Notes under the pieces: model-generated
What the model was told of the DNA's origin: nothing
Databases searched by the model: none
What the model saw: the letters and a program-made list of their open reading frames with translations, nothing else
Shown here: positions 1 to 64,000 of the stretch, one piece after another
Position numbering within the stretch: the stretch's first letter is position 1
Layout of the letters: the number at the start of each line of letters is the position of its first letter
Assembly (NCBI GenBank): GCA_030613505.1
Contig: JAUWLW010000005.1
Coordinates: forward strand, 1-64,000
Length of the DNA stretch: 64,000 bases
From: Candidatus Zixiibacteriota bacterium
GTDB lineage: Bacteria > RBG-13-66-14 > B26-G2 > WVWN01
Direction: 5' to 3'
Made by a program: the position numbers and the translations under genes

Positions 1-2
1 CT

Positions 3-815
3 AACGGCGGCGCGGTCTCCTCGACCGGTATAGTTTACGGCGGCGAGGGTGAAGTCCACCGCTCCCCATCCTTCCCCGCGGCGGGCGCCTTCCCGGGCAA
101 GTGGGGCTCGCAGGGCTCGGGCAACGGCCAATTTAATAGGCCCTATGGCGTCGCCATCGCCTCGAGCGGCAACGTCTTCGTCGCCGATTATCGGAACGAC
201 CGCATCCAGTACTTCACCTCGACGGGCAGCTTCCTCGGCGCGTGGGGCTGCAGTTATCCCTTTGGCGTCGCGATCGCCTCGAGCGGTAACGTATACGTCA
301 GCACTGGCAGCAACGACATCCAGTACTTCACCTCGACGGGCAGCTTCTTCGGCGCGTGGGGCTCGTGGGGCACGGGTAACGGCCAATTTGAACGACCCTC
401 CGACGTCGAAGTTACTTCGAGCGGTAACGTCTACGTCGTCGACTCGTGGAACGCCCGCATCCAGTACTTCACCTCGACGGGCCGCTTCCTGGGGAAGTGG
501 GGCTCGTACGGCACGGGCAACGGCCAATTTGAAGGCCCCTACGCCATCGCTGTCGCGCCCAACGGCACCGTCTACGTCGCCGACTCGTGGAACGACCGCA
601 TCCAATACTTCACCTTGAGCGGTAGCTTCCTGGGTAAGTGGGGCTCCCCCGGCTCCGGCAACGGCCAATTCAAATTGCCCCGCGGCGTCGCCGTCGCGCC
701 GAACGGCAACGTTTACGTAATGGATACCATCAACTACCGCGTCCAGTACTTCCGCTGGTCCGGCGCCGCTGTGGCGCCCGCCTCCCTCGGCCGCGTGAAG
801 GCGTTGTTTAAGTAA
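3..815 (+). CDS. NHL-repeat beta-propeller protein, 5' end outside window
   Basis: The frame is open from base 3 to the TAA at 815, so 270 residues are visible and the true start lies upstream of the window. Five repeats of about 47 residues begin GKWGS-x-GSGNGQF and end RIQYFTSTGSFL, the pattern of NHL propeller blades in secreted proteins. The second blade (near 235-330) lacks the GSGNGQF stretch and is about 4-5 residues shorter around it. The protein ends PASLGRVKALFK, the same tail as the gene at 1501. Likely exported and extracellular, as that paralogue has a signal peptide. Ligand or role is unknown; NHL propellers usually serve protein or ligand binding. Confidence 0.9.
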   Translation, partial: NGGAVSSTGIVYGGEGEVHRSPSFPAAGAFPGKWGSQGSGNGQFNRPYGVAIASSGNVFVADYRNDRIQYFTSTGSFLGAWGCSYPFGVAIASSGNVYVSTGSNDIQYFTSTGSFFGAWGSWGTGNGQFERPSDVEVTSSGNVYVVDSWNARIQYFTSTGRFLGKWGSYGTGNGQFEGPYAIAVAPNGTVYVADSWNDRIQYFTLSGSFLGKWGSPGSGNGQFKLPRGVAVAPNGNVYVMDTINYRVQYFRWSGAAVAPASLGRVKALFK

Positions 816-835
816 CCCTGTAGCCCCGAAGAAAA

Positions 836-859
836 GCCCGGCATTCCGCCGGGCTTTTT
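836..859 (+). terminator. Rho-independent terminator
   Basis: A 7-bp stem GCCCGGC/GCCGGGC with loop ATTCC is followed by five T, 20 bp after the stop of the NHL gene. A near copy follows the paralogue (2366-2390). Confidence 0.85.
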
Positions 860-1250
860 GTGTTAATTTTGTGTCATACTCACCGCGAATCACCCTTAAC
901 CGCCGGTAATAACCGGCAGCGCCCTGAGCAGCCTAACTCTCATAAAATACAGCAAGTTGCCTGCTTTTCCCTGCGCTCATTAAGTTCTTCGAAAACGGCT
1001 CGTTTAAGATTTTGAGTCCCTTGCGTCTACCTGTTCCACCACTCCGGCGCGAGGGATAATATAACAGAGTTGAAGGCGGGCGGCAAGGGGGAAGTACGCC
1101 GGCCCCGGCACCAGGTGGTTCGGCGCCGTCGCCCCGTTAGAACCCAAGCCCGCTTCGTAGCTTCCGGTCGAATGCCGTTCGGCCCATTTTCTAATTGTGC
1201 CCGTTATATGCTTACGTTACCAAATTAGTTATGAACAGGATATTTTATGC
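860..1250. other. Intergenic region with a tRNA-derived insert
   Basis: No coding frame is convincing here. The left edge (about 851-875) and the stretch 1081-1098 match the region behind the paralogous NHL gene (2381-2405 and 2483-2500). The intervening 910-1048 has no counterpart there and contains the 5' half of a tRNA-Leu. Outside these parts I see nothing recognisable. Confidence 0.5.
1005..1048 (-). pseudogene. 5' half of a tRNA-Leu(CAA), 3' half missing
   Basis: Read on the minus strand from 1048, the sequence has a 7-nt acceptor strand GCCGGAG, then TG, a D-arm GTGG...GGTAGACGC and an anticodon arm GGGACTCAAAATC with anticodon CAA (1014-1012). This is the typical bacterial tRNA-Leu 5' half. 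The expected CCCTT, variable arm, T-arm and CTCCGGC acceptor partner do not follow; instead comes TTAAACGAGCC and then CAGGGAAAAGCAGG. That run faintly resembles the start and P element of the group I intron in cyanobacterial tRNA-Leu, but no full core is visible. Either a decayed intron-bearing tRNA gene or a mobilised tRNA fragment. Confidence 0.6.
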
Positions 1251-1279
1251 TTGACTAAAAACCGCGGTTATTAAATAAT
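1251..1279 (+). promoter_or_regulatory. Sigma-70-type promoter for the NHL gene at 1501
   Basis: TTGACT, a 17-bp spacer and AATAAT. Transcription would start near 1286, giving a leader of about 215 nt. Confidence 0.55.
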
Positions 1280-1405
1280 GGTTCGCAAGGGAGAACGTAT
1301 ACGTAACCGGGTCGACTTCCTAAGGGGTTTGAGGGTATGCCCGGGTCAGAAGAAAAAAGTTTAAAACAGTGCGGCGCCTCACGCGGCGCGCGTTGCGAGA
1401 TACTA

Positions 1406-1439
1406 CCCAGGTTCGGCTAAGTGCCGGCCTGGGGTTTTT
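1406..1439 (+). terminator. Terminator-like hairpin in the 5' leader of the NHL gene
   Basis: CCCAGG pairs with CCTGGG, with inner CGG/CCG pairs, and is followed by GTTTTTA. It lies between the candidate promoter and the start codon at 1501, so it could end a short transcript or act as an attenuator. I recognise no known riboswitch fold in 1280-1405. Confidence 0.5.
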
Positions 1440-1500
1440 ATTTAACGTCAAACCCACCCAGCTCTTTGGAGAGCGCTCATTATAAACCAGGAGGTCGACG

Positions 1501-2331
1501 ATGAAGAAGGTATTAATTATCGCAACGGCCGTGGCGCTCGCGGCCGGGGCCTGGGCCTCGCCGCCCCAGTACGAATACGCGGGCAAGTGGGGCTCGAGCG
1601 GCTCCGGCAACGGCCAATTCAGTTACCCCTTCGGAGTCGCCATCGCCTCGAGCGGTAACGTCTTCGTCGCCGACTTGTACAACCACCGCATCCAATACTT
1701 CACCGCCACCGGGAGTTTCCTCGGCAAGTGGGGCTCGCGCGGCACGGGCAACGGCCAATTTAATTTTCCCTATGGCGTCGCCCTCGCTTCGAGCGGTAAC
1801 GTATACGTCGCCGATTGCAACAACCACCGCATCCAATACTTCACCTCGACGGGTAGCTTCCTGGGCAAGTGGGGCTCGCGCGGCTCCGGCAACGGCCAAT
1901 TCGACGGCGCCATAGGCGTAGCGTGCGCGACCAACGGCAACGTCTACGTCACCGACATCTTCAATTACCGCGTACAGTACTTCACGTCGACAGGTAGCTT
2001 CCTGGGCAAGTGGGGCTCGCGCGGCTCCGGCAACGGCCAATTTAATAGACCCTACTTCGTCACAGTTGCCTCGAGCGGTAACGTCTTCGTCGCCGATCAC
2101 AACAACGACCGGATTCAGTATTTTACTTCCGTCGGGTCCTTCTTGGGTAAGTGGGGCTCGCGCGGCACGGGCCACGGCCAATTTAATCACCCCTGCGGTG
2201 TCGCGGTTACGCCGAGCGGCGCGTACGTTTACGTCGCGGACTATAATAACCACCGCATCCAATATTTCGACCAGACTAACACGGCCGTCGTCCCGGCCTC
2301 CCTCGGCCGCGTGAGGGCGTTGTTTAGGTGA
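1501..2331 (+). CDS. Secreted NHL-repeat beta-propeller protein
   Basis: 276 residues. The start ATG follows AGGAGG (1489-1494). Residues 1-19 form a signal peptide (MKKVLIIATAVALAAGAWA). Five blades of about 47 residues follow, each with GKWGS-x-GSGNGQF, SSGNV[FY]VAD and RIQYF. The C-terminus is PASLGRVRALFR, shared with the upstream paralogue. The blades are nearly identical at DNA level too, with a repeat unit of 141 bp, which suggests recent internal duplication or gene conversion. Five visible repeats suggest a sixth blade is diverged or made from the two ends. Probably periplasmic or cell-surface; binding partner unknown. Confidence 0.93.
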   Translation: MKKVLIIATAVALAAGAWASPPQYEYAGKWGSSGSGNGQFSYPFGVAIASSGNVFVADLYNHRIQYFTATGSFLGKWGSRGTGNGQFNFPYGVALASSGNVYVADCNNHRIQYFTSTGSFLGKWGSRGSGNGQFDGAIGVACATNGNVYVTDIFNYRVQYFTSTGSFLGKWGSRGSGNGQFNRPYFVTVASSGNVFVADHNNDRIQYFTSVGSFLGKWGSRGTGHGQFNHPCGVAVTPSGAYVYVADYNNHRIQYFDQTNTAVVPASLGRVRALFR

Positions 2332-2365
2332 CCTCAGATATATTGGTATGCTCCTTCATAAAATC

Positions 2366-2390
2366 GCCCGGCATCTTGCCGGGCTTTTTT
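2366..2390 (+). terminator. Rho-independent terminator
   Basis: Stem GCCCGGC/GCCGGGC, loop ATCTT and six T, 34 bp after the NHL stop codon. Same stem as 836-859. Confidence 0.88.
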
Positions 2391-2606
2391 GTGTTAATTT
2401 TGTGTTAGAATTTCCCCTGCTAATTCCCCTTAACCAGCCGCCACGCCAGCGCGACGAACAATATACCAGCGTTCGGCGGCCGCGGCAAGGGGGAAGTACG
2501 GGCGCCCCCCCGTCCGCTCCGACCGTTACCGGGTTATTTACAAAACCGCCGATTTGTGTTACTAATTACCCGAAGGGAACGTTTAACGAAACGCTCGGAG
2601 GCCCGT

Positions 2607-3050
2607 ATGGTAAAACGTAGAGAGTCCGCGCGCGTAAACCTCTGGCGGCTGGCCGACGTCGACCGGCTCTTCGACCGTCTATATTCGATATCGCCGCCGC
2701 TATCCTCGGGCGCGCCGCGCCATTGGACCCCGGACGCCGACGTCTTCGAGACCAAAAACGACCTCGTCGTACGGATGGACATCGCCGGCGTCAGCCGCGA
2801 CGCCGTCAAGGTGTTGTTGGACGAGGATACGGTTATCATTACCGGCGCGCGCAAAGAGGAATACCACGAGGAATGCGAATACTATCACCAGATAGAGGTG
2901 GAGTACGGGTACTTCCGCCGCGTCCTCCACCTTCCCCGCCCGGTCGACGGCGACAAGGCCCGGGCGCTGTATCGCGACGGCTTCCTCTTCGTAATCCTGC
3001 CCAAAATCGAAAAGCCCGTTTCGATTCACACCACGGTGGAGATACTGTAG
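2607..3050 (+). CDS. Small heat shock protein, Hsp20/alpha-crystallin family
   Basis: 147 residues, an ATP-independent cytosolic holdase that keeps unfolded proteins soluble. The start ATG is preceded by GGAGG with a 5-nt gap; an upstream in-frame start at 2556 has no such site and adds an unlike extension. The alpha-crystallin domain covers about residues 48-142: DADVFETKNDLVVRMDIAGV, the beta-strand near YYHQIEVEYGYFRRVLHLP, and the A-x-x-x-x-G-x-L/F-x-V-x-L-P signature ALYRDGFLFVILPK. The usual C-terminal I-x-I motif is weak (VEIL). It lies directly before lon, so chaperone and protease may be expressed together; no CIRCE element is visible. Confidence 0.93.
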   Translation: MVKRRESARVNLWRLADVDRLFDRLYSISPPLSSGAPRHWTPDADVFETKNDLVVRMDIAGVSRDAVKVLLDEDTVIITGARKEEYHEECEYYHQIEVEYGYFRRVLHLPRPVDGDKARALYRDGFLFVILPKIEKPVSIHTTVEIL

Positions 3051-3108
3051 GGAACGGTAAACGCCGGGCCCGGCCGCGGCCCGCTTAGTTCTAAGGTGGT
3101 GCATAACG

Positions 3109-5538
3109 TTGGTCAACGAAGAGAACGTCGAGGCAGTCGAGCTTCCCGAAGAGATGCCGATTTTGCCGCTCCGCGGGACCGTCATCTTCCCGTACATGAT
3201 CGTCCCCCTCGTCGTCGGCCGCAAGTCGAGCATAAAGCTCATCGACGACGCCGTGCGCGGCAACCGCATCATCGGCCTGTTCGCCCAAAAGGACCCCGAG
3301 GTCGAGGACCCCGGGACCGACGACATCTACGACGTGGGGACCGGCGGGATGATCCTGAAGATGCTGCGGATGCCCGACGGCTCGGCGCGGATCATGGTCC
3401 AGGGGATTACGCGCCTGGCGGTAAAGGATTTCATCCAGACCAAGCCCTACTTCAAAGCCAAGATCGAACGTCTCGAAAGCCCGGAAAAGAAAACCACCAA
3501 AATAGAAGCGCTGCAGCGCAACGCCCTCAACCTCTTCCAAAAAATAGTGGAGCTCGCGCCCAACCTGCCGGAAGACGCGTACGTCGCGGCGATGAACGTC
3601 GAGGACGCCGGCAAGCTGGCCGACTTCATCACCTCCAACGTCAACGTCGAGCTGGCCGAACGGCAGGAGATCCTGGACGCGGTGGACATAACCGAACGGT
3701 TCGAAAAACTCACCTCCATCCTCAACCGCGAGGTGGACCTGCTCGAGTTGGGCTCTAAAATCCAAACCGAAGCCAAGAGCGAGATGGACAAAGCCCACCG
3801 CGATTACTACCTGCGCCAGCAGCTCAAGGCCATCCGCAAGGAACTGGGCGAAGAGGACCAATACGCCGTCGAGATCGACGAGTTGGAAGAGAAGCTTCTC
3901 GAGAAGGCGCTGACGGACGAGGTCCGCGAGGAGGCGACGCGCGAGCTCAACCGCCTTAAAACCATCCCGCCCCAGGCGGCGGAATACGTCGTCGCGCGTA
4001 CCTACCTCGACTGGATTTTAACCCTCCCCTGGCTCGAGAGCTCCGACGACAACCTGGACATCGCCCACGCCCGCAAGGTCCTGGACGAGGACCACTACGA
4101 CCTCAACGACGTCAAGGAACGCATCCTGGAGTACCTCTCGGTGCGCAAACTCAAAGAGGAGATGAAGGGGCCCATACTCTGCTTCGTCGGGCCGCCGGGC
4201 GTGGGCAAGACGTCGGTGGGCAAATCCATCGCCCGGGCCGTGGGGCGTAAGTTCATCCGCATGTCGCTGGGCGGCGTGCGCGACGAGGCCGAGATACGGG
4301 GTCACCGTCGGACGTACGTCGGCGCGTTGCCGGGCCGGATAATACAAGGAATCCGAAAGGCCGGCACCAACAACCCGGTCTTCATGCTGGACGAGGTGGA
4401 TAAGCTCGGGATGGATTTCCGCGGCGACCCCGCCTCCGCGCTACTTGAAGTCCTCGACCCCGAACAGAACTTCTCGTTCTCGGACCACTATCTCGACCTC
4501 CCGTTCGACCTGTCCAAGGTGATGTTTATAACGACCGCCAACATCCTGGACCCCATACCGCCGGCCCTCAAAGACCGCATGGAGATAATACGGCTGCCCG
4601 GCTACACCATGCCTGAGAAGTTAAACATCGCGAAGCAGTTCCTAATCCCGAAGCAGCTGGCCGAACACGGCCTGGGAAAAAAGTTGTTGAAAATCGCCGA
4701 CTCGGCGGTTAAGGAAATAATAAACCGGTACACGAGAGAGGCCGGCGTACGGAACCTGGAGCGCGCCATCGCGACCATCTGCCGCAAGACGGCGCGGCAA
4801 ATCGTCGAAGAGAAGGTCAAGAAGATTGCCGTGACCAAAAAGAACGTCACCGACTACCTCAAAGCGCCGCCGTTCTACCCGGAGACAGCCGGCCGCAAAG
4901 ACGAGGTCGGCATCGCGACCGGCATGGCCTGGACCGCCGCGGGCGGCGTTATACTGTTTATCGAAGCGTTGAAGATGCCGGGCAAGGGCGAGCTCATCCT
5001 GACGGGCCAGCTGGGCGACGTTATGCAGGAGTCGGCCCGCGCCGCGTACTCCTACATCAAGGCCCACGCCGAGCAGCTGGGCATCGACGGCGAAGCCTTC
5101 GAGAAGTGCAACATCCACGTTCACGTGCCGGCGGGCGCCACCCCCAAGGACGGCCCCTCCGCCGGCGTCACGATGGCGACGGCGCTGGCGTCGGTCTTTT
5201 CCGGCCGGCCGGTGCGCCACGACCTGGCGATGACGGGCGAGATTACGCTGCGCGGTAAGTTAATGCCCATCGGCGGCGTCAAAGAGAAACTCCTGGCCGC
5301 GGTCCGCGCCCACATCCCCAACGTGTTGTTCCCCGAGGAAAACGAGAGCGACGTCCTCGAGGTTGAAGACGAACACCGCGACAAAGTACACGTAACGTAC
5401 GCCAAGAGCATCGGCGACGTCCTGGAGGCCGCGCTCGTAGACGGAACCGCCGCCCAAAAACCGAAAAAACCGCGCAAAGCCGCGCGTAAGCCGACGAAGA
5501 GAGCGCGGCAACCCGCCGCGGCGACGCGGCCTCGTTAA
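3109..5538 (+). CDS. lon: ATP-dependent Lon protease
   Basis: 809 residues, the usual Lon length. Start is TTG with AAGGTGG about 10 nt upstream. Domains in order: N-terminal substrate domain (MPILPLRGTVIFPYM onward, about 15-210), coiled middle, AAA+ ATPase with Walker A GPPGVGKT (361-368) and Walker B VFMLDEVDK, then the LonC peptidase with catalytic Ser684 in PKDGPSAGV and Lys725 in GGVKEK. It degrades misfolded and regulatory proteins in the cytosol. The last 30 residues are Lys/Arg-rich (KPKKPRKAARKPTKR), an added basic tail that may bind DNA or polyphosphate; that part is inference. Confidence 0.97.
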   Translation: MVNEENVEAVELPEEMPILPLRGTVIFPYMIVPLVVGRKSSIKLIDDAVRGNRIIGLFAQKDPEVEDPGTDDIYDVGTGGMILKMLRMPDGSARIMVQGITRLAVKDFIQTKPYFKAKIERLESPEKKTTKIEALQRNALNLFQKIVELAPNLPEDAYVAAMNVEDAGKLADFITSNVNVELAERQEILDAVDITERFEKLTSILNREVDLLELGSKIQTEAKSEMDKAHRDYYLRQQLKAIRKELGEEDQYAVEIDELEEKLLEKALTDEVREEATRELNRLKTIPPQAAEYVVARTYLDWILTLPWLESSDDNLDIAHARKVLDEDHYDLNDVKERILEYLSVRKLKEEMKGPILCFVGPPGVGKTSVGKSIARAVGRKFIRMSLGGVRDEAEIRGHRRTYVGALPGRIIQGIRKAGTNNPVFMLDEVDKLGMDFRGDPASALLEVLDPEQNFSFSDHYLDLPFDLSKVMFITTANILDPIPPALKDRMEIIRLPGYTMPEKLNIAKQFLIPKQLAEHGLGKKLLKIADSAVKEIINRYTREAGVRNLERAIATICRKTARQIVEEKVKKIAVTKKNVTDYLKAPPFYPETAGRKDEVGIATGMAWTAAGGVILFIEALKMPGKGELILTGQLGDVMQESARAAYSYIKAHAEQLGIDGEAFEKCNIHVHVPAGATPKDGPSAGVTMATALASVFSGRPVRHDLAMTGEITLRGKLMPIGGVKEKLLAAVRAHIPNVLFPEENESDVLEVEDEHRDKVHVTYAKSIGDVLEAALVDGTAAQKPKKPRKAARKPTKRARQPAAATRPR

Positions 5539-5558
5539 ACGTCGAACCCGGCCCGACT

Positions 5559-5582
5559 AAAAACGCCCCGCCTTCGCGGGGC
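5559..5582. terminator. Convergent terminator between lon and the cyclase operon
   Basis: Stem GCCCCGC/GCGGGGC with loop CTTC. On the minus strand it is followed by GTTTTTAG, a good U-tract for the 11.8-5.6 kb operon; on the plus strand the T-tract is poorer. Confidence 0.75.
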
Positions 5583-5672
5583 TTCACTTTCGCCGAAACG
5601 TAAGCCGCGCTCGAGCGCGGCCGCGAACAAGGCTTTAATAATCGGCGCCGTCGACGACGCCCTCACTTCGCC

Positions 5673-7091
5673 TTACTCGTCCTTGCTCTCCACCACACCC
5701 TCCTTCAGATTTGTTACCTCGAACATTTCTACCTTCTTCCTTCTCCCCTTGAGCTCGTACAGCCCCAACGACTTAACCTCCACGTATTCCTCGACGCGGC
5801 GGTAGGCCGGCTCGGCCAGGATTATTTGGCCCCCCTCAGTAAAGGTCTGGATGCGCTGGGCGACGTTTACGGTATCGCCGATGACGGAGTAGTCCATGCG
5901 CTCGCGCGAGCCGATGTTGCCGACGATGGCGTCGCCGTAGTTGACCCCGATGCCGACGAGGACCGGCTCCTCGCCGCCGATCTCCCGGGCGAGGTTGAAT
6001 TCGCGGAGCCGCTCCCGCATATCGAGGGCGGCCCGCACCGCGTTCAACGTGCTGTTAGGCTGCTCCACCGGGGCGCCGAAGATAGCCATCAGGCCGTCGC
6101 CCAGGAACTTGTCGAGCGTGCCCTCGTACCTGAAGACGACGTCCGTCATATAAGTCAGGTAGACGTTGAGCATGGTTACTACTTGTTCCGGCGCCAGCGC
6201 TTCGGCGATGCGGGTAAACCCGCGGATGTCGGCGAAGAGCACCGTTATCGTCTTTCGCTGGCCTTTTAGCGTCGATATGTATTTATCGGGTTCGTCGAGT
6301 ATCAGGCTCGCGACCTGGCGCGAGACGTAACGGCTGAACGCTTCCTTGATGAGCTCTTTTTCGCCGAGCGATTTCACCATGTCGTTGAACGCGCGCGTCA
6401 GGTGCCCCACCTCGTCGCTGGTGGTGATGGGAAGCTGCATGGCGTAGCCGTTGCCCTTCTGGATTTCGCGGACGCCGGCCATCAAACGGTCGATGGGGCG
6501 CGTAATGAACCCCGCCAGGACGAACGACCCCAACAAGGCGAGCAATACGGCGGCCGCCGTAATCGCGCCGATAGTAATCCTCGTTCGGTTTACGGCGCGC
6601 TTGACGCCCTCCTGCGATATGCCGACGTGAACCACGCCGATGGCCTTTTGGCCTGCGAGCATCACCGGCACGGCGACGTCGTACACCGGCCCCCATCGGG
6701 GCGCGTCGTACGTCTGGCTTAGGAACTCGCGTTTGCCCAAAGGTCGAACCCCCGCGGGCGGCTCGTACGGCTTACCCAAGAAATCGGTGAAATCTTCGTG
6801 GGCCGCGTCGCGGTAGCCGACTATACGGCCGCCCCCGCCTACGACTATGGCGTACACTACGCCGGGGTTGTCCATGGCGCCGGTCGTGAACCGCGCGATG
6901 TAAAGGTCGTCGCCCTGCGACAGCGGGTCTTCGACGTTGGCGGCGAGGTTGCGGGCCAACGCCTCGCCGCGCATCTCGATCTCCCGCCGGAGCGAGGACT
7001 CCATCCGACCGGTAATTAGGACGCCGGCGACGCCGGTAACGATTACCGTCAACAAGACGACGAACAACGCGATTTTAAACTTGAGAGGCAT
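5673..7091 (-). CDS. Membrane adenylate/guanylate cyclase with HAMP domain
   Basis: 472 residues. A membrane helix (about 5-26), an extracytoplasmic sensor region (about 27-170), a second helix (about 172-195), HAMP (FITRPIDRLMAGVREIQKG, about 190-245) and a class III nucleotide cyclase domain (about 278-460). The cyclase domain shows FADIRGFT with the first metal Asp, LDKFLGDGLMAIFG with the second, and GDTVNVAQRIQ. It probably makes cAMP or cGMP in response to an envelope signal. It is the last gene of a minus-strand group 24 bp after the secreted protein gene, so the sensed signal may concern that surface system. Confidence 0.93.
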   Translation of the reverse strand: MPLKFKIALFVVLLTVIVTGVAGVLITGRMESSLRREIEMRGEALARNLAANVEDPLSQGDDLYIARFTTGAMDNPGVVYAIVVGGGGRIVGYRDAAHEDFTDFLGKPYEPPAGVRPLGKREFLSQTYDAPRWGPVYDVAVPVMLAGQKAIGVVHVGISQEGVKRAVNRTRITIGAITAAAVLLALLGSFVLAGFITRPIDRLMAGVREIQKGNGYAMQLPITTSDEVGHLTRAFNDMVKSLGEKELIKEAFSRYVSRQVASLILDEPDKYISTLKGQRKTITVLFADIRGFTRIAEALAPEQVVTMLNVYLTYMTDVVFRYEGTLDKFLGDGLMAIFGAPVEQPNSTLNAVRAALDMRERLREFNLAREIGGEEPVLVGIGVNYGDAIVGNIGSRERMDYSVIGDTVNVAQRIQTFTEGGQIILAEPAYRRVEEYVEVKSLGLYELKGRRKKVEMFEVTNLKEGVVESKDE

Positions 7092-7115
7092 GGTAGATCC
7101 GTCTCTAAGCCGTTC

Positions 7116-9833
7116 TTATTTCAACACGGCCAGCTTCTTCGTAACCGTCGCTACTTCGCCGGTGGTAGCCCGCGCCGTGAATTGGAAGATATACACGTCC
7201 GCGCCCACGCGCGATACGTCCCACCGTAAGCCCCGCTCGCCGGTATAGGCCTGGGCGGTAGCGCTAATCTCTTCGACTAAGCGGCCCCGTACGTCGTACA
7301 CCCGGACCGTGATCTCGCTGTCCTTAGTAACCAAATAATGGAAATATCCCTCGTCGTCCCGGCATGGGTTGGGGTAGAAGTAAACGTATTCCGCCGGTAG
7401 GAAATCCGGAGGCCTGATAAATATCGGCGCCGCGGTGGGGTCCCCCCAGTTGCCGGCCATGTCCAACGCCCGGACGTATACCATTATGCGTTTCTGGCCC
7501 TTGCTCAATTCGCTTATGTCCGCTACGGCCCGAACTTCCACCTTGGGGACTCCGAAATCGCCTTCCATCGGCTGGCCCTCGCCGGCCGGCGCGGGACTAT
7601 CCCCGAACGAGTACTCCGCGGCCGCGATAGGCGAGTTGCCGGTCTCGGCGTCGTCGGCGATCGCCTTAATCAAAACATCCTTCGCGCCGAAAGTAGGGTT
7701 GGGTTGGATCGTGACGTCGTAAACGTTCGGGCCCTCCTTATCGCCGCCGCCCGAGCCGACGCTGAAAGTGAATATATACTTGCCGCCGCGCTCGCCGTCG
7801 CCGTCCGGGTCGATCTCCCATTCATCCTTTTCCTCCTTTGGCGCGAACTTGGCGTCGTAGTCGAATATCATACGGCGCGGTATGCTTTCCAGCCTGACCG
7901 TGATTTCGTCGTAAGGCTCGAAGGGTTCATGGAATACCATAAAGTCCGTAGTGTCCTGGATTTCGGACAACCCGCGCCATTCGTACGAACGTTCTTTTCC
8001 GGTCAACGTAATATTTTCTGGATGTATGATAGTTTTTGTGTCGACCTTCTTCGTAAAAATGAACCTGATAGGTACGTCAACGTTGTGGCCTCTGGTACCG
8101 TTGGCGGGAGACGTCCCGGTAACCTGGGAGTACGTCGAGTCCATCGCGAGCCGCACTCTTTTCACCACCGGCGGGAACTTCTTGCCGTCCGGTACGTCGA
8201 GGCGGACCTTGTACTGAACGTACCTCTTGTTATTGAGTTCGGCCGGTAACGGCTCGCCGGGCGTCACTTTAACCCACTCCGGCTGGCCGGGCCCGCCTAC
8301 GGCAGTTTCGAATTTCCCGACGTCGGCGTCGGCGCGGAGCCAGAACGTCGCGCCGCCGGAGGCCATCGCGCCCGCGACCTCCAGCGTTTGATACTTAATA
8401 AGCTTATCGTAAGAGTCGTATACCGACGAGTATAAGACGCCGCCGGTTTTGAACCCCCGGAACTTCCTGGCGTAGACGCTACTGTCTTTTTCGTACCCCA
8501 AGAAGTTGCCCCAGAAGTCGCTGCCCTCGCTAACGTGAACGACGTCTCTACCAACGACGCCGGCGGTGGCGTCAGCGGTCACCACCGCCCAGTTAGCGGG
8601 CGCGGGATTTTGGCTCACGTAAAAACGCCCGAAGGCATCTCCTACCGCGGCGACCGCGCCGTCCTTGCCGAATTCGGCCACGGCCACGAACTCGGAAAGC
8701 TCCTCTACGTCCGCCGCTCGGGGCGTTACGTCCTGCCACTGGACGAGGTCTTTAGTGCGGAAGAGCCGCGCCTTGCCGCCGGGCAGGCAGTTGCCGGCGG
8801 CGGCGTAATAATGATTGCCTATCTTTACGACGTCTTTCACGTCTCCCGCATTCAGCCCCGTTACCTGCCTCGAGTTCCACTTACTCCCCGTCCACTCGTA
8901 GACGATGCGCCCCGGCCCGGTCCCGGCCAGGACGCCGGTATCGGTGGCGCACAACGCGTGAACGTCCTTGGCGCCCGTGAGCCTACCCAACGAATTCCAC
9001 CGCGGCTCGCGATAGTAGTAAACCTGCGCCGTGCCGGCGCTCAGACCCGAGTAACCCAGGTAGACCTCCGCGCTCGCGCCCTTCGGCCCGGGCGCCACGG
9101 CAGTGAAATCGTATACCGTGCGAGGCGGGACCGACCCGTACTCCGTAGCCGAAACCCAATTCGACGTCGGCACCGGCCCGTCGTAATAAAACAGCGGCGT
9201 CTTCGGCGTGGGCGTCTTCGTTATGCGCGTCGCGCCACATATATAACCGGAGGTAAGTTTCGGCGTCCAGCACAAGTCCAAGACGTCCCTGGCCTGGAAG
9301 CCGCCGCTTTCTTTAACCCGGGATACTTTCCAACTGGCACCTTCGCGGTCCTCGGCGTAACAAACCACGCCCGTACCCGCGTACTCGCCGGCGCCGGCGC
9401 CGCCGTAAAGGATACACGTTTTCCCGTCCGCGGATGAGACGGCGAAGCGGCCGCCCGTAGACAGGGGTAATTCGCGCCGGGACCCCCAAGTGGAGGCGGC
9501 ACCCACGTACGGCGGCATGAAGTCCACGTCAATTTCTTCGGTCTTTCTCCAGTAGACGTTCTCTTCTTCAGGGTCCCAATTTTTATATTTATCTTCGTCG
9601 TCCCCGAATTCCCAACGCTCCTGCACCCACTCCTTAGCCTTACCGCCCGGCAAGGGGGTCAAGGCCGGGGCTTTTTCGGGGGATAAGGCCGCGTCGCCGG
9701 CAGGCGCTTGGGCCCGCCCGGTTTCGGCGCGCTCGGCCCACTTCGCCTTTCGTTCGTCGCCGTCGGGCGCCGCGGCGCCCTGCCACGCGAGCAAGACGGC
9801 CAACGCCGATGCCGTTAACGCTCTCCTTAACAC
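7116..9833 (-). CDS. Large secreted protein with Ig-like and C-terminal sorting-type domains
   Basis: 905 residues, GTG start, signal peptide at about 1-22 (LTASALAVLLAWQGAAA). Residues about 100-450 look like a beta-propeller or exo-alpha-sialidase-type fold (repeated VVCYAEDREGASWK, ALCATDTGVLAGTG). Residues about 575-680 match an SbsA/Big_5 Ig-like domain (TGTSPANGTRGHNVDVPIRF). The last 85 residues resemble a FlgD-Ig/type-A sorting domain: FYPNPCRDDEGYFHYLV, ITVRVYDVRGRLV, VYIFQFTA. Such domains mark export to the surface in type IX-secreting lineages. No catalytic motif is recognised. It lies between the PorV-TPR gene and the cyclase in one operon. Confidence 0.88.
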   Translation of the reverse strand: MLRRALTASALAVLLAWQGAAAPDGDERKAKWAERAETGRAQAPAGDAALSPEKAPALTPLPGGKAKEWVQERWEFGDDEDKYKNWDPEEENVYWRKTEEIDVDFMPPYVGAASTWGSRRELPLSTGGRFAVSSADGKTCILYGGAGAGEYAGTGVVCYAEDREGASWKVSRVKESGGFQARDVLDLCWTPKLTSGYICGATRITKTPTPKTPLFYYDGPVPTSNWVSATEYGSVPPRTVYDFTAVAPGPKGASAEVYLGYSGLSAGTAQVYYYREPRWNSLGRLTGAKDVHALCATDTGVLAGTGPGRIVYEWTGSKWNSRQVTGLNAGDVKDVVKIGNHYYAAAGNCLPGGKARLFRTKDLVQWQDVTPRAADVEELSEFVAVAEFGKDGAVAAVGDAFGRFYVSQNPAPANWAVVTADATAGVVGRDVVHVSEGSDFWGNFLGYEKDSSVYARKFRGFKTGGVLYSSVYDSYDKLIKYQTLEVAGAMASGGATFWLRADADVGKFETAVGGPGQPEWVKVTPGEPLPAELNNKRYVQYKVRLDVPDGKKFPPVVKRVRLAMDSTYSQVTGTSPANGTRGHNVDVPIRFIFTKKVDTKTIIHPENITLTGKERSYEWRGLSEIQDTTDFMVFHEPFEPYDEITVRLESIPRRMIFDYDAKFAPKEEKDEWEIDPDGDGERGGKYIFTFSVGSGGGDKEGPNVYDVTIQPNPTFGAKDVLIKAIADDAETGNSPIAAAEYSFGDSPAPAGEGQPMEGDFGVPKVEVRAVADISELSKGQKRIMVYVRALDMAGNWGDPTAAPIFIRPPDFLPAEYVYFYPNPCRDDEGYFHYLVTKDSEITVRVYDVRGRLVEEISATAQAYTGERGLRWDVSRVGADVYIFQFTARATTGEVATVTKKLAVLK

Positions 9834-9879
9834 GAGTGCATCACATCCGCCGCCGCGGCCTTCCTTAAAATATTAAATA

Positions 9880-11817
9880 TCACTCGAGTTCCTTAAGCAC
9901 CGCTTTCGCGCGTTTAATGTTCGTCTGGGCTTTTCGGTACAGCGGGTCCTTGGTCGGTATCTGCTTCCAATACGCTATGGCCGCCCGGTACTGGTTATTG
10001 GTGTACGCCTGAATGCCTTTCATATATACGCTGGTATAATCTACCGCGGCCTCTTTTTGCGCCGCCCGCTTTTTTCGTATCTTGGTCATATAAGAGCTCG
10101 CACGGCCGTTATCTGGTTGGAGGTTCAAAGCGGCTATCATCTTCGCCTCGGCGCCGTTAAAATCGCCGCGCTCGTACAACGAGACGCCGGCGCTAACGAA
10201 CGTCTCCGCCTCGCGGGCCAAGGCACCTCGAGCCTCCTTACGGCCCGCTATAGCTTCGACGTCGTCGGGCGCCAGCCGGAGGGCGCGGTTCCAATTCGAC
10301 GACGCCGAAACCCAATCTCCCCCGTCGGCGTAGCGGCGCGCGGCCGTTTTGTATTCTCCCACCATACTGGCCACGCGGGCCTGCGCACCTTCAAGATTGG
10401 CGGCGGCTTCGGCGTTGCCCGGCTCGAGCCCCAGGACCGACTCCCACCTGGCGATGGCCATCGTATACTCGCCCCGGCTGTACGCGGCCCGGGCTTGCTC
10501 CAGCAGCCTCGCTATCTCCTCTTTTTGGCGCGCCTCCTCCCGGGCCAGTTCCTCTTCGGCGCGGGCGAAGCCGATTATGGCGGCCTCATTAGTCGGGTCT
10601 ATCTTCTGCGCCAAGGAGTATTCCAGCGCGGCCTCGCTGTACTTACCGGCGGCGAAGAACGCCTCCCCCTTCTCGACGTGTTCGGCAACGAGCTGCTCGT
10701 TCAAACCATCGCGAGCCTCTTCCAACTTCACCGCCGCTTCCGCGTTCTCCGGGTTCCAAACCAATATCAAGTCCCAGGTGTCCACCGCCCCCTGGTAATT
10801 GCCGGCCCGGTAATAACTCTCGGCTTTGGCGGACAAGGAGGCGATAACTTCCTGGCGGTGCCTTTCGAACTCGGCCGCGACTTCTTCCGTTATGCGGCGC
10901 CGCTCCCGGCCGAAAACGTACGTGAAGCCCGCGCGATACGTCGTATCCAGGTCGCCGTAGGGCGCCACCGCGAAGTCGAATGAAAACCCGGCAACGTTCA
11001 CGCCCAACCCGCCGGTCAGGCCGGTATTCCCGCCGGTATCCAAACCGTAAAGATAACCGACGCGTCCCGAAATAAACTCCAGGGGGGAATACTCGACGCC
11101 GCCCTTATACAGGAAATCGTCCTTAAAAGGTTTCTCGGCCGCGCCGCTCAAGACCAATTTGCGGTCGAACATGCGGTACCCTAACCCCGCCTCCGCCGTC
11201 ATAGGGAGCGGGCTCGATTCCTCTTCGAACGTCACGGGCGGACCCAAATTCCGCGCCGCCAACCCCGCGCTCAACGACGGCCGGGGCTCCCAATAAACGC
11301 CGACGTCACCCGCCACGCCCGTGGCGGAGACGTCGTGTATTCTCTGGTTTATTATTTTGGCGTTGGCCCCGACGGCCAGAACGCCGCTCAGCGGGTAAGC
11401 GTAACTGACGTCGACCGCGACGTCCGCGGCGCCGAAGGTCCCCTCGGGTTCTTCGGACGGGTTGTCGGGATCGGTCCGCAACTCGAAGCCGCCGACGGTC
11501 AGCGCGCGAACGCTGCCTCCCAACGTCCCCCAAGACAGCGGGTACGCGAACGCGACGTACTCGTACCGAAAACCCTGTACCCATTCCGCGTGCATCGCCG
11601 ATACCTCGGCCGCGTCCAGTTTCGCGACCCCCGCCGGGTTGTACGCCAACGTGTTGACGCCCTCGGCAAGGCCGACGTACGCTTCCCCCATGGCCGACGG
11701 CCGGCCGCCGACGCCAAGCGTCAAGAACGTAGCCGTAGTCTCGCCACTCCTGGCCGTCGCGAGTGACGCGGCGCACACGATAAGAAGTACCGGCCAGACT
11801 ATTCTCATAGGGCCCAT
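9880..11817 (-). CDS. PorV/UPF0164-like outer membrane protein fused to TPR repeats
   Basis: 645 residues. A signal peptide (residues 4-22; the second ATG at 11808 is also possible, as neither has a strong Shine-Dalgarno) leads into a PorV-type beta-barrel. Its hallmarks are FLTLGVGGRPSAMGEAYVGL and NTLAYNPAGVAKL near the N-terminus and a barrel ending FRAGFTYVFG-like at about 310. Residues about 330-645 hold several TPR units (YYRAGNYQGAVDTWDLILVW, FFAAGKYSEAALEYSLAQKI, AYSRGEYTMAIARWESVLGL). PorV proteins help deliver type IX cargo across the outer membrane. Here barrel and TPRs are fused in one chain, which is unusual. First gene of the three-gene group. Confidence 0.87.
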   Translation of the reverse strand: MGPMRIVWPVLLIVCAASLATARSGETTATFLTLGVGGRPSAMGEAYVGLAEGVNTLAYNPAGVAKLDAAEVSAMHAEWVQGFRYEYVAFAYPLSWGTLGGSVRALTVGGFELRTDPDNPSEEPEGTFGAADVAVDVSYAYPLSGVLAVGANAKIINQRIHDVSATGVAGDVGVYWEPRPSLSAGLAARNLGPPVTFEEESSPLPMTAEAGLGYRMFDRKLVLSGAAEKPFKDDFLYKGGVEYSPLEFISGRVGYLYGLDTGGNTGLTGGLGVNVAGFSFDFAVAPYGDLDTTYRAGFTYVFGRERRRITEEVAAEFERHRQEVIASLSAKAESYYRAGNYQGAVDTWDLILVWNPENAEAAVKLEEARDGLNEQLVAEHVEKGEAFFAAGKYSEAALEYSLAQKIDPTNEAAIIGFARAEEELAREEARQKEEIARLLEQARAAYSRGEYTMAIARWESVLGLEPGNAEAAANLEGAQARVASMVGEYKTAARRYADGGDWVSASSNWNRALRLAPDDVEAIAGRKEARGALAREAETFVSAGVSLYERGDFNGAEAKMIAALNLQPDNGRASSYMTKIRKKRAAQKEAAVDYTSVYMKGIQAYTNNQYRAAIAYWKQIPTKDPLYRKAQTNIKRAKAVLKELE

Positions 11818-11951
11818 ACAACCAGTACCGCGGCAAAGCTATACAAGCCCGACCGCGATACGCTCGGGGGATAATAACGAGTTGCGCCTTTATAGTCAAG
11901 CGAAATTAGCGGCGCGCCGTTCTTCGTAAATCGGTACTTGACCCGACGCCG

Positions 11952-13130
11952 CTAACCCAGCTCGGCCGCTAAAGTCCCGACCGCCCGCTCGAGCAACGGC
12001 AAGTCGTCGTCGAGAACGCTCCGCATATCCACGTATACGGCGTCGCCGGTCGCGCGAGCCAGGACCGGCGGCTCGAGACGCCGCAACACGCCGCTTAACG
12101 CATGGGGCGAAAGGTGTTTATGCCTGAGCGCGACGACGAAAGTGGGCAAACGAACGTACGGCAGCGTCCCGCCGCCGACGTACGACTCCGCCCGGGCGGT
12201 GTTTATCTCCAAATCGGCCGCGTCGGCTTTCCGGAAGAAGGCGGCCGCGGCATGGGCTATCCGTTCCAAATCTTCTGCGGAGCGACTTAGCAGCCGGTAC
12301 GTCGGGACACCGTCCAACGCGCCGCCGTCGAGGTACTTCTCCAACACGGCACCGAGCAAAGCGTACGTCTCCTTCCCGACCCTCAGCGCGCGGTACATAC
12401 TATCGCCCCGCAACTCCCCGATAGCCGCGGCTTTCCCCACCGCGACGCCGCCTTGCGGGCCGCCGAGCAACTTGTCAGCCGAGAAACATACGACGTCGAC
12501 GCCCGCGTCCAACAAATTCTCCACCGACGGCTCGTCCTGCGAAACCAGGTCCGGATACAACGACGTACTAAGCAAACCGCTGCCCAAATCGTATAACACC
12601 GGCCTGCCGTACGCCGCGGCCAAAGCCACCACTTCGTCGGCGCGCGGCTCGTCGAACCGACCGCGATAGTAGAAATTGCTGCGGTGGGCCAGGACGACGA
12701 GCGACGCGCCGGCGTCGAGCGCGCGGCGGAAATCGTCGAGGCGCGTCACGTTGACCGTACCGACCGGCATAAGCTCGACGCCGCCGGAGGCCATAACCTC
12801 CGGTAGACGGAAGGCGCCGCCGATTTCGACTAGTTGGCCGCGGCTCGCCGCCGCGGGCCGGCCGCGGCCGAGGGCGTGGAGGGCAAGTAATACCGCGCCG
12901 GCGTTATTGTTTACCACCAAGGCGTCTTCGGCCCCCGTCAACTCGCGCAGCGGCGCCGCGACCAGGGCGTCGCGTTGGCCGCGCTCGCCGCTCTCCAGAT
13001 CCATCTCAAGGTTACAGTATCCCTCCAGGATTTGAGCGACGCGCTCGAGGATAACGGGCCCGAACGGCGCGCGGCCCGCGCCGGTATGCAAGATTACGCC
13101 GGTAGCGTTGATGACCCGCTTAATAAGCAT
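11952..13130 (-). CDS. selA: L-seryl-tRNA(Sec) selenium transferase
   Basis: 392 residues. A PLP enzyme that turns seryl-tRNA(Sec) into selenocysteinyl-tRNA(Sec) with selenophosphate. Family motifs: VINATGVILHTGAGRAPF near the N-terminus, NNNAGAVLL, and the PLP lysine K220 in FSADKLLGGPQGG. It lacks the roughly 60-70-residue N-terminal domain of E. coli SelA (463 aa), which helps bind tRNA(Sec); an in-frame stop six codons upstream excludes a longer product. A SelA-like homologue with another role cannot be excluded, but two in-frame-UGA genes 3.3 kb away support true Sec synthesis. selB, selC and selD are not in the window. Confidence 0.88.
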   Translation of the reverse strand: MLIKRVINATGVILHTGAGRAPFGPVILERVAQILEGYCNLEMDLESGERGQRDALVAAPLRELTGAEDALVVNNNAGAVLLALHALGRGRPAAASRGQLVEIGGAFRLPEVMASGGVELMPVGTVNVTRLDDFRRALDAGASLVVLAHRSNFYYRGRFDEPRADEVVALAAAYGRPVLYDLGSGLLSTSLYPDLVSQDEPSVENLLDAGVDVVCFSADKLLGGPQGGVAVGKAAAIGELRGDSMYRALRVGKETYALLGAVLEKYLDGGALDGVPTYRLLSRSAEDLERIAHAAAAFFRKADAADLEINTARAESYVGGGTLPYVRLPTFVVALRHKHLSPHALSGVLRRLEPPVLARATGDAVYVDMRSVLDDDLPLLERAVGTLAAELG

Positions 13131-13138
13131 CTCGGCGA

Positions 13139-13167
13139 AGTATAATAAGGCCTATTTATCATGTCAA
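13139..13167 (-). promoter_or_regulatory. Strong promoter of selA, nearly leaderless
   Basis: On the minus strand TTGACA (13167-13162), a 17-bp spacer and TATACT (13144-13139). Only 8 nt separate the -10 box from the ATG at 13130, so the transcript should start at or next to the start codon. Confidence 0.75.
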
Positions 13168-13188
13168 ACTAATACTTGTTCAGAGCTA

Positions 13189-13217
13189 TTGATAAACAGG
13201 CCCGTTAATATTAAATT
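13189..13217 (+). promoter_or_regulatory. Candidate miaA promoter
   Basis: TTGATA, 17 bp and TAAATT, ending 8 bp before the miaA ATG. AAAGG lies in between and could act as a ribosome site if transcription starts further upstream. Confidence 0.4.
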
Positions 13218-13225
13218 TAAAGGCA

Positions 13226-14164
13226 ATGTCCAGACACCTACTCGCCGTAGTGGGCCTTACGTGCACCGGGAAGGGGACGCTCGCGCTGGCGCTGGCCGAC
13301 GCGCTGGGGGGCCCCGACGCCGTCTCTATAATCGTGTGCGACTCCACCAAGGTATACCGCGGCGCCGACGTCGGGACCGCCAAATTGACGGGCGAAGCGC
13401 GGCGGGGCTACGAATTCCTTATGGTGGACGTCGTCGAACCCGGCATCCCCTACAGCGCGGGGCGGTACATGACGGAGGGGCGAGCCGCGTGCGAGGAAGC
13501 GTGGCGCCGCAACAGGTTGGCCTTGGTCGTCGGCGGCAGCGGCCTTTACTTCCGCGCTCTCGTCGACGGCATATGCGAAGCTCCCGGCGCGGATGCCGAC
13601 GTGCGGGCCGCGCTGCGGGCGCGCCGGGCCGCGGGAGAAGATCTGCATGAATACTTACGCGAAGTAGACGCCGACGCCGCGGCGCGAATATCACCCGCGG
13701 ACGAAAAACGCATCATCCGCGCGCTCGAAGTATACGAGCTGACCGGCATACCGCTGGCCGAAATCCACTCCAGGGGCGCGACGGCGCTCGAGGCCGACCG
13801 CGTCGCAGTCGTAGCTTTGGACGCGCCCCGACGCTGGCTCGCACCTCGCGTAGAAGAACGTACGCGCCGAATGTTCGCGCGAGGGCTACTCGCCGAAACC
13901 GCCGGCTTGCTGGCCGAAGTCGCAGACGAGACCGCCCCTCCCCTCAACGCCATCGGCTACCGCCAAGCGGTTCAACTTCTGAGGGGCGAACTCGACGAGG
14001 AAACGGCGTTCGCGGGCATAGTCCGCGAAACGCTGCGCCTGGCCAAGCGGCAACGGACCTGGTTTAAAAAGGAGGAGCGCGCGGTGCGTTTAAACGCCGC
14101 GGAAAGGCCGGGCCGGTTAAACGAACGCGTCGTAGAGTTATGGGAAGCGCTGTTGCAAAGTTAG
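13226..14164 (+). CDS. miaA: tRNA dimethylallyltransferase
   Basis: 312 residues. Adds the isopentenyl group to N6 of A37 in tRNAs reading UNN codons. Family features: N-terminal P-loop, DSTKVYRGADVGTAKL (normally DS-x-Q-VY), VVGGSGLYFRALVDG, and the C-terminal INAIGYRQ-type segment (PPLNAIGYRQAVQLL) with LAKRQRTWFKKE. The P-loop reads GLTCTGKGT (10-18): a Gly stands where MiaA normally has Ser/Thr after GK, giving an adenylate-kinase-like GKGT. The Q-to-K change in DS-x-Q-VY is also unusual. Divergent from selA. miaB, the next enzyme in ms2i6A37 formation, is at 52012. Confidence 0.93.
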   Translation: MSRHLLAVVGLTCTGKGTLALALADALGGPDAVSIIVCDSTKVYRGADVGTAKLTGEARRGYEFLMVDVVEPGIPYSAGRYMTEGRAACEEAWRRNRLALVVGGSGLYFRALVDGICEAPGADADVRAALRARRAAGEDLHEYLREVDADAAARISPADEKRIIRALEVYELTGIPLAEIHSRGATALEADRVAVVALDAPRRWLAPRVEERTRRMFARGLLAETAGLLAEVADETAPPLNAIGYRQAVQLLRGELDEETAFAGIVRETLRLAKRQRTWFKKEERAVRLNAAERPGRLNERVVELWEALLQS

Positions 14165-14181
14165 GATATTTATGATAAAAT
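14153..14181 (+). promoter_or_regulatory. Promoter of the zinc-finger lipoprotein gene
   Basis: TTGCAA, 17 bp and TAAAAT, 35 bp before the GTG at 14216, in an A/T-rich stretch overlapping the end of miaA. Confidence 0.6.
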
Positions 14182-14215
14182 ACACTATATATAAATCCTA
14201 AGAGGAGGTTTAATC

Positions 14216-14521
14216 GTGAAGTACCTAAAAGTCTTCATCGTTATCATGTTTGCGTTGGGCCTCGCGGCCGCCTTCGTGGGATGTAAGAAAAAAGAAGAAG
14301 CCCCCACCGCCGAGACCGCGGCCGAAACGGTAGCCGAGACGCCCGCCGAAGAAGAGGTAGCTTGTCCCGCCCCCGGCGAAGACCTCATCTGCGAAGATTG
14401 CAAGACGCTATTCATGACCGACGGGGAATACGCCTCTCACATGGAGGAAACGCACCCCGATAAGTGGGCTATGATGAAAGATAAGTTCTGGGAGATGCGC
14501 GAGACCGAGGGGGCCGAGTAA
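14216..14521 (+). CDS. Small lipoprotein with a C2H2 zinc-finger pattern
   Basis: 101 residues, GTG start with AGAGGAGG about 9 nt upstream. Residues 1-23 are a lipoprotein signal ending FVGC with Cys23 as lipidated residue. An Ala/Glu/Thr-rich linker follows. Residues 59-80 carry Cys59-x2-Cys62-x12-His75-x4-His80 (CEDCKTLFMTDGEYASHMEE), a complete classical C2H2 zinc-finger spacing with the inner aromatic Phe66. Such fingers are common in eukaryotes and archaea and rare in a predicted periplasmic lipoprotein. It might bind zinc, a peptide or another metal; function unknown. Confidence 0.88.
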   Translation: MKYLKVFIVIMFALGLAAAFVGCKKKEEAPTAETAAETVAETPAEEEVACPAPGEDLICEDCKTLFMTDGEYASHMEETHPDKWAMMKDKFWEMRETEGAE

Positions 14522-14639
14522 AGAAGAAGTAACAGGTTAACGCGCGAACGCTGCGTCCGGATGCTGCGGCTTATCGCCGCCGGTGCTTTCGATAACGGTC
14601 GGCGGGCCCGGTCGAACGCGGGGGGAATGTCGTAATAGT

Positions 14640-14828
14640 ATGCCCATTTACGAATTCAAATGCAACGAATGCGGTGCCGTTTTCGAGGTACTATGCCGTG
14701 ACGCCGACGGCTCTGAATGCCGGTGTCCGGATTGCGCCTCCGAGAAATGCCGCCGCTTAATATCCCTGGTGGTGACCAGGACGTCGAAACCCCGCACCGG
14801 CGAGGCGTGCAACGTTAGAGCAGGTTGA
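14640..14828 (+). CDS. FmdB-family small zinc-ribbon protein
   Basis: 62 residues starting MPIYEFKCNECGAVFEVLC, the typical FmdB/CxxC zinc-ribbon start, with two knuckles CNEC (8-11) and CPDC (30-33) that would bind one zinc. An extra pair, CRRL and ACNV, gives further Cys. The start at 14640 is chosen because the family begins MP-x-YE; GGGGGGAA lies about 12 nt upstream. Role of the family is not settled (often described as regulatory). Confidence 0.8.
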   Translation: MPIYEFKCNECGAVFEVLCRDADGSECRCPDCASEKCRRLISLVVTRTSKPRTGEACNVRAG

Positions 14829-15073
14829 CGGCGTTAACGCTCGCGGCGGCAAGCCGCGACCGGTAAAAAAATTTAGGGGAACTTCCTAAAGCCGCTCGCC
14901 GTAAACTTCTTATAGATTAAAGGGGTAAAATACGTACCTCGGGTAACGCGGGTCAAGCCGCGCGAAAGGGTAAGTTGCGTTCTCGACTACCTTCCGGGGA
15001 GTACGAAACGCCGGAGAAACCGCTTCCCACGACTCGCCCGAAGACGATAATCCTAATCGGGAGCAACCGTTTT
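14829..15073. other. Intergenic, no gene seen
   Basis: No supported frame or RNA. The CoA-binding gene could be extended in frame to 14975, but that part lacks a good start site and family similarity. Confidence 0.4.
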
Positions 15074-15523
15074 ATGGACGAAGAAAAATTCGAAAATTTC
15101 CAAAACCCGACCGACGAACGGCTGGCGGAAATCCTCAAAACCCACAAGAACGTCGCCGTCGCGGGGTTGACCCCCAAACAAGAATCGCCGGCCAATCGCA
15201 TCGCGCGGTTCTTAAAACGCCACGGCTTCCGGATCTATCCGGTCAACCCGCGGTACGAATCGGTGCTGGGCGAAATCGCGTGGCCTTACATCAAGGACAT
15301 CACCGAGCCGGTCGACATCGTGGACGTATTCCGTAGGCCCGAGCACCTGGGGGGCGTTATAGAGGACGCCGTCAAGGTGGGGGCGAAAGTCATCTGGCTA
15401 CAGCTGGGCGTAATCGACGAGGAGTTCGCGGCCCTGGCGCAAGAGGCGGGCCTCGAGGTCATTATGGACCGCTGTATGAAGAAGGAATACGAACGGGTGG
15501 TACTTATGCGGAGGGTCAAGTAA
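15074..15523 (+). CDS. CoA-binding domain protein (YccU type)
   Basis: 149 residues. The start ATG at 15074 follows GGGAG by about 10 nt. A single CoA_binding_2 Rossmann domain: NVAVAGLTPKQESPANRIAR (usual V-x-G-x-S...S), GFRIYPVNPRYESVLGEIAW, VDIVDVFRRPEHL and VIWLQLGV. The conserved cysteine near the end (MDRCMKKEY) is present. The family binds CoA; a regulatory or redox role is supposed but unproven. It heads the operon CoA-binding - thioredoxin reductase - two small selenoprotein candidates, with only 2 bp to the next gene. Confidence 0.9.
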   Translation: MDEEKFENFQNPTDERLAEILKTHKNVAVAGLTPKQESPANRIARFLKRHGFRIYPVNPRYESVLGEIAWPYIKDITEPVDIVDVFRRPEHLGGVIEDAVKVGAKVIWLQLGVIDEEFAALAQEAGLEVIMDRCMKKEYERVVLMRRVK

Positions 15524-15525
15524 GG

Positions 15526-16473
15526 ATGGCCGTAGAAGAACACGAGCTCGCCGTCGTGGGCGGCGGCCCCGCGGGCCTGACCACGGGTATTTACGCGGCC
15601 CGCAGCCGCGTAGACGCGATACTTCTGGAGGCCAAACCGTTGACGGGAGGCCAGATCTTACTAGCCGACGTCATCGAGAATTACCCGGGCTTCCCCGAAC
15701 CTCTCTCCGGCGCCGAACTGATAGAAAAGATGCAAAAACAAGCCGAGCGCTTCGGCCTGCAATTCGGCACGGCCGAAGTAACCAACGTTCGCGCTTTAAA
15801 ACGAAAATACCTTCTGGAAAGCGCGAAGGCCGATTACCTGGCGGAAGCGGTCGTCGTCGCGACCGGGACCGAAAGCCGCAAGCTCGGCGTGCCGGGCGAG
15901 GAGGATTTCTGGGGGATGGGCGTGTCGACTTGCGCCACGTGCGACGGGCCGCTCTACGGCGACAGGCCGGTGGCAGTAGTGGGCGGCGGCGACAGCGCCG
16001 TGAAGGAGGCCGTGTACCTCGCGAAGTTCGCGAGTAAAGTCTACGTTATCCACCGCCGGGACAGGCTGCGCGCCGAAAAAATCATACAGGAGCAAGCCTT
16101 CGCCCAGGAAAAGCTCGAGTTCGTTTGGTACACGGTCGTGACCGAGATGGTCGGCGGCGACAACGGCCTAACCGGCCTGAAGATCAAAAACGTCGAAACG
16201 GGAAACGAGCGTGAGCTGGACGTGGACTGCGTCTTCATCTACGTCGGCGTCGAACCGAATACCGGATTCGTAAAGGACCTGGTGGAGCTCGACGAGTCCG
16301 GCCTTATCGTAACGGACGAAGACATGCGGACCAGCGCGCCCGGCATCTTCGCCGCGGGCGATTGCCGCTCGAAGACCCTCAAGCAAGTCGCCACCGCGGT
16401 GGGCGAAGGGGCCGCGGCGGCCTTCTCCGCCCAGGAATACATCACCGGGGGGCCTTATGCCGGCAGCGGCTAA
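15526..16473 (+). CDS. trxB: Thioredoxin reductase (NADPH/FAD disulfide reductase)
   Basis: 315 residues. FAD site VVGGGPAGLTTGIYAARS at about 9-27, redox motif C136-A-T-C139 in the usual STCATCDG context, second nucleotide site VVGGGDSAVKEA, HRRDRLRA for NADPH, and the C-terminal FAD contact GIFAAGDCR. All key parts of the low-Mr thioredoxin reductase family are present. The stop overlaps the start of the first small selenoprotein candidate by 17 bp, so the reductase and the two membrane proteins are translationally linked. It may reduce them, or thioredoxin, as electron source; no thioredoxin gene lies in this operon. Confidence 0.95.
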   Translation: MAVEEHELAVVGGGPAGLTTGIYAARSRVDAILLEAKPLTGGQILLADVIENYPGFPEPLSGAELIEKMQKQAERFGLQFGTAEVTNVRALKRKYLLESAKADYLAEAVVVATGTESRKLGVPGEEDFWGMGVSTCATCDGPLYGDRPVAVVGGGDSAVKEAVYLAKFASKVYVIHRRDRLRAEKIIQEQAFAQEKLEFVWYTVVTEMVGGDNGLTGLKIKNVETGNERELDVDCVFIYVGVEPNTGFVKDLVELDESGLIVTDEDMRTSAPGIFAAGDCRSKTLKQVATAVGEGAAAAFSAQEYITGGPYAGSG

Positions 16474-16633
16474 AGTACTCCTGGGGGCGCTGGTTGGCGG
16501 CGCGCTGGGGTTCGGTTGGTTTTACCTAACGCGTTGCGCCGGCTCGGTTTGACCGGTGAGCTCGAGCCCGTGGCTCACGGGCGGCTTGGGCTCGGTAATC
16601 GGGGTGCTGTTCGCCACGTTGGCATGGCGGTGA
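16457..16633 (+). CDS. Candidate selenoprotein 1: small membrane protein with C-x4-U
   Basis: 58 residues if the in-frame TGA at 16550-16552 is read as selenocysteine (U32). The frame opens with ATG inside the end of trxB and runs to TGA at 16631. Residues 7-24 are a Gly-rich membrane helix (VLLGALVGGALGFGWFYL). Then come C27-AGSV-U32-PVSSSPWLTGG and a second hydrophobic segment. The layout (GxxxG helix, Cys, CP-x-x-S-x-P, Gly-rich helix) resembles the small DUF6132-type membrane proteins, in which Cys occupies the U position; that match is from memory. The downstream gene has TGA at the matching site. Only 31 codons precede the TGA, so without Sec the product would be a useless stub. Confidence 0.8.
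16553..16582 (+). promoter_or_regulatory. Possible SECIS hairpin after the first UGA
   Basis: Directly behind the TGA two alternative stems can form: GTGAGC/GCTCAC (16556-16561 with 16573-16578) and GCCCGTG/CACGGGC (16566-16572 with 16576-16582, loop GCT). Bacterial SECIS elements sit just 3' of the UGA within the reading frame. No strict consensus exists to confirm it. Confidence 0.45.
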
Positions 16634-16634
16634 T

Positions 16635-16820
16635 ATGCTCAAGCTCGGCATAGCGGCGTTGCTGGGGGCCGCGGGTTTCGCCGCGGGGTACTATTTCCAT
16701 CAACTCATGCTGGCGCCGGCGGATTGCGTTACTTGAGCCAGCCAGGGCTCGCCCTGGGTTACCGGGGCCATCGTCGCCGCCGTCGGCGTCATCGTCGCGT
16801 TGATGATAAAGACGAAGTAA
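16635..16820 (+). CDS. Candidate selenoprotein 2: small membrane protein with C-x2-U
   Basis: 61 residues with the in-frame TGA at 16734-16736 read as U34. The ATG lies one base behind the stop of its partner. Residues 3-27 form a Gly/Ala-rich membrane helix, then C31-VT-U34-ASQGSPWVTG and a second helix to residue 58. Aligned without gaps from U onward, it shares U-x4-SPW-x-TG with candidate 1, so the two are tandem paralogues and both place UGA at the same site next to a Cys. C-x2-U is a classical redox motif. Likely a membrane thiol/selenol relay with the upstream thioredoxin reductase; this role is inference. Confidence 0.8.
16737..16757 (+). promoter_or_regulatory. Possible SECIS hairpin after the second UGA
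   Basis: A 6-bp perfect stem CCAGGG/CCCTGG (16742-16747 with 16752-16757) with tetraloop CTCG begins 5 nt after the TGA, in the right place for a bacterial SECIS. Confidence 0.45.
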
Positions 16821-16838
16821 AACCGTTCATAAAGAAAT

Positions 16839-16864
16839 CGCCGGCCTCCGGGCCGGCGTTTTTT
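16839..16864 (+). terminator. Rho-independent terminator of the trxB-selenoprotein operon
   Basis: Stem CGCCGGCC/GGCCGGCG, loop TCCG, six T, 18 bp behind the second selenoprotein stop. It marks the operon end and shows that the frame past the UGA is transcribed. Confidence 0.9.
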
Positions 16865-16886
16865 ACGCGCGCGCGTCCCCACAAGG

Positions 16887-17855
16887 TTAAACTTCCACGG
16901 CGTACCGCGACGCCTCCAACGCCACCATTTTGTCCCAAGGGCCGAGCCTTTCCTCGGCCGCTTTCATAACGGCGCGCCCGCTTACGTCCAGGCCGAAGAG
17001 CGCCGCGGCGAAGGCGTCCGCTTCCGCCGGCCTGGCACCGGCGACGATTATCCCCAAGCCCTCGACGTCGTCGTAGCGGTCGCCCCAGGACGTTTCGTGT
17101 GCGCCACCCTCGCGGACACGGACGGCGTGGTAAATCGCCTCGCACACGCCGACGACGCGGAAGTAGGCGCCGTACAACAGGCAAACGTCGGTTATGGCCT
17201 CCGGCAGGCGCTCGTGGTACGCCGACCGATTAGGTTCCGGGATAAGGCCGAACATATTCTTTAGCGAAAGGCTGAAGCCGGCGGTCGCCGAAGCGGGGTC
17301 GGCGACTTTTATGCGCGCGAGGCTGAGGAGCGGCCGGCCGCGGAACGCCAAGAGCTTCTCGGGAAACGCGCCGTACAATTCGTCGAAGACGAGCGGCGCG
17401 CCCGAGCCCTCGAGCGCGGCGCGGACTTCGCCTTCGGGGACCGTACGCCCCTCCCACACCTCGTCGGTGACGTTCACGTACGTCACGTCGTCGCGGCCGA
17501 GGACGGCATCCAGGCCGAAGCGGGCGAAGTACGCGGCCTCCTGCTCGCGGATCCAATCCCAATTTTCGCGGCCGTTATCAGGCGTGACGTCGCGCGAGCC
17601 ATCGTTGCGCATCGCTGCGTGGCCCTCGATTACGATTTTTTCGCCGTCGACGGCGTCGCACGCCAGCGCCAACGTCGCGGCGTCGGTGAATTGTCCCGGG
17701 TACGGGCTGAACCAGTTGGTTTTTATTAGAACCGGGCCCTCGTCCGCGCCGAGCATCCGGAGGATGTCGCGCATCGGCGCAACGTCGCGCACGCCGCGCG
17801 CAAAATAGAGGTCCTCCTTTATTTCGTGGACGCGCAGGCCTTCGTAGACCGGCAC
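16887..17855 (-). CDS. DUF362 domain protein
   Basis: 322 residues, GTG start with AAAGGAGAG 7 nt upstream. The conserved DUF362 features are VLIKTNWFSPYPGQFTD near residues 40-60, an acidic IVIEGHAAM segment, and FSLSLKNMFGLIPEPNRSAYH at about 205-225. No ferredoxin-type cysteines follow, so this is the short form without the 4Fe-4S domain. The family is of unsettled biochemical role. It begins right behind the stop of the DUF1844 gene, so the two are co-transcribed. Confidence 0.8.
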   Translation of the reverse strand: MPVYEGLRVHEIKEDLYFARGVRDVAPMRDILRMLGADEGPVLIKTNWFSPYPGQFTDAATLALACDAVDGEKIVIEGHAAMRNDGSRDVTPDNGRENWDWIREQEAAYFARFGLDAVLGRDDVTYVNVTDEVWEGRTVPEGEVRAALEGSGAPLVFDELYGAFPEKLLAFRGRPLLSLARIKVADPASATAGFSLSLKNMFGLIPEPNRSAYHERLPEAITDVCLLYGAYFRVVGVCEAIYHAVRVREGGAHETSWGDRYDDVEGLGIIVAGARPAEADAFAAALFGLDVSGRAVMKAAEERLGPWDKMVALEASRYAVEV

Positions 17856-17857
17856 CG

Positions 17858-18382
17858 CTAGCTCTCCTTTTTCTTTTCTTTGGGGGCGCGGCCGTTCTTG
17901 GCCGCTTTTTTCTTAGGCTTTTCCTCGGCCGCCTTTTCGGCTTTTACCGCTTCGGCTTCCGCTTTCGCGGTCGGCTCTTCCTCGCCTTCCGCGGCCGCGG
18001 CGTCCTCGCCGGCTCCTACCTTTTCCTCCTCGACCTCGGCCTCCGCCGTCGGTTCCGCGGCGCCTCCCGCTTCCGCCTCCGGCGCGGGTTCCTTCTCCTC
18101 CGCGGCCGGTTCGCGCTTGCTCTCGTCGACGAAATTCAGTTGCAGCTCCGTAATAAGGCCGGTTAGGACGCGGCGTTCGCGGTCCGTCACGTTGCCCTCG
18201 GTCTTTTTGCGGAACATGACCAGAACGTCTATCGTCCCGTGGGCGGCGTCGAGGTCCCGCTCGACTTTCCCGGTAAACGGGTTCGCTATCTTACCCATCT
18301 GCTGCATCGCCGCGGCGTGGAACGAGTACATTATCGAGAGAAACAGCGCTTCGTCTCTGTCGAAATTATTTTCTTCGGCCAT
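17858..18382 (-). CDS. DUF1844 protein with long acidic/basic low-complexity tail
   Basis: 174 residues, ATG with AAGGGTAGG upstream. The first 90 residues match DUF1844: EALFLSIMYSFHAAAMQQMG, DLDAAHGTIDVLVMFRKKTEGN and LTGLITELQLNFV. From about residue 95 the chain is Ala/Glu-rich and ends in a Lys-rich block (KPKKKAAKNGRAPKEKKKES). The domain is small and helical, found across many phyla with unknown function. Gene order upstream: homocysteine methyltransferase/MTHFR 30 bp away on the same strand. Confidence 0.85.
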   Translation of the reverse strand: MAEENNFDRDEALFLSIMYSFHAAAMQQMGKIANPFTGKVERDLDAAHGTIDVLVMFRKKTEGNVTDRERRVLTGLITELQLNFVDESKREPAAEEKEPAPEAEAGGAAEPTAEAEVEEEKVGAGEDAAAAEGEEEPTAKAEAEAVKAEKAAEEKPKKKAAKNGRAPKEKKKES

Positions 18383-18412
18383 GGATGCCTACCCTTATCG
18401 TAGCGGTTAACG

Positions 18413-20260
18413 TTATGCCAGTATCTCGCCCACCACGTCGAAGTCGCCGGGCGGCGGGATGATATATATTCCGCGGCAGGTATCGCGCACCCGCGCTAAA
18501 AGCTCGCGCGCGACCGCCAAGCCCTCGGCGCGCTCGGCCCCCTTGCCTTCCGCCGCCGCGGCTTCTATCCGCGCCAGCATCGCCGGCGGTACGTCGATGC
18601 CGGGGACCTCGAAGTGTAAGAACTGCGCGTGACGGAAAGATTTGAAGGGGAGGAGGCCGAGAATAACCGGTACCGGCGGCTCGCCGTAGCGCTCCAGGAA
18701 CTCGAGCCACACCGCGGCGTCGTAGAAAGGTTGCGTCATCGCGAAGTCGGCCCCGGCCGCAACCTTCTCCTCGAAACGTCGGTGTTCGCGGTCGACGTCG
18801 GCCGCCCCCGGATTCAACGCCACGCCCACCGTTACGTCGAAAGTTGCGCCGATAGCTTTGCCGGAGAGGTCGGCGCCGGAGCGTAATTTATCCACCAGGC
18901 GCACCAGACCGGTGGAGTCGAGGTCGAAAACCGACTTGGCCTTGGGGTAATCCCCCACCTCCGACGGGTCGCCGGTCAAGGCGAGGATCACGCCGATTCC
19001 CAGCGCCGCGGCGCCGACGAGCTCGGACTGAAGCCCCAGTAGGTTCCGGTCGCGACAGGTGAAGTGAAGTATGGGCTCGAGGCCTACCTCCTCGCGGATG
19101 ATATGGGCCAAAGCCACGGGAGACATCCTGACGCGCGCCAGCGGATTGTCGGCGACGTTGACGGCGTCGACGCCGAACCCGCGAAGCTGCGCGGCCGCTT
19201 CCAGCGCCGCCGCGTAATCGGGGCCGCGAGGCGGGTCGAGCTCCGCGGTGACGACGAACTGCCGCCCTAGCTTGTCCGCGAAACGCTCGCCCGGAGCCCG
19301 AGCGGGGGGTCCGTGGGGACGCGCTTCGGTTACCCGGGCGGCCGCAACCGGCGCCCGCCGGCCCGCGGGCCGCAGCCCGGCCAGCGCCTTCGCCACGGCC
19401 TCCACGTGCCGCGGCGTCGTACCGCAACAACCGCCGACGACGTTTACGCCCAGCTCGGCGAACAAGGGCGCGTACTCGGCGAAATACTCCGGCGTAGCGC
19501 CGAAGACGGCGTGGCCGCCTACGGTCGCGGGATACCCGGCGTTCGGCATGGCGCTCAGATACCACGCGGCGCCCGCCGGCGGGTGGCGCAAGACCCGTTC
19601 CGCGATAACGTCGTACGTCTCTTTGGGGCCGAGGTTGCAATTCAGGCCCACGACGTCGGCGCCGGCGGCCACGAGGGTTTTAAAAGCGGCTACCACGTCG
19701 TCGCCGAACTTCGTCGTCCCATCGGGCAGGACCGTCAACGAGACGACGGCCGGGAGGTCCGTAAGTTCCCGCCATACGGCGAGCGCGACTTCGGCCTCCA
19801 GCAGCGAAGACATCGTCTCGACGACGGCGAGGTCGACGCCCCCCTCCAGCAGGCCCGTCATCTGGTCGCGGAAGAACCCCCGGCCTTCGTCCTCCGTCAA
19901 GTAGCCGAAAGGCTTCATCACGGCCCCCAACGGCCCCACCGAGCCCGCGACGAACGCGTCGCCGCCGGCGGCCTGGCGCGCGACGGCCCCGGCCTTGGCG
20001 TTCAACTCGACTACGCGGCCCTCGAGGCCGAAGCGACTCAACTTGACGCCGTTAGCGGCGAAGGAGTTGGTTTCCAGGAGGCGCGCCCCCGCGGCCAGAT
20101 ACTCGCCGTGTACGCCGGCGACGACGTCCGGCCGGGTAGCGTTCAGTTCCTCGAGACAACGGCCGGCCTCCACCCCTTTGGAATACAGGTAGGTCCCCAT
20201 CGCGCCGTCGGCGACGGTTACGTTGTTTGCCAAGAAATCGAGGAAGTCGGAATTGCCCAT
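18413..20260 (-). CDS. Bifunctional homocysteine S-methyltransferase / methylenetetrahydrofolate reductase
   Basis: 615 residues from the ATG at 20260 (MGNSDFLDFL). An in-frame GTG at 20296 is possible; neither has a clear ribosome site. N-terminal part (about 1-300): homocysteine S-methyltransferase with VADGAMGTYLYSKG, VVGLNCNLGP and the zinc cysteines of VVGGCCGTTPRH. C-terminal part (about 325-615): MetF-type reductase, TAELDPPRG, ILHFTCRDRNLLGLQSEL, ILALTGDP and DFAMTQPFYD. Together these make methyl-THF and pass methyl groups to homocysteine to form methionine. The fused form is known in several phyla (YitJ-like). Acts in the cytosol; uses FAD and zinc. Confidence 0.93.
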   Translation of the reverse strand: MGNSDFLDFLANNVTVADGAMGTYLYSKGVEAGRCLEELNATRPDVVAGVHGEYLAAGARLLETNSFAANGVKLSRFGLEGRVVELNAKAGAVARQAAGGDAFVAGSVGPLGAVMKPFGYLTEDEGRGFFRDQMTGLLEGGVDLAVVETMSSLLEAEVALAVWRELTDLPAVVSLTVLPDGTTKFGDDVVAAFKTLVAAGADVVGLNCNLGPKETYDVIAERVLRHPPAGAAWYLSAMPNAGYPATVGGHAVFGATPEYFAEYAPLFAELGVNVVGGCCGTTPRHVEAVAKALAGLRPAGRRAPVAAARVTEARPHGPPARAPGERFADKLGRQFVVTAELDPPRGPDYAAALEAAAQLRGFGVDAVNVADNPLARVRMSPVALAHIIREEVGLEPILHFTCRDRNLLGLQSELVGAAALGIGVILALTGDPSEVGDYPKAKSVFDLDSTGLVRLVDKLRSGADLSGKAIGATFDVTVGVALNPGAADVDREHRRFEEKVAAGADFAMTQPFYDAAVWLEFLERYGEPPVPVILGLLPFKSFRHAQFLHFEVPGIDVPPAMLARIEAAAAEGKGAERAEGLAVARELLARVRDTCRGIYIIPPPGDFDVVGEILA

Positions 20261-20359
20261 AAATAACTCATTTCGGAGGCCGGTTACGGCGTTCACAGGA
20301 CGTTGGGTAAGATTATAACAAAAAATCGAGCTCGACGCCGCAAAACGAGTTCGGTTTCC

Positions 20360-20386
20360 AAAGCGAAAGGGCCGCTATTGCGGCCC
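20360..20386 (-). terminator. Terminator of the histone-like gene
   Basis: Stem GGGCCGC/GCGGCCC with a 4-nt loop, followed on the minus strand by TTTCGCTTT. It lies about 80 bp behind the stop at 20468. Confidence 0.6.
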
Positions 20387-20467
20387 CTCGTAACCCCGGC
20401 CCAAGCCGAGGCATAACCAACAAAGAAGATTAAACGTTAGCCTTCGCCAACAACCGAACGCCGTACG

Positions 20468-20674
20468 CTACTTCCTCTTGGGAGCAGCCTTCTTCCTGGT
20501 AGTAGCCCTCTTCTTCGCGGTAGTCTTCTTCTTAGGGGCAGCTTTCTTCCTGGTAGTAGTTTTCTTCTTGGGTGTAATTTTCTTCTTGGCGACCGGCTTT
20601 CTCTTAGTCGTCTTCTTTGCGGTCTTCTTCTTCACTGCGGTCTTCTTCTTCGCTGCTGTCTTCTTCACCGGCAT
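20468..20674 (-). CDS. Histone H1-like Lys/Ala/Thr-rich DNA-binding protein
   Basis: 68 residues from the ATG at 20674 (AAGGAAGG about 11 nt upstream); a GTG at 20686 would add four residues but sits only 2 nt from that site. Almost the whole chain consists of AAPKKKTT / TTRKKAA / KKTAAKKK blocks, resembling the C-terminal tail of eukaryotic H1 and bacterial HC1/AlgP-type proteins. Such proteins bind DNA or RNA without a fold of their own. The 9-12-codon repeats make it prone to slippage. It lies between a 24-residue Lys-rich frame and the MTHFR fusion. Confidence 0.8.
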   Translation of the reverse strand: MPVKKTAAKKKTAVKKKTAKKTTKRKPVAKKKITPKKKTTTRKKAAPKKKTTAKKRATTRKKAAPKRK

Positions 20675-20807
20675 CTTTTTCACCACCTTCCTTTCGGGAA
20701 AACCCTGGGCAGCCGTGCCCCTACCCGGGCGAAAACGCCGTACTACCGGCCCGAGCCGTCGCGCGCCGGCACGTACGTCCCAACCGGCGGCCCGGGTTCC
20801 TACTAAA

Positions 20808-20882
20808 TTACTTCTTCTTATTAGCGCACTTCTTCATGGTCGTCGTTTCCTTTTTCTTCGTTGCCTTCTTCTCGGTTGCCAT
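20808..20882 (-). CDS. 24-residue Lys-rich peptide, possible gene
   Basis: ATG to TAA encodes MATEKKATKKKETTTMKKC plus ANKKK. GAGAGGAGG lies about 14 nt upstream, slightly far. Composition is like the histone-like protein 130 bp downstream, so it may be a tiny relative or a decayed fragment of such a gene. One Cys. No further support. Confidence 0.4.
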   Translation of the reverse strand: MATEKKATKKKETTTMKKCANKKK

Positions 20883-20924
20883 CGCGGATTCGTCCGCCTC
20901 CTCTCGCGCGGCCGCGGCCTGCCG

Positions 20925-23450
20925 CTAGCCGCACCTCGTAAACCCGCAAGCCCGACACGTCAAACACCCCTCGGCGATTTCCAAAAGGCCGGAACACTCC
21001 GGGCATTGGGGGCCGACGTTGGCGAGCTCTTTCAACATCCGTTCCCGCCGCAGGGCTTCTACCTCTTCCATGGCGGGCCCGGCGTCGAAGAGCGGCGTCG
21101 TCTTGACACCCATATGACGTTCGACAACGATGCCGATAGCGTCGGGACAACTGAGTATAGCCTCACCGTTTTGCCACGTCGGCATCGGGCAACGAATCCC
21201 GCGAAGCTGTTTTATTATAGACTTGACGGTGACGCCGGCGCGAAGGGCCAGCGATATGAGCCGCGAGGACGCCTCGGAATGGGACGAAATACAACCGCCC
21301 GATTTCCCCATTTTAGCGAAGACTTCGCACAGCCCATTATCGTCCCAGTTCAACGTAACGTAGAGGTTCCCGCAGCCGGTGGCGACTTTCTCGGTAATGC
21401 CGTAAGTAATGGCGGGCCTGGGCCTCGGCGCTACTCTTATTGGGAGCGGCGCGACGCCCGGCGCCGCGGCCCCCTCGGCCGTCGCCTCGCCCACGTTCAA
21501 CACCTGCAACGAACGCGAGCCGTCGCGATATATGGTCACGCCTTTGCATCCCAGTTCGTAGGCCAATAAGTACGCCTTCTCTACGTCCTCCAACGTAGCC
21601 GACTTCGGGAAGTTAATGGTCTTGGAGACGGCGTTGTCGGTGTACTTCTGGAAGGCTGCCTGGATGCGAACGTGCCACTCCGGCGACACGTCGTGCGCGG
21701 TGACGAAAATCCGTTTTAACTCGTCCGGGACGTCTTCGCGTTTCTGGATGGATTCGCCGCGGGCGAGGCTCTCGAACAGGTCTTCGCCGGCGACCCCGCC
21801 GTTCTCGGCCGCCTTGGCGAAAAGGGGATTTACCTCCACGAGTTTGTCGTCGTCCAGGACGCGGCGGTAGAAGCACAACGCGAAAAAAGGCTCTATGCCG
21901 CCGCTCACGCCGACGATGATACTTATAGTGCCGGTGGGCGCCACGGTGGTAGTGGTGGCGTTGCGCAAGCGAGCGCCGCCCGGGCGGTCGTAAACGCTGC
22001 CACGGAAGTTCGGAAAGACGCCCCGCTCCTCCGAGAGCCGGGCCGACGCTCGCTTGGACTCGATGTCGACGAATTCCATTACCTGGCAGGCGACGTCCTC
22101 CGCCTCCTCCGAATCGTACGGGATCCAAAGTTCTACGAGGAGGTCGGCGAAACCCATGACGCCCAAACCTATTTTCCTGTTGGCCTGGGTGTTCTGCTCT
22201 ATCTCGGGGAGGGGGTAACGATTGACGTCGATTACGTTGTCCAGGAAGTGGACGGCGGCGTGGACCGTGCGGCCGAGCCGCTCCCAGTCGATTACCTTCC
22301 GGCCCTTTTCCTCCCGCACCATCAGGCCCAGGTTGACCGAACCCAGGTTGCACGACTCGTACGGCAGAAGCGGTTGCTCGCCGCACGGGTTGGTGGATTC
22401 GATCGTACCCACGTGCAGCGTGGGGTTGGCGGCGTTGACGCGGTCGATAAAAATTATACCCGGCTCGCCGTTGCCGTGGGCCATCTCGACGATTTTGTTG
22501 AAGACCCTGGCCGCCGGCAACCGGCCGGCCTCCTCGCCGGTTCGAGGATTGACTAGGGCGTACGTCTCCTCCGCGGTCAAGGCGGCCACGAACTCGTCCG
22601 TGAGCGCCACCGAGATGTTGAAATTATTGAGGTGATTCTCGTCGGCCTTACACGTGATGAACTCCATGATATCGGGATGGTCGACGCGCAGTATCCCCAT
22701 GTTGGCGCCGCGCCGGGTACCGCCTTGCTTTATGGCCTCGGTCGCCGCGTCGAAGACCTGCATAAAGGAGATAGGCCCGCTCGAGATACCCTTGGTGGAC
22801 ATGACGACGTCGTTCTTGGGGCGGAGGCGGGAGAAGGAGAAGCCGGTACCCCCGCCGCTCTTGTGTATAAGCGCCGTGTCCTTTATGGCCTCGAAAATGG
22901 AATCCATCGAGTCCTCGACCGGCAGGACGAAGCACGCCGAGAGTTGACCCAGCTCGCGGCCGGCGTTCATAAGCGTGGGCGAATTAGGCATGAACTCGCT
23001 TCGCGCCATTATGCCGAAGAACTCGCGGGCCACGGGCTCGATGTCCGCCATGGGGTTGTAAATCCGTTCCGCCTCCGCCACCGCCCACGCCACCCGCCAG
23101 AACATCTCGCGGGGCTCCTCTACCGGGTTCCCCTCCTCGTCGCGCCGCAAGTAGCGTCGCTTCAGAACCTCTAACGCGTTATCGGACAGCTCCACGTCGG
23201 GCTCTTCCCACTCTTCGTCCTCCGCCGCCGGCACGTTGCGCTCCCACCCGGCTTCCGCTTCCTTGACTTTGGCCCTAACGACGCCCTCCAAAACTTCGCC
23301 GCCGAAGTTGCCCAGGTCCTCGAGCTCGTCCAACGCTTCGATGATTATTCTTTCCGCTTGCGACCCGCGCACGCCCATCTCGTTCAACAACGCGCGCGCC
23401 TCCAGCCGCGCTCTGAAGCGCGCCGACTTCCGCCCTGCTCCTACCGCCAT
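20925..23450 (-). CDS. nrdJ: Adenosylcobalamin-dependent (class II) ribonucleotide reductase
   Basis: 841 residues. Makes deoxyribonucleotides with a cobalamin-derived thiyl radical, without oxygen. Seen in order: an N-terminal region with [38 protein letters not shown], the redox Cys in [29 protein letters not shown], the active-site [20 protein letters not shown] with Cys and Glu, [14 protein letters not shown], and at the C-terminus a four-cysteine zinc ribbon (CPECSG...CLTCRACG) ending CG. No nrdAB or nrdD is seen. A strong promoter with an internal palindrome lies about 140 bp upstream; no cobalamin riboswitch is recognisable in the leader. Confidence 0.96.
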
Positions 23451-23590
23451 GACGTCACGACTTCCTCTGTTGCGCGTATGTCCCTATCCACGACCACCGG
23501 CCCGCTCTCGACCTCGGAAAAACGAAACAAACGACACATTACCTTAACCGACCCGTAGGGTCGAAATCCCATATATCGTATGCCGCCGGT

Positions 23591-23619
23591 ATTCTACACC
23601 CCAACATATTGGGTGTCAA
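23591..23619 (-). promoter_or_regulatory. nrdJ promoter with a palindromic operator between -35 and -10
   Basis: Minus strand: TTGACA (23619-23614), exactly 17 bp, TAGAAT (23596-23591). The spacer and box edges form an inverted repeat with outer arms ACACCC/GGGTGT (23596-23616). A repressor bound here would block RNA polymerase. NrdR is the natural candidate because its boxes begin ACAC and end GTGT, but they are usually 16 bp long; this one is 21 bp. Confidence 0.7.
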
Positions 23620-23723
23620 GGAAAAAATGACCGGTCGGGCGGCGGCCCAGCGCTCCCGGCGCCGATGACCCGCGCCGCCGAGCGTAGCGGGCCGGCTAGC
23701 CGGGGCGGCGACCGCCGCTCAAT

Positions 23724-24185
23724 CTACGTCTTCGGTTCTAGGAAGGCGGCTTTCTTGGCCTCGGTCCACTTCGCCTCGGCATCGATAGCCAACTCGAGCG
23801 AGCTCAGGTCGCTCGCCGGCGCGCGCAGGCTCTTAACGTAAAGGGCCATCGCCTCCGCGGCCAGGTTGAAGGGCGCCGCCGACTCCTCGTCGTCGCCCGC
23901 TTTGGCGGCGAGCCCCTCGAAGTCGTTTTGAAATCCCTCGAGCTTGGCGGCAAGCTCTTCGGCGGCCGTGTTAGTAACGTCGTGCGCCTTCATATACTCG
24001 TCTACTTCCGCGACCTTGACCCGGAACGTACCCTGCAAGTCCTCCGGCGGTACCGCGGGTACGCCGGCCTCCGCGGCTGTCTCTTCCGCGGTGGCGGGCT
24101 CCTCGGCCTTCTTTCCGCACGCCGCCAAGACCAGAACCACCGGCAAGACCAAACTCAAACCGGTTAGTCTATAAAAGTTTTTCAA
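23724..24185 (-). CDS. Hypothetical lipoprotein
   Basis: 153 residues, TTG start with AGGAGG 7 nt upstream. Signal MKNFYRLTGLSLVLPVVLVL with lipobox LAAC; Cys23 would be lipidated. An Ala/Glu/Pro linker precedes a helical domain (VKVAEVDEYMKAHDVTN, AAKLEGFQNDFEGLAAKA). Charged, likely four-helix or coiled. No family recognised. Divergent from the phosphomannomutase gene. Confidence 0.82.
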   Translation of the reverse strand: MKNFYRLTGLSLVLPVVLVLAACGKKAEEPATAEETAAEAGVPAVPPEDLQGTFRVKVAEVDEYMKAHDVTNTAAEELAAKLEGFQNDFEGLAAKAGDDEESAAPFNLAAEAMALYVKSLRAPASDLSSLELAIDAEAKWTEAKKAAFLEPKT

Positions 24186-24281
24186 CTCGCACCTCCTGGA
24201 TGGGTTTTCAGTTGCGCATTATTACCACAACGAGGCGAGTTTGACAAGACGCTTCGCACGCCTGGGCGGATTTTTTCGTTC

Positions 24282-24310
24282 TTACGAACGCGCGCCTAAT
24301 TTGCTATACT
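24282..24310 (+). promoter_or_regulatory. Candidate promoter of the phosphomannomutase gene
   Basis: TTACGA, 17 bp, TATACT; the -10 box ends 28 bp before the GTG at 24339. Confidence 0.5.
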
Positions 24311-24338
24311 CGAGTAAAGATTTAAAAGGAGCGTCGCG

Positions 24339-25694
24339 GTGATACCTCAGAATATATTCCGGGAATACGACATCCGCGGTACCGTCGGCGACGAGTTGAC
24401 GGACGACGTCGTCGCCGCCATAGGCCGGGCCGTCGGCACTTATTTCATCCAACGCGGCAAGAAAACCGCCCTCGTCTGCCGCGACAATCGTTCCTCCAGC
24501 GAGCGGTTCGCGACGTCGGTTTCGGACGAGCTGCGGGCGGCGGGCGTCGACGTGGTGGACCTGGGTATGGCGCCCACGCCCGCGTTTTATTTCGCGGCGC
24601 GCCGCTACGCCCCCGGCGAAGGCGGCGTTATGGTCACCGGCAGCCACAACCCGCCGCAGTTCAACGGCTTCAAAATAAGCTGCGGCGAGGGGACCATCTA
24701 CGGCGGCGAGATAAAACGCGTCGCCGAGATCGCCGACGCCGGCGACTTCGCGACCGGCAACGGTACGTACCGCACGCGTGACGTCCTGGACGACTACCGG
24801 CGCGAGTTGGTGGAACGCGTTCGCGTCGCGCGGCCGGTGAAGATCGTCGCCGACTGCGGCAACGGGACGGCATCGCTTCTGATACCGGAACTCTTGACCG
24901 ACGCGGGCTGCGACGCGGAAGGGTTGTTCTGCGAACTGGACGGCACGTTTCCCAACCACTGGCCCGACCCCACCATCCCGGAGAACATGGAGGCGCTGAT
25001 AGGACGCGTGGCCGAAACGGGAGCCGCCGCCGGCGTGGCCTTCGACGGCGACGGCGACCGTATAGGGGCGGTGGACGACCGCGGCCGTATAATCTGGGGC
25101 GACAACCTGCTGGCGCTGTATGCCGCGCCGGTTCTGGCGGCGCACCCGGGAGCGAAAGTCATCTTCGAGGTGAAGTGCTCGCAGGCGCTGGCGGAGGAAG
25201 TGGCCGCGCGGGGCGGGACACCCATAATGTGGAAGACGGGCCACTCGCTCATCGAGGCCAAGATAAGGGAAGAGAACGCGTTGCTGGCCGGCGAGATGAG
25301 CGGCCACATATATTTCGCCGACCGGTACTTCGGCTACGACGACGCTTTCTACGCCGCGCTACGCCTCGCCGAGCTCGTAGCGAACGCCGACGCACCTCTG
25401 AGCGAGCTCGTCGACCGGCTCCCGACGTACTACGCCACGCCCGAGATACGCGTCGATTGCCCCGACGAGCTCAAGTTCCGCGCCGTCGAGGAGATCAAGA
25501 AGCGCTTCGCCGACTACGAAATAATAGAGGTGGACGGCGCCCGCATCCTCTTCGACGGCGGATGGGGTTTGGTCCGAGCCTCCAATACGCAACCCGCGCT
25601 CGTCCTTCGCTTCGAGGCCAAAAGCGAAAAACGCCGCGACGAAATACGGGCCGAAGTCGAGGGTAAACTCGAAGAAATTTTAAAACGCGTTTAG
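24339..25694 (+). CDS. Phosphomannomutase / phosphoglucomutase
   Basis: 451 residues, GTG start with AAGGAG about 9 nt upstream. Alpha-D-phosphohexomutase of the AlgC/ManB group, interconverting hexose 1- and 6-phosphates for surface polysaccharide and glycan precursors. Key parts: FREYDIRGTVGDEL (7-20), phosphoserine S102 in VTGSHNPPQFNG, the metal loop FDGDGDRIGAVD, the sugar-binding GEMSGHIYF and the C-terminal phosphate-binding loop RASNTQPALVLRFEA. All four domains are complete. Cytosolic, magnesium-dependent. Substrate preference cannot be set by sequence alone. Confidence 0.94.
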   Translation: MIPQNIFREYDIRGTVGDELTDDVVAAIGRAVGTYFIQRGKKTALVCRDNRSSSERFATSVSDELRAAGVDVVDLGMAPTPAFYFAARRYAPGEGGVMVTGSHNPPQFNGFKISCGEGTIYGGEIKRVAEIADAGDFATGNGTYRTRDVLDDYRRELVERVRVARPVKIVADCGNGTASLLIPELLTDAGCDAEGLFCELDGTFPNHWPDPTIPENMEALIGRVAETGAAAGVAFDGDGDRIGAVDDRGRIIWGDNLLALYAAPVLAAHPGAKVIFEVKCSQALAEEVAARGGTPIMWKTGHSLIEAKIREENALLAGEMSGHIYFADRYFGYDDAFYAALRLAELVANADAPLSELVDRLPTYYATPEIRVDCPDELKFRAVEEIKKRFADYEIIEVDGARILFDGGWGLVRASNTQPALVLRFEAKSEKRRDEIRAEVEGKLEEILKRV

Positions 25695-25719
25695 GTTGGG
25701 AATAATATTCGTTTTTAAC

Positions 25720-25748
25720 TTGACACACGGTGTGGCACCGGTTAGAAT
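25720..25748 (+). promoter_or_regulatory. Strong promoter of the C25 peptidase gene
   Basis: Perfect TTGACA, 17-bp spacer and TAGAAT, about 95 bp before the ATG at 25844. Same box pair and spacing as the nrdJ promoter, with a smaller imperfect repeat CACGGTGTGGCACCG in the spacer. Confidence 0.8.
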
Positions 25749-25843
25749 TGAAGGTAGAGATATAATCCGAAAGGCAGGTGATCATAACCCCGAAAACGTA
25801 TAAACGTTTAAAACATAATAGTATAAACAAAGGGGTAAAGCGC

Positions 25844-28474
25844 ATGAAAAAATCGTTAATTTGGTTGGCAGTTCTCGTGGTCGCTGCTTCCGCGGCCGCT
25901 TCGGCCGAAACCGTTTTCTTGGGCGGAAGCGGCGAACCGTCGGCCGCGGCCCGCGTCGTAACGAACACCGCGACGGAAACGGTGCTCACTTTCTCTATGG
26001 ACGGATTCGTCCGGGAGAAGGAAACCGAAAGCGGCGTCACTTACGACCGCGTCATCCTGCGCGAGCGCGGAACGACCGATAATATCGGCCTGCCCGAGCT
26101 CCCGGCCTTAAACGAGACGGTGATGATACCGGGCGACCGCAAGGTCAGCGTGGACATCGTCAAGTGGGACGAGGTTACGCTCAGCGGTTACAACGTCTGG
26201 CCGTTCCAGACACCGGCTACGGACGTCGACTTCGAGCTGCCGTTCGTCCGCGACGACAAGTACTACGCGGCGGGGTCTACCTACCCGACGGCCAAAGTAG
26301 AGCTAGGCACGCCGGCTATATTCCGCGACATCCGCGTCATCCCGCTGCGTGTACACCCGTTCCGTTGGAACCCGGCTACCGGCGAATTGAAGGTTGCCAA
26401 GAAGATAACGGTCAAACTCAACTACTACGGCCAGGATACCGTTAACACGCTGCGGGTTACCGGGTACCGCGACCCGGACTTCGAGCCGCTCTACGAAGAC
26501 ACCGTAATAAACTACAAAACCGGGCATCACGGCATGGACGCGGGCGGCAACCTGGAACACCCGGAACACCTCTTCATCTGCTATCCGGACTACAAGGACG
26601 AAGCCGAACCGCTGGCCGAGTTCTACAACAAGATGGGCGTCTACACCAAAGTAGTTACTACCACCGAAACCGGGACCAGTAAAGAGAACATCAAAACCTA
26701 TATCCAGAAAATATACGATGAGGCGACGCCGGCGGTGCTCAAGTACGTGCTGCTCGTGGGCGATATCGACTACGTCGCCGCGGGCTATTGGCCCGGCTAC
26801 AGCATGGTCGCGGACTACTGGTACTCCTGCCTGACGGGGGGCCAACCGGACCCCTACCCCGACGTCAACGTAGGCCGCTACAGCACGAAAGACGGCGCCA
26901 AGGTTACGTACTTCGTCCAGAAGAACATAAAGTACCAGAAAGACCCGGACCTGAGCAACGACTGGCTCAACAACGCGATGCTCGTAGCGCACTATCAAGA
27001 CGCTCCCGGTAAATACCAAGGTTGCTGCGAAGAGGTCGCGAACTTCAATTACTCGAAGTTCAAACCGAACTTCATCAAGATCTACGGTTCAACAGGAAAG
27101 CGTAATACGGACATCACGAACGCTATTAACAGCGGCGTGAACATCGCCTCCTACCGCGGCCACGGCAGCGCGACCGCCTGGACCGGTTGGAGCATCTACG
27201 GCGACTACTTCACGACCGGCAACGTCCACGCCCTCGCAAACGGCGACAAAACGTCCGTCTGGCTCAGCATCTGCTGCCTGAGCGGCAACTTCGCCTACGG
27301 CGCGGAGTGTTTCATCGAGTCGACCTTGAACGCCACCGGCAAGGCCGGCGTGGCGTCCAACAGCGCCTCCGACCCCTCGTACACCATCCCCAACCACGAC
27401 TACATGAAGGAGATGTACAAGGCCATCTACGACCAGGGCATCCTGAACGTAGGCCGCGTCTCCAACTACGGCAACACCAAGCTCATCCAGATATACGGAC
27501 CGTACCATACGTACATAAAGAACGTATACATGTACATGTGGAACGGCGACCCGTTCACCAAGATCTGGATGAAGAAACCGGACACAAAGTTGGCGGCTAC
27601 TCATCCGACCGAGTTCATTCCCGGACCAGGGGAAAAATTCGTCGTCACCGTTTCGGATACCACCCGGGCGCCGGTAGAAGGCGCGTTGGTCGGCCTATAT
27701 AAAAAGGACGACGTCTACTGCGCCGGCACCACCAACAGCGAAGGCAAGGTCGAGCTGGAGCCCACGCGGCTGTTAACCGGCGAAGGCACGATGTACGTTA
27801 CGGCCACGAAGGACGGCTACCTCGGCTACTGGGGCGAATGCACCCTCCGGTCGGGAGAAGACGTCAAGATATCTCACTTCGTAGCCCGCAAGGCCGACGG
27901 CGGCGTACGGCTGTCCTGGAGCGCGCAGCACGACGGCGAGCTTCTCGGCTTCAACCTGTACCGCCTGAAAGTCACCGCGAGCGGCGACAACGATTCGCTA
28001 CGCGTAGGCGGCGACTCGGTGGCCGAAACGACGGCGTGGGCCAAGATCAACGAGGAGTTGATCGTAGGCCGCACGCCGTACGAATACGTCGACGGCGTCG
28101 GCGAGGGTAGTTACCGTTATAAGCTCGAGGCGATCACGCGGACCGACCCGATAATAGTCGGGCCCATCGGCGTCGACACCAAGGCGATACCGAAGGCGTT
28201 CGCCCTCAGCCAAAATTACCCGAACCCGGCCAGCGTATCGACTAAAATCAGCTTCGGCCTTCCGACCACCACGAATAACATCAAACTCCGCATCTACGAC
28301 CTCTCGGGCCGCGAGATCAAATCGATCAACGTCGGCTCGCGGTCAGCCGGCATCGTGAACGTGGAATGGAACCTCACCGACGACGCCGGCCGGCACATCC
28401 CGTCGGGCGTATACCTCTACCGCCTCGACACTCCCGACTTCTCCGCCACGAAGCGCATGGTCGTCGTACGGTAA
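25844..28474 (+). CDS. Gingipain-like cysteine peptidase (C25) with C-terminal sorting domain
   Basis: 876 residues from the ATG at 25844 (signal peptide about 1-22); a GTG at 25778 would add 22 polar residues before it. A gingipain propeptide-like region (about 25-230) is followed by the C25 domain (about 235-590) with catalytic His440 in SYRGHGSATAW and Cys478 in SICCLSGNF. A carboxypeptidase-like beta-domain (about 595-690) and a fibronectin-like region follow. The last 90 residues form a type-A sorting/FlgD-like domain: FALSQNYPNPASVSTKISF, IKLRIYDLSGREI, PSGVYLYRLDT. Likely a secreted or surface endopeptidase exported by a type IX-like route. Monocistronic. Confidence 0.93.
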   Translation: MKKSLIWLAVLVVAASAAASAETVFLGGSGEPSAAARVVTNTATETVLTFSMDGFVREKETESGVTYDRVILRERGTTDNIGLPELPALNETVMIPGDRKVSVDIVKWDEVTLSGYNVWPFQTPATDVDFELPFVRDDKYYAAGSTYPTAKVELGTPAIFRDIRVIPLRVHPFRWNPATGELKVAKKITVKLNYYGQDTVNTLRVTGYRDPDFEPLYEDTVINYKTGHHGMDAGGNLEHPEHLFICYPDYKDEAEPLAEFYNKMGVYTKVVTTTETGTSKENIKTYIQKIYDEATPAVLKYVLLVGDIDYVAAGYWPGYSMVADYWYSCLTGGQPDPYPDVNVGRYSTKDGAKVTYFVQKNIKYQKDPDLSNDWLNNAMLVAHYQDAPGKYQGCCEEVANFNYSKFKPNFIKIYGSTGKRNTDITNAINSGVNIASYRGHGSATAWTGWSIYGDYFTTGNVHALANGDKTSVWLSICCLSGNFAYGAECFIESTLNATGKAGVASNSASDPSYTIPNHDYMKEMYKAIYDQGILNVGRVSNYGNTKLIQIYGPYHTYIKNVYMYMWNGDPFTKIWMKKPDTKLAATHPTEFIPGPGEKFVVTVSDTTRAPVEGALVGLYKKDDVYCAGTTNSEGKVELEPTRLLTGEGTMYVTATKDGYLGYWGECTLRSGEDVKISHFVARKADGGVRLSWSAQHDGELLGFNLYRLKVTASGDNDSLRVGGDSVAETTAWAKINEELIVGRTPYEYVDGVGEGSYRYKLEAITRTDPIIVGPIGVDTKAIPKAFALSQNYPNPASVSTKISFGLPTTTNNIKLRIYDLSGREIKSINVGSRSAGIVNVEWNLTDDAGRHIPSGVYLYRLDTPDFSATKRMVVVR

Positions 28475-28499
28475 CGACAGAGAAACAAAAAAAGAAAAA

Positions 28500-28524
28500 C
28501 CCCGGCTCCGGCCGGGGTTTTTTT
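28500..28524. terminator. Bidirectional terminator between the C25 peptidase and pyrC
   Basis: Stem CCCCGGC/GCCGGGG, loop TCCG, with seven T on the plus side and TTTTTC on the minus side. Confidence 0.9.
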
Positions 28525-28542
28525 CTATCCTCCGCAAACCGT

Positions 28543-29856
28543 TTACGTCGCCAGCGCCGGATTGGGCGGCGACGCGAACTTGCCGTCCCGCATCACGACG
28601 TTGCCGCCCACGACGGTGAGGGCCGGCTTTCCGCCAACCTCGACCCCATCGAACGCCGTGTTTTTACCGCGGGAGAAAAATGAGGCCGCCGTTATAACCG
28701 ACGCTCCCTCGACATCGAGCACGGCGACGTCCGCCGGCGCCCCCACCGCCAGCGTACCGCCGGTTAAGCCGAACAACTTGGCCGGCCCGGCGGAAATAAG
28801 CCGTACGAAATCGGCGGACGACATACCCGCCCCGGCGACCAAAGCGGTGTAAGCGACCGCCACGTAAGTCTCTATACCGGAGATGCCAAACGCAGCGTCG
28901 TTGAATTCGACGTCCTTGTCAACCACCGAGAGCGGTACGTGATGCGACGCCACGGCGTCGATGGTCCCGTCCGCCAAACCAGCCTTGACGGCCTCGACGT
29001 CGCGCTCGCTGCGGAGGGGCGGCGATACTTTGGCGAAGGTGTTAAACCCTTCCACCGCGCGCTCCGTCAGCCAGAAGTAATGGGGCGACGTGTCGCACGT
29101 TACCTTGATGCCGTCCGCCTTCGCGCGGCGGATCAGCTCTACCGCGCCCGCGACCGTTACCGGCGAAACGTGTACGTGCCACCGCGTCATCCGCGCCAAT
29201 ATGATGTCGCGGATGACCATCACTTCTTCCGCCGACCACGGGATCCCCTTCAGCCCCAACGTCGTGGACACGAAGCCCTCGTTCATCACGCCCCCCGCCG
29301 CCAGCGACTCGTCCTGAGGAAACGCGATTACCGGGACGGCGAAGGCCCGGGCGTACTCCAGGCCCCGTCTCATGACCTGCGAGTCCATTACGGCGCGGTC
29401 GTCGCCCACCGCTACCGCGCCGCCCGTGACGAGGTCGCCCACGTCGGTGAGGGTCTCCCCCCGAAGCCCGCGCGTCAGCGCCGCCACCGGTTTAAGGCGG
29501 ACCAGACCCTCCCGGCGGTTCTTGCTCAATAGGAACTCGGCGACGACGATGTTGTCCAACGGCACGTCGTCGCACGGCCGGCACACCGCGGTCGTAACGC
29601 CGCCGGCCGCGGCCGCGCGCGACAAGCTCGCCACCGTCTCGCGGTCGGCGCGGGTCGGCTCGGAAAAGTGGACGTGCAAATCGACGGCGCCCGGTATAAC
29701 CCACTTCCCGGTGGCGTCATATACTTCGGCATCTTCGGGTGCGGATAAATTTACGTCGCACGCCGCCACGACGCCGTCGGCCAGCAAGAGGTCGCACACC
29801 AGGTCGATGTCGCGCGAGGGGTCTATGACCCGCCCGTTCTTTATCAGGAGCTTCAT
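28543..29856 (-). CDS. pyrC: Dihydroorotase
   Basis: 437 residues. Third step of pyrimidine synthesis: cyclises carbamoyl aspartate to dihydroorotate. The ATG at 29856 overlaps the pyrB stop as ATGA, so translation is coupled; a longer frame upstream is only antisense to pyrB. Class I features: VIDPSRDIDLVCDLLL, zinc ligands in VDLHVHFSEPTRAD, AAAAGGVTTAVCRP, the metal His in WHVHVSPV and TCDTSPHYFWLT, and the Asp/His region AVASHHVPLSV. Near the C-terminus GAPADVAVLDVE is typical of amidohydrolases. Cytosolic; second gene after pyrB in the operon. Confidence 0.95.
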   Translation of the reverse strand: MKLLIKNGRVIDPSRDIDLVCDLLLADGVVAACDVNLSAPEDAEVYDATGKWVIPGAVDLHVHFSEPTRADRETVASLSRAAAAGGVTTAVCRPCDDVPLDNIVVAEFLLSKNRREGLVRLKPVAALTRGLRGETLTDVGDLVTGGAVAVGDDRAVMDSQVMRRGLEYARAFAVPVIAFPQDESLAAGGVMNEGFVSTTLGLKGIPWSAEEVMVIRDIILARMTRWHVHVSPVTVAGAVELIRRAKADGIKVTCDTSPHYFWLTERAVEGFNTFAKVSPPLRSERDVEAVKAGLADGTIDAVASHHVPLSVVDKDVEFNDAAFGISGIETYVAVAYTALVAGAGMSSADFVRLISAGPAKLFGLTGGTLAVGAPADVAVLDVEGASVITAASFFSRGKNTAFDGVEVGGKPALTVVGGNVVMRDGKFASPPNPALAT

Positions 29857-30779
29857 TCGCGTTCGCCGGCTAGCAAGTAGAGCACGGCCATTCGTACCGC
29901 GATGCCGTTGGTCACCTGTTGGACCAGGAGTGGAAACGCGTAGTCTGCCACCTCGGGGGATATCTCGACGCCGCGGTTCATCGAGCCCGAATGCAGGACC
30001 AGCGCGTCGTCGGCCGCCAGCGCGAGCCGCCGCGGCGTAAGGCAATAGAAACGCGCGTACTCCCGCAGAGAAGGTATCTGCAAGCGATTGGCGTCGGTGA
30101 TCTCGACGCGCGACAGTAGTATAACGTCCGCGCCGGCGATGCCGTCCTCGAGGCGCGTCGCCACCCGCACGCGGAATTGGTCCACGCCGGGCGGAATCAA
30201 CGTCGACGGGCCGACGAGCGTAACCTCGGCGCCCATCTTCTTCAAGCCGTATATGTTGGATATCGTAGCGGGGCTTCGCGGGTGGTCGCCCAGTATCGCG
30301 ACCTTTAGCCCCTCAAAACGCTTCTCGTGTTCCCAAATCGTAAAGAGGTCCACCAGGGTTTGGGTGGGGTGCTCGTGGGGGCCGTCGCCGGCGTTTATTA
30401 CCGAACACTCCATCTGGCGGGCGAGTTGGTGCGCGGCGCCGGCCATGGAGTGGCGCACTACCAAGAAGTCGACCTGCATCGCTTCCACCGTCTTGGCGGT
30501 GTCGGTCAGGGTCTCGCCGGTAGCGGCCGAAGACGTCGCCGCGGTGATGTTTATGAAGTCGGCCGAAAGGCGCTTGGCCGCAAGCTCGAACGAAAGGCGC
30601 GTCCGCGTGGAGGGCTCGTAAAAGAGATTGGCCACCGTCTTCCCGCGGAGCGCCGGTACCTTCTTGACGGGCCGCGCCGCCAACGTCTGAAAATTGGCCG
30701 CGGCGTCGAGGATGACGCGGATATCGCCCTCGCTCAGCGCCTGTATGCCCAAAAGGTCTTTCGATTGCAGGGCCACCAT
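29853..30779 (-). CDS. pyrB: Aspartate carbamoyltransferase catalytic subunit
   Basis: 308 residues. Joins carbamoyl phosphate and aspartate at the start of pyrimidine synthesis. AAGGGGT precedes the ATG. Carbamoyl-phosphate site FYEPSTRTRLSFE (about 54-66), HPTQTLVDLFTIWEH with the catalytic His, and the aspartate loop (VEITDANRLQIPSL). No pyrI regulatory gene is adjacent; control is more likely through PyrR, encoded 20 bp upstream on the same strand. Confidence 0.96.
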   Translation of the reverse strand: MVALQSKDLLGIQALSEGDIRVILDAAANFQTLAARPVKKVPALRGKTVANLFYEPSTRTRLSFELAAKRLSADFINITAATSSAATGETLTDTAKTVEAMQVDFLVVRHSMAGAAHQLARQMECSVINAGDGPHEHPTQTLVDLFTIWEHEKRFEGLKVAILGDHPRSPATISNIYGLKKMGAEVTLVGPSTLIPPGVDQFRVRVATRLEDGIAGADVILLSRVEITDANRLQIPSLREYARFYCLTPRRLALAADDALVLHSGSMNRGVEISPEVADYAFPLLVQQVTNGIAVRMAVLYLLAGERE

Positions 30780-30799
30780 TACCCCTTAAAAACGCCGGC

Positions 30800-31360
30800 C
30801 TAACGTCGGCCGGCGGGACAGGGATACGTTATCACGCGGTCGCCGTCGTCGCCGAAGAGAACCTCGATTATGCGGTCGCGCTCGATGTCGACGCGCGTTC
30901 CGACGAAGTCCGGCTGAACGGGCAGCTCGCGGCCGCCGCGGTCGACGAGTACCGCCAACTCTATACGCCGCGGCCTACCTAAGTCCATGAGGTTGTCGAT
31001 AGCGGCGCGTACGGTCCTTCCCGTAAAGATGACGTCGTCGACCAGTACTACCGTCATGCCGGCCACGTCGAACGTGATATCGGTAGAACGCACTACGGGC
31101 GCGGGACCGATTTGCGAGAGGTCGTCGCGATAGAGCGTGATGTCGACGGTCCCGGTGGCGGCGGGTTTCGCCCCCAATCGCTCGAGGGCCGCGACGATGC
31201 GCTCGGCGAGCGGCACGCCGCCGGTATGGATGCCGACTACCGCCAACTCGTCCGCGCCGGGGTTCTCCGCGACGATCTCGCTCGCCATGCGCGCGACGGC
31301 GCTCCCGGTATCGGCGACCGAAAGTATTTCTGAAACCTCGTATTCGCCTTCAGAAGTCAT
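30800..31360 (-). CDS. pyrR: PyrR: pyr operon regulator / uracil phosphoribosyltransferase
   Basis: 186 residues from the ATG at 31360, preceded by GGGAGAG. PRPP-binding loop MTVVLVDDVIFTGRTVRAAI is intact, as are GIHTGGVPLAERI and TLYRDDLS. PyrR proteins bind pyr mRNA leaders when UMP is high, or act as uracil phosphoribosyltransferases. Position at the head of pyrR-pyrB-pyrC fits the regulator role. The upstream 110 bp show no clear anti-terminator/terminator pair, so translational control or a remote site is possible. Confidence 0.94.
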   Translation of the reverse strand: MTSEGEYEVSEILSVADTGSAVARMASEIVAENPGADELAVVGIHTGGVPLAERIVAALERLGAKPAATGTVDITLYRDDLSQIGPAPVVRSTDITFDVAGMTVVLVDDVIFTGRTVRAAIDNLMDLGRPRRIELAVLVDRGGRELPVQPDFVGTRVDIERDRIIEVLFGDDGDRVITYPCPAGRR

Positions 31361-31440
31361 ATCTCTCCCGCACCAGGTTATTACCAACGCAGAGCCAGCG
31401 GCGCAAAATTTACCACTTTGAGCCTTATATTTCAAGGTTA

Positions 31441-31467
31441 AAAAACCCCCGGCCGCCGCGGCCTCAA
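31441..31467 (-). terminator. Possible terminator behind the radical SAM gene
   Basis: GGCCG/CGGCC with 3-nt loop, then GGGGG and TTTTTT on the minus strand. The stem does not directly abut the T-run, so it is a weaker candidate. Confidence 0.35.
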
Positions 31468-31474
31468 CCCGGCC

Positions 31475-32980
31475 CTACGCCGCCTTTTCGGCCGTACGAG
31501 CGATCCAGCGCGAAATAGGCCGGCTCCCGCGGCCCAAATTCCACTGAAGCTCGGCCTCGCGCCAACTCCCCGCGACGACGCGCACCCCCCGCGCCCGGGC
31601 CCGTATCGCGCGTACGCGCTCGCGGAACTCGCGCCGCGATACCAGCAACGCGCCGGCCAAAGGAGTCCGCGGCTTCGGTACCAACGGATTGACGCGCGCC
31701 TCTAAAGTCAAAGTTTTAAACCGCCGGTTGAGCCGGGCCAGTTCGTCGCCCACGGCGGCCGCGTCGGCCGCACCCTCTCCCGGCGCTCCCACTATATAAT
31801 AGAGCTTTATTTTAGATAAACCCGCCGCCGCGGCGACTTCCAGACATTCCTCGAGCCGCCCGGGCGGCGCCGGCTTGCCCAGCCTGGCCCGCCCCTCCTC
31901 CGTCGCGGCCTCGGGCGCCAGCGCCGCGCCCCGCTGGCCCGAGGCGCCGAGCGCCTTCAAAACCGCGGGCGGCCGCGACGCCGCGAGGGCGAGCGAGCTT
32001 ACGCTCAACAACATGCCGCGCTCAACGACGCCTTGAGCCAACGCGACGACGTCGCCGTAATCGGCCAAGGCCGCGCCCACGAGCCCAACCTTGCCGACCT
32101 TTCCCCGTACCTCGTCCACCAACGGCCACAATGACGACAGCTCGCGCCGGCGCGGTGGCGAACTTACCGCGGCGGTCTGGCAAAAAGAACACGCCCGGCC
32201 GCACCCGCGGATAGGCTCGAGCAGGAGCAACTTGCCGAATTCGCCGTGCGGCGTCGCGAGCCACGAGCCGCCGCGGTAAGGCGTGAGGTCATCCACTCGG
32301 GAAGCCTCGACCTTCGCCGGCGCGCCCTCCTCCGGGACAACCGCCGCCGGCGACCCCGGCGCCCCGTACAGAACCCGATACAACGCCGGGACGTAGACGC
32401 CCGGGACTTGCGCTATAAGAACCAGCACTTCTCGCCGCGGCACGCCGACGTTGGCCGCGACTACGTCAAGAACCGCCGGGAGCGACTCTTCCGCGTCGCC
32501 AAGCACGACGGCGTCCGCGAACGGCGCCAGCGGTTCCGGGTTGGCGGTGACGGCCGGGCCTCCCAATATCACGAACGGGTCGAACTCGCCGCGCTCCACG
32601 GCCCAGGGGCGAACGCCGCCGCCCGCCAACATCCCGTATACGCGCAAGTAATCCGGTTCGTAATAGACGGAGAACGCGACGACGTCGGCTTGAGACAACG
32701 GCGTTCCGTACTCCAGGCCGATTACGTCTTTTACGACACCTTTGGACGGCTTCCCCGCGTTGCACGCGAAGTACCGCTCCGCCCGGAACGCCCGGTGCGC
32801 GGCGAACGCGCCCCACGCGAGCTGGTACCCCAGCGAGGCCATGCCGACGCGGTAGCCGTTGGGATAACACGCCGCGGCGGCCAACTCGCCGTCGCCGCCC
32901 GGCGCGGGCGTCGCCAAAGCTACCTCCGCGGCGAGGAAGTCCCGCCGGCGTTCGGCGTTCGATTCCTTAGCGTAAGCCAC
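31475..32980 (-). CDS. Radical SAM protein, YgiQ/TIGR03960-like
   Basis: 501 residues, GTG start. N-terminal part (about 1-240) resembles the B12-binding-type domain of this group: CYPNGYRVGMASLGYQLAWG, VVAFSVYYEPDYLRVYGML and VILGGPAVTANPEPLAPF. A radical SAM domain follows with the 4Fe-4S motif C-x3-C-x2-C in LEPIRGCGRACSFCQT, then APEAATEEGRARLGK and KLYYIVGAPGE. True cobalamin-binding DxHxxG is not seen. Substrate unknown; many relatives modify RNA or proteins. It lies 38 bp before the pyrR-pyrB-pyrC group on the same strand, with a possible terminator between. Confidence 0.82.
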   Translation of the reverse strand: MAYAKESNAERRRDFLAAEVALATPAPGGDGELAAAACYPNGYRVGMASLGYQLAWGAFAAHRAFRAERYFACNAGKPSKGVVKDVIGLEYGTPLSQADVVAFSVYYEPDYLRVYGMLAGGGVRPWAVERGEFDPFVILGGPAVTANPEPLAPFADAVVLGDAEESLPAVLDVVAANVGVPRREVLVLIAQVPGVYVPALYRVLYGAPGSPAAVVPEEGAPAKVEASRVDDLTPYRGGSWLATPHGEFGKLLLLEPIRGCGRACSFCQTAAVSSPPRRRELSSLWPLVDEVRGKVGKVGLVGAALADYGDVVALAQGVVERGMLLSVSSLALAASRPPAVLKALGASGQRGAALAPEAATEEGRARLGKPAPPGRLEECLEVAAAAGLSKIKLYYIVGAPGEGAADAAAVGDELARLNRRFKTLTLEARVNPLVPKPRTPLAGALLVSRREFRERVRAIRARARGVRVVAGSWREAELQWNLGRGSRPISRWIARTAEKAA

Positions 32981-33040
32981 GGGCGTAATAAAAGGCGCCT
33001 TCGCGCCCCGACGACGGTACGTGCGGTATGCAGGCCGCCG

Positions 33041-33967
33041 TCAATGTCCCAGGTTTTCGCAAAAGACGTCGTTCGAACCGGTCGAACAAGGTTCTTCCTC
33101 GAGCTGGAGGGTGGTGTGGTTAATTTTAAACTCGGCCGCCAACGCGTCCTCCGCGGCGCGCCTTACCGCGTCGCCGCCTCCCTCGCAGACGACGAGGTGG
33201 GCCGACAGGTTCGTGATGTGCGAGCAGAGCGCCCAGACGTGGAGGTCGTGTACGGCCGTCACGCCCTCCACCGCCGCCAGCGCCCGGGCGACGTCGCGCG
33301 GCCGCACGCCGGGAGGCGTGCCCTCGAAGAGAATCCGGAGCGCGTCCCGCACCAGCCGCCCCGCGCCCCATAGGAGCAGGCCACCGATAGCGAGCGCCAG
33401 AAGGGGATCGACGACGTACCACCCGGTAAAAATGACTATTACCGCGCCGACGATCACCGCCGCCGACGCCAGCGCGTCGCCGATGACGTGTAGAAAAGCA
33501 CCGCGGATATTTATATCGGCGCCGACGTGCCGCCGGAGTAGAAGCGCAACGGCGGCGTTCCCCACCAGGCCCGCGGCCGCGAACACCAGCAGCCCTACGC
33601 CCTTCACCGGCGCAGGCTCCAACAGCCGGCCGACGCCCTCCACGAAGATAAAGGCCGCGACGGCTATGAGCGTTACGCCGTTAATCAAGGCCGCGAAGAC
33701 CTCGGCTCGATGCCAACCGAAGGTGCGTCGCTCGTCCGCCGGCCGGCGCGCCAAGAGCAGCGCCCCCAGCGACAGCGTGAGCGCAAACACGTCCATAAAA
33801 ACGTGCGCCGCGTCGGAGAGCAGCGCCAGGCTACCGGTCCATATCCCGCCGACGATCTCGCCGGCCAGGATCAGCGTCGTAAGGGATATGGCCCAGGCGA
33901 GGCGCCGGGCCGGCTGCCCGGAGGGCAACGCCGAAACGCCGTGGTCTTTGTGGACGTGCTCAGGCAA
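33041..33967 (-). CDS. Cation diffusion facilitator (CzcD/ZnT-type metal efflux)
   Basis: 308 residues from TTG at 33967 (GAGG 9 nt upstream), 4 bp after the topA stop; a longer frame only overlaps topA. Six membrane helices with the metal site SDAAHVFMDVFAL in helix 2 and HVIGDALASAAV in helix 5 (H/D-x3-D pairs). The cytosolic end VTAVHDLHVWALCSHITNLS is the conserved CzcD dimer domain, followed by KINHTTLQLE. It would export Zn2+, Co2+, Cd2+ or similar in exchange for protons. A His-poor N-terminus (PEHVHKDHG) is short. Confidence 0.93.
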   Translation of the reverse strand: MPEHVHKDHGVSALPSGQPARRLAWAISLTTLILAGEIVGGIWTGSLALLSDAAHVFMDVFALTLSLGALLLARRPADERRTFGWHRAEVFAALINGVTLIAVAAFIFVEGVGRLLEPAPVKGVGLLVFAAAGLVGNAAVALLLRRHVGADINIRGAFLHVIGDALASAAVIVGAVIVIFTGWYVVDPLLALAIGGLLLWGAGRLVRDALRILFEGTPPGVRPRDVARALAAVEGVTAVHDLHVWALCSHITNLSAHLVVCEGGGDAVRRAAEDALAAEFKINHTTLQLEEEPCSTGSNDVFCENLGH

Positions 33968-33971
33968 GACG

Positions 33972-36218
33972 TTAGTCCTCTTCGCCCGGGCCGCGATAAC
34001 CGCAGCTCTTCTTGGCGCAATACTTCCCGCGCTTCCCCTCAAGGAGGTACGGCGCGCCGCAGGCCGGGCATTCCTCATTTACCGGGACGGCGTTGGCGGT
34101 AAAGTCGCACTCCGGGTATTTCTCGCAGCCGTAAAAGCGGCGATTGCGCTTGCCCCGCCGCTCCACTACCTGGCCGCCGCACTTGGGGCACTTGGCGTCC
34201 ACTTTTTTACGAAGCGGGCGGGTGTTCTTGCACTCCGGGTAGTTGTCGCAAGCGAGGAACTCACCGTACCGGCCGCGCTTTACTACCATTGCGCCGCCGC
34301 ACTTCTCGCAAGTCTCGCCGGTGTCCTCGGCCTCGACCGCGACCACCTTACCGTCTTCGTCGCGTTCGAAGTTCATCGTCTGGCCGCAATCGGTATAATC
34401 CTCGCACCGCAAATACTTCCCGAACCTGCCCCACCGCACTTCCATCTTCCCGCCGCACTTGGGACAATCTACGTCGGTGCGCTCCGCCGCTTCGTCGCGC
34501 ACCGCGTCCATGACGTCGGCCGCCTGCGCCAGGTCGGCGGCGAACGGGCCGTAGAAGTCGGCCAGCACCGCGTCCCACTCCGCGCGGCCCTCCTCGACGG
34601 CGTCGAGCTGCGACTCCACCTTGGCCGTAAATTTCACGTCGAAGATGTCCGGGAAAGACGCCACGAGCAGCGCGTTCACCAACTTGCCGAGCTCGGTGGG
34701 GTAGAACGCCCGCCGGACGCGTTCGACGTACTTGCGGTCGATAATGGTCGCCACCGTGGGGGCGTACGTGCTGGGGCGGCCTATGCCGTACTTCTCCAGC
34801 GCCTGGACCAGCGACGCGTCGTTGTAGCGCGGGGGCGGCTTCGTGAAATGTTGCTCGGGCGTGGCGTCGGCCAACGAGACCTCGTCACCCGCCGCCAGCG
34901 AAGGCAGGAGCTCGCCGGCGCCGGTCTCGCGCGGCGTAACCTTCATGAAACCCGGAAACTTGAGCGCTTGCGTCAGCGCGCGGAAGAGGTACCCGCCGCC
35001 CTCAAGCGTAGCGGTCGCGGTGTCGAAGACGGCGTCCGCCATCTGCGACGCCACGAACGTGCGGTAGATAAGGTCGTACAGTTTAAACTGGTCGGGCGTG
35101 AGATGCTCCTTAACCGCTTCGGGCTCTCGCCCCGCGTCGGTGGGGCGAACGGCCTCGTGAGCTTCCTGGGCGCCGCGGCGGGAGCGATAGAAGCGCGGCT
35201 TGGCCGGTAAGTAATCGGAGCCGAACTGTTTTTCGATATGCTTCCGGCACGCGGCCGCCGCAGACGACGCCACCCGCACCGAATCGGTCCGCATGTAGGT
35301 TATAAGGCCCACGCGGTCGCCGCCGCCGACGTCGACGCCCTCGTAAAGCACCTGGGCCAGCGCCATGGTCTTTCTGCCGGTAAAGCCGAATTGCCTGGCC
35401 CCGGCTTGTTGCAGTTTACTCGTGGTGAACGGCGGTACCGGCGAACGGCGCTTCTCGCCGCGCTCGTACGCCGTGACGGTGAAGCGTTGCTTGAGTATCT
35501 TGTCGCGTTCGGCTTGCGCGTCGGCCTCGTTCGCCAGGCGGCGCCGGTATTTGACCAGCCGCCCGGGCGCCATCAACGTCTCGCCGTCTATGGAGACGAG
35601 CGACGCGGCGAAGCGCTCGCCGGCCGCCGTCTCGAATTCGGCCCCCAGAGTCCAATATTCATCGGCGACGAAGTTTTCGATTTCCTCTTCGCGCTCGCAG
35701 ATAAGCCGCACGGCCACGGACTGGACGCGGCCGGCGGAAAGGCCGGTCGTAACCTTCTTCCACAATATGGGGCTGACCTGGTACCCGACGAGGCGGTCCA
35801 GTATGCGGCGGGCCTGCTGCGCCGCGACCAGGCGGAGGTCCAGCTCGCGCGGTTCGGCCACCGCCGCCTTCACCGCCTCCGCCGTTATCTCGTTAAACGA
35901 TACGCGCCGCGCGCGGTCGCCGTTCAACTGTTGCGAGAGATGGTACGCTATGGCTTCGCCCTCGCGGTCCGGGTCCGTGGCCAAATAGATTACGTCCGCG
36001 GCCTCGGCCGCCTTGGCAAGGGTTTTCAATATTTTCTTCTGCGCCGGCGTGGATTCGTACGTGGGTTCGAAGCCCTTCGATACGTCGACGCCGAGCGAAG
36101 ACTTCGGGAGGTCCGCAACGTGGCCCTGGCAAGACTTTACGGCGTAACCCTTGCCGAGTATCTTGGCGATGGTCTTGACCTTAGCGGCCGATTCGACGAT
36201 TATTAATTTTTTACCCAT
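33972..36218 (-). CDS. topA: DNA topoisomerase I
   Basis: 748 residues. Relaxes negative supercoils through a 5'-phosphotyrosine. Toprim domain at the start (KLIIVESAAKVKTIAKILG, YLATDPDREGEAIAYHL), the catalytic Tyr in VGLITYMRTDSVRV, the ARQFGFTGRKTMALAQ hinge and YGIGRPSTYAPTVATI. The last 170 residues have four zinc-ribbon units: CPKCGG-MEVRWGRFGKYLRC, CEKCGG-AMVVKRGRYGEF, CPKCGG-QVVERRGKR and CPACGAPYLLEGKRGKYC. Downstream of dprA with a 10-bp gap, as in many bacteria. Confidence 0.96.
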   Translation of the reverse strand: MGKKLIIVESAAKVKTIAKILGKGYAVKSCQGHVADLPKSSLGVDVSKGFEPTYESTPAQKKILKTLAKAAEAADVIYLATDPDREGEAIAYHLSQQLNGDRARRVSFNEITAEAVKAAVAEPRELDLRLVAAQQARRILDRLVGYQVSPILWKKVTTGLSAGRVQSVAVRLICEREEEIENFVADEYWTLGAEFETAAGERFAASLVSIDGETLMAPGRLVKYRRRLANEADAQAERDKILKQRFTVTAYERGEKRRSPVPPFTTSKLQQAGARQFGFTGRKTMALAQVLYEGVDVGGGDRVGLITYMRTDSVRVASSAAAACRKHIEKQFGSDYLPAKPRFYRSRRGAQEAHEAVRPTDAGREPEAVKEHLTPDQFKLYDLIYRTFVASQMADAVFDTATATLEGGGYLFRALTQALKFPGFMKVTPRETGAGELLPSLAAGDEVSLADATPEQHFTKPPPRYNDASLVQALEKYGIGRPSTYAPTVATIIDRKYVERVRRAFYPTELGKLVNALLVASFPDIFDVKFTAKVESQLDAVEEGRAEWDAVLADFYGPFAADLAQAADVMDAVRDEAAERTDVDCPKCGGKMEVRWGRFGKYLRCEDYTDCGQTMNFERDEDGKVVAVEAEDTGETCEKCGGAMVVKRGRYGEFLACDNYPECKNTRPLRKKVDAKCPKCGGQVVERRGKRNRRFYGCEKYPECDFTANAVPVNEECPACGAPYLLEGKRGKYCAKKSCGYRGPGEED

Positions 36219-36228
36219 AAGGAATACG

Positions 36229-37347
36229 CTACATGAAGACGCGCCGGTAGTTATTACCCGGGAGCTTCTCGACCAGGCCGGCGATCTCGAGGGCCAACAA
36301 CGCGGCCGCGGCTCGAGACGGGTCCCACCCGGCGCGGGCCGCGACCTCGTCGGCCGGCATCGGTTCGCCGCCGACGTATTTTAAAAGCTCCTGCTCGTCG
36401 GCGCCCAACGACGCCACGTCTACCGTCGGCCCCGCCGCCCGGCGCCCTCCCGCGCGCGAAAATTGTGGCGCGACCTCCTCCAAGATTTCTTCGGCCGAGC
36501 CGACCGGCTTGGCGCCGCCCGCGATAAGCCGCCGGCAGCCGTCGCTCGCCGGCGAAAAGATGCTGCCCGGCACCGCGAAGACCTCCCGGCCTTGCTCCGC
36601 GGCGTGGTAGCCGGTTATGAGGGCGCCGCTACGCTCTCCCGCCTCAACGACCAGGACGCCGGTCGTCAGGCCGCTTATTATCCGGTTGCGGCGCGGGAAG
36701 TTCTGCGCTTCGGGGCGGGCCGACGGTGGAAACTCCGAAACGACGAGCCCTCTTTCGCATATTTCACCGTACAAGCTTTTGTTCTCGGACGGATAGACGA
36801 CGTCGGCGCCGCACCCGAGAACGGCGACCGTCACGCCGCCCGTCTTAAGCGCGGCCCGATGGGCGCAGGTATCTATGCCTCGCGCCATACCGCTCACGAT
36901 GGTTACGCCGGCCTCGGCGAGCGATTCGCATATGAACGCCGTCGCGCGTTCGCCGTAGTCGGTAGGCCGTCGCGTGCCCACGGCCGCGATGGCCGGCGGC
37001 GCCAAGCGGTCCAACGAGCCCAGATAATAAAGCACGGGCGGCGGGTCGTATATGGCGGCGAGCGGCTCCGGATAATCGTCGTCGCCCCATATAAGGCACC
37101 TCAAGCCCAAGGCCTCCGCTTGGGCCATCTCGTCCTCGACTTCCTTCCACCCGTCGAACGTGGCGAGCGCTCGCGCCCGTTCGTCGCCGACGCCCATAAC
37201 CGCGGCGAGCTCGTCGAAGGTTTTCGTAAAAACCGCCGCGGGGTTGCCGAAGGTTTCCAGAAGGCGCCGGAAAAATACGCTTCCGATGCCCGGTACGCGG
37301 GCCAAGGCCAACGTGGCCCGCACGCGCTCGTGCCGATCAGCCTCCAT
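36229..37347 (-). CDS. dprA: DNA-processing protein DprA
   Basis: 372 residues. Loads RecA on incoming single-stranded DNA during transformation. N-terminal helix-hairpin-helix/SAM-like part (ALARVPGIGSVFFRRLLETF), the Rossmann core with YPEPLAAIYDPPPVLYYLGS, AAVGTRRPTDYGERAT, IVSGMARGIDTCAHRAAL, FPRRNRIISGLTTGVLVVEA and the C-terminal winged-helix part (about 310-372). The full set of family motifs is present, so the gene appears intact. topA follows directly. Confidence 0.95.
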   Translation of the reverse strand: MEADRHERVRATLALARVPGIGSVFFRRLLETFGNPAAVFTKTFDELAAVMGVGDERARALATFDGWKEVEDEMAQAEALGLRCLIWGDDDYPEPLAAIYDPPPVLYYLGSLDRLAPPAIAAVGTRRPTDYGERATAFICESLAEAGVTIVSGMARGIDTCAHRAALKTGGVTVAVLGCGADVVYPSENKSLYGEICERGLVVSEFPPSARPEAQNFPRRNRIISGLTTGVLVVEAGERSGALITGYHAAEQGREVFAVPGSIFSPASDGCRRLIAGGAKPVGSAEEILEEVAPQFSRAGGRRAAGPTVDVASLGADEQELLKYVGGEPMPADEVAARAGWDPSRAAAALLALEIAGLVEKLPGNNYRRVFM

Positions 37348-37448
37348 TTAGGCCGGATTGTATTCGAAGCCGCCGGGGCTGTCAAGATAAAATTAACGAA
37401 TCGTATACGCTTGACCGCGTCGCCGCTGTATGTTATTCGTTAAAATCA

Positions 37449-38231
37449 ATGAATAGATTCCCCGTAACCTTGTCCATATTCGCGGTCTTTGCGGCCGCCG
37501 TCCTCGCGCAACAGGAGGGGACCGAACCCGAGCCCACGCCCACCGTTCAATATCTACCGGCCTACGTGTTCCCCGCGGTCTACGTGTACGGCGGCGCGGC
37601 GTGGGGGCCGTCGTACGACGCCGCGCCGGATATCACCGGGAGGGCCGCCGCCATCGGCCTGAACGAACCGCTCGGTGACATTGGAACGCTTTCCGCTATC
37701 GGCGTAACGTTCGACTTCTTCGTCGGCCCGTACGTTGCCGCCTCTCTCAAAATGACGCACGAACAGGCTCGCCGCCGTAAAACCGCTCTGAAATATGACT
37801 ACTTCACCTTTCCAAAAATGCCGCCGCCCCTCACGCCTTCGGGGCCCGTCGAGGAGCATCTCGCCTACAAATTCCAAAACATAGATTACAAAATAGCGCT
37901 CAAATACGTACCTTTCCCCCATTGGCCGGTTACGCCGTACGCGTCCGCGGGCGTGGGCGGCAACCTGACGTCGATGGACGTAGACGATCAGGTCTCGGAC
38001 GCCGTGCTTCAAAAACGCGAGGGCGGCGCCCTCTTGACGACGGGTTGGTTCCAACAGTACTCCTTCGACTGGGCCGTCTTCGCCGGTATCCAGGTGAACC
38101 TGGGCGACAACCTGTTCCTTATCACGGAATACAACTACGACCGCCAATTCCGCGAACACGAGGTCGCGGGCTACAAATACCGCACCGGCCTCCAAGGCCT
38201 TTACGCCGGCGGGGGATGGCGGTTCCTTTAG
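37449..38231 (+). CDS. Predicted outer-membrane beta-barrel protein
   Basis: 260 residues with a signal peptide (FPVTLSIFAVFAAAVLAQ). Alternating strands rich in Tyr, Gly and Phe, e.g. FPAVYVYGGAAWGPSY, VTPYASAGVGGNLTSM and FAGIQVNLGDNLFLITEYNY, with C-terminal YAGGGWRFL ending in a hydrophobic strand. This is the OmpW/OmpA-type small-barrel pattern. No specific family recognised. The glycosyltransferase gene follows after 12 bp and is probably co-transcribed. Confidence 0.75.
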   Translation: MNRFPVTLSIFAVFAAAVLAQQEGTEPEPTPTVQYLPAYVFPAVYVYGGAAWGPSYDAAPDITGRAAAIGLNEPLGDIGTLSAIGVTFDFFVGPYVAASLKMTHEQARRRKTALKYDYFTFPKMPPPLTPSGPVEEHLAYKFQNIDYKIALKYVPFPHWPVTPYASAGVGGNLTSMDVDDQVSDAVLQKREGGALLTTGWFQQYSFDWAVFAGIQVNLGDNLFLITEYNYDRQFREHEVAGYKYRTGLQGLYAGGGWRFL

Positions 38232-38243
38232 GTTAAACGTGCC

Positions 38244-39284
38244 ATGAGGCTTATCGCGATAAAGACCCACGCCGCCGGGGACCTCCTGCTGACAACGCCG
38301 GCCCTCCGCGCGCTGCGACGCGGCTTCCCGGAAGCCGACCTGGTCCTTTTGACGGGGCGAGCCAACGTCAACGTCGCCGGCGCGATCCCCGACGTGGACG
38401 CGTACATGTTCGTGGACGAGAAGGTCGCGTTCAAACCCAACCCCCTCACGACGTACCGGCTGGCCAAAGACGTTAAAAACTCCGGAGCGGACGTAGCGTT
38501 TCTCTTCCAACCGTGGCCGGGGTTGGCGCGAATACTACATTTGGGAGGCGCAACCGTGTACGCACCGTTTGCCGAACGGAAACCGCCCAGATACCTGGCG
38601 GGCGGCGCACCTTGGCAACCGAACGCCGACAAATATATCGCCCAAAATTACGTCGAGGTGGCCGAAGCGGCGGGCTGTGCCCGCGACGACTTACGACTCG
38701 ACTTCGTAATCCCGCACGGCGTCCCGACGGCGGCCGAAATCACCGGGATTAAAAAAAAGAAGAAGTACGTGGCGCTGGTGCCGTCGGGAGGGAGGAACCC
38801 GCGCGAAACCGTCGTCGCGAAAGTGCCGCCGGCGTACTTCTTCGTGGAGATCGCCGATTTTATCAAGAAAGAAACCGGCCGCCCCGTCGTGCTGGTGGGC
38901 GGACCGCACGACCGGGAGAGGTGCGCCGCCGTAGCCGCTAAAGCGGGTAACCCGAATGTCATAAACCTCGCCGGCAAAACGGATATATTCGAAAGCGCCA
39001 GGGTAATCGACGGCGCGGCCTACTTAATAACCGTCGACTCGCTACCCCTACACGTTGGCGTTGCCCTGAAGAAGCCAACCCTCGGCCTCTTCGCTCCCAC
39101 CAACCCGGACGCGCTCCTCCCCCGCGACGGACCCGCCGCGGCCGTCACCGCCGAATTGGAATGCGCCCCCTGCTACGCCAACGCGCCCTCCCCTCGCTGC
39201 AAACGCCCTTTCAAGTACGAATGCCGCGAACGCATCCCGCTAGCGCCGGTCAAAGAATATATCTTGAAGCGCGAGAAAAAATAA
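38244..39284 (+). CDS. Glycosyltransferase family 9 (heptosyltransferase-like)
   Basis: 346 residues. N-terminal HAAGDLLLTTPALRALRRGF, the usual GD-x-L-x-T-P-x-L-x-x-L start, a middle PWPGLARILHLGGATVYAPF, C-terminal domain with YVALVPSGGRNPRE, PVVLVGGPHDRERCAAVA, NVINLAGKTDIFE and the sugar-nucleotide site AYLITVDSLPLHVGVALKKP followed by LGLFAPTNPDALLP. Such enzymes transfer heptoses or similar sugars to lipopolysaccharide core in the inner leaflet. Four Cys near the C-terminus (CAPCYANAPSPRC...C) are conserved in the GT9 subset. Donor unknown. Confidence 0.9.
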   Translation: MRLIAIKTHAAGDLLLTTPALRALRRGFPEADLVLLTGRANVNVAGAIPDVDAYMFVDEKVAFKPNPLTTYRLAKDVKNSGADVAFLFQPWPGLARILHLGGATVYAPFAERKPPRYLAGGAPWQPNADKYIAQNYVEVAEAAGCARDDLRLDFVIPHGVPTAAEITGIKKKKKYVALVPSGGRNPRETVVAKVPPAYFFVEIADFIKKETGRPVVLVGGPHDRERCAAVAAKAGNPNVINLAGKTDIFESARVIDGAAYLITVDSLPLHVGVALKKPTLGLFAPTNPDALLPRDGPAAAVTAELECAPCYANAPSPRCKRPFKYECRERIPLAPVKEYILKREKK

Positions 39285-39425
39285 GTTATAATACATAATA
39301 TAAACAGTCATATTTACCGAAAACGGGCGGCGTTCCGGGATGCGCGAGCGATAAGCGGCTCGAGCCGAGAGGACTGCGGACGCTGGTCGCCCGACGTTCA
39401 ACGCTCGAGTTACGGGGAGAAAAGA

Positions 39426-40448
39426 ATGCGCGGTTGGATATTCTTAACGCTGGGGGCGGCGGCCGCGGCCCTGGTAATGTCCTGCGGCGAAGACGAGGTT
39501 ACGACCCCCACCGCTTCGGTGGGCTCCTGGACCGTCATCGAGCCGCCGTACGAAGGGGCGTGGACCCACTGCGACGTCCAAGCAGACGGCACCGTATGGG
39601 CAACGGTCCTTTTGGCGGACTCTAAACGCGCCGCGGTGGTCCGCTATAAAGACGGCGCCTGGGGCATAAAAAAATTCGAGCCCGTCGTCACGGAAGCGCT
39701 GAATGACATCCTCATGTTCGACGGCGGCCGCGGCTGGGCCTGCGGCAACGGCGGCGCGCTCCTCGATTACCGCGGCGGCCAATGGTTCCTCACCCGCCTT
39801 TACAACGATTTAGAATATCTGCACCTGGGCGGCGTCGACGCCTCCCACGTCTGGGTAAACGCCATCTCCCGGCCGTACGGCGTGCCGGCGATCTTCCACT
39901 ACGACGGCAGCCAATGGCGCGAGGCGGAGAAGCCGCGAGGTTATACGAGCTTCGGGCCATTTTACATGACGGCGGCCGACGCCGGCTTCATGGTCGCCCG
40001 GGGAGAAGCGGGCGACGAAGTCTTCAAGTTGCGCGGAACGCGTTGGGAGCCGGCTTTGACGTTCAACGAAAATCTGCATCTGTACGACATAGCCGGCGAC
40101 GGCGCCATAACGTACGCGGTGGGCGAACGCCGGCTGGCGAGGGAAAAGCTCGGCCGCGTCTACCAGCTGACGCCCGAGCTCCGGAACATTACGCCCGCCA
40201 TCCTGGCTTCGGAAGAATATTATTACCGGGCGTGTTACGCCGACCACCTCGGCGGCTTGTGGGTAGCCGCCGCGCCCTACCGCCCCATAACCGCGGTTTA
40301 TAGGCTGCTTTACTGGGACGGCCGGCGTTGGACGGAGGCCGCCGTGGCCAACAAGACGAGTGCCGTTCCCCGCTTCTTCGACATCGAATTCGTCGACGGC
40401 GCCGGCTGGGCCGTGGGCGGGACGACCTTCGCCCGCTATCGAAAGTAA
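39426..40448 (+). CDS. Lipoprotein, propeller-like, first of a tandem pair
   Basis: 340 residues. Lipobox VMSC, with Cys20 lipidated, then EDEVTTPT linker. The rest is built of short units ending in hydrophobic-G-hydrophobic strands and repeated Trp (GAWTHCDVQADGTVWATVLL, GGRGWACGNGGALLDYRGGQ, FHYDGSQWREAEKPRGYTSF, YWDGRRWTEAAVANKT, GAGWAVGGTTFARYRK), like a beta-propeller of the WD/YVTN type. About half identical to the next gene. Function unknown; probably attached to the outer or inner membrane facing the periplasm. Own terminator behind it. Confidence 0.83.
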   Translation: MRGWIFLTLGAAAAALVMSCGEDEVTTPTASVGSWTVIEPPYEGAWTHCDVQADGTVWATVLLADSKRAAVVRYKDGAWGIKKFEPVVTEALNDILMFDGGRGWACGNGGALLDYRGGQWFLTRLYNDLEYLHLGGVDASHVWVNAISRPYGVPAIFHYDGSQWREAEKPRGYTSFGPFYMTAADAGFMVARGEAGDEVFKLRGTRWEPALTFNENLHLYDIAGDGAITYAVGERRLAREKLGRVYQLTPELRNITPAILASEEYYYRACYADHLGGLWVAAAPYRPITAVYRLLYWDGRRWTEAAVANKTSAVPRFFDIEFVDGAGWAVGGTTFARYRK

Positions 40449-40462
40449 CGTTGAATTATATA

Positions 40463-40485
40463 GCCGGCCTTAAGGCCGGCTTTTT
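40463..40485 (+). terminator. Rho-independent terminator
   Basis: GCCGGCC-TTAA-GGCCGGC and five T, 14 bp behind the stop of the first lipoprotein. The same hairpin recurs at 41735-41758. Confidence 0.9.
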
Positions 40486-40700
40486 CTTTACGCGATATTA
40501 GCCCACCGGCCCATAATTTCCTCCGCCAACAGAGAGTATTGCCAAAATAACAGAAATATGTTAATAATATAACAAGCGGGGGCCGGCATTACCCACGAAT
40601 AGATAAATCTGGGATAGGCTCCCTACCCCGTCATTTTCTACGACCGGGGATAGAATGTCAACGGGCGCACCGCCGAGGGGTACGAATAAAAGGAGGGACC

Positions 40701-41726
40701 ATGAACTATACAAAAATCTGCGCGGCAGTCCTATCGTTCGCGGTTTTGACGATATGCTGCGGCGAAGAGGAAACTACCACGCCCGAGCTGGGGGCGTGGA
40801 CTTTTTTCGCGCCGCCGTACAAAGGCGCCTGGAACCATTGCGACGTCCAACCGGACGGTATTTTCTGGGGTGCGGTACGACTTGACGGCTCAGGCCGCGC
40901 CGCAATCGTGCGCTTCGACGGCGCGTCCTGGTCCAAAAGAGAATTCGAACCGTCGGTTACGGAAGCGTTGAACGCGGTCCTGATGTTCGCCGACGGCTCG
41001 GGATGGGCGTGCGGCAATAACGGCGCGCTGTTGGAACGCCGCGACGGCGAGTGGGAGTTGCACCGGCCTTACGACGACGTAGATTACTACTACCTTAGCG
41101 CGACAAGCTCCGCCCGCGTATGGGCGGTCGGCCAAGCGACCGTATATCCACGGAGCTATTTGCCGGTAATACTTTACTACGAAGGTGGCCGGTGGCACGA
41201 AGCCGCCAAACCGTCGGGTTATACAAGCTTCGGGCCGGTGGTCATTACGCCTAGCGGCGGGTACCTCGTAGCGCGCCGGAGCGAAGGCGACGAAATACTG
41301 CGCCTTTCCGGGAAGACGTGGGGGCAACCGGTAACGCTCGAGAGATCTCTCCGCTTATACGGCCTCGCGGCCGCCGGCGGCTATGCCTTCGCGGTAGGAG
41401 AGGAAAGGCCGAGCTCCGTAAAGCGCGGGGCGGTATTTCAGTTAACCCCGAGCGTCCGCGACATAACGCCCAACGTCCCTTCGCCCGCCGACTACTACTA
41501 CCGCGCGGCGTACGCTACTCCCGACGGACGCCTGTGGGTATCGGCGGCCCCGTACGGGCCCGGCGGTCGCGACTATAAACTACTTTACTGGGACGGCGAC
41601 GCCTGGTACGAAGCCGCGGTAACCAACCGAACGGGGATTACGACGCGCGTCTTCGAGTTCGGCTTCGCAACCGGCGCGGGGTGGGCCGTCGGCGGCGAAA
41701 CGTACGCTCGATACCAGGAACCGTAA
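40701..41726 (+). CDS. Lipoprotein, propeller-like, second of a tandem pair
   Basis: 341 residues, AGGAGG 7-8 nt before the ATG. Signal with lipobox LTICC; the first Cys of the pair is the likely lipid site. Same repeats and order as the gene at 39426 (PYKGAWNHCDVQPDGIFWGA, GSGWACGNNGALLERRDGEW, PSGYTSFGPVVITPSGGYLV, GAGWAVGGETYARYQE). Duplicate with divergence at many sites, so both copies seem kept by selection. Function unknown. Confidence 0.85.
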   Translation: MNYTKICAAVLSFAVLTICCGEEETTTPELGAWTFFAPPYKGAWNHCDVQPDGIFWGAVRLDGSGRAAIVRFDGASWSKREFEPSVTEALNAVLMFADGSGWACGNNGALLERRDGEWELHRPYDDVDYYYLSATSSARVWAVGQATVYPRSYLPVILYYEGGRWHEAAKPSGYTSFGPVVITPSGGYLVARRSEGDEILRLSGKTWGQPVTLERSLRLYGLAAAGGYAFAVGEERPSSVKRGAVFQLTPSVRDITPNVPSPADYYYRAAYATPDGRLWVSAAPYGPGGRDYKLLYWDGDAWYEAAVTNRTGITTRVFEFGFATGAGWAVGGETYARYQEP

Positions 41727-41734
41727 ATGCGAAA

Positions 41735-41758
41735 GCCGGCCTTAAGGCCGGCTTTTTT
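41735..41758. terminator. Rho-independent terminator shared with the end of rpiB
   Basis: GCCGGCC-TTAA-GGCCGGC and six T. It overlaps the last codon of rpiB on the other strand by 2 bp, so it also lies at the end of the rpiB transcript, where the T-run is poorer. Confidence 0.85.
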
Positions 41759-42206
41759 ATTTGGCGTAATCGCCCTCGATAGCTTTTATCTTGTCCACCC
41801 TTCGGGCGTGGCGGCCGCCCTCGAACGGCGTCTCGAGCCAAACGGCCAGCATCTCCCGGGCGTAATGGAAACCCGTCTGGTCTCCCGAGAGGACCAGGAC
41901 GTTGGCGTCGTTGTCGGCGCGCGTCAGCCGGGCCATGTAGACGGTCCAACATAGCGCCGCGCGGACGCCGGGCACCTTATTGGCCGCCATCGACATGCCG
42001 AGGCCGGTGGCGCACACCAGGACGCCGCGCTCGGCCTCGCCCCGCGCCACCGCCTCCGCCGCGGCCCGGCCGAAGTCCACGTAGTCGCACGACTCCTCGC
42101 CGTCGGTGCCGAAGTCGACGACGTCATGACCCATCTCCGCGGCGACGCCCTTCAAGTACTCTTTCAGCGGGTAGCCGCGGTGGTCGGCCGCGAAAGCTAT
42201 CTTCAT
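41757..42206 (-). CDS. rpiB: Ribose-5-phosphate isomerase B
   Basis: 149 residues. The ATG at 42206 overlaps the glyA stop as ATGA. Interconverts ribose and ribulose 5-phosphates. Family features: [60 protein letters not shown] with active-site Cys, [21 protein letters not shown]. Longer in-frame forms upstream fall inside glyA. Cotranslated with glyA, linking one-carbon and pentose metabolism in one operon. Confidence 0.94.
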
Positions 42207-43489
42207 GCCGCCATACCCCGTTTCTTCGCCTCCTCGACGTAGCGCGCTTTCATCTCGGCATACAGCGGGAAGCGCTCGCACAGCTCGCGCACCTCTTCGC
42301 GTACCTCCGCGACGACGACATCGTTCTCAATATCCTTCAGGACGCGAGCGATCATGTCGCCGATGGCCTCCATCTCCGGCTCCTTCATGCCGCGCGTCGT
42401 CAGCGCCGGCGTCCCGATGCGGATGCCGGAGGTAACGAACGGTTTCTGCGGGTCGAAGGGGATGGTGTTCTTGTTTACGGTGATGCCGGCGTCCTCCAGC
42501 CGCTTCTCGGCCACCTTGCCCGTCAGCTCGACCGGCCTGAGGTCCACCAGCATGAGGTGGGTGTCCGTTCCGCCGGAGACGATGCGCAGGCCGTTTTCGG
42601 CCAGGCGCGCCGCCAGCGCCGCGGCGTTGGCCACGATCTGCTTTTGGTAATCCTTGAACTCGGGCTTCAGCGCCTCGGCCAGACACACCGCCTTGGCCGC
42701 GATGACGTGCATCAGCGGGCCGCCCTGAATACCCGGGAAGACGACGCGGTCGAGGTCCTTGGCCAGCTCCTCCCGGCACATGATCATCCCGGCCCGGGGG
42801 CCACGCAGCGTCTTGTGGGTGGTGGTGGTTACGTAGTCGGCTATCCCCACCGGCGTGGGGTGGAGGCCGGTCGCGACCAGCCCCGCGATGTGGGCAATGT
42901 CCGCGACCATCACCGCGCCGACCTCGTCGCAGATCTCGCGGAACTTCGTGAAGTCTAGGATGCGCGGATAGGCGCTGGCGCCCACCATGACGAGCTTGGG
43001 CTTATGTTCGTGCGCCAGCTTGCGCAGCGCGTCGAAGTCGACGGTCTCGTCGTCCTCGCGCACGCCGTACTGGACGACGTTGAAGTATTTGCCCGAGAAG
43101 TTAATGGGGTGGCCGTGGCTCAGGTGGCCGCCGTGGCTGAGGTTCATCCCCAGCATGGTGTCGCCCGGCTCCATCACGGTGAAGTAAACGGCCATGTTGG
43201 CCTGGGTGCCGCAGTGAGGCTGGGCGTTCACGTGCTCGGCGCCGAAGAGTTCCTTGGCGCGCTCGATAGCGAGCGACTCGCCGACGTCGACGTACTGGCA
43301 GCCGCCGTAGTAGCGGCGCCCCGGGTAACCCTCGGCGTACTTGTTAGTCATTACGGAGCCGACGGTTTCGAGCACGGCCTCACTCACGAAGTTTTCGCTG
43401 GCGATAAGCTCCAGCGTTTCGCTCTGGCGCCGTATTTCCCCCAGGACCGCCGCGGCCACTTCCGGATCGGTTTCCCATAAGTGACTCAT
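42203..43489 (-). CDS. glyA: Serine hydroxymethyltransferase
   Basis: 428 residues, ATG at 43489 with GGAGG 7 nt upstream. Splits serine to glycine and methylene-THF, feeding the MTHFR fusion at 18413. Seen: [57 protein letters not shown], the PLP lysine in [14 protein letters not shown] and [10 protein letters not shown] near the end. Complete, typical length. Promoter about 30 bp upstream. Confidence 0.97.
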
Positions 43490-43518
43490 ATTTAAACCTC
43501 CGACTGCTACCTCTCGTA

Positions 43519-43547
43519 AAAATAACACCGGCCCGTAGGCAAGTCAA
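43519..43547 (-). promoter_or_regulatory. Promoter of glyA-rpiB
   Basis: Minus strand TTGACT (43547-43542), 17 bp, TATTTT (43524-43519), 29 bp ahead of the ATG. Confidence 0.65.
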
Positions 43548-43636
43548 TCCTAATCCAGGACGGGATACGTGTAGCACGGCGCCGCCTAAACCTACTTATA
43601 AATTTAGAACACTTGCCAACAATTCAAAATTTCAGC

Positions 43637-43665
43637 TTGATTTTGATGGAGGCCGGCGTTATAAT
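43637..43665 (+). promoter_or_regulatory. Promoter of the outer-membrane gene cluster
   Basis: TTGATT, 17 bp and a perfect TATAAT, 23 bp ahead of the GTG at 43689, with AAGGGGG in between. Confidence 0.75.
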
Positions 43666-43688
43666 GCGAAATGTAAGGGGGTTACGAA

Positions 43689-44678
43689 GTGAGAAAATTA
43701 ACGATAATAATTACCGCGATTACAATAATGGCCGCCGTGCCCGCTCGGAGCGAGACGAGGGACACAGCCCAATTTATATGGCTCTATATCGAACCAGGCT
43801 CCCGGCCCGGCGGCCTGGGCAAGGCGTTCACGGGTTTAGCCGACGACGTAAACGCCTCGTTCTACAACCCGGGCGGCCTGGCGCTGCTAGAAAAGAACGG
43901 TATTACCGTGATGCACGAGCCCCGCGGCACCGGAGACCTTAAGGACATCTTCTACGACTACGCCGCGTTCGCGCACCGCGCCGGCAAATACGGCACGCTG
44001 TGCTTCGACATAATATACAGCGACGCCGGCAAAAGCGACATAACCGACCCCGAAGGCCGGAAAATTGGAGTTATGCACAGTTACGGCGCGGCGCCGTCTC
44101 TCTATTGGAGTTATCCTGTCCTGAAAGACCTCGGCGTGGGCGTCGGCCTGACGTACGCGTACCAGCACCTCACGGACCTTCCCGGCGGCGTTGACCAGCA
44201 GCTGCTGTTCAACGGCGGCGTCCTTTATAAAACGCCCCTCAAGGGCCTTTCCGGCGGCTTGGCCTTCAACAACCTCGGCACAAACAAAACCGGCACGCGG
44301 GTGACCGAGGAGAAAGAAGAAATCGAAGCCAGTTGGGCGCCCCCGCGTACGATGCGGCTGGGGCTGGCCTACAAAGTGTTCTCGAGCGACCTCAACGACC
44401 TCACCGTCGCCGCCGACGGCTCGAAGCTCTTGATGAACCTCGACGACGGCCTGAGCGAGGAGTTCGGCCAGGCGGTATATTCCGGCGGCGCCGAATACAC
44501 GTACGCCAAGATGGTCGCCGTACGGGCCGGGTACTACCGCGACAGGTGGGGCGAAATCAAAGGATTAGCCTTGGGTTTCGGCTTCGCGTATAAAAGCCTC
44601 AGCTTCGACTACGCCCGCGTCCCGGAGGGCGAGCTCTTCGGCGACCGGCACCGCTTCGCCGTCGGGTACATCTTTTAA
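43689..44678 (+). CDS. PorV/UPF0164-family outer membrane protein
   Basis: 329 residues, GTG start. Signal peptide about 1-21, then FIWLYIEPGSRPGGLGKAFT and LADDVNASFYNPGGLALLEK, the PorV hallmark. Repeated membrane strands follow (GLSGGLAFNNLGTNKTG, MVAVRAGYYRD, GLALGFGFAYKSLSFDYARV) with C-terminal HRFAVGYIF. Single-domain, unlike the TPR-fused copy at 9880. First gene of a plus-strand group with an NHL protein, a very large surface protein and an Omp85 protein; a delivery role for these is plausible but not shown. Confidence 0.9.
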   Translation: MRKLTIIITAITIMAAVPARSETRDTAQFIWLYIEPGSRPGGLGKAFTGLADDVNASFYNPGGLALLEKNGITVMHEPRGTGDLKDIFYDYAAFAHRAGKYGTLCFDIIYSDAGKSDITDPEGRKIGVMHSYGAAPSLYWSYPVLKDLGVGVGLTYAYQHLTDLPGGVDQQLLFNGGVLYKTPLKGLSGGLAFNNLGTNKTGTRVTEEKEEIEASWAPPRTMRLGLAYKVFSSDLNDLTVAADGSKLLMNLDDGLSEEFGQAVYSGGAEYTYAKMVAVRAGYYRDRWGEIKGLALGFGFAYKSLSFDYARVPEGELFGDRHRFAVGYIF

Positions 44679-44693
44679 AGCGCGGAAATACGC

Positions 44694-45728
44694 GTGGCCC
44701 ACCCGAAGCCCATCTTCGAAAAGAAAAAAGCCGTCGTCACCGCAGCCGTGGCGGCGGCTTTAACGTCGCCGGCCGCGGCGGTGATAATCGGCGGCGGCGA
44801 ACTCGCCACCGTACCCGAGGGTTTCAAGGCGGTCGCCGTCGTGGGCGAGGCCGGCCGCGGCGACGGCCAGTTCAACGAACCCACCGCGGTCGCCTTTGAC
44901 GGCGCGCGTCGCCTCTACGTCGTCGACAGCCGCAACGTACGGCTCGAGCGCTTCTTCTCCCAGGGCGACTTCGACATGGCTTTCGGCCGCTTCGGGTGGA
45001 AGGGCGAGGGGCTCGTTTCGCCGCACGGCATCGCGGCCGACCAGGAACTTTACGTATACGTAAGCGACCGCGAGCGCGGCCTGATCCACCAGTACGACAT
45101 CTACGGCAAATATCTCAAATCGTACGGCCAGACGCAGAAGATAGCGACGTGGTTCGAACGGCCCGCCGGCCTCGCCGTCGACAAGCTCGGCAACCTGTGG
45201 GTCGCGGATACCGGCAACCACAAGGTCAAACGCATTAACCTCCTGGGCGAAATCACGTTGGAAGTGGGCTACTACGGCTCGGGACCGGGGAAACTCAACC
45301 TCCCCGCCGACGTCGCGGTAGACGAAAGCGGCGGCGTCGTCGTAGCCGACGCCGGGAACTCGCGGCTGCAGCGCTTCGACCGCTTCGGCAACCCCGTTGC
45401 CGTGATCACCGGGGGCGGCGGCGAGCAACTGCGCAACCCTTCCGGCGTTTGCCTCGACCGCTTCGGCAACATATTCGCGTCGGACACCGGAAACGACCGC
45501 CTCGTGGCGTTCGACGCCGACGGCCGGTACCTGTGCGAATACGGGAAACTGGGCCGCGGTAAAAAGGACTTCAACCACCCGGTAGGCCTTTGCTTCGGCG
45601 AGGGCGGCAAATTATATGTAGCGGATACCTACAATAACGTAATAAAAGTATTGGAAGTACAATACCGCCTCCCGGACCGCGTCGAGAAGCCGCCGCGGCT
45701 CCCGGCGCCGGCGCCGAACGAAAGGTAA
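44694..45728 (+). CDS. NHL-repeat beta-propeller protein
   Basis: 344 residues, GTG start 15 bp behind the PorV gene. A short hydrophobic segment (AAVAAALTSPAAAVIIGGG) may be a signal or anchor, preceded by KPIFEKKKA. Blades of the six-bladed NHL type (GRGDGQFNEPTAVAFDGARR, KIATWFERPAGLAVDKLGNL, LRNPSGVCLDRFGNIFASDT, GKKDFNHPVGLCFGEGGKLY, each with VADTGN-x-x-[LV] style ends). Far from the two propellers at 1-2331 in sequence. The proline-rich C-terminal 20 residues are not part of the fold. Likely periplasmic or surface, partner of the cluster. Confidence 0.87.
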   Translation: MAHPKPIFEKKKAVVTAAVAAALTSPAAAVIIGGGELATVPEGFKAVAVVGEAGRGDGQFNEPTAVAFDGARRLYVVDSRNVRLERFFSQGDFDMAFGRFGWKGEGLVSPHGIAADQELYVYVSDRERGLIHQYDIYGKYLKSYGQTQKIATWFERPAGLAVDKLGNLWVADTGNHKVKRINLLGEITLEVGYYGSGPGKLNLPADVAVDESGGVVVADAGNSRLQRFDRFGNPVAVITGGGGEQLRNPSGVCLDRFGNIFASDTGNDRLVAFDADGRYLCEYGKLGRGKKDFNHPVGLCFGEGGKLYVADTYNNVIKVLEVQYRLPDRVEKPPRLPAPAPNER

Positions 45729-45771
45729 ACCCCGAAAACCGCCTGCGGCCGCGGCCCTACCAGCGCCAGTA

Positions 45772-45793
45772 CCCCCGGGAGGGGGCGTTTTTA
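45772..45793 (+). terminator. Hairpin with T-run just before the 1149-residue protein gene
   Basis: CCCCC-GGGA-GGGGG then CGTTTTT. The next ATG is only 5 bp behind it and its best Shine-Dalgarno (GGGAGGGGG) lies inside the hairpin. It could be partial termination or a translational switch. Confidence 0.6.
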
Positions 45794-45797
45794 TATA

Positions 45798-48700
45798 ATG
45801 GCAGGACTTTCCCGAAGACGACTTCTGCTTACGGCCGGCCTATTGGCGGCGGCCGGGTTGGGCGCCCCGCTCGGCGCGGCCGAGGAGCCGCGGTGGCACG
45901 AAACGCTCGCCGCGGCGCGGGAATCTTTCCGGATACCGGAGCTCGCACCCGGCGCCGATTACAAGCTGCCGCATAAGTTCCTCTTCGCCGATTCCGAAAC
46001 GGTGCGCGTCGGCGGCGACGTTTGGGAGAGGGGCCGCGACTACCGCCTCGACTACGACGCCGGCACCTTAACCGTCCTCGCGGCGCCGCCGTACGCCGGG
46101 CCGATGGTCGTCGAGTACGAGTACCTGCCGTTCCTGCAGACCGAAGACTATCGCGCCGCGCTCGAGGGGGAGAGCGAGGCCGAGGCGTTGGAGCGCATCG
46201 AGGAGGCGGCGGCCGCGTCCTCCGAGCTGGATGTGACCGGCTCCAAGACCTTTACCGTTACCGCCGGCAACGTGGAGGGGACCGACTTCAACCAATCCCT
46301 CCGCCTCTCCATCCGGGGAAACGTCGGCGACGTGAAGATAACCGGCGAGATCTCGGACCAAGACTTACCGCTGGAGGAAGGGGGCGCCACCAAGGAAATC
46401 GCAGCCGTGGACAAAATATTCGTCCGCGTGGAAGGGCGCCACCTGGCGGGGACCTTCGGCGACTACGACGCCGCGATCGGCGGCCGGCGTTTCGCGGACT
46501 ACCAACGACGCCTTACGGGCATCAAAGGCGAAGCCTTCCACCCCACCTGGGGTGTCGACGCCTACGGCGCCCGGGCCCGCGGCCGCTTCGCGACCAACGA
46601 GTTCTACGGCGTCGACGGCATCCAGGGCCCGTACCAACTCTCCGCCCGCGACGACGACGAAATTATCGTACTTCCGGGAACCGAAACCGTATGGTTGAAC
46701 GGCTCGAAGCTCAAAGAGGGCGAGAACAACGATTACGTCGTCGACTACGACTTCGCGACCATAACCTTCACCGTCCGCCGCCCCATCTCGGCCGAGGACC
46801 GCGTCGTCGTCGACTTCCAATATACCACCGAAGAGTACGAGCGCAACTTCTTCGGCGGCGAAGCCGCAGGACACTTCGCCGGCGACGCCGTCAGCGTGGG
46901 CGCGCTGTACTTGCACGAGGAGGACAATCGCGCCCGCGCCTTCTTCGGCCTCGACGATTATTACCGCAAATTGCTGGAGGGAGCCGGCGACGACCAGGAG
47001 AGCGCGCGGGTGGTCGCGAAGGACGAAAACGGCGAGATAATTTACGAGTACGTCGGCGAGGGCCAGGGGGAATATACGCGCCAATGGGACCCGGTGGAAG
47101 GTAAATACGTATACCTCTACGTCGGCCCGGGCAACGGCGACTACATGCCCAGGATGATCCTGCTTCCCTTCCCGAAGCGCCAAAGCCTCTTCGACGTAAA
47201 CGCCGTCATCGCGCCGGCGCGCATTATCACCGTCGAGGCCGAGGGCGCGACCAGCGACTTCGACGCCAATACTTTCTCGGCGGTAAGTGACCGCGACAAC
47301 GGCGGCCTGGCCGGCTCCGCCGCGGCCGCCGTCCGGCTGGACGCGCTCGAGCCCCTCGAACCCGTGGGCGAGCTCGAAGTCCGGCACGTCGTCGAGCGGA
47401 GAGACACCCGCTTCCGGAACCTGGGCCGCGAGGACGACGTCGCGTTCCTGCAACGATGGGACCTCGACGACGAGGTCGCGGGCCTCGCCAGCCCGCCGGG
47501 CTTCAAGCTTTACGAGACGACGGTTACCGAGCGTCCCGTACCGTCGCTCACGGTATCCGGAACGTACGGCGCTATTCGCCAACAGTACGTGGGCCTTTCG
47601 GCGAGCGGTTATTCGGAACAGCGGGGTAAAAGGGCCGCGGCCTCGCTGAGTTGGGAACCCGAACGCTGGCCGCACGTCGCGTACGACTTCAACCACGTGC
47701 GCCGTCGCGGCCAGCGGTATACCGGAGCGCTCGAGCCCGACGACGAATCGGCGGCAAAAAGCGCATTCTCCGACGACGAGAATACGCGGCGCGAACAGAG
47801 CGGCGAGGTCTCGTACTCCGTCTGGCGGCTCAGCCCGTACGTACGCGTCTACGACAAGAAGCGACGCGCCGATTACGAAATAGACGGCGCCCCCGACGAG
47901 GGGACGCTCGAGCAAGAGCTCGAAGTCGGAACCGGCGTGCGGCCCGCGGCGGGATGGAACGTCCGGTTCGGCCACACCGCGGGCCGCGGCGAATTGGTCG
48001 AAGACCAAGCTTACGTCCCCCACTACCGCAAGAACGAAGAGCACGTCGCTACCACGTACGACGCCCCCGGTTTAATCGATCTCAGCGCCGAGTACACCAA
48101 AATAATAAAGGATTTCGCCTCCGCCGACGAGGCCGACGTCGACTCCGACCTGGCGCTGCTCGAGCTTTACTACACGCCGCTGGAGCGCGCGCTGGCGCTG
48201 AGGACGCGCTACGAGCTCAACAGCGTCCGGGAACTCGAGCGCGAAGAGATATTCGAGTTCGCACGCGACGGCGACGGCGACTACCGCCGCGAAGTCGATC
48301 CCAAGAACCCGAACCGCTACGTCTACATCTACGACCCGGACGACCCGGAAGCCATTTACATAAAGAGGTACAGATATACCGGCCTGGCGTACCGCGCCCT
48401 CAAGCCGGACCTCACCGTCAGCCTCGCCCTACTCCCCTACCGCTTCAACGACGTGCGCGGCCGAGACACCGAGCGCAACCCGTGGCTGGACGCCGCGGCC
48501 GCGGACCTATACGTCCACGCTCGGAACAGCTCTACGTCGCCGCGGCGCTTCGCAGTCGCCACCCTCCAAGACCTCCTGGCCGCGGACGCCCTCGACAGCA
48601 GCCTGGAACAACGTTACACCCTTAATCTATTGCCCGTCAACCGGCGGCTCACGGGCCGGGCGCGCTACTCGGTCAAGGATGACCTCGACCGAACCGTCGC

Positions 48701-49247
48701 TTCGCGCCAACGTCGGCGGTGGCGGACGTCGCGCTACGGCGAAGTCGTCGCCGAGCCGGTACCGCGGCTCACGGTCCAGGCCGACGTCGACCGCGTCCGG
48801 GAATGGGAATCGGTAACGGAGGAGAACGTGCCCCGCCCCGAGAACACGAAAGCGTTGGAGATGATATACGGCCTGGAACCCACCTACAGCCTAACGTCCC
48901 GGCTCGACCTCAAGGCTCGCGGCGAGGTCTCCCGACGGAACGAGGAATACAACGGCGTTCCCACCCACTTCAAGGGCACGAGGGTGAAACCGGAGGCCAC
49001 CTATCGCTTGACGGAATCCGGCGTCGCGAACGCGTGGTACGACCGGACGGAGTACGACGTCTCCGGCTACAGCGGGTCCGAGACGCTGCTGCTGCGCATC
49101 CCGGGAGTAACGCACAAGTGGGAGGCGAGCGTAAATAAGGGCGTAGGCCGATACGTTACGCTGATCTTCACGTACGACGGCGAGAAAATACCCGACGCGG
49201 GAGAGACGCGGCACCGGGGCCGAATAGACTTGAACATATACTTCTAA
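45798..49247 (+). CDS. Very large outer-membrane/surface protein
   Basis: 1149 residues. N-terminus MAGLSRRRLLLTAGLLAAAG looks like a signal with a twin-arginine-like RRRLL. Then FADSETVRVGGDVWERGRDY and LDYDAGTLTV: short units [VL]-x-[VL]-[NDG]-G-x-x-[LW]-x-x-G-x-DY-x-[VL]-DY, repeated at about residue 295-330 (ETVWLNGSKLKEGENNDYVV). From about 340 on, Tyr- and Arg-rich alternating strands fit a big beta-barrel, ending GRIDLNIYF. It resembles uncharacterised outer-membrane proteins of candidate phyla rather than SprA (2000+ residues). The stop overlaps the next ATG. Confidence 0.8.
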   Translation: MAGLSRRRLLLTAGLLAAAGLGAPLGAAEEPRWHETLAAARESFRIPELAPGADYKLPHKFLFADSETVRVGGDVWERGRDYRLDYDAGTLTVLAAPPYAGPMVVEYEYLPFLQTEDYRAALEGESEAEALERIEEAAAASSELDVTGSKTFTVTAGNVEGTDFNQSLRLSIRGNVGDVKITGEISDQDLPLEEGGATKEIAAVDKIFVRVEGRHLAGTFGDYDAAIGGRRFADYQRRLTGIKGEAFHPTWGVDAYGARARGRFATNEFYGVDGIQGPYQLSARDDDEIIVLPGTETVWLNGSKLKEGENNDYVVDYDFATITFTVRRPISAEDRVVVDFQYTTEEYERNFFGGEAAGHFAGDAVSVGALYLHEEDNRARAFFGLDDYYRKLLEGAGDDQESARVVAKDENGEIIYEYVGEGQGEYTRQWDPVEGKYVYLYVGPGNGDYMPRMILLPFPKRQSLFDVNAVIAPARIITVEAEGATSDFDANTFSAVSDRDNGGLAGSAAAAVRLDALEPLEPVGELEVRHVVERRDTRFRNLGREDDVAFLQRWDLDDEVAGLASPPGFKLYETTVTERPVPSLTVSGTYGAIRQQYVGLSASGYSEQRGKRAAASLSWEPERWPHVAYDFNHVRRRGQRYTGALEPDDESAAKSAFSDDENTRREQSGEVSYSVWRLSPYVRVYDKKRRADYEIDGAPDEGTLEQELEVGTGVRPAAGWNVRFGHTAGRGELVEDQAYVPHYRKNEEHVATTYDAPGLIDLSAEYTKIIKDFASADEADVDSDLALLELYYTPLERALALRTRYELNSVRELEREEIFEFARDGDGDYRREVDPKNPNRYVYIYDPDDPEAIYIKRYRYTGLAYRALKPDLTVSLALLPYRFNDVRGRDTERNPWLDAAAADLYVHARNSSTSPRRFAVATLQDLLAADALDSSLEQRYTLNLLPVNRRLTGRARYSVKDDLDRTVASRQRRRWRTSRYGEVVAEPVPRLTVQADVDRVREWESVTEENVPRPENTKALEMIYGLEPTYSLTSRLDLKARGEVSRRNEEYNGVPTHFKGTRVKPEATYRLTESGVANAWYDRTEYDVSGYSGSETLLLRIPGVTHKWEASVNKGVGRYVTLIFTYDGEKIPDAGETRHRGRIDLNIYF

Positions 49248-51112
49248 TGCTAAAGAGTTGGGCCATACTAGTAGTACTCGCTTCCGCCGCGGCGGCCACG
49301 CCGGCGACCGCCCAGTTGGCGGTCGAGGGCAACGTCGCATTCGGCGACGCTGAAATCGAGGCCGCGGCGTATCGGGACGGCGCCGTCGCCGCCGGCGCCG
49401 TGGAGCGGCTCTATCTGCGCGCCGGGTACCTGGACGCGCGCGTCGAGCTGACCGTCGAAGAAGGCGTCCCGCCGACGCTCGCGATAACGGAGGGAGCGCG
49501 GTACCGCGTCGCCGCGCTCGACGTGGACAACGATTCGCCGCTCAGCCGCGACGAAGTAGCCGCGTTCATCCCGTTCGGCCCGGGAGACGCGCCGTCGCCG
49601 CCCGACCTCCGGGACGGGTTGATAGCCCTGTTAGCCGAGTTGGCGGACCGCGGATATCTGCGCGCCGAAGCGGAATACGCCGTAACCGACGCCGGCGCGG
49701 CGCGGGTGGACGTCGCCGTGGCGGTGCGCGCGGGCGAAAAGTACGCCGCGGGCGAGATCCACCTCGTCGGCGTTCGCCGCCGCGACGAGGAAGCTATACG
49801 CGAAAAACTCGAAACCCGGCCCGGTAAACCCTTACACGAGCGGGCCCTGGCGCGCGACCTCCTCACCATAATCGACTACTATCGCGAGCGCGGCTATCCC
49901 GCGGCCTCGGCCCGTCCCCGCGGCTTCGAGTTCGCCGCGCGCTACAAAGAGATAGACTTCTCCGTAATAGTCGAGCCGGGCGACAAAGTAACGGTAACGG
50001 CCATCGACGTCGTCGGCAACCGCCGCACCCGCGACGGCGTCATCCGACGCGAAATTTTGACCGTCCCCGGCGAACCGTACGACATCGAACTACTGCGCAA
50101 GAGCGCGCGCCGGATATATAACCTCAAATACTTCGAGGCCGAGCCCGACATCGAGCTGGTCGACGCCGAAGCGGGCCGGCTACGGGTGACGGTGGTGGAA
50201 CGGCCTACGTACCGCGTGACGGGCGCGCTGGCGTACGAGCCGCGGCAAAACGAGACGGCCGCGGCCTTGATAGGCGAGATGGACGCGCGCCTCGCCAACC
50301 TCTTCGGCACCGGCCGGGAACTCGACGCCCGCTACCGCCGGCTGGCCGTCGAATCGACCGACGCCGCGGCGGCGTACTACGAGCCGTGGATAGGCGGCGT
50401 CGACCTCTTCGCCCAGCCGAGCGGCCTTTACAAAGAACGGGTAACGTACCGGAAGGCGACGGGCGAGCTCGCCCTCGGTACCCATCCCCTCGTGGACTTG
50501 ACGGTGGCCGCCGGCGGCGGTTTCGACCGGGTGTGGAAGGAAAACGCGAGCCGGAAGTACAAAGTCTTCACGTGGGCGACGTACGACAGCCGGGATTACT
50601 TCGACAACCCGCGGCGGGGTTGGCAAGCGTACGGCCGCGTGGAGCTCGGCGTCAAGGAATACCTGGCCGACGGCTTCCGGGAGCGGGTGCCGCGGCTGGA
50701 GCTCGACGCGTGGCGGTTTTGGCCCACGACTCGCAACCAGGTCCTGGCGACGCGCGGCCGCGCCCAGGGCTTCGTCTCGCAGCGGACGAGTCTGGACGAA
50801 GTTTTCCCGTTGGGCGGATACGCCGACCTCCGCGGCTTCAAAGAGGAGCAGTTCCTAACGGACCGCCACGTCCTCGCGACCGTCGAGTATCGCTTCTTGG
50901 CCGGCCGCGGCAGCAGGCTGTTCCTCTTCGTCGACTCGGCCTATCGGCACCTCAAAACCGAACAGACGTTCGACGAGGGTTTCAACGTGGGCTACGGGGC
51001 CGGCTTCCGGGCGGCGACGGCCGTCGGAACGTACGGCGTAGATTACGGCCTAGCCGCCGGCGACAACCCCCTCGACGGTAAAATCCACGTCTCCATAACG
51101 CAGGAGTTTTAA
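49247..51112 (+). CDS. Omp85-family outer membrane protein (BamA/TamA-like)
   Basis: 621 residues, ATG overlapping the previous stop (TAATG). Signal peptide about 1-22, then POTRA domains (about 23-330): EEGVPPTLAITEGARYRVAA, GEKYAAGEIHLVGVRRRDEE, DKVTVTAIDVVGNRRTRDGV with VPGEPYDIELLRKSARRIYN. The C-terminal barrel has VTYRKATGEL and LGGYADLRGF (RGF-like motif of the Omp85 lid loop) and ends in ITQEF, with the terminal Phe used as a signal for outer-membrane insertion. The POTRA number (three or four) and size are between BamA and TamA. It may insert the neighbouring surface protein. Confidence 0.92.
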   Translation: MLKSWAILVVLASAAAATPATAQLAVEGNVAFGDAEIEAAAYRDGAVAAGAVERLYLRAGYLDARVELTVEEGVPPTLAITEGARYRVAALDVDNDSPLSRDEVAAFIPFGPGDAPSPPDLRDGLIALLAELADRGYLRAEAEYAVTDAGAARVDVAVAVRAGEKYAAGEIHLVGVRRRDEEAIREKLETRPGKPLHERALARDLLTIIDYYRERGYPAASARPRGFEFAARYKEIDFSVIVEPGDKVTVTAIDVVGNRRTRDGVIRREILTVPGEPYDIELLRKSARRIYNLKYFEAEPDIELVDAEAGRLRVTVVERPTYRVTGALAYEPRQNETAAALIGEMDARLANLFGTGRELDARYRRLAVESTDAAAAYYEPWIGGVDLFAQPSGLYKERVTYRKATGELALGTHPLVDLTVAAGGGFDRVWKENASRKYKVFTWATYDSRDYFDNPRRGWQAYGRVELGVKEYLADGFRERVPRLELDAWRFWPTTRNQVLATRGRAQGFVSQRTSLDEVFPLGGYADLRGFKEEQFLTDRHVLATVEYRFLAGRGSRLFLFVDSAYRHLKTEQTFDEGFNVGYGAGFRAATAVGTYGVDYGLAAGDNPLDGKIHVSITQEF

Positions 51113-51163
51113 CCGTCGAAAGGCCTTGTCGGCAGGTGTTTCATTTCTTAATATTCAAGCGTA

Positions 51164-51937
51164 ATGGCACGGCTTTTCCAGATATTAGGGGTGGCAGCGG
51201 CTTTCTTCGTCGGCGCATTCGCCGGTAACTTCTACCACCTCGTCGTGCGCCGCGGGTCGGGCGGCCGTTTCCACGTAACGCTGCCGCCGGCCTGCCCCTC
51301 CTGCGGCCGGGCGGAACGACGCATATGGATGCTGCCCATACTCTGGTATCCGTTACTGCGAGGTCGCTGCCCGGGCTGCGGCTTCCACTACCACAAAAAC
51401 CTCGTCCTGTTGGAAGCGGCGGGCGGCGCCGTCGCGGCGCTGGCGTTCTACTACTACGGCTTTTCCTTCGCGTTCGCGACGACCTTCGCTTTCTGCTTTT
51501 TTCTTCTCTTAAATTATTGGGTGGACTTCCGGTACGGCGTCTTGGTACCGCAGCTCTATCTCCCGGCGCTCGCCGCGGGGCTGGGGCTGTCTTTTTTACC
51601 CGGGCCGCCCACTCCCGCCGGCGCCCTCGCCGGAGGCGTCGTGGGCGGCGGCCTGTTGTTGGCGGCGCGCCCCGGCCGCGGCCTCTTCTCCGAGAACACG
51701 CGCGGCGCCGAACGCCAGCTCGCGTGCGTAGCGTTGGCCGGGGTCTTCCTGGGATGGCAGAGCGCGCTGTTCGTTCTGGCCGCCGCGGCGGTCGCGGCGT
51801 TGGTCCTGCCGTTGGTCGCGCGCCGCGTGTTCGGCGGCGACCCGGAAACGGCCTTCGGATTCGCGGTCCTCGCCACGGCGTTGGCGCTGGCTTTCTATCA
51901 CGCCGACATAACGTCCTGGTACTTCCGCATCCGCTAG
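51164..51937 (+). CDS. Prepilin peptidase-like membrane protein with missing aspartate motif
   Basis: 257 residues, mostly membrane helices. The start matches the DiS_P_DiS methyltransferase/zinc domain of type IV prepilin peptidases: two CxxC pairs at about 45-48 (CPSC) and about 68-71 (CPGC) around a W-x-L-P-I-L-W-Y-P core. Helices follow. The first catalytic Asp could be D121 in YWVDFRYGVLVPQ, but the usual [IV]PD is VPQ and the second site G-x-GD is absent (ENTRGAERQL at that place). Either inactive as a peptidase or of another function. No pilin genes are nearby. Confidence 0.8.
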   Translation: MARLFQILGVAAAFFVGAFAGNFYHLVVRRGSGGRFHVTLPPACPSCGRAERRIWMLPILWYPLLRGRCPGCGFHYHKNLVLLEAAGGAVAALAFYYYGFSFAFATTFAFCFFLLLNYWVDFRYGVLVPQLYLPALAAGLGLSFLPGPPTPAGALAGGVVGGGLLLAARPGRGLFSENTRGAERQLACVALAGVFLGWQSALFVLAAAAVAALVLPLVARRVFGGDPETAFGFAVLATALALAFYHADITSWYFRIR

Positions 51938-52011
51938 CGGCGAACTAAGGCCATTTGTTCTTTATTTACTCGTCGCCGTTCACAACAAATAAATTATAAA
52001 AGGAAGTTAAC

Positions 52012-53286
52012 GTGGGTACGTACGAGCTCATAGTATACGGCTGCCAGATGAACGACTACGACGGCGAGAAGCTGGCCGGCATAATGGAGGAGGCCGGCTA
52101 CCGGCCCGCGCCCCCGGGCGACATCGCCGACGTCGTCTTGGTTTACACCTGCGCCGTACGGGAGTCAGCCACGACCCGGGCGTTAGGCCGTATTACGTCG
52201 CTCGCGCGGTACAAGAAGCACAAGGCGGATTCCGTCATCGGCGTCGGCGGTTGTTGGCCCGCGGTGGAGAAGGAAGTCATCGAGAGCTCCTGCCCCCACG
52301 TCGACTTCACATTCGGGACGACTAACCTGGAAGACGTCCCCGCGACGGTAGCGGGCATCCGCGGGCAGGCCGCGTCGCCGCTGCCGGACGAGATTCGGCT
52401 TCGCCGGGCGGCCTGGCCTCGAGCCAACGTATCGATTATGCGGGGTTGCAATAACTTCTGCGCCTACTGCGTCGTGCCGTACGCCCGCGGCCCGGAGGTT
52501 TGCCGCCCGGTCGACGACGTACTGCACGAAGTGGAGGAGCTGGTCGGAACCGGCTTTAAGGACATCACGCTCATAGGTCAGAACGTAAACTCGTACCGGC
52601 ACGGCGGCACGTCCTTCGCGGAGCTCCTCCTAAAGGCCGACGCGCTGTGCGACGGCGTCTTCCTCCGTTTTACCACCAATCACCCCCGCGACGTCAACGA
52701 CGAAACGGTAGCCGCGTTGGGCCGGTGCCGCAACGTCGCCCGGCACCTCCACCTTCCGCTGCAGAGCGGCTCGGACGCCGTATTGCGCGCGATGAACCGC
52801 GACTACGACGTCAGCCGCTACCTCGACGTCGTCTCGAAGGTACGGAAGGCCGTTCCCGGGATTTGCCTGACGACGGACATATTGGTCGGCTTCCCCGGCG
52901 AGACGGAGGACGACTTCGAGGCTACGCTCGGCGTCGTCGAGCGCGTACGCTACGACAGCGCGTACGTCTTCATGTATTCGCCTCGAGCCGGGACCGCGGC
53001 CGCGGCGCTGGCCGACGACGTACCTCGCCCCGAAAAAGTACGCCGCCTACAAACGGTCGGCGCGCGGCAACGCGCTATTGCGCTGGAAATAAACGAGAAA
53101 ATGGTAGGGAGTGAAAAACTGGCTTTAGTGGAAGGCCCGAGCCGCAAGAACGCCGGCGAATACGCCGGCAGGTTGAGCGAAAATAAAATCGTAAACTTCG
53201 CGGGCCGGGCGCGCCCGGGCGAATTCGTACGCTTGGAAATTACGGGAGCCTCGTCGTGGACGCTAAGAGGCGAGCCGGCGCCGTGA
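52012..53286 (+). CDS. miaB: tRNA-2-methylthio-N6-dimethylallyladenosine synthase
   Basis: 424 residues, GTG start with AAAAGGAAG 6-9 nt upstream. Adds the 2-methylthio group to i6A37 made by MiaA. UPF0004 domain with three cluster cysteines (YGCQMN, YTCAVRE, GGCWP), radical SAM core with MRGCNNFCAYCVVPYARG (C-x3-C-x2-C), and FTTNHPRDVN, LPLQSGSDAVLRAMNRDY, DILVGFPGETEDDFEATL. The C-terminal TRAM domain (KIVNFAGRARPGEFVRLEI) ends the protein. Second cluster cysteines also intact, so active enzyme expected. Not adjacent to miaA (38 kb away). Confidence 0.95.
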   Translation: MGTYELIVYGCQMNDYDGEKLAGIMEEAGYRPAPPGDIADVVLVYTCAVRESATTRALGRITSLARYKKHKADSVIGVGGCWPAVEKEVIESSCPHVDFTFGTTNLEDVPATVAGIRGQAASPLPDEIRLRRAAWPRANVSIMRGCNNFCAYCVVPYARGPEVCRPVDDVLHEVEELVGTGFKDITLIGQNVNSYRHGGTSFAELLLKADALCDGVFLRFTTNHPRDVNDETVAALGRCRNVARHLHLPLQSGSDAVLRAMNRDYDVSRYLDVVSKVRKAVPGICLTTDILVGFPGETEDDFEATLGVVERVRYDSAYVFMYSPRAGTAAAALADDVPRPEKVRRLQTVGARQRAIALEINEKMVGSEKLALVEGPSRKNAGEYAGRLSENKIVNFAGRARPGEFVRLEITGASSWTLRGEPAP

Positions 53287-53354
53287 TCGAACGCGCGAAG
53301 CGTTCCGCCACGACGCCGGCTTCGTTGAGTCCAACTCCAACCCCGAAAGGGGCG

Positions 53355-53516
53355 TTATCCTTTCCTCGCCCGCCGCGTTAGTAATATGTGTAGAATAATC
53401 GCCGCCGAGACGGTGTCCACGGCCAGGAGTTGACAGAAGATGAGCAACTCGCTCTGCGGGTAAGGTAGTGCGATTAAGTGGACCAACCGAAATATCACGA
53501 AAAGCAACGTCGCCAT
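53355..53516 (-). CDS. 53-residue membrane protein
   Basis: ATG to TAA on the minus strand encodes MATLLFVIFRLVHLIALPYP, then QSELLIFCQLLAVDTVSAA and IILHILLTRRARKG. Two short hydrophobic segments around one Cys and a basic end give a predicted two-helix membrane protein. GCGAGG lies 7-8 nt upstream. It is the last gene of the radical SAM/SPASM group, 36 bp behind the methyltransferase stop. No family recognised; might be substrate, anchor or unrelated. Confidence 0.55.
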   Translation of the reverse strand: MATLLFVIFRLVHLIALPYPQSELLIFCQLLAVDTVSAAIILHILLTRRARKG

Positions 53517-53552
53517 AGATTACCTCGCCTTGTCATGGTTACCGTTAACTCC

Positions 53553-54320
53553 TCAACTGGTTTTTCTAGCCGCCGCGAAGAACATGGGTAAAAAGTAACA
53601 ACGCTCCCCTTTCGATATCGCCGCCCGGCGCGCCCGCGCCGCAACGCGCAGACGCTCGCCGGCCGCCGACGCCCCGACCAACCTCTCCAAAAGTTCGAAC
53701 TCCTTTTCCTCCTCCTCGGCCCAACGGGACGTGGTCCACGCCGAATTCAATACGCCGAAGCGGAAGACGTCGAAGCCGGCGCCGCTCAACAGGGCCGGAA
53801 GCTTCCGCCCGGCGGCCGGGTCGCCCCCCCGCCGCCGCACCGCCTCTACGACGTCGTCGCGGCTCGAGGCCGCAGGCGGATAGTCTATGGCGCCCTCGTA
53901 ATCCGGCTCCGCCACCGCGACGTACACGCCTCCGCTCTTCAAAACCCTCTCCGCTTCCCGCAGAAACGCCGCCGGTTCGGCAAGCCAAGTTATCACGAAC
54001 GCCCCCGCCGCGGCGTCGAAGACGCCGTCGCGGAAGGGCAACGCCGCGACGTCGCCGGCGACGAAGGCCGGGCCACTCCCCCGGGCACGCGCCGCCGCCA
54101 ACGCTTCGAGCCTCCTGTCAAACCCCACCGCCACCTTGGCCGCGCGCGCCGCCAGCTCCGCCGTTACGGCGCCGCTGCCGCAGCCCACCTCCAATATTCG
54201 CTCGAGCCGTCGGAAGCCGAGCTGTCGGTAGAGCTCGCGCCGGTGCGCCTCGTACCACGCCGCCTGGCGGACTTCCTCGTCGGGCGTAAGGTACGGGCCG
54301 GCGTCGCCTGCTATCTCCAT
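53553..54320 (-). CDS. SAM-dependent class I methyltransferase
   Basis: 255 residues from the ATG at 54320, with GAGGGGGG directly upstream, 11 bp behind the radical SAM gene; a longer frame would run inside that gene. Methyltransferase_11-type Rossmann fold: RILEVGCGSGAVTAELAARA, VGFDRRLEALAAARARGSG, FVAGDVAALPFRDGVFDAA, and FLREAERVLKSGGVYVAVAE. C-terminal part is acidic (RWAEEEEKEFELLERLVG). Substrate unknown. The position in the (Cys-Ala)n/radical SAM group suggests it may act on the same substrate protein; inference only. Confidence 0.9.
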   Translation of the reverse strand: MEIAGDAGPYLTPDEEVRQAAWYEAHRRELYRQLGFRRLERILEVGCGSGAVTAELAARAAKVAVGFDRRLEALAAARARGSGPAFVAGDVAALPFRDGVFDAAAGAFVITWLAEPAAFLREAERVLKSGGVYVAVAEPDYEGAIDYPPAASSRDDVVEAVRRRGGDPAAGRKLPALLSGAGFDVFRFGVLNSAWTTSRWAEEEEKEFELLERLVGASAAGERLRVAARARRAAISKGERCYFLPMFFAAARKTS

Positions 54321-54331
54321 CCCCCCTCGCG

Positions 54332-56014
54332 TCACGCCGCGTTGGACGCGGCGTCCGGGCAACAGAAAACCCTCTCGTACTTGACCGACAGCGGGCACCC
54401 GGCGCCGCATATTTCTAAATCCGGGCACTCCCGACATCGGGCGGGCGCGTACTCCCGGTCGCGTATCTCGCGAGCCAATTCGTTGTTGTAGATCGTATCC
54501 CAATCGTCTTCGAGTATATTCCCCAAAGGCTGGTAAAACGACTGGCAGGGTATGACGTCGCCGTTGGGCTCGACGCACATATTGTACTTGGCCGCGGTGC
54601 ACTGTTTGACGCCCAGGTCCATCGTCAGCGGGTTGAAGCGGCAGTACTGCGTCGGCGTATACCACATAAAAGTCATGTCGTCGGCGGCGCAGGCCGCGGT
54701 GAAGCGGCCGAGTATGGGCCCGAGCGCGCTCTCCGGAATGCCGACGTCGACGTCGCGCGCGCTGCCGGAGTTAATAATGCCGTTGGCCGCCACGTGCTCG
54801 ACGTCCAGCGTCGCCAAAAACGCCACCAGCTCCTCCACGTCGTCGCCGTTTTCGGTGGTGAGCGTCGTGTTGGTCAACAAGTACACCGGGCTGGCGACGG
54901 CGTTCTCGATGCCGGCGACGGTTTCGTTGAAGGCGCCGTCGGCACCCACCATCTTGTCGTGGGTCTCGGGTACGGAGGAGTGAATGGTTATTTGGACGTG
55001 GTCGAGGCCCGCCGCGGCCAGCGCGTTCATGTAGTCGGCGTCCTTCAGCTTGCGGCCGTTGGTCAACAAGCCGGTGACGACGCCCAACTCCTCGGCGTAT
55101 TCGACCAATTCGAGCAGGTCCGGGTGCTGCGTCGGCTCGCCGCCGGTGAACACCACGTGCGGAATGCCGAGCCCCCAAACCTTGGCGATGACGCGCTTGA
55201 AGTCCTCGGTGCTGAGCGTCTCGCCCGCGCGCGCGGCCTCGTTGTAGCAGTGGGCGCAGGCGTTGTCGCACCCGTACGTGAGCGCGAGGTCCATCCGGTA
55301 AGGCACGTCGACGTCGATGGTAAAGGGGTCGACCCGCTCGGCGCCCAGGTACGATATGGGACACCGCTCGTCGCCCCGCGCCATCATCTCTATCGTCTCG
55401 CGCAAACGGCGGAGGTCTTCCGCCAGCTCCTTTTTGCCCACGCGGTAGCGCTTGGCCATCGCTTTGACGATGCGGTCATCGGGCCACTCCTCGAGGATGT
55501 AGCGCGCCATCTCGGCGCCGGTCTGGTTGAGGTGCAGTATGCGGGCGGCGTTTATCATCAATATGCCGTCGCCCCCCGGGTTCAGGCGGAGGTGAAGGCG
55601 AACATGTAACTCGGCGTCGTCGCGCCGGAGGTGGTATATACCGGGCTGGAGCGGCTTTCGTTTGGCGATGAATTTTTCGTATAAATTTTCCTCGGTCCGG
55701 CGTGTAGTTTTCATAGGTAAAAATCGTTTAGGCCCAACAGCTTCCGGACTTACTACTTCGTATTTATAAGCGAGGCTATTCCATTCGCAACGGGGGCAAT
55801 CTAAATAACCGGGATTACGAATAGTAAAACCCGTTTTTACAGCTAATATAATTAAAACGATACCGATAAGTACAGGCGATAAAAAGATTCCCACTATTAA
55901 AATTACCCACGATGTAATGTTCGCCCGTTCCGAAGCAGGGACTACAACGAGGGTGGAATTACATCCTGGACAATTACTTCCTTTATTTGCCAAAATGACC
56001 TGTTTATCTTCCAT
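54332..56014 (-). CDS. Radical SAM/SPASM protein with zinc-ribbon membrane anchor and PqqD-like segment
   Basis: 560 residues from the ATG at 56014. Parts in order: split zinc ribbon with Cys15/Cys18 and Cys73/Cys76, between which a membrane hairpin (about 33-60) is inserted; a PqqD-like region (about 135-215) with ILMINAARILHLNQTGAEM; radical SAM core with C249-x3-C253-x2-C256 in ALTYGCDNACAHCYNEAA and VFTGGEPTQHPDLLELV; a SPASM-type C-terminus with CTAAKYNMCVEPNGDVIPC and CRECPDLEICGAGCPL binding extra 4Fe-4S clusters. SPASM enzymes with PqqD modify ribosomal peptides. It lies 11 bp after the gene for a protein with a (Cys-Ala)n tail, its likely substrate. Longer frame upstream is antisense to that tail. 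Confidence 0.9.
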   Translation of the reverse strand: MEDKQVILANKGSNCPGCNSTLVVVPASERANITSWVILIVGIFLSPVLIGIVLIILAVKTGFTIRNPGYLDCPRCEWNSLAYKYEVVSPEAVGPKRFLPMKTTRRTEENLYEKFIAKRKPLQPGIYHLRRDDAELHVRLHLRLNPGGDGILMINAARILHLNQTGAEMARYILEEWPDDRIVKAMAKRYRVGKKELAEDLRRLRETIEMMARGDERCPISYLGAERVDPFTIDVDVPYRMDLALTYGCDNACAHCYNEAARAGETLSTEDFKRVIAKVWGLGIPHVVFTGGEPTQHPDLLELVEYAEELGVVTGLLTNGRKLKDADYMNALAAAGLDHVQITIHSSVPETHDKMVGADGAFNETVAGIENAVASPVYLLTNTTLTTENGDDVEELVAFLATLDVEHVAANGIINSGSARDVDVGIPESALGPILGRFTAACAADDMTFMWYTPTQYCRFNPLTMDLGVKQCTAAKYNMCVEPNGDVIPCQSFYQPLGNILEDDWDTIYNNELAREIRDREYAPARCRECPDLEICGAGCPLSVKYERVFCCPDAASNAA

Positions 56015-56025
56015 AATTTTGAAGT

Positions 56026-57648
56026 TTAGCGGCCGCCGCCGGCGCAGGCGCAGGCGCACCCGGCGCAAGCGCACGCGCAAGCGCAGCTGCCGCCGCCGCC
56101 GCCGCTCCAACCGCCGGACGACCGCGCAGGCGGCGGGTTAGTTGTCTTGGTAACTTTGCCGGTGAACGATTCCACCTTCGACACCACGCCGTTCGCGATG
56201 CCCTCCACGCGCGTCACGACGGCGTTGGCGAAACTCGCGCCGGGGAGCGTGGGCATATCGAGCGAAACGCCCTTGGGCCCGGCCCCGGCCGCGGGGGCGA
56301 CGCGTCCCCACCATACGGGCCGCGGCACGTCGTACCCCACGAAGACGGTGCGGGTGTGCCCCTCGAAATCGTCGTCCAGCATCGTCCACTCCAGGCCGTT
56401 CGTAAACTCCTCGACCTTGACGTCGGGGGTGCCGGCCTCCTCCACCAACCGCCAGGCGGTCTTCACTATCTTGCGGTAGTATTCTACGGTCTCGCGGTGG
56501 GAGAAACCCTTCATCTTCTTCTCCACCGCCTTGATCAGCGACACTAACATGTCCTGGAGCTTCTTCTCGCCCAGGGCCCCATCTTTGTCGACCGCGGCGA
56601 CTAACTCTTTCTCGTACGGCCTCAGGCCGTTCTCTTTAAAAGGAAGCTTCTCGAGCTTCAGCGGTTCCTGGGAGACCATGGAAAGCGCGCCCTTCTTAAT
56701 CAAGCCGAAGAGGACCATGGTCAAAATTACGTTCAACGGCCGTTCCATCAGGATCGCGGCTTCGGGGGCGGTAAGGCCGCGCTTAATCCCCACGCCCTCG
56801 ACCTTGGCCTTGGGCGGCAGGTACTTCATGCGCCGACGCCGTCGATTGGTTACGCCGAAGACGGCGATGAGTACGAAAATAGCAATCGGGATCAGGCAGC
56901 CGCAGAATTGCACCGCAAAGCCCACGAGGCCGGCGAAGAGGTCGCCCAGCCACTGGAAGCGCGGCGGCGACCGCACCTCCGCAACCGCGTTCCGCGGGAA
57001 CGATATGCCGAAGTAATATTGCTCCGACGGCGACGCTTGCTGCCAATCCCAGACGTAATAGACGCGGCCGTCCCTAACGAACATCTGCGTCGGCTCGCCG
57101 CCCTCGTCCTCGTGCCAGCGCGTCTGCTCCCCCTTCACCCCCGCCGGGAAGACGAAGACCATCGTGAGGTGGGTCGTGCCGGTGGTGAAATCGGAGCCGA
57201 ACCAGGTGGGGCTGAAGACGGCCGACGCGTACGTCTCGTCGGCCGAGTCCTCGAAGACCATACGATAATTACGGCCGTGAACGTGGAGCGTAGCCGCGTC
57301 GCCGGATCCAATTTCGTACCCGGAGAGCGGTATCTCGACGCCGACGTCGACGTACTCCGAAGGCCTTATGGTGTACAGCGCGTGGCCGTCGATGTCGGCG
57401 GTTATGGAGTCGAGGTCGTAATCGTTCGACGGGAAACCGACGTCGACGATATCTATGGGGTCGCCGGCCGCGGTATTGCGAAAGGTTATCTTGTAGTCGA
57501 TGTCGAACGATGAATCCTGGTTGACGGCCACCGTCACTACCTCGCGCGGGACCTCGAAGTAGTAATCCTGCGCCGCGACGGGCCACGGCGCTACCGCCGC
57601 CGCCAAATATAAAACTATTGTCGCGCCACGTTTAAGACCCATGTCCAT
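56026..57648 (-). CDS. DUF2207-like membrane protein with C-terminal (Cys-Ala)n tail
   Basis: 540 residues. Signal peptide (about 1-26), an extracytoplasmic beta domain (about 27-230) with VNQDSSFDIDYKITF and FSPTWFGSDF, a membrane helix with FCGCLIPIAIFVLIAVFG (about 240-262), and a cytosolic helical part (about 265-480) with LTAPEAAILMERPLNVILTM. This is the DUF2207 layout. The last 40 residues are a Pro/Gly-rich spacer, then GGGGGSCACACACAGC and ACACAGGGR: seven Cys, alternating with Ala. Such a tail is unlike a normal fold and fits a modification target. Next gene, 11 bp on, encodes a SPASM radical SAM enzyme. Confidence 0.88.
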   Translation of the reverse strand: MDMGLKRGATIVLYLAAAVAPWPVAAQDYYFEVPREVVTVAVNQDSSFDIDYKITFRNTAAGDPIDIVDVGFPSNDYDLDSITADIDGHALYTIRPSEYVDVGVEIPLSGYEIGSGDAATLHVHGRNYRMVFEDSADETYASAVFSPTWFGSDFTTGTTHLTMVFVFPAGVKGEQTRWHEDEGGEPTQMFVRDGRVYYVWDWQQASPSEQYYFGISFPRNAVAEVRSPPRFQWLGDLFAGLVGFAVQFCGCLIPIAIFVLIAVFGVTNRRRRRMKYLPPKAKVEGVGIKRGLTAPEAAILMERPLNVILTMVLFGLIKKGALSMVSQEPLKLEKLPFKENGLRPYEKELVAAVDKDGALGEKKLQDMLVSLIKAVEKKMKGFSHRETVEYYRKIVKTAWRLVEEAGTPDVKVEEFTNGLEWTMLDDDFEGHTRTVFVGYDVPRPVWWGRVAPAAGAGPKGVSLDMPTLPGASFANAVVTRVEGIANGVVSKVESFTGKVTKTTNPPPARSSGGWSGGGGGSCACACACAGCACACAGGGR

Positions 57649-57671
57649 TTACCGCGTACGGCGAGTGTGAT

Positions 57672-58076
57672 TTACCACTTCGGCTCTTCTTCGATTTCGT
57701 ACGACGTCCCGCAATAAGGGCAGGTTACCAACACGGCCCCGGCCTTGACTTCGATATTGTCTTTCGCCAGCGTGGCCCCGCAGGATTGGCACTTCAACCG
57801 CTCGAGCGACAGGTCCCCCGTTAAATCTATTTGCTGGACGATGGTCTGCGGTTTCTCGACCCGGTACTTCTTGTAGGAGCGGTACATCAGCACGCCGGCG
57901 CCGGCTATGAGCAACAGGCCGATGACGTTAAGGCATACTCCCACGCCCAACCGGCTGCCGCCCTGCTCGCCGGCCTCGGGGGCGGTGGAGGCCATTATCC
58001 ACAGAACGCCGAAGAAGATAACTACCAGCGCCAAAACTACCATCGGTACGCCGAATATGCAGCCGCTCAATTTCAT
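57672..58076 (-). CDS. Small membrane protein with zinc-ribbon tail
   Basis: 134 residues from the ATG at 58076 (a TTG at 58082 adds two). Two membrane helices (about 7-28 and 49-65), then a cytosolic part ending in a zinc ribbon with CQSC (about 96-99) and CPYC (about 119-122): LSLERLKCQSCGATLAK and VLVTCPYCGTSYEIEEE. It heads the minus-strand group with the DUF2207-like protein 23 bp downstream. The ribbon resembles that of the radical SAM protein at 54332. Role unknown. Confidence 0.75.
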   Translation of the reverse strand: MKLSGCIFGVPMVVLALVVIFFGVLWIMASTAPEAGEQGGSRLGVGVCLNVIGLLLIAGAGVLMYRSYKKYRVEKPQTIVQQIDLTGDLSLERLKCQSCGATLAKDNIEVKAGAVLVTCPYCGTSYEIEEEPKW

Positions 58077-58178
58077 CGTCAAACGCCGCCGTATTTATGA
58101 CCTGAAATACGCTTATTATATAATAATATAGTATCTAAATTTCGATTGCAAGTATAATTCGCACCCGCGAAGTCTAGA

Positions 58179-58202
58179 TAAAAACCCCCGCGGCTGCGGG
58201 GG
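58179..58202 (-). terminator. Rho-independent terminator of the acidic protein gene
   Basis: Stem CCCCCGC/GCGGGGG, loop of 4, and GTTTTTAT on the minus strand, 27 bp behind the stop at 58229. Confidence 0.85.
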
Positions 58203-58228
58203 CTTATCTTCGGATTTAAAAGAGGGGC

Positions 58229-59176
58229 TTACCTGTTTTGATAGCGGTCGATTATCGACTTGAAGAGGTCGATCGTGGCGGCGAGGGTGATATTACGCCT
58301 CTCAATGCGGACTTTGTTGCCCAAGACGCCGATTTCGATAAATATCTCGGCTTCCTCTTCCGCCACCGGTTCCTCCGCCGCCAGAGGCGCAGGTACCGCT
58401 TCGGCCGCCACGCCGACCGGGACCTCCTCGGGCCGCGGCGGCATAGGCGGCGCCGCGGGCGGCACCTCGCGTAACTCTTCCTCTATCGTCACTTTGATCG
58501 CCTCGGCCTCCTCCTCCCTCAAAGTAGGCTCGCTTACAACGGCCGGTTCGGCCGCGGCGACCACTTCCTCCTCGAGAAGCGGTTCCACCAGTCCCTCGAG
58601 CGGGACTTCGGCGCCGGGTCCAACTTCTATCTCGAGGCCGGTGGTGGGAACTGCTTCAGCCGGAACCTCTTCCTCCGCCGGCGGCGCTTCCGCCTCCACG
58701 GCGGGCACTTCGGCAGTATCCCAAGGTTGAGGCGCTATTACTTCGCCCACGCCCTCCAGGTCGAGTTCCGTCAATTCCAAACCGGCGAGCGCTTCTTCGG
58801 CCGGCTCCTCGACGGGCGGCGGCTCAGGCCCCGGGGGCTCGAGGAAGGCCGCGGCTTCGGCCCCAGGCGCGAATTCGGACGGCATCTCGGGCGGCGCTAT
58901 AGGCGGCACCTCGGGCGGCTCCGGGACCGCCTCCGCCCTCTCCTCGTCCAAAGGAATAGCCGACGGCTCGGGCGGCGCGGGGAAAGAGCTCAAATCGAAA
59001 TCGCCCTCCGGCGCCTCGATAGCTTCCCGCCCGGGGACGAACGATTCGTCGACTTCCTCGAGCGGAGTCTCGAACTTATCGAACTCCCCGCTGGCGATCC
59101 TCTCTTTCAGCCGCCGCGCGCGCTCCTCGTTCCGCCTCTTTATAGCCTCGATGGGATCTTCTATTTCCTCGGCCAT
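58229..59176 (-). CDS. Acidic Glu/Pro/Ala-rich protein with helical ends
   Basis: 315 residues from the ATG at 59176, with AAAGGAG 11-12 nt upstream. Residues 1-40 are charged helix (DPIEAIKRRNEERARRLKER); 60-270 are Glu/Pro/Ala/Val low complexity with short repeats such as PPEVPPIAPPEMP; the last 45 residues (EIFIEIGVLGNKVRIERRNI, IDLFKSIIDRYQNR) look folded. No family recognised. The middle is probably disordered, spacing two binding ends. Confidence 0.7.
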   Translation of the reverse strand: MAEEIEDPIEAIKRRNEERARRLKERIASGEFDKFETPLEEVDESFVPGREAIEAPEGDFDLSSFPAPPEPSAIPLDEERAEAVPEPPEVPPIAPPEMPSEFAPGAEAAAFLEPPGPEPPPVEEPAEEALAGLELTELDLEGVGEVIAPQPWDTAEVPAVEAEAPPAEEEVPAEAVPTTGLEIEVGPGAEVPLEGLVEPLLEEEVVAAAEPAVVSEPTLREEEAEAIKVTIEEELREVPPAAPPMPPRPEEVPVGVAAEAVPAPLAAEEPVAEEEAEIFIEIGVLGNKVRIERRNITLAATIDLFKSIIDRYQNR

Positions 59177-59370
59177 GGAACCTACTCCTTTCAAGCCGCT
59201 TTTTATCCGAATTCAAAGCTATTTTAATAACAATACGTTATCGTTGTCAAGGTTTTTTTGGCCGCGTCGATACGCAACGGCCGGCGAACCTCGGCTCCCG
59301 AGACGCGAGTCCGTCGCGATATGACGCCGGCGCCGGCGTAACGCGAACCCTTTCTCCATACCTAAAAACA

Positions 59371-59398
59371 AAAAGCGACCCCGCAAGGGGTCGCTTTT
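59371..59398. terminator. Rho-independent terminator, both directions
   Basis: Stem AGCGACCCC/GGGGTCGCT with loop GCAA. T-runs lie on both sides. It serves the minus-strand gene ending at 59414. Confidence 0.9.
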
Positions 59399-59413
59399 TC
59401 AATCCGAACCGAA

Positions 59414-60031
59414 CTAGAAATAGTACCCGAAACCAACCAATATGTCCACATATTGGCTGCGATGCGCGGCCCGGACCTCGGGGGAGTGACCGTTAAGATC
59501 TACCGCGGCAACAGGCTCGTCAAACAATACCGTATACCGGGGCCCGGCCTCAAACGCCCAGCCGCCTAACCTATACTCTATGCCGGCGTTAACGTACACG
59601 CCGGGCGCGACGTCCTTTTCCGTCTCAGGGGTGAACGGCGAATCCCAAACTTCGACCGCCAATACGCCGCCGCCGCCTACGAACGGTTTAACAGGCCCGA
59701 AACGCCGTTCGAAATCCCAGCCGTAAGTCACCGATATAACGGCCGTATCTTTGGATAACGCGTAGATCGCCCATGTGTAACCGGGATTTCGCGTAACCAA
59801 GTAATAACTATAGCCGAAACCGATCGCTTGCCTGAAGCCGGCCACCGCGGGAATGGACAACCTGGCTTTAAACGCTCCGGCGCCTACCCCCGCATCCATC
59901 ACGTCTTTATCAACCGCTTTCCCGGGAGCGAAAAACGCGGCGACGCCCAAACCCGACGCCAGGGCGGAGCCGGAGAGTAGTAAGGTAATCGCCGCGCCGA
60001 TAACGAGCCGTAACGCTTTGCGCGTGCACAT
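59414..60031 (-). CDS. Predicted outer-membrane beta-barrel protein
   Basis: 205 residues, AAGGAGG 10-11 nt before the ATG. Signal peptide about 1-25 (LVIGAAITLLLSGSALA). Alternating strands with Tyr, Phe and Gly: QAIGFGYSYYLVTRNPGYTW, VISVTYGWDFERRFGPV, FVGGGGVLAVEVW, AGIEYRLGGWAFEAGPRYTV, and the end VDILVGFGYYF. OmpW/outer membrane protein beta-barrel pattern. No family name assigned. Monocistronic. Confidence 0.78.
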   Translation of the reverse strand: MCTRKALRLVIGAAITLLLSGSALASGLGVAAFFAPGKAVDKDVMDAGVGAGAFKARLSIPAVAGFRQAIGFGYSYYLVTRNPGYTWAIYALSKDTAVISVTYGWDFERRFGPVKPFVGGGGVLAVEVWDSPFTPETEKDVAPGVYVNAGIEYRLGGWAFEAGPRYTVLFDEPVAAVDLNGHSPEVRAAHRSQYVDILVGFGYYF

Positions 60032-60185
60032 AGTTTTCGTACCTCCTTAACCCTATCGACAACCGTCGACGTTACGCGAAGCTGAATAATTAATCTCTTC
60101 AACCTACCCGGGAAACCTCGCCGGGGAGGCCGTCATTACTACGCCGATATTATATCATATCTCAACCGTGTTTTGTCGGACCGTA

Positions 60186-60295
60186 TTCGTAGGGCCGTAC
60201 CTTCAGGTGCGGCCGCCCCCTTGACAAGGGGCTTAAGCCCCTTGTCCAACGACGTTGAAAAAAGGTGGGCCGACCTAAAGGTCGTCCCCTACGAA
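60186..60295. mobile_element. MITE-like inverted-repeat element, copy 1
   Basis: 110 bp beginning TTCGTAGGGCCGTACCTT and ending AAGGTCGTCCCCTACGAA; the ends are imperfect inverted repeats of about 25 bp. In the middle is a perfect 24-bp palindrome (60223-60246, arms GACAAGGGGCTT). No coding capacity. Resembles the non-autonomous GTAGGGGCGACCTTTAGG-type repeats spread through many bacterial genomes. Confidence 0.7.
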
Positions 60296-60337
60296 AGCAC
60301 CCTATCCCCTGTTTCGCTTTCCGACGTTAAAAGGGTA

Positions 60338-60385
60338 TCAGACTTCCACCGTTTTATGCCGCGCCGAGTGGCAGTTGGTTTTGAC
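60338..60385 (-). pseudogene. Duplicate of the last 15 codons of the fumarase gene
   Basis: Minus strand reads VKTNCHSARHKTVEV and stop, against VNINCHSARHKTVEV at the true gene end. Codon differences in the last five codons (AAG/AAA, GTC/GTG, GAG/GAA) are all synonymous. There is no start or upstream coding part. Confidence 0.75.
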
Positions 60386-60390
60386 CGTAT

Positions 60391-60503
60391 TTCGTAGGGC
60401 CGTACCTTTAGGTGCGGCCACCAATACAATATAATATGTCCGGACGCTTCTAGGGACCGCCGTGTAAATACGGTGGGCCGACCTAAAGGTCGTCCCCTAC
60501 GAA
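60391..60503. mobile_element. MITE-like inverted-repeat element, copy 2
   Basis: 113 bp with the same ends as copy 1 (TTCGTAGGGCCGTACCTTTA and the inverse at 60475-60503). The central part differs and lacks the 24-bp palindrome. Confidence 0.7.
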
Positions 60504-60551
60504 AGCACCCTATCCCCCGTTTCGCTTCCGCCTTCCGAGGTTAAAAGGGTA

Positions 60552-61394
60552 TCAGACCTCGACCGTCTTATGCCGCGCCGAGTGGCAGTTGATGTTGACG
60601 GCGCACGGGAAGGAGGCGATGTGGCGACCGAAGGACTCGACGTGGACCGCCAGCGCCGTCGTCGAGCCGCCGTAGCCCATCGGCCCGATGCCGAGCTTGT
60701 TGACGCGCTCCAGGAGTTCCTTCTCGAGCTCCGCGTTCCAGGGGTCCTCCGCCGGCCGGCCCAGCGGCCTGAAGAGCGCCTTCTTCGCCAGGAACGCGCA
60801 GTGTTCGAACGTCCCGCCGATGCCGACGCCGACGACGATGGGCGGGCACGGGTTGGGCCCCGCCTCGCGCACCGCCTCCACGACGAAGTCGATTATGCCG
60901 TCGCGGCCGTCCGCGGGCTTCATCATCTTGATGCGGCTCATGTTCTCGGAACCGCCGCCCTTGGGGGCGAGGTGGATGACGAGCTCGTCGCCCTTCGTCG
61001 AGATTATGTGGATTATGGAGGGCGTGTTGTCGCCGGTATTCTTGCCGACGACGGGGTGGACGACGATGGACTTGCGGAGGTAGCCCTCGTCGTACCCGCG
61101 GCGCGTACCCTCGTCGATGGCGTCGCGCAGCGAGCCGCCCGTAACGTGGACGTCGTTGCCGAGCTCTACGACGTAGACGGCGAAGCCGCAATCCTGGCAC
61201 AGCGGGTACTCTCCCTGGGCCGCTATTTCGGCGTTCTCCAAAAGCGACGACAGGATCTGCTTTCCTACCGGCGACTCCTCCTTCTCGCGGGAATCCTTGA
61301 GCGCCTGGACCGTATCGGCGGGCAGATTATACCCGGCGTCGATGCACAAATCTTTGACCTTCTCGGCGATCTTGTCAACGGTAATCTCGCGCAT
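60552..61394 (-). CDS. Fumarate hydratase class I, alpha (N-terminal) subunit
   Basis: 280 residues, AAGGGGA upstream of the ATG. Iron-sulfur hydratase subunit with the three cluster cysteines in YPLCQDCGFAVYV (one of the pair), GGTFEHCAFLAKKAL and NINCHSARH, plus GKNTGDNTPSIIHI, KGGGSENMSRIKM and GPMGYGGSTTALAV. Such enzymes interconvert fumarate and malate or act on tartrate. In two-subunit forms the beta subunit gene usually follows; here a repeat region follows instead, so beta must be elsewhere. Confidence 0.93.
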   Translation of the reverse strand: MREITVDKIAEKVKDLCIDAGYNLPADTVQALKDSREKEESPVGKQILSSLLENAEIAAQGEYPLCQDCGFAVYVVELGNDVHVTGGSLRDAIDEGTRRGYDEGYLRKSIVVHPVVGKNTGDNTPSIIHIISTKGDELVIHLAPKGGGSENMSRIKMMKPADGRDGIIDFVVEAVREAGPNPCPPIVVGVGIGGTFEHCAFLAKKALFRPLGRPAEDPWNAELEKELLERVNKLGIGPMGYGGSTTALAVHVESFGRHIASFPCAVNINCHSARHKTVEV

Positions 61395-61467
61395 ATCGTC
61401 CCCTTCGGCACCGTACCGGCCCGCTCGCGGCCGCGGCCGGCGTCGTTACGCTTGCGGTTACCCTCTT

Positions 61468-62121
61468 CTATGTTACGTAATCCAAAACGATAACGCGCGG
61501 GTTCGCCAGGTCCGCCGCCGTTATCTCGACCTCCGCGGCGCCGGGGCGTTCCACGTTCGCCTTCCCGGCCACGAAGTCGTCCACCGTCGCCAGCGGAAAG
61601 CCGCACGCGTCCGTCTTGTAGTGCATGGGGATTATTACTTTGGCCTTAAGCTGCTCGGCCACCTTGGTCGCCGTCGCGGCGTCGATGGTGAAGAAGCCGC
61701 CCACCGGCGTGAGCAGAACGTCTACCGGCCCGATAACCTCGAGCTGCTCGTCGGTAAGCACGTGGCCCAGGTCGCCCAGAAACGCGACCTTCATGCCGTC
61801 CGCCTCGAACGTGAAGACGGTGTTCTCGCCGCGCTCGCTGCCGCGGCTCTCGTCGTGGTAGGTATGCGTGCCGACGAACGTGATCCCCTTGACCTTGTGT
61901 TCGCCCGGGCCGCGCACTACGACCGGCGTACCGCTGAGGTCGCCCGCGCCGGCGTGGTCGTCGTGGTCGTGCGACTGCAGCACGACGTCGTACGCGTCGC
62001 CGATGGCGCCGTAGCCGATGGCGCCGTCGTACGAGCCCGGAATGTACGGGTCGGTGCAAATATGTACGCCGTCGGCGGTGGTGATGCCGAAAGCGGAGTG
62101 TCCGTACCATTTAAACTTCAT
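61468..62121 (-). CDS. MBL-fold metal-dependent hydrolase (UlaG/YtkL-like)
   Basis: 217 residues, GGAGG 7 nt before the ATG. Metallo-beta-lactamase fold with FKWYGHSAFGITT, the metal motif LQSHDHDDHAG (H-x-H-x-DH), VGTHTYHDESRG, VAFLGDLGHVLTDEQ and the final VIIPMHYKTDAC. Residue order is that of UPF0173/YtkL-type enzymes of unknown substrate. Likely cytosolic (no signal peptide). Confidence 0.9.
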   Translation of the reverse strand: MKFKWYGHSAFGITTADGVHICTDPYIPGSYDGAIGYGAIGDAYDVVLQSHDHDDHAGAGDLSGTPVVVRGPGEHKVKGITFVGTHTYHDESRGSERGENTVFTFEADGMKVAFLGDLGHVLTDEQLEVIGPVDVLLTPVGGFFTIDAATATKVAEQLKAKVIIPMHYKTDACGFPLATVDDFVAGKANVERPGAAEVEITAADLANPRVIVLDYVT

Positions 62122-62257
62122 CCCGCACCTCCGTTTAACTTTTAACGCTACGAACTCGACCGCGAAATACCCCGGCCGAATTTATCCTACCAATTATCGC
62201 CGCGAGCCGCAAGCGGATATATCCCCGCACGCAACACGCGACAAGCGCTAAGGCCGC

Positions 62258-62779
62258 TCAGCGGATTTCGATCGACCGCTCGATGGCGTCGAAGTAGGGC
62301 CGCGCCGTCTCGCGCTGCGGCTCGTACGCCGCGAAAGTAATGAAGTAATAACGTTCGTCGCCGCGGGCGACGACGGCCCGCGTCCACACGCGCTCGCCGC
62401 CCCGCGTCGCGTAATACTCGAACGCCTTAGCCGGCCGGCCGCCTATCTCGGCGTCCGACGCCCATACGCCGCCCGCCGCGGCAATTTTGCGCTCGAAGGA
62501 CGACGCCACGACCTCGAGCGGCGCCGCGGACCACGCGCCCACTACGCTCACGCCGGCGCCGACGGTCTCCTTTGCCCCCGGCGCCCGCGCCTCCAGGATC
62601 AACGGCTCAACACCCCTGCCGGCCCGGGCCTCCCATTCGCCGGGATATTCCAACTTTATTCCCCACGCCCTATTCTCGAAAGGAACGACATCCCACGCCG
62701 CCGGCGGATTCCCGCCGCACGCCAAGGCCGCGACGACGGCCGCCGCGGCGACGAAAACGCAACAACCATTATTACTCAC
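62258..62779 (-). CDS. Lipoprotein with PsbP/DUF1795-like domain
   Basis: 173 residues, GTG start overlapping the TlpA-like gene by 8 bp. Lipobox LACG with the lipidated Cys at about residue 21. The body has WGIKLEYPGEWEARAGRGVE, EARAPGAKETVGAGVSVVGA, AKAFEYYATRGGERVWTRAV and YYFITFAAYEPQRETARPYF, the PsbP-like alpha-beta-alpha pattern. Partner of the redox protein upstream. Confidence 0.83.
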   Translation of the reverse strand: MSNNGCCVFVAAAAVVAALACGGNPPAAWDVVPFENRAWGIKLEYPGEWEARAGRGVEPLILEARAPGAKETVGAGVSVVGAWSAAPLEVVASSFERKIAAAGGVWASDAEIGGRPAKAFEYYATRGGERVWTRAVVARGDERYYFITFAAYEPQRETARPYFDAIERSIEIR

Positions 62780-63737
62780 GTTCGGATGAAACGAGCCGCT
62801 CGAGCCGTTCCTCGAAGAGGTCCCGTTCGGCGGCGCCGTAGATATGACCCCGCACGACGCCCTTGTCGTCGACGAAATAGGTCTGGGGAATCCCCGGCTT
62901 GGCGCCCATATAGCTATCCGCGGCCTCGCCGTCGTCGAGCAGCACCGGGTAGTTTATGCCGTACTCCTCGGCAAAGGCCGCTACGTCCGTACCCGGCTCA
63001 TCCACCGAGATGCTCAATACCGCGACGTCGCCGGCGTGGTCGCGGGCGAAATTTATAATGTCGGGAATCTCGTACTCGCACGGCGGGCACCACGTCGCCC
63101 AAATATTCAATACGACGGGTTTGCCCTTAAAATCCGCCAGGCGGTATTCCCGGCCGTAGATATCGGTCAACGTAAAAACGGGCGCGGCCTGCCCCGGTTT
63201 GACCGTCATGTTCGCGATTTCTTCTTCGGCCGCCCGCTTCTCGGCCCGCGCGATTAAATCCTGAAACGCCTCGTCGCCCTGCAGCAACGCCAGGTTCTCG
63301 TCGCCGCGGGCGTATCGCACGAAAAGCGGCTCCGCGTCCAGGGTGGCCCGCAAACAGTCGAGCGACTTCCCGGCGTCGCCCAGGCGCGCGTACGAGCACG
63401 CCATATTGTAGAAAACCCCCGGGTACTCGAGGCGCTCCGAGGGTTCGACTTTCCGCAGCGCCTCCTCGTACGCGGCCACCGCCATTTCGTAGTCCGGCTC
63501 CTCGCCCTCCAGAAAAACGCCGCCGAGAGCGAAATACACGTCCGCCGGCGCGAATTTGGCCGAAGCGGCCTCGACTAATCCCTTAAACCGCTCTTCGTCG
63601 CCGGCTCGGTACGCGCCCCGGGCCGCGGCGACTATTTCGTCGAGGGAGGCCGTCGCCAGCTCGAGCTCTTCCTCGGCGCCGAACGCCGCCGCGCCTAACG
63701 CGGCCACCGCCAGGGCGGTAAAAATCACTTTTCTCAT
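62772..63737 (-). CDS. TlpA-like thioredoxin-fold protein with TPR-like N-terminus
   Basis: 321 residues from the ATG at 63737 with AAGGAAGG 4-5 nt upstream. Signal peptide about 1-20. Residues 25-165 contain helical TPR-like repeats (YEMAVAAYEEALRKVEPSER, FYNMACSYARLGDAGKSLDC). Residues 180-321 are a periplasmic thiol-disulfide reductase domain with Cys217-PP-Cys220 in NIWATWCPPCEYE and the cis-Pro in AKPGIPQTYFVDDKG. Might reduce cytochrome or periplasmic disulfides. Confidence 0.92.
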   Translation of the reverse strand: MRKVIFTALAVAALGAAAFGAEEELELATASLDEIVAAARGAYRAGDEERFKGLVEAASAKFAPADVYFALGGVFLEGEEPDYEMAVAAYEEALRKVEPSERLEYPGVFYNMACSYARLGDAGKSLDCLRATLDAEPLFVRYARGDENLALLQGDEAFQDLIARAEKRAAEEEIANMTVKPGQAAPVFTLTDIYGREYRLADFKGKPVVLNIWATWCPPCEYEIPDIINFARDHAGDVAVLSISVDEPGTDVAAFAEEYGINYPVLLDDGEAADSYMGAKPGIPQTYFVDDKGVVRGHIYGAAERDLFEERLERLVSSERE

Positions 63738-63970
63738 TTGGCCTTCCTTTACGTCGCAGAAAGATAACACAACGACGCCCGGGCCGCAAGTACGACCAAG
63801 GCCCGACGCCGACGTAAGCGCCTCCCACCTCTTCAACGCTCGCGGCGGTCCGCTCCCAAAAACGCGATCGACGCGCCCGTACACAAAACGTACGACGACC
63901 AGTTCGTCGCGACATCGCTCGGCCTTATATATAGAATCCTCTAGGCGGAGCGACGGCGGTACCGAAATGG

Positions 63971-64000
63971 AAAAGCGGCGCCGAGCGGAGCCGCCTTTTT
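63971..64000. terminator. Hairpin with T-run at the window's right edge
   Basis: GCGGC/GCCGC arms with a 10-nt loop and a T-run at the edge; AAAA on the other side allows action on both strands. 63738-63970 holds no gene that I can see. Confidence 0.55.

Follow-up and report, generated by a model that had tools for sequence, protein, structure and literature searches.

The window analysed in this study, a stretch of 64,000 nucleotides, carries a gene for thioredoxin-disulfide reductase (TrxR) at 15526..16473 on the forward strand (NCBIfam TIGR01292, 380 bits against a cut-off of 343). Directly behind it, on the same strand, lie two small frames with one in-frame TGA each. The first, P1 (16457..16633), overlaps the TrxR gene by 17 bases, has its in-frame TGA at 16550..16552 (residue 32), and ends on another TGA at 16631-16633. 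The second, P2 (16635..16820), starts one base past the P1 stop, has its in-frame TGA at 16734..16736 (residue 34), and ends on TAA at 16818-16820. A terminator-like GC hairpin with a T run was recognised in the sequence at 16840..16864, on the same strand. With U written for the in-frame TGA, P1 reads MPAAAKVLLGALVGGALGFGWFYLTRCAGSVUPVSSSPWLTGGLGSVIGVLFATLAWR and P2 reads MLKLGIAALLGAAGFAAGYYFHQLMLAPADCVTUASQGSPWVTGAIVAAVGVIVALMIKTK; the two align without a gap over U-x4-SPW-x-TG. The initial annotation had described the adjacent frames with their TGAs, the gap-free alignment from the TGA on, and the normal stops with a terminator behind, and all of this was found as described. Because of the overlap, the single-base spacing and the terminator-like hairpin, TrxR, P1 and P2 look like a single unit. 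Since P1 also terminates on TGA, this codon would serve in the P1 gene once for selenocysteine (Sec) and once as a stop.

We compared the window genome (G000) with three other genomes of its genus, Candidatus Coatesbacteria (G001-G003), and with G004, from another family of the same order. A search of the nearest genomes showed that both TGAs were kept in the three congeneric genomes, at identities of 54-90% for P1 and 67-89% for P2. P1 with its TGA was also found in G004. A P1-profile scan of public genome contigs gave names for two of these relatives and no others: CP070633.1, from a Candidatus Coatesbacteria bacterium, and WVWN01000084.1, whose record was deposited under Zixiibacteriota. 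The grouping of the search tool placed these two genomes and the window genome in one genus. In all six genome pairs, the first 13 codons past the TGA of P2 changed only synonymously, and the reading frame past the TGA of P1 was likewise intact to its end in the relatives. These comparisons indicate that the codons behind both TGAs evolve as coding sequence. A chance coincidence of the two frames had been called very unlikely, and the conserved TGAs and the synonymous changes in P2 exclude it.

The genes selB, selC and selD, which the initial annotation had proposed to look for in the genome, were all present, together with selA. The tRNA-Sec (selC) of the window genome scored 66.7 bits and has the anticodon TCA (ARAGORN). 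Its selD is a selenoprotein gene itself, with an in-frame TGA in the context AAGUAAKV (contig C23, 20762-21685, locus L016). The selenium transferase gene selA (11952..13130, reverse strand; TIGR00474, 403 bits against a cut-off of 268) lies in the window, as had been noted, but on the opposite strand and outside the P1/P2 operon. Both tRNA-Sec and selB were present in G001-G003. In G004, selB was clear and the tRNA-Sec match was below threshold (46.7 bits).

P1 matched the Pfam family DUF6132 (PF19628) with an E-value of about 1e-4 and a score of 22.5 bits, just below the gathering cut-off of 23.2. Over this cut-off, PF19628 gave 13 matches in 386 sampled genomes, and in 3 of the 13 a TGA occupied precisely the position of the second Cys in CX4C. 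Further members were gathered with an 18-sequence profile, 17 members of which, Sec forms among them, match PF19628 at E<=0.01. The resulting comparison set of 43 sequences contained 26 Sec and 17 Cys forms, a ratio that is not a frequency because Sec groups were followed up when sequences were collected, which enriched the Sec forms. Only G18, Cys/Sec32 and G49 were invariant across the set, and P1 shows the family features (two helices, G14, G18, CX4(C/U), P38, G45 and G49). It shares with the Cys members of DUF6132 the length, the two helices, GxxxG, the position of the CX4C motif and the thioredoxin-system neighbours, and differs from them in that the second Cys is replaced by Sec. A swap of Sec and Cys at this column was seen across many phyla. 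In a tree of the 43 sequences, built from a short alignment and with many forks open, we counted 7 Sec/Cys changes, at least 5 of them on well-supported branches. Of the 26 Sec-form genomes, 25 had a SelB over the cut-off, as against 10 of the 21 genomes carrying Cys forms (Fisher p 1.8e-4, the genomes not being phylogenetically independent); it was not found in the Sec-form genome G400. Judged by sequence, P1 belongs to DUF6132 as a Sec form, with Sec in place of the second Cys of CX4C.

The first Cys of the motif is more variable. It is absent from two Sec forms (G141 and G188) and from P2, and among Sec forms 3 to 7 residues separate it from Sec (L119, L122, L124, L126 and L127), with a spacing of 4 in nearly all Cys forms. 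Two Sec forms without the first Cys (L132:4963-5139 and L134:5022-5234) carry a new Cys four residues past Sec (UAITC and USIAC), possibly a swapped resolving residue. The TGAs noticed in two Cys forms (L055 and L057) are the normal stops of these genes and were not counted as Sec.

P2 had no match in Pfam. Profile-profile comparison aligned it with DUF6132 at 95%, Sec to Sec; because its support comes from this comparison without a Pfam match, we call P2 DUF6132-like and not a member. The DUF6132-type assignment of the initial annotation therefore holds for P1, and for P2 by profile-profile comparison only. A scan of the 386 genomes with a P2 profile gave nothing convincing beyond the genus. 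The annotation had also placed a Cys 3-5 residues ahead of each TGA and seen a selenol/thiol pair in each protein. This is correct for P1, in which Cys27 precedes Sec32, but not for P2: its Cys31 is private to the window genome, is replaced by L, Y and L in G001-G003, and P2 thus has no conserved CX4(C/U) pair. As Cys31 is unconserved, P2 appears to be a single-Sec protein, best explained by duplication as a genus-specific paralogue with Sec alone.

The SECIS criteria of a published model (PMC13188914) were applied with our own script across the DUF6132 family, covering 31 Sec and 17 Cys sites. A hairpin fitting the model was found after the P2 TGA in 4 of 4 genomes and after the P1 TGA in 4 of 5, G004 being the exception. 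SECIS scoring, a check suggested by the initial annotation, thus gave fitting hairpins near both TGAs in G000-G003. The P1 hairpin, GCCCGUG-GCU-CACGGGC (16566..16582), lies 20 nt after the UGA, and larger alternative folds were also predicted in some genomes. The P2 hairpin, GCCCUGG-GUUA-CCGGGGC (16751..16768), lies 21 nt after the UGA; its stem was identical in all four genomes, with the loop GUUA or, in G001, GUCA. Across the family, 20 of 31 Sec sites passed, compared with 1 of 17 Cys sites; the 11 Sec sites that failed include P1 of G004. The gain over codon-shuffled controls was greater at Sec sites than at Cys sites (Mann-Whitney p 7e-5). Rfam at the gathering threshold gave no match in the window, and near P1 and P2 only chance-level matches were seen. 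The apical loop GGUC occurred in seven other Sec forms. GGUC is the apical loop of the E. coli formate dehydrogenase SECIS.

TGA is the ordinary stop of 7 of the 49 window ORFs of at least 100 aa, and P1 itself terminates on it, as would be expected if both in-frame TGAs were true stops followed by frames open by chance. We consider this very improbable, because the frame, the synonymous changes and the SECIS hairpins continue past both TGAs and the corresponding column is Cys in homologues. A reassigned code, with TGA read as an amino acid such as Trp or Gly, would account for the open frames and nothing more; it is extremely improbable in a genome in which TGA terminates ordinary genes and tRNA-Sec, selA, selB and selD are present, with Cys at the site in homologues. 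The recoded TGA that the initial annotation had named as an objection thus did not apply here. A broken gene, plain chance and a reassigned code were all rejected on the comparative data. The Cys homologues that had been proposed as a check were found for P1, with 17 of the 43 family members carrying Cys at column 32; the P2 column was matched by profile comparison only. Together with the conserved TGAs, the SECIS hairpins and selA, selB, selC and selD in the genome, they uphold the central claim of two tandem membrane selenoproteins behind TrxR. On this genomic evidence, P1 and P2 almost certainly read through UGA as selenocysteine.

A thioredoxin gene was the immediate neighbour in 14 of 40 DUF6132 loci and the second gene in 9, and was rare beyond. 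These loci belong to several families, Sec and Cys forms alike, and in G004 a TrxR gene lies 26 bases upstream of the DUF6132 gene. Since thioredoxin genes adjoin DUF6132 in many other loci, the link does not depend on this window alone. One order was kept in L114, L115, L117, L119-L121, L123 and L147: a thioredoxin, in most a second thioredoxin with a hydrophobic N-terminus, DUF6132, OsmC and ArsR. The arrangement resembles a regulated operon for thiol or sulfur stress. Other neighbours of DUF6132 were rhodanese, a metallo-beta-lactamase/rhodanese fusion, DUF1858 and thioredoxin-like proteins. A thioredoxin with an N-terminal hydrophobic segment, a candidate for export, was present in some DUF6132 operons; none was seen at P1/P2.

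Two other small genes of the window were looked at. An FmdB-type zinc-ribbon gene (14639-14828) has a TGA followed by two codons and then TAA. FmdB is listed among the selenoprotein families, but the TGA of this gene has the look of an ordinary stop and was not counted as Sec. A small lipoprotein-like gene (14216-14521) showed weak similarity to the Sel_put/KCU-star C-terminus (E about 7e-4 and 0.04, below the cut-offs).

The predicted structure consists of a helix (3-25), a loop and a second helix (38-55), with a moderate confidence (pLDDT 73). GxxxG is present in both helices, and some members matched Pfam glycine-zipper families weakly. Lys plus Arg numbered 88 in the N-terminal and 110 in the C-terminal tails compared with 32 in the loop, and by the positive-inside rule the Sec loop is therefore predicted to lie outside the cytoplasm. 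As TrxR is cytosolic, the model would then require an exported thioredoxin or a step across the membrane. The proposal that the pair is fed by TrxR thus agrees with the gene linkage, here, in G004 and through adjacent thioredoxins in other phyla, but not simply with the predicted position of the loop. P1 and P2 may each form a membrane hairpin of two helices, with packing or oligomerisation via the GxxxG of both helices. At the outer face of the cytoplasmic membrane, Sec would attack and reduce a disulfide or persulfide substrate, with Cys27 as the resolving residue in P1. The thioredoxin system, encoded by adjoining genes, would recycle the oxidised form. P2, with Sec only, could be a one-selenol partner, perhaps resolved by P1.

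A glycine-zipper membrane hairpin of this kind, relaying thiols or selenols for disulfides or persulfides and recycled by the thioredoxin system, is a tentative reading that may well prove wrong. Its main rival assigns the same selenoproteins to sulfane-sulfur handling: Sec or Cys would accept sulfur from persulfide or polysulfide at the membrane and hand it on, and the thioredoxin system with rhodanese-type enzymes would free it as sulfide. The rhodanese, rhodanese fusion, DUF1858, OsmC and ArsR neighbours in other phyla point in this direction. However, TrxR is the sole redox neighbour in Coatesbacteria, and one large group with two thioredoxin neighbours is equally compatible with plain disulfide reduction, so that we regard a sulfane-sulfur role as rather unlikely. 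It is improbable that the proteins are small metal or metalloid carriers of the MerF/MerT type, whose Cys or Sec would pass a soft metal ion across the membrane. The small two-helix build and the Cys near the membrane would fit such a carrier, and small membrane selenoproteins are known from the mercuric transport protein family, but no member scanned matched a Mer family in Pfam or NCBIfam, no mer genes were noticed near DUF6132 genes, and P2 and the two Sec forms of G141 and G188 do without the first Cys. Taken as a whole, Sec readthrough, a Sec-form DUF6132 and a membrane thiol/selenol relay probably constitute the best explanation of the locus. The more specific model, which casts DUF6132 as a minimal transmembrane (seleno)thiol relay with two helices serving the thioredoxin system, a glycine-zipper oligomer formed in Coatesbacteria as a heteromer of Cys-Sec P1 and Sec-only P2, is speculative and more doubtful.

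DsbD and CcdA are membrane proteins with a Cys pair tied to thioredoxin, with 6-8 helices and the Cys inside the helices. They share with P1 and P2 the thioredoxin-linked membrane thiols, whereas here there is one two-helix hairpin, and Pfam and NCBIfam scans show no homology. Membrane selenoproteins already catalogued are the mercuric transport protein (PF02411) and YeeE/YedE (PF04143) (PMC13188914); Sec in a membrane protein is shared, but these are separate families with no sequence match to P1 or P2. The OsmC-like and DUF1858 selenoproteins are catalogued Sec families found beside DUF6132, but they are soluble and unrelated. DUF6132 is not among the 119 prokaryotic selenoprotein families in the table of the 2026 catalogue (PMC13188914), and NCBIfam had no matching model for the 18 members scanned. 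None of the nine named new families of deep-Sep (PMC12013277) is DUF6132, and its three unnamed hypothetical ones are excluded only by the NCBIfam non-match. PDB sequences contained no relative. The literature on DUF6132, Coatesbacteria selenoproteins and the operon neighbours held nothing relevant, the groundwater survey cited in the catalogue and most subscription journals being outside the scope of this search. No Sec form of DUF6132 is thus described in the sources consulted, and an earlier mention elsewhere is possible.

P1 is the Sec counterpart of family members known in the Cys form, accompanied by the genus-specific Sec-only paralogue P2, and a widespread selenoprotein family is thereby added. 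Because the genes have about 60 codons and are halved at the UGA, current annotation likely misses the Sec forms of DUF6132. The Sec/Cys exchange suggests that residue 32 is the working residue of the family. The thioredoxin neighbours give a direct lead to the function of DUF6132, via culturable Cys-form bacteria. If the relay is true, these hairpins would be a membrane conduit for electrons or persulfides much smaller than DsbD or CcdA.
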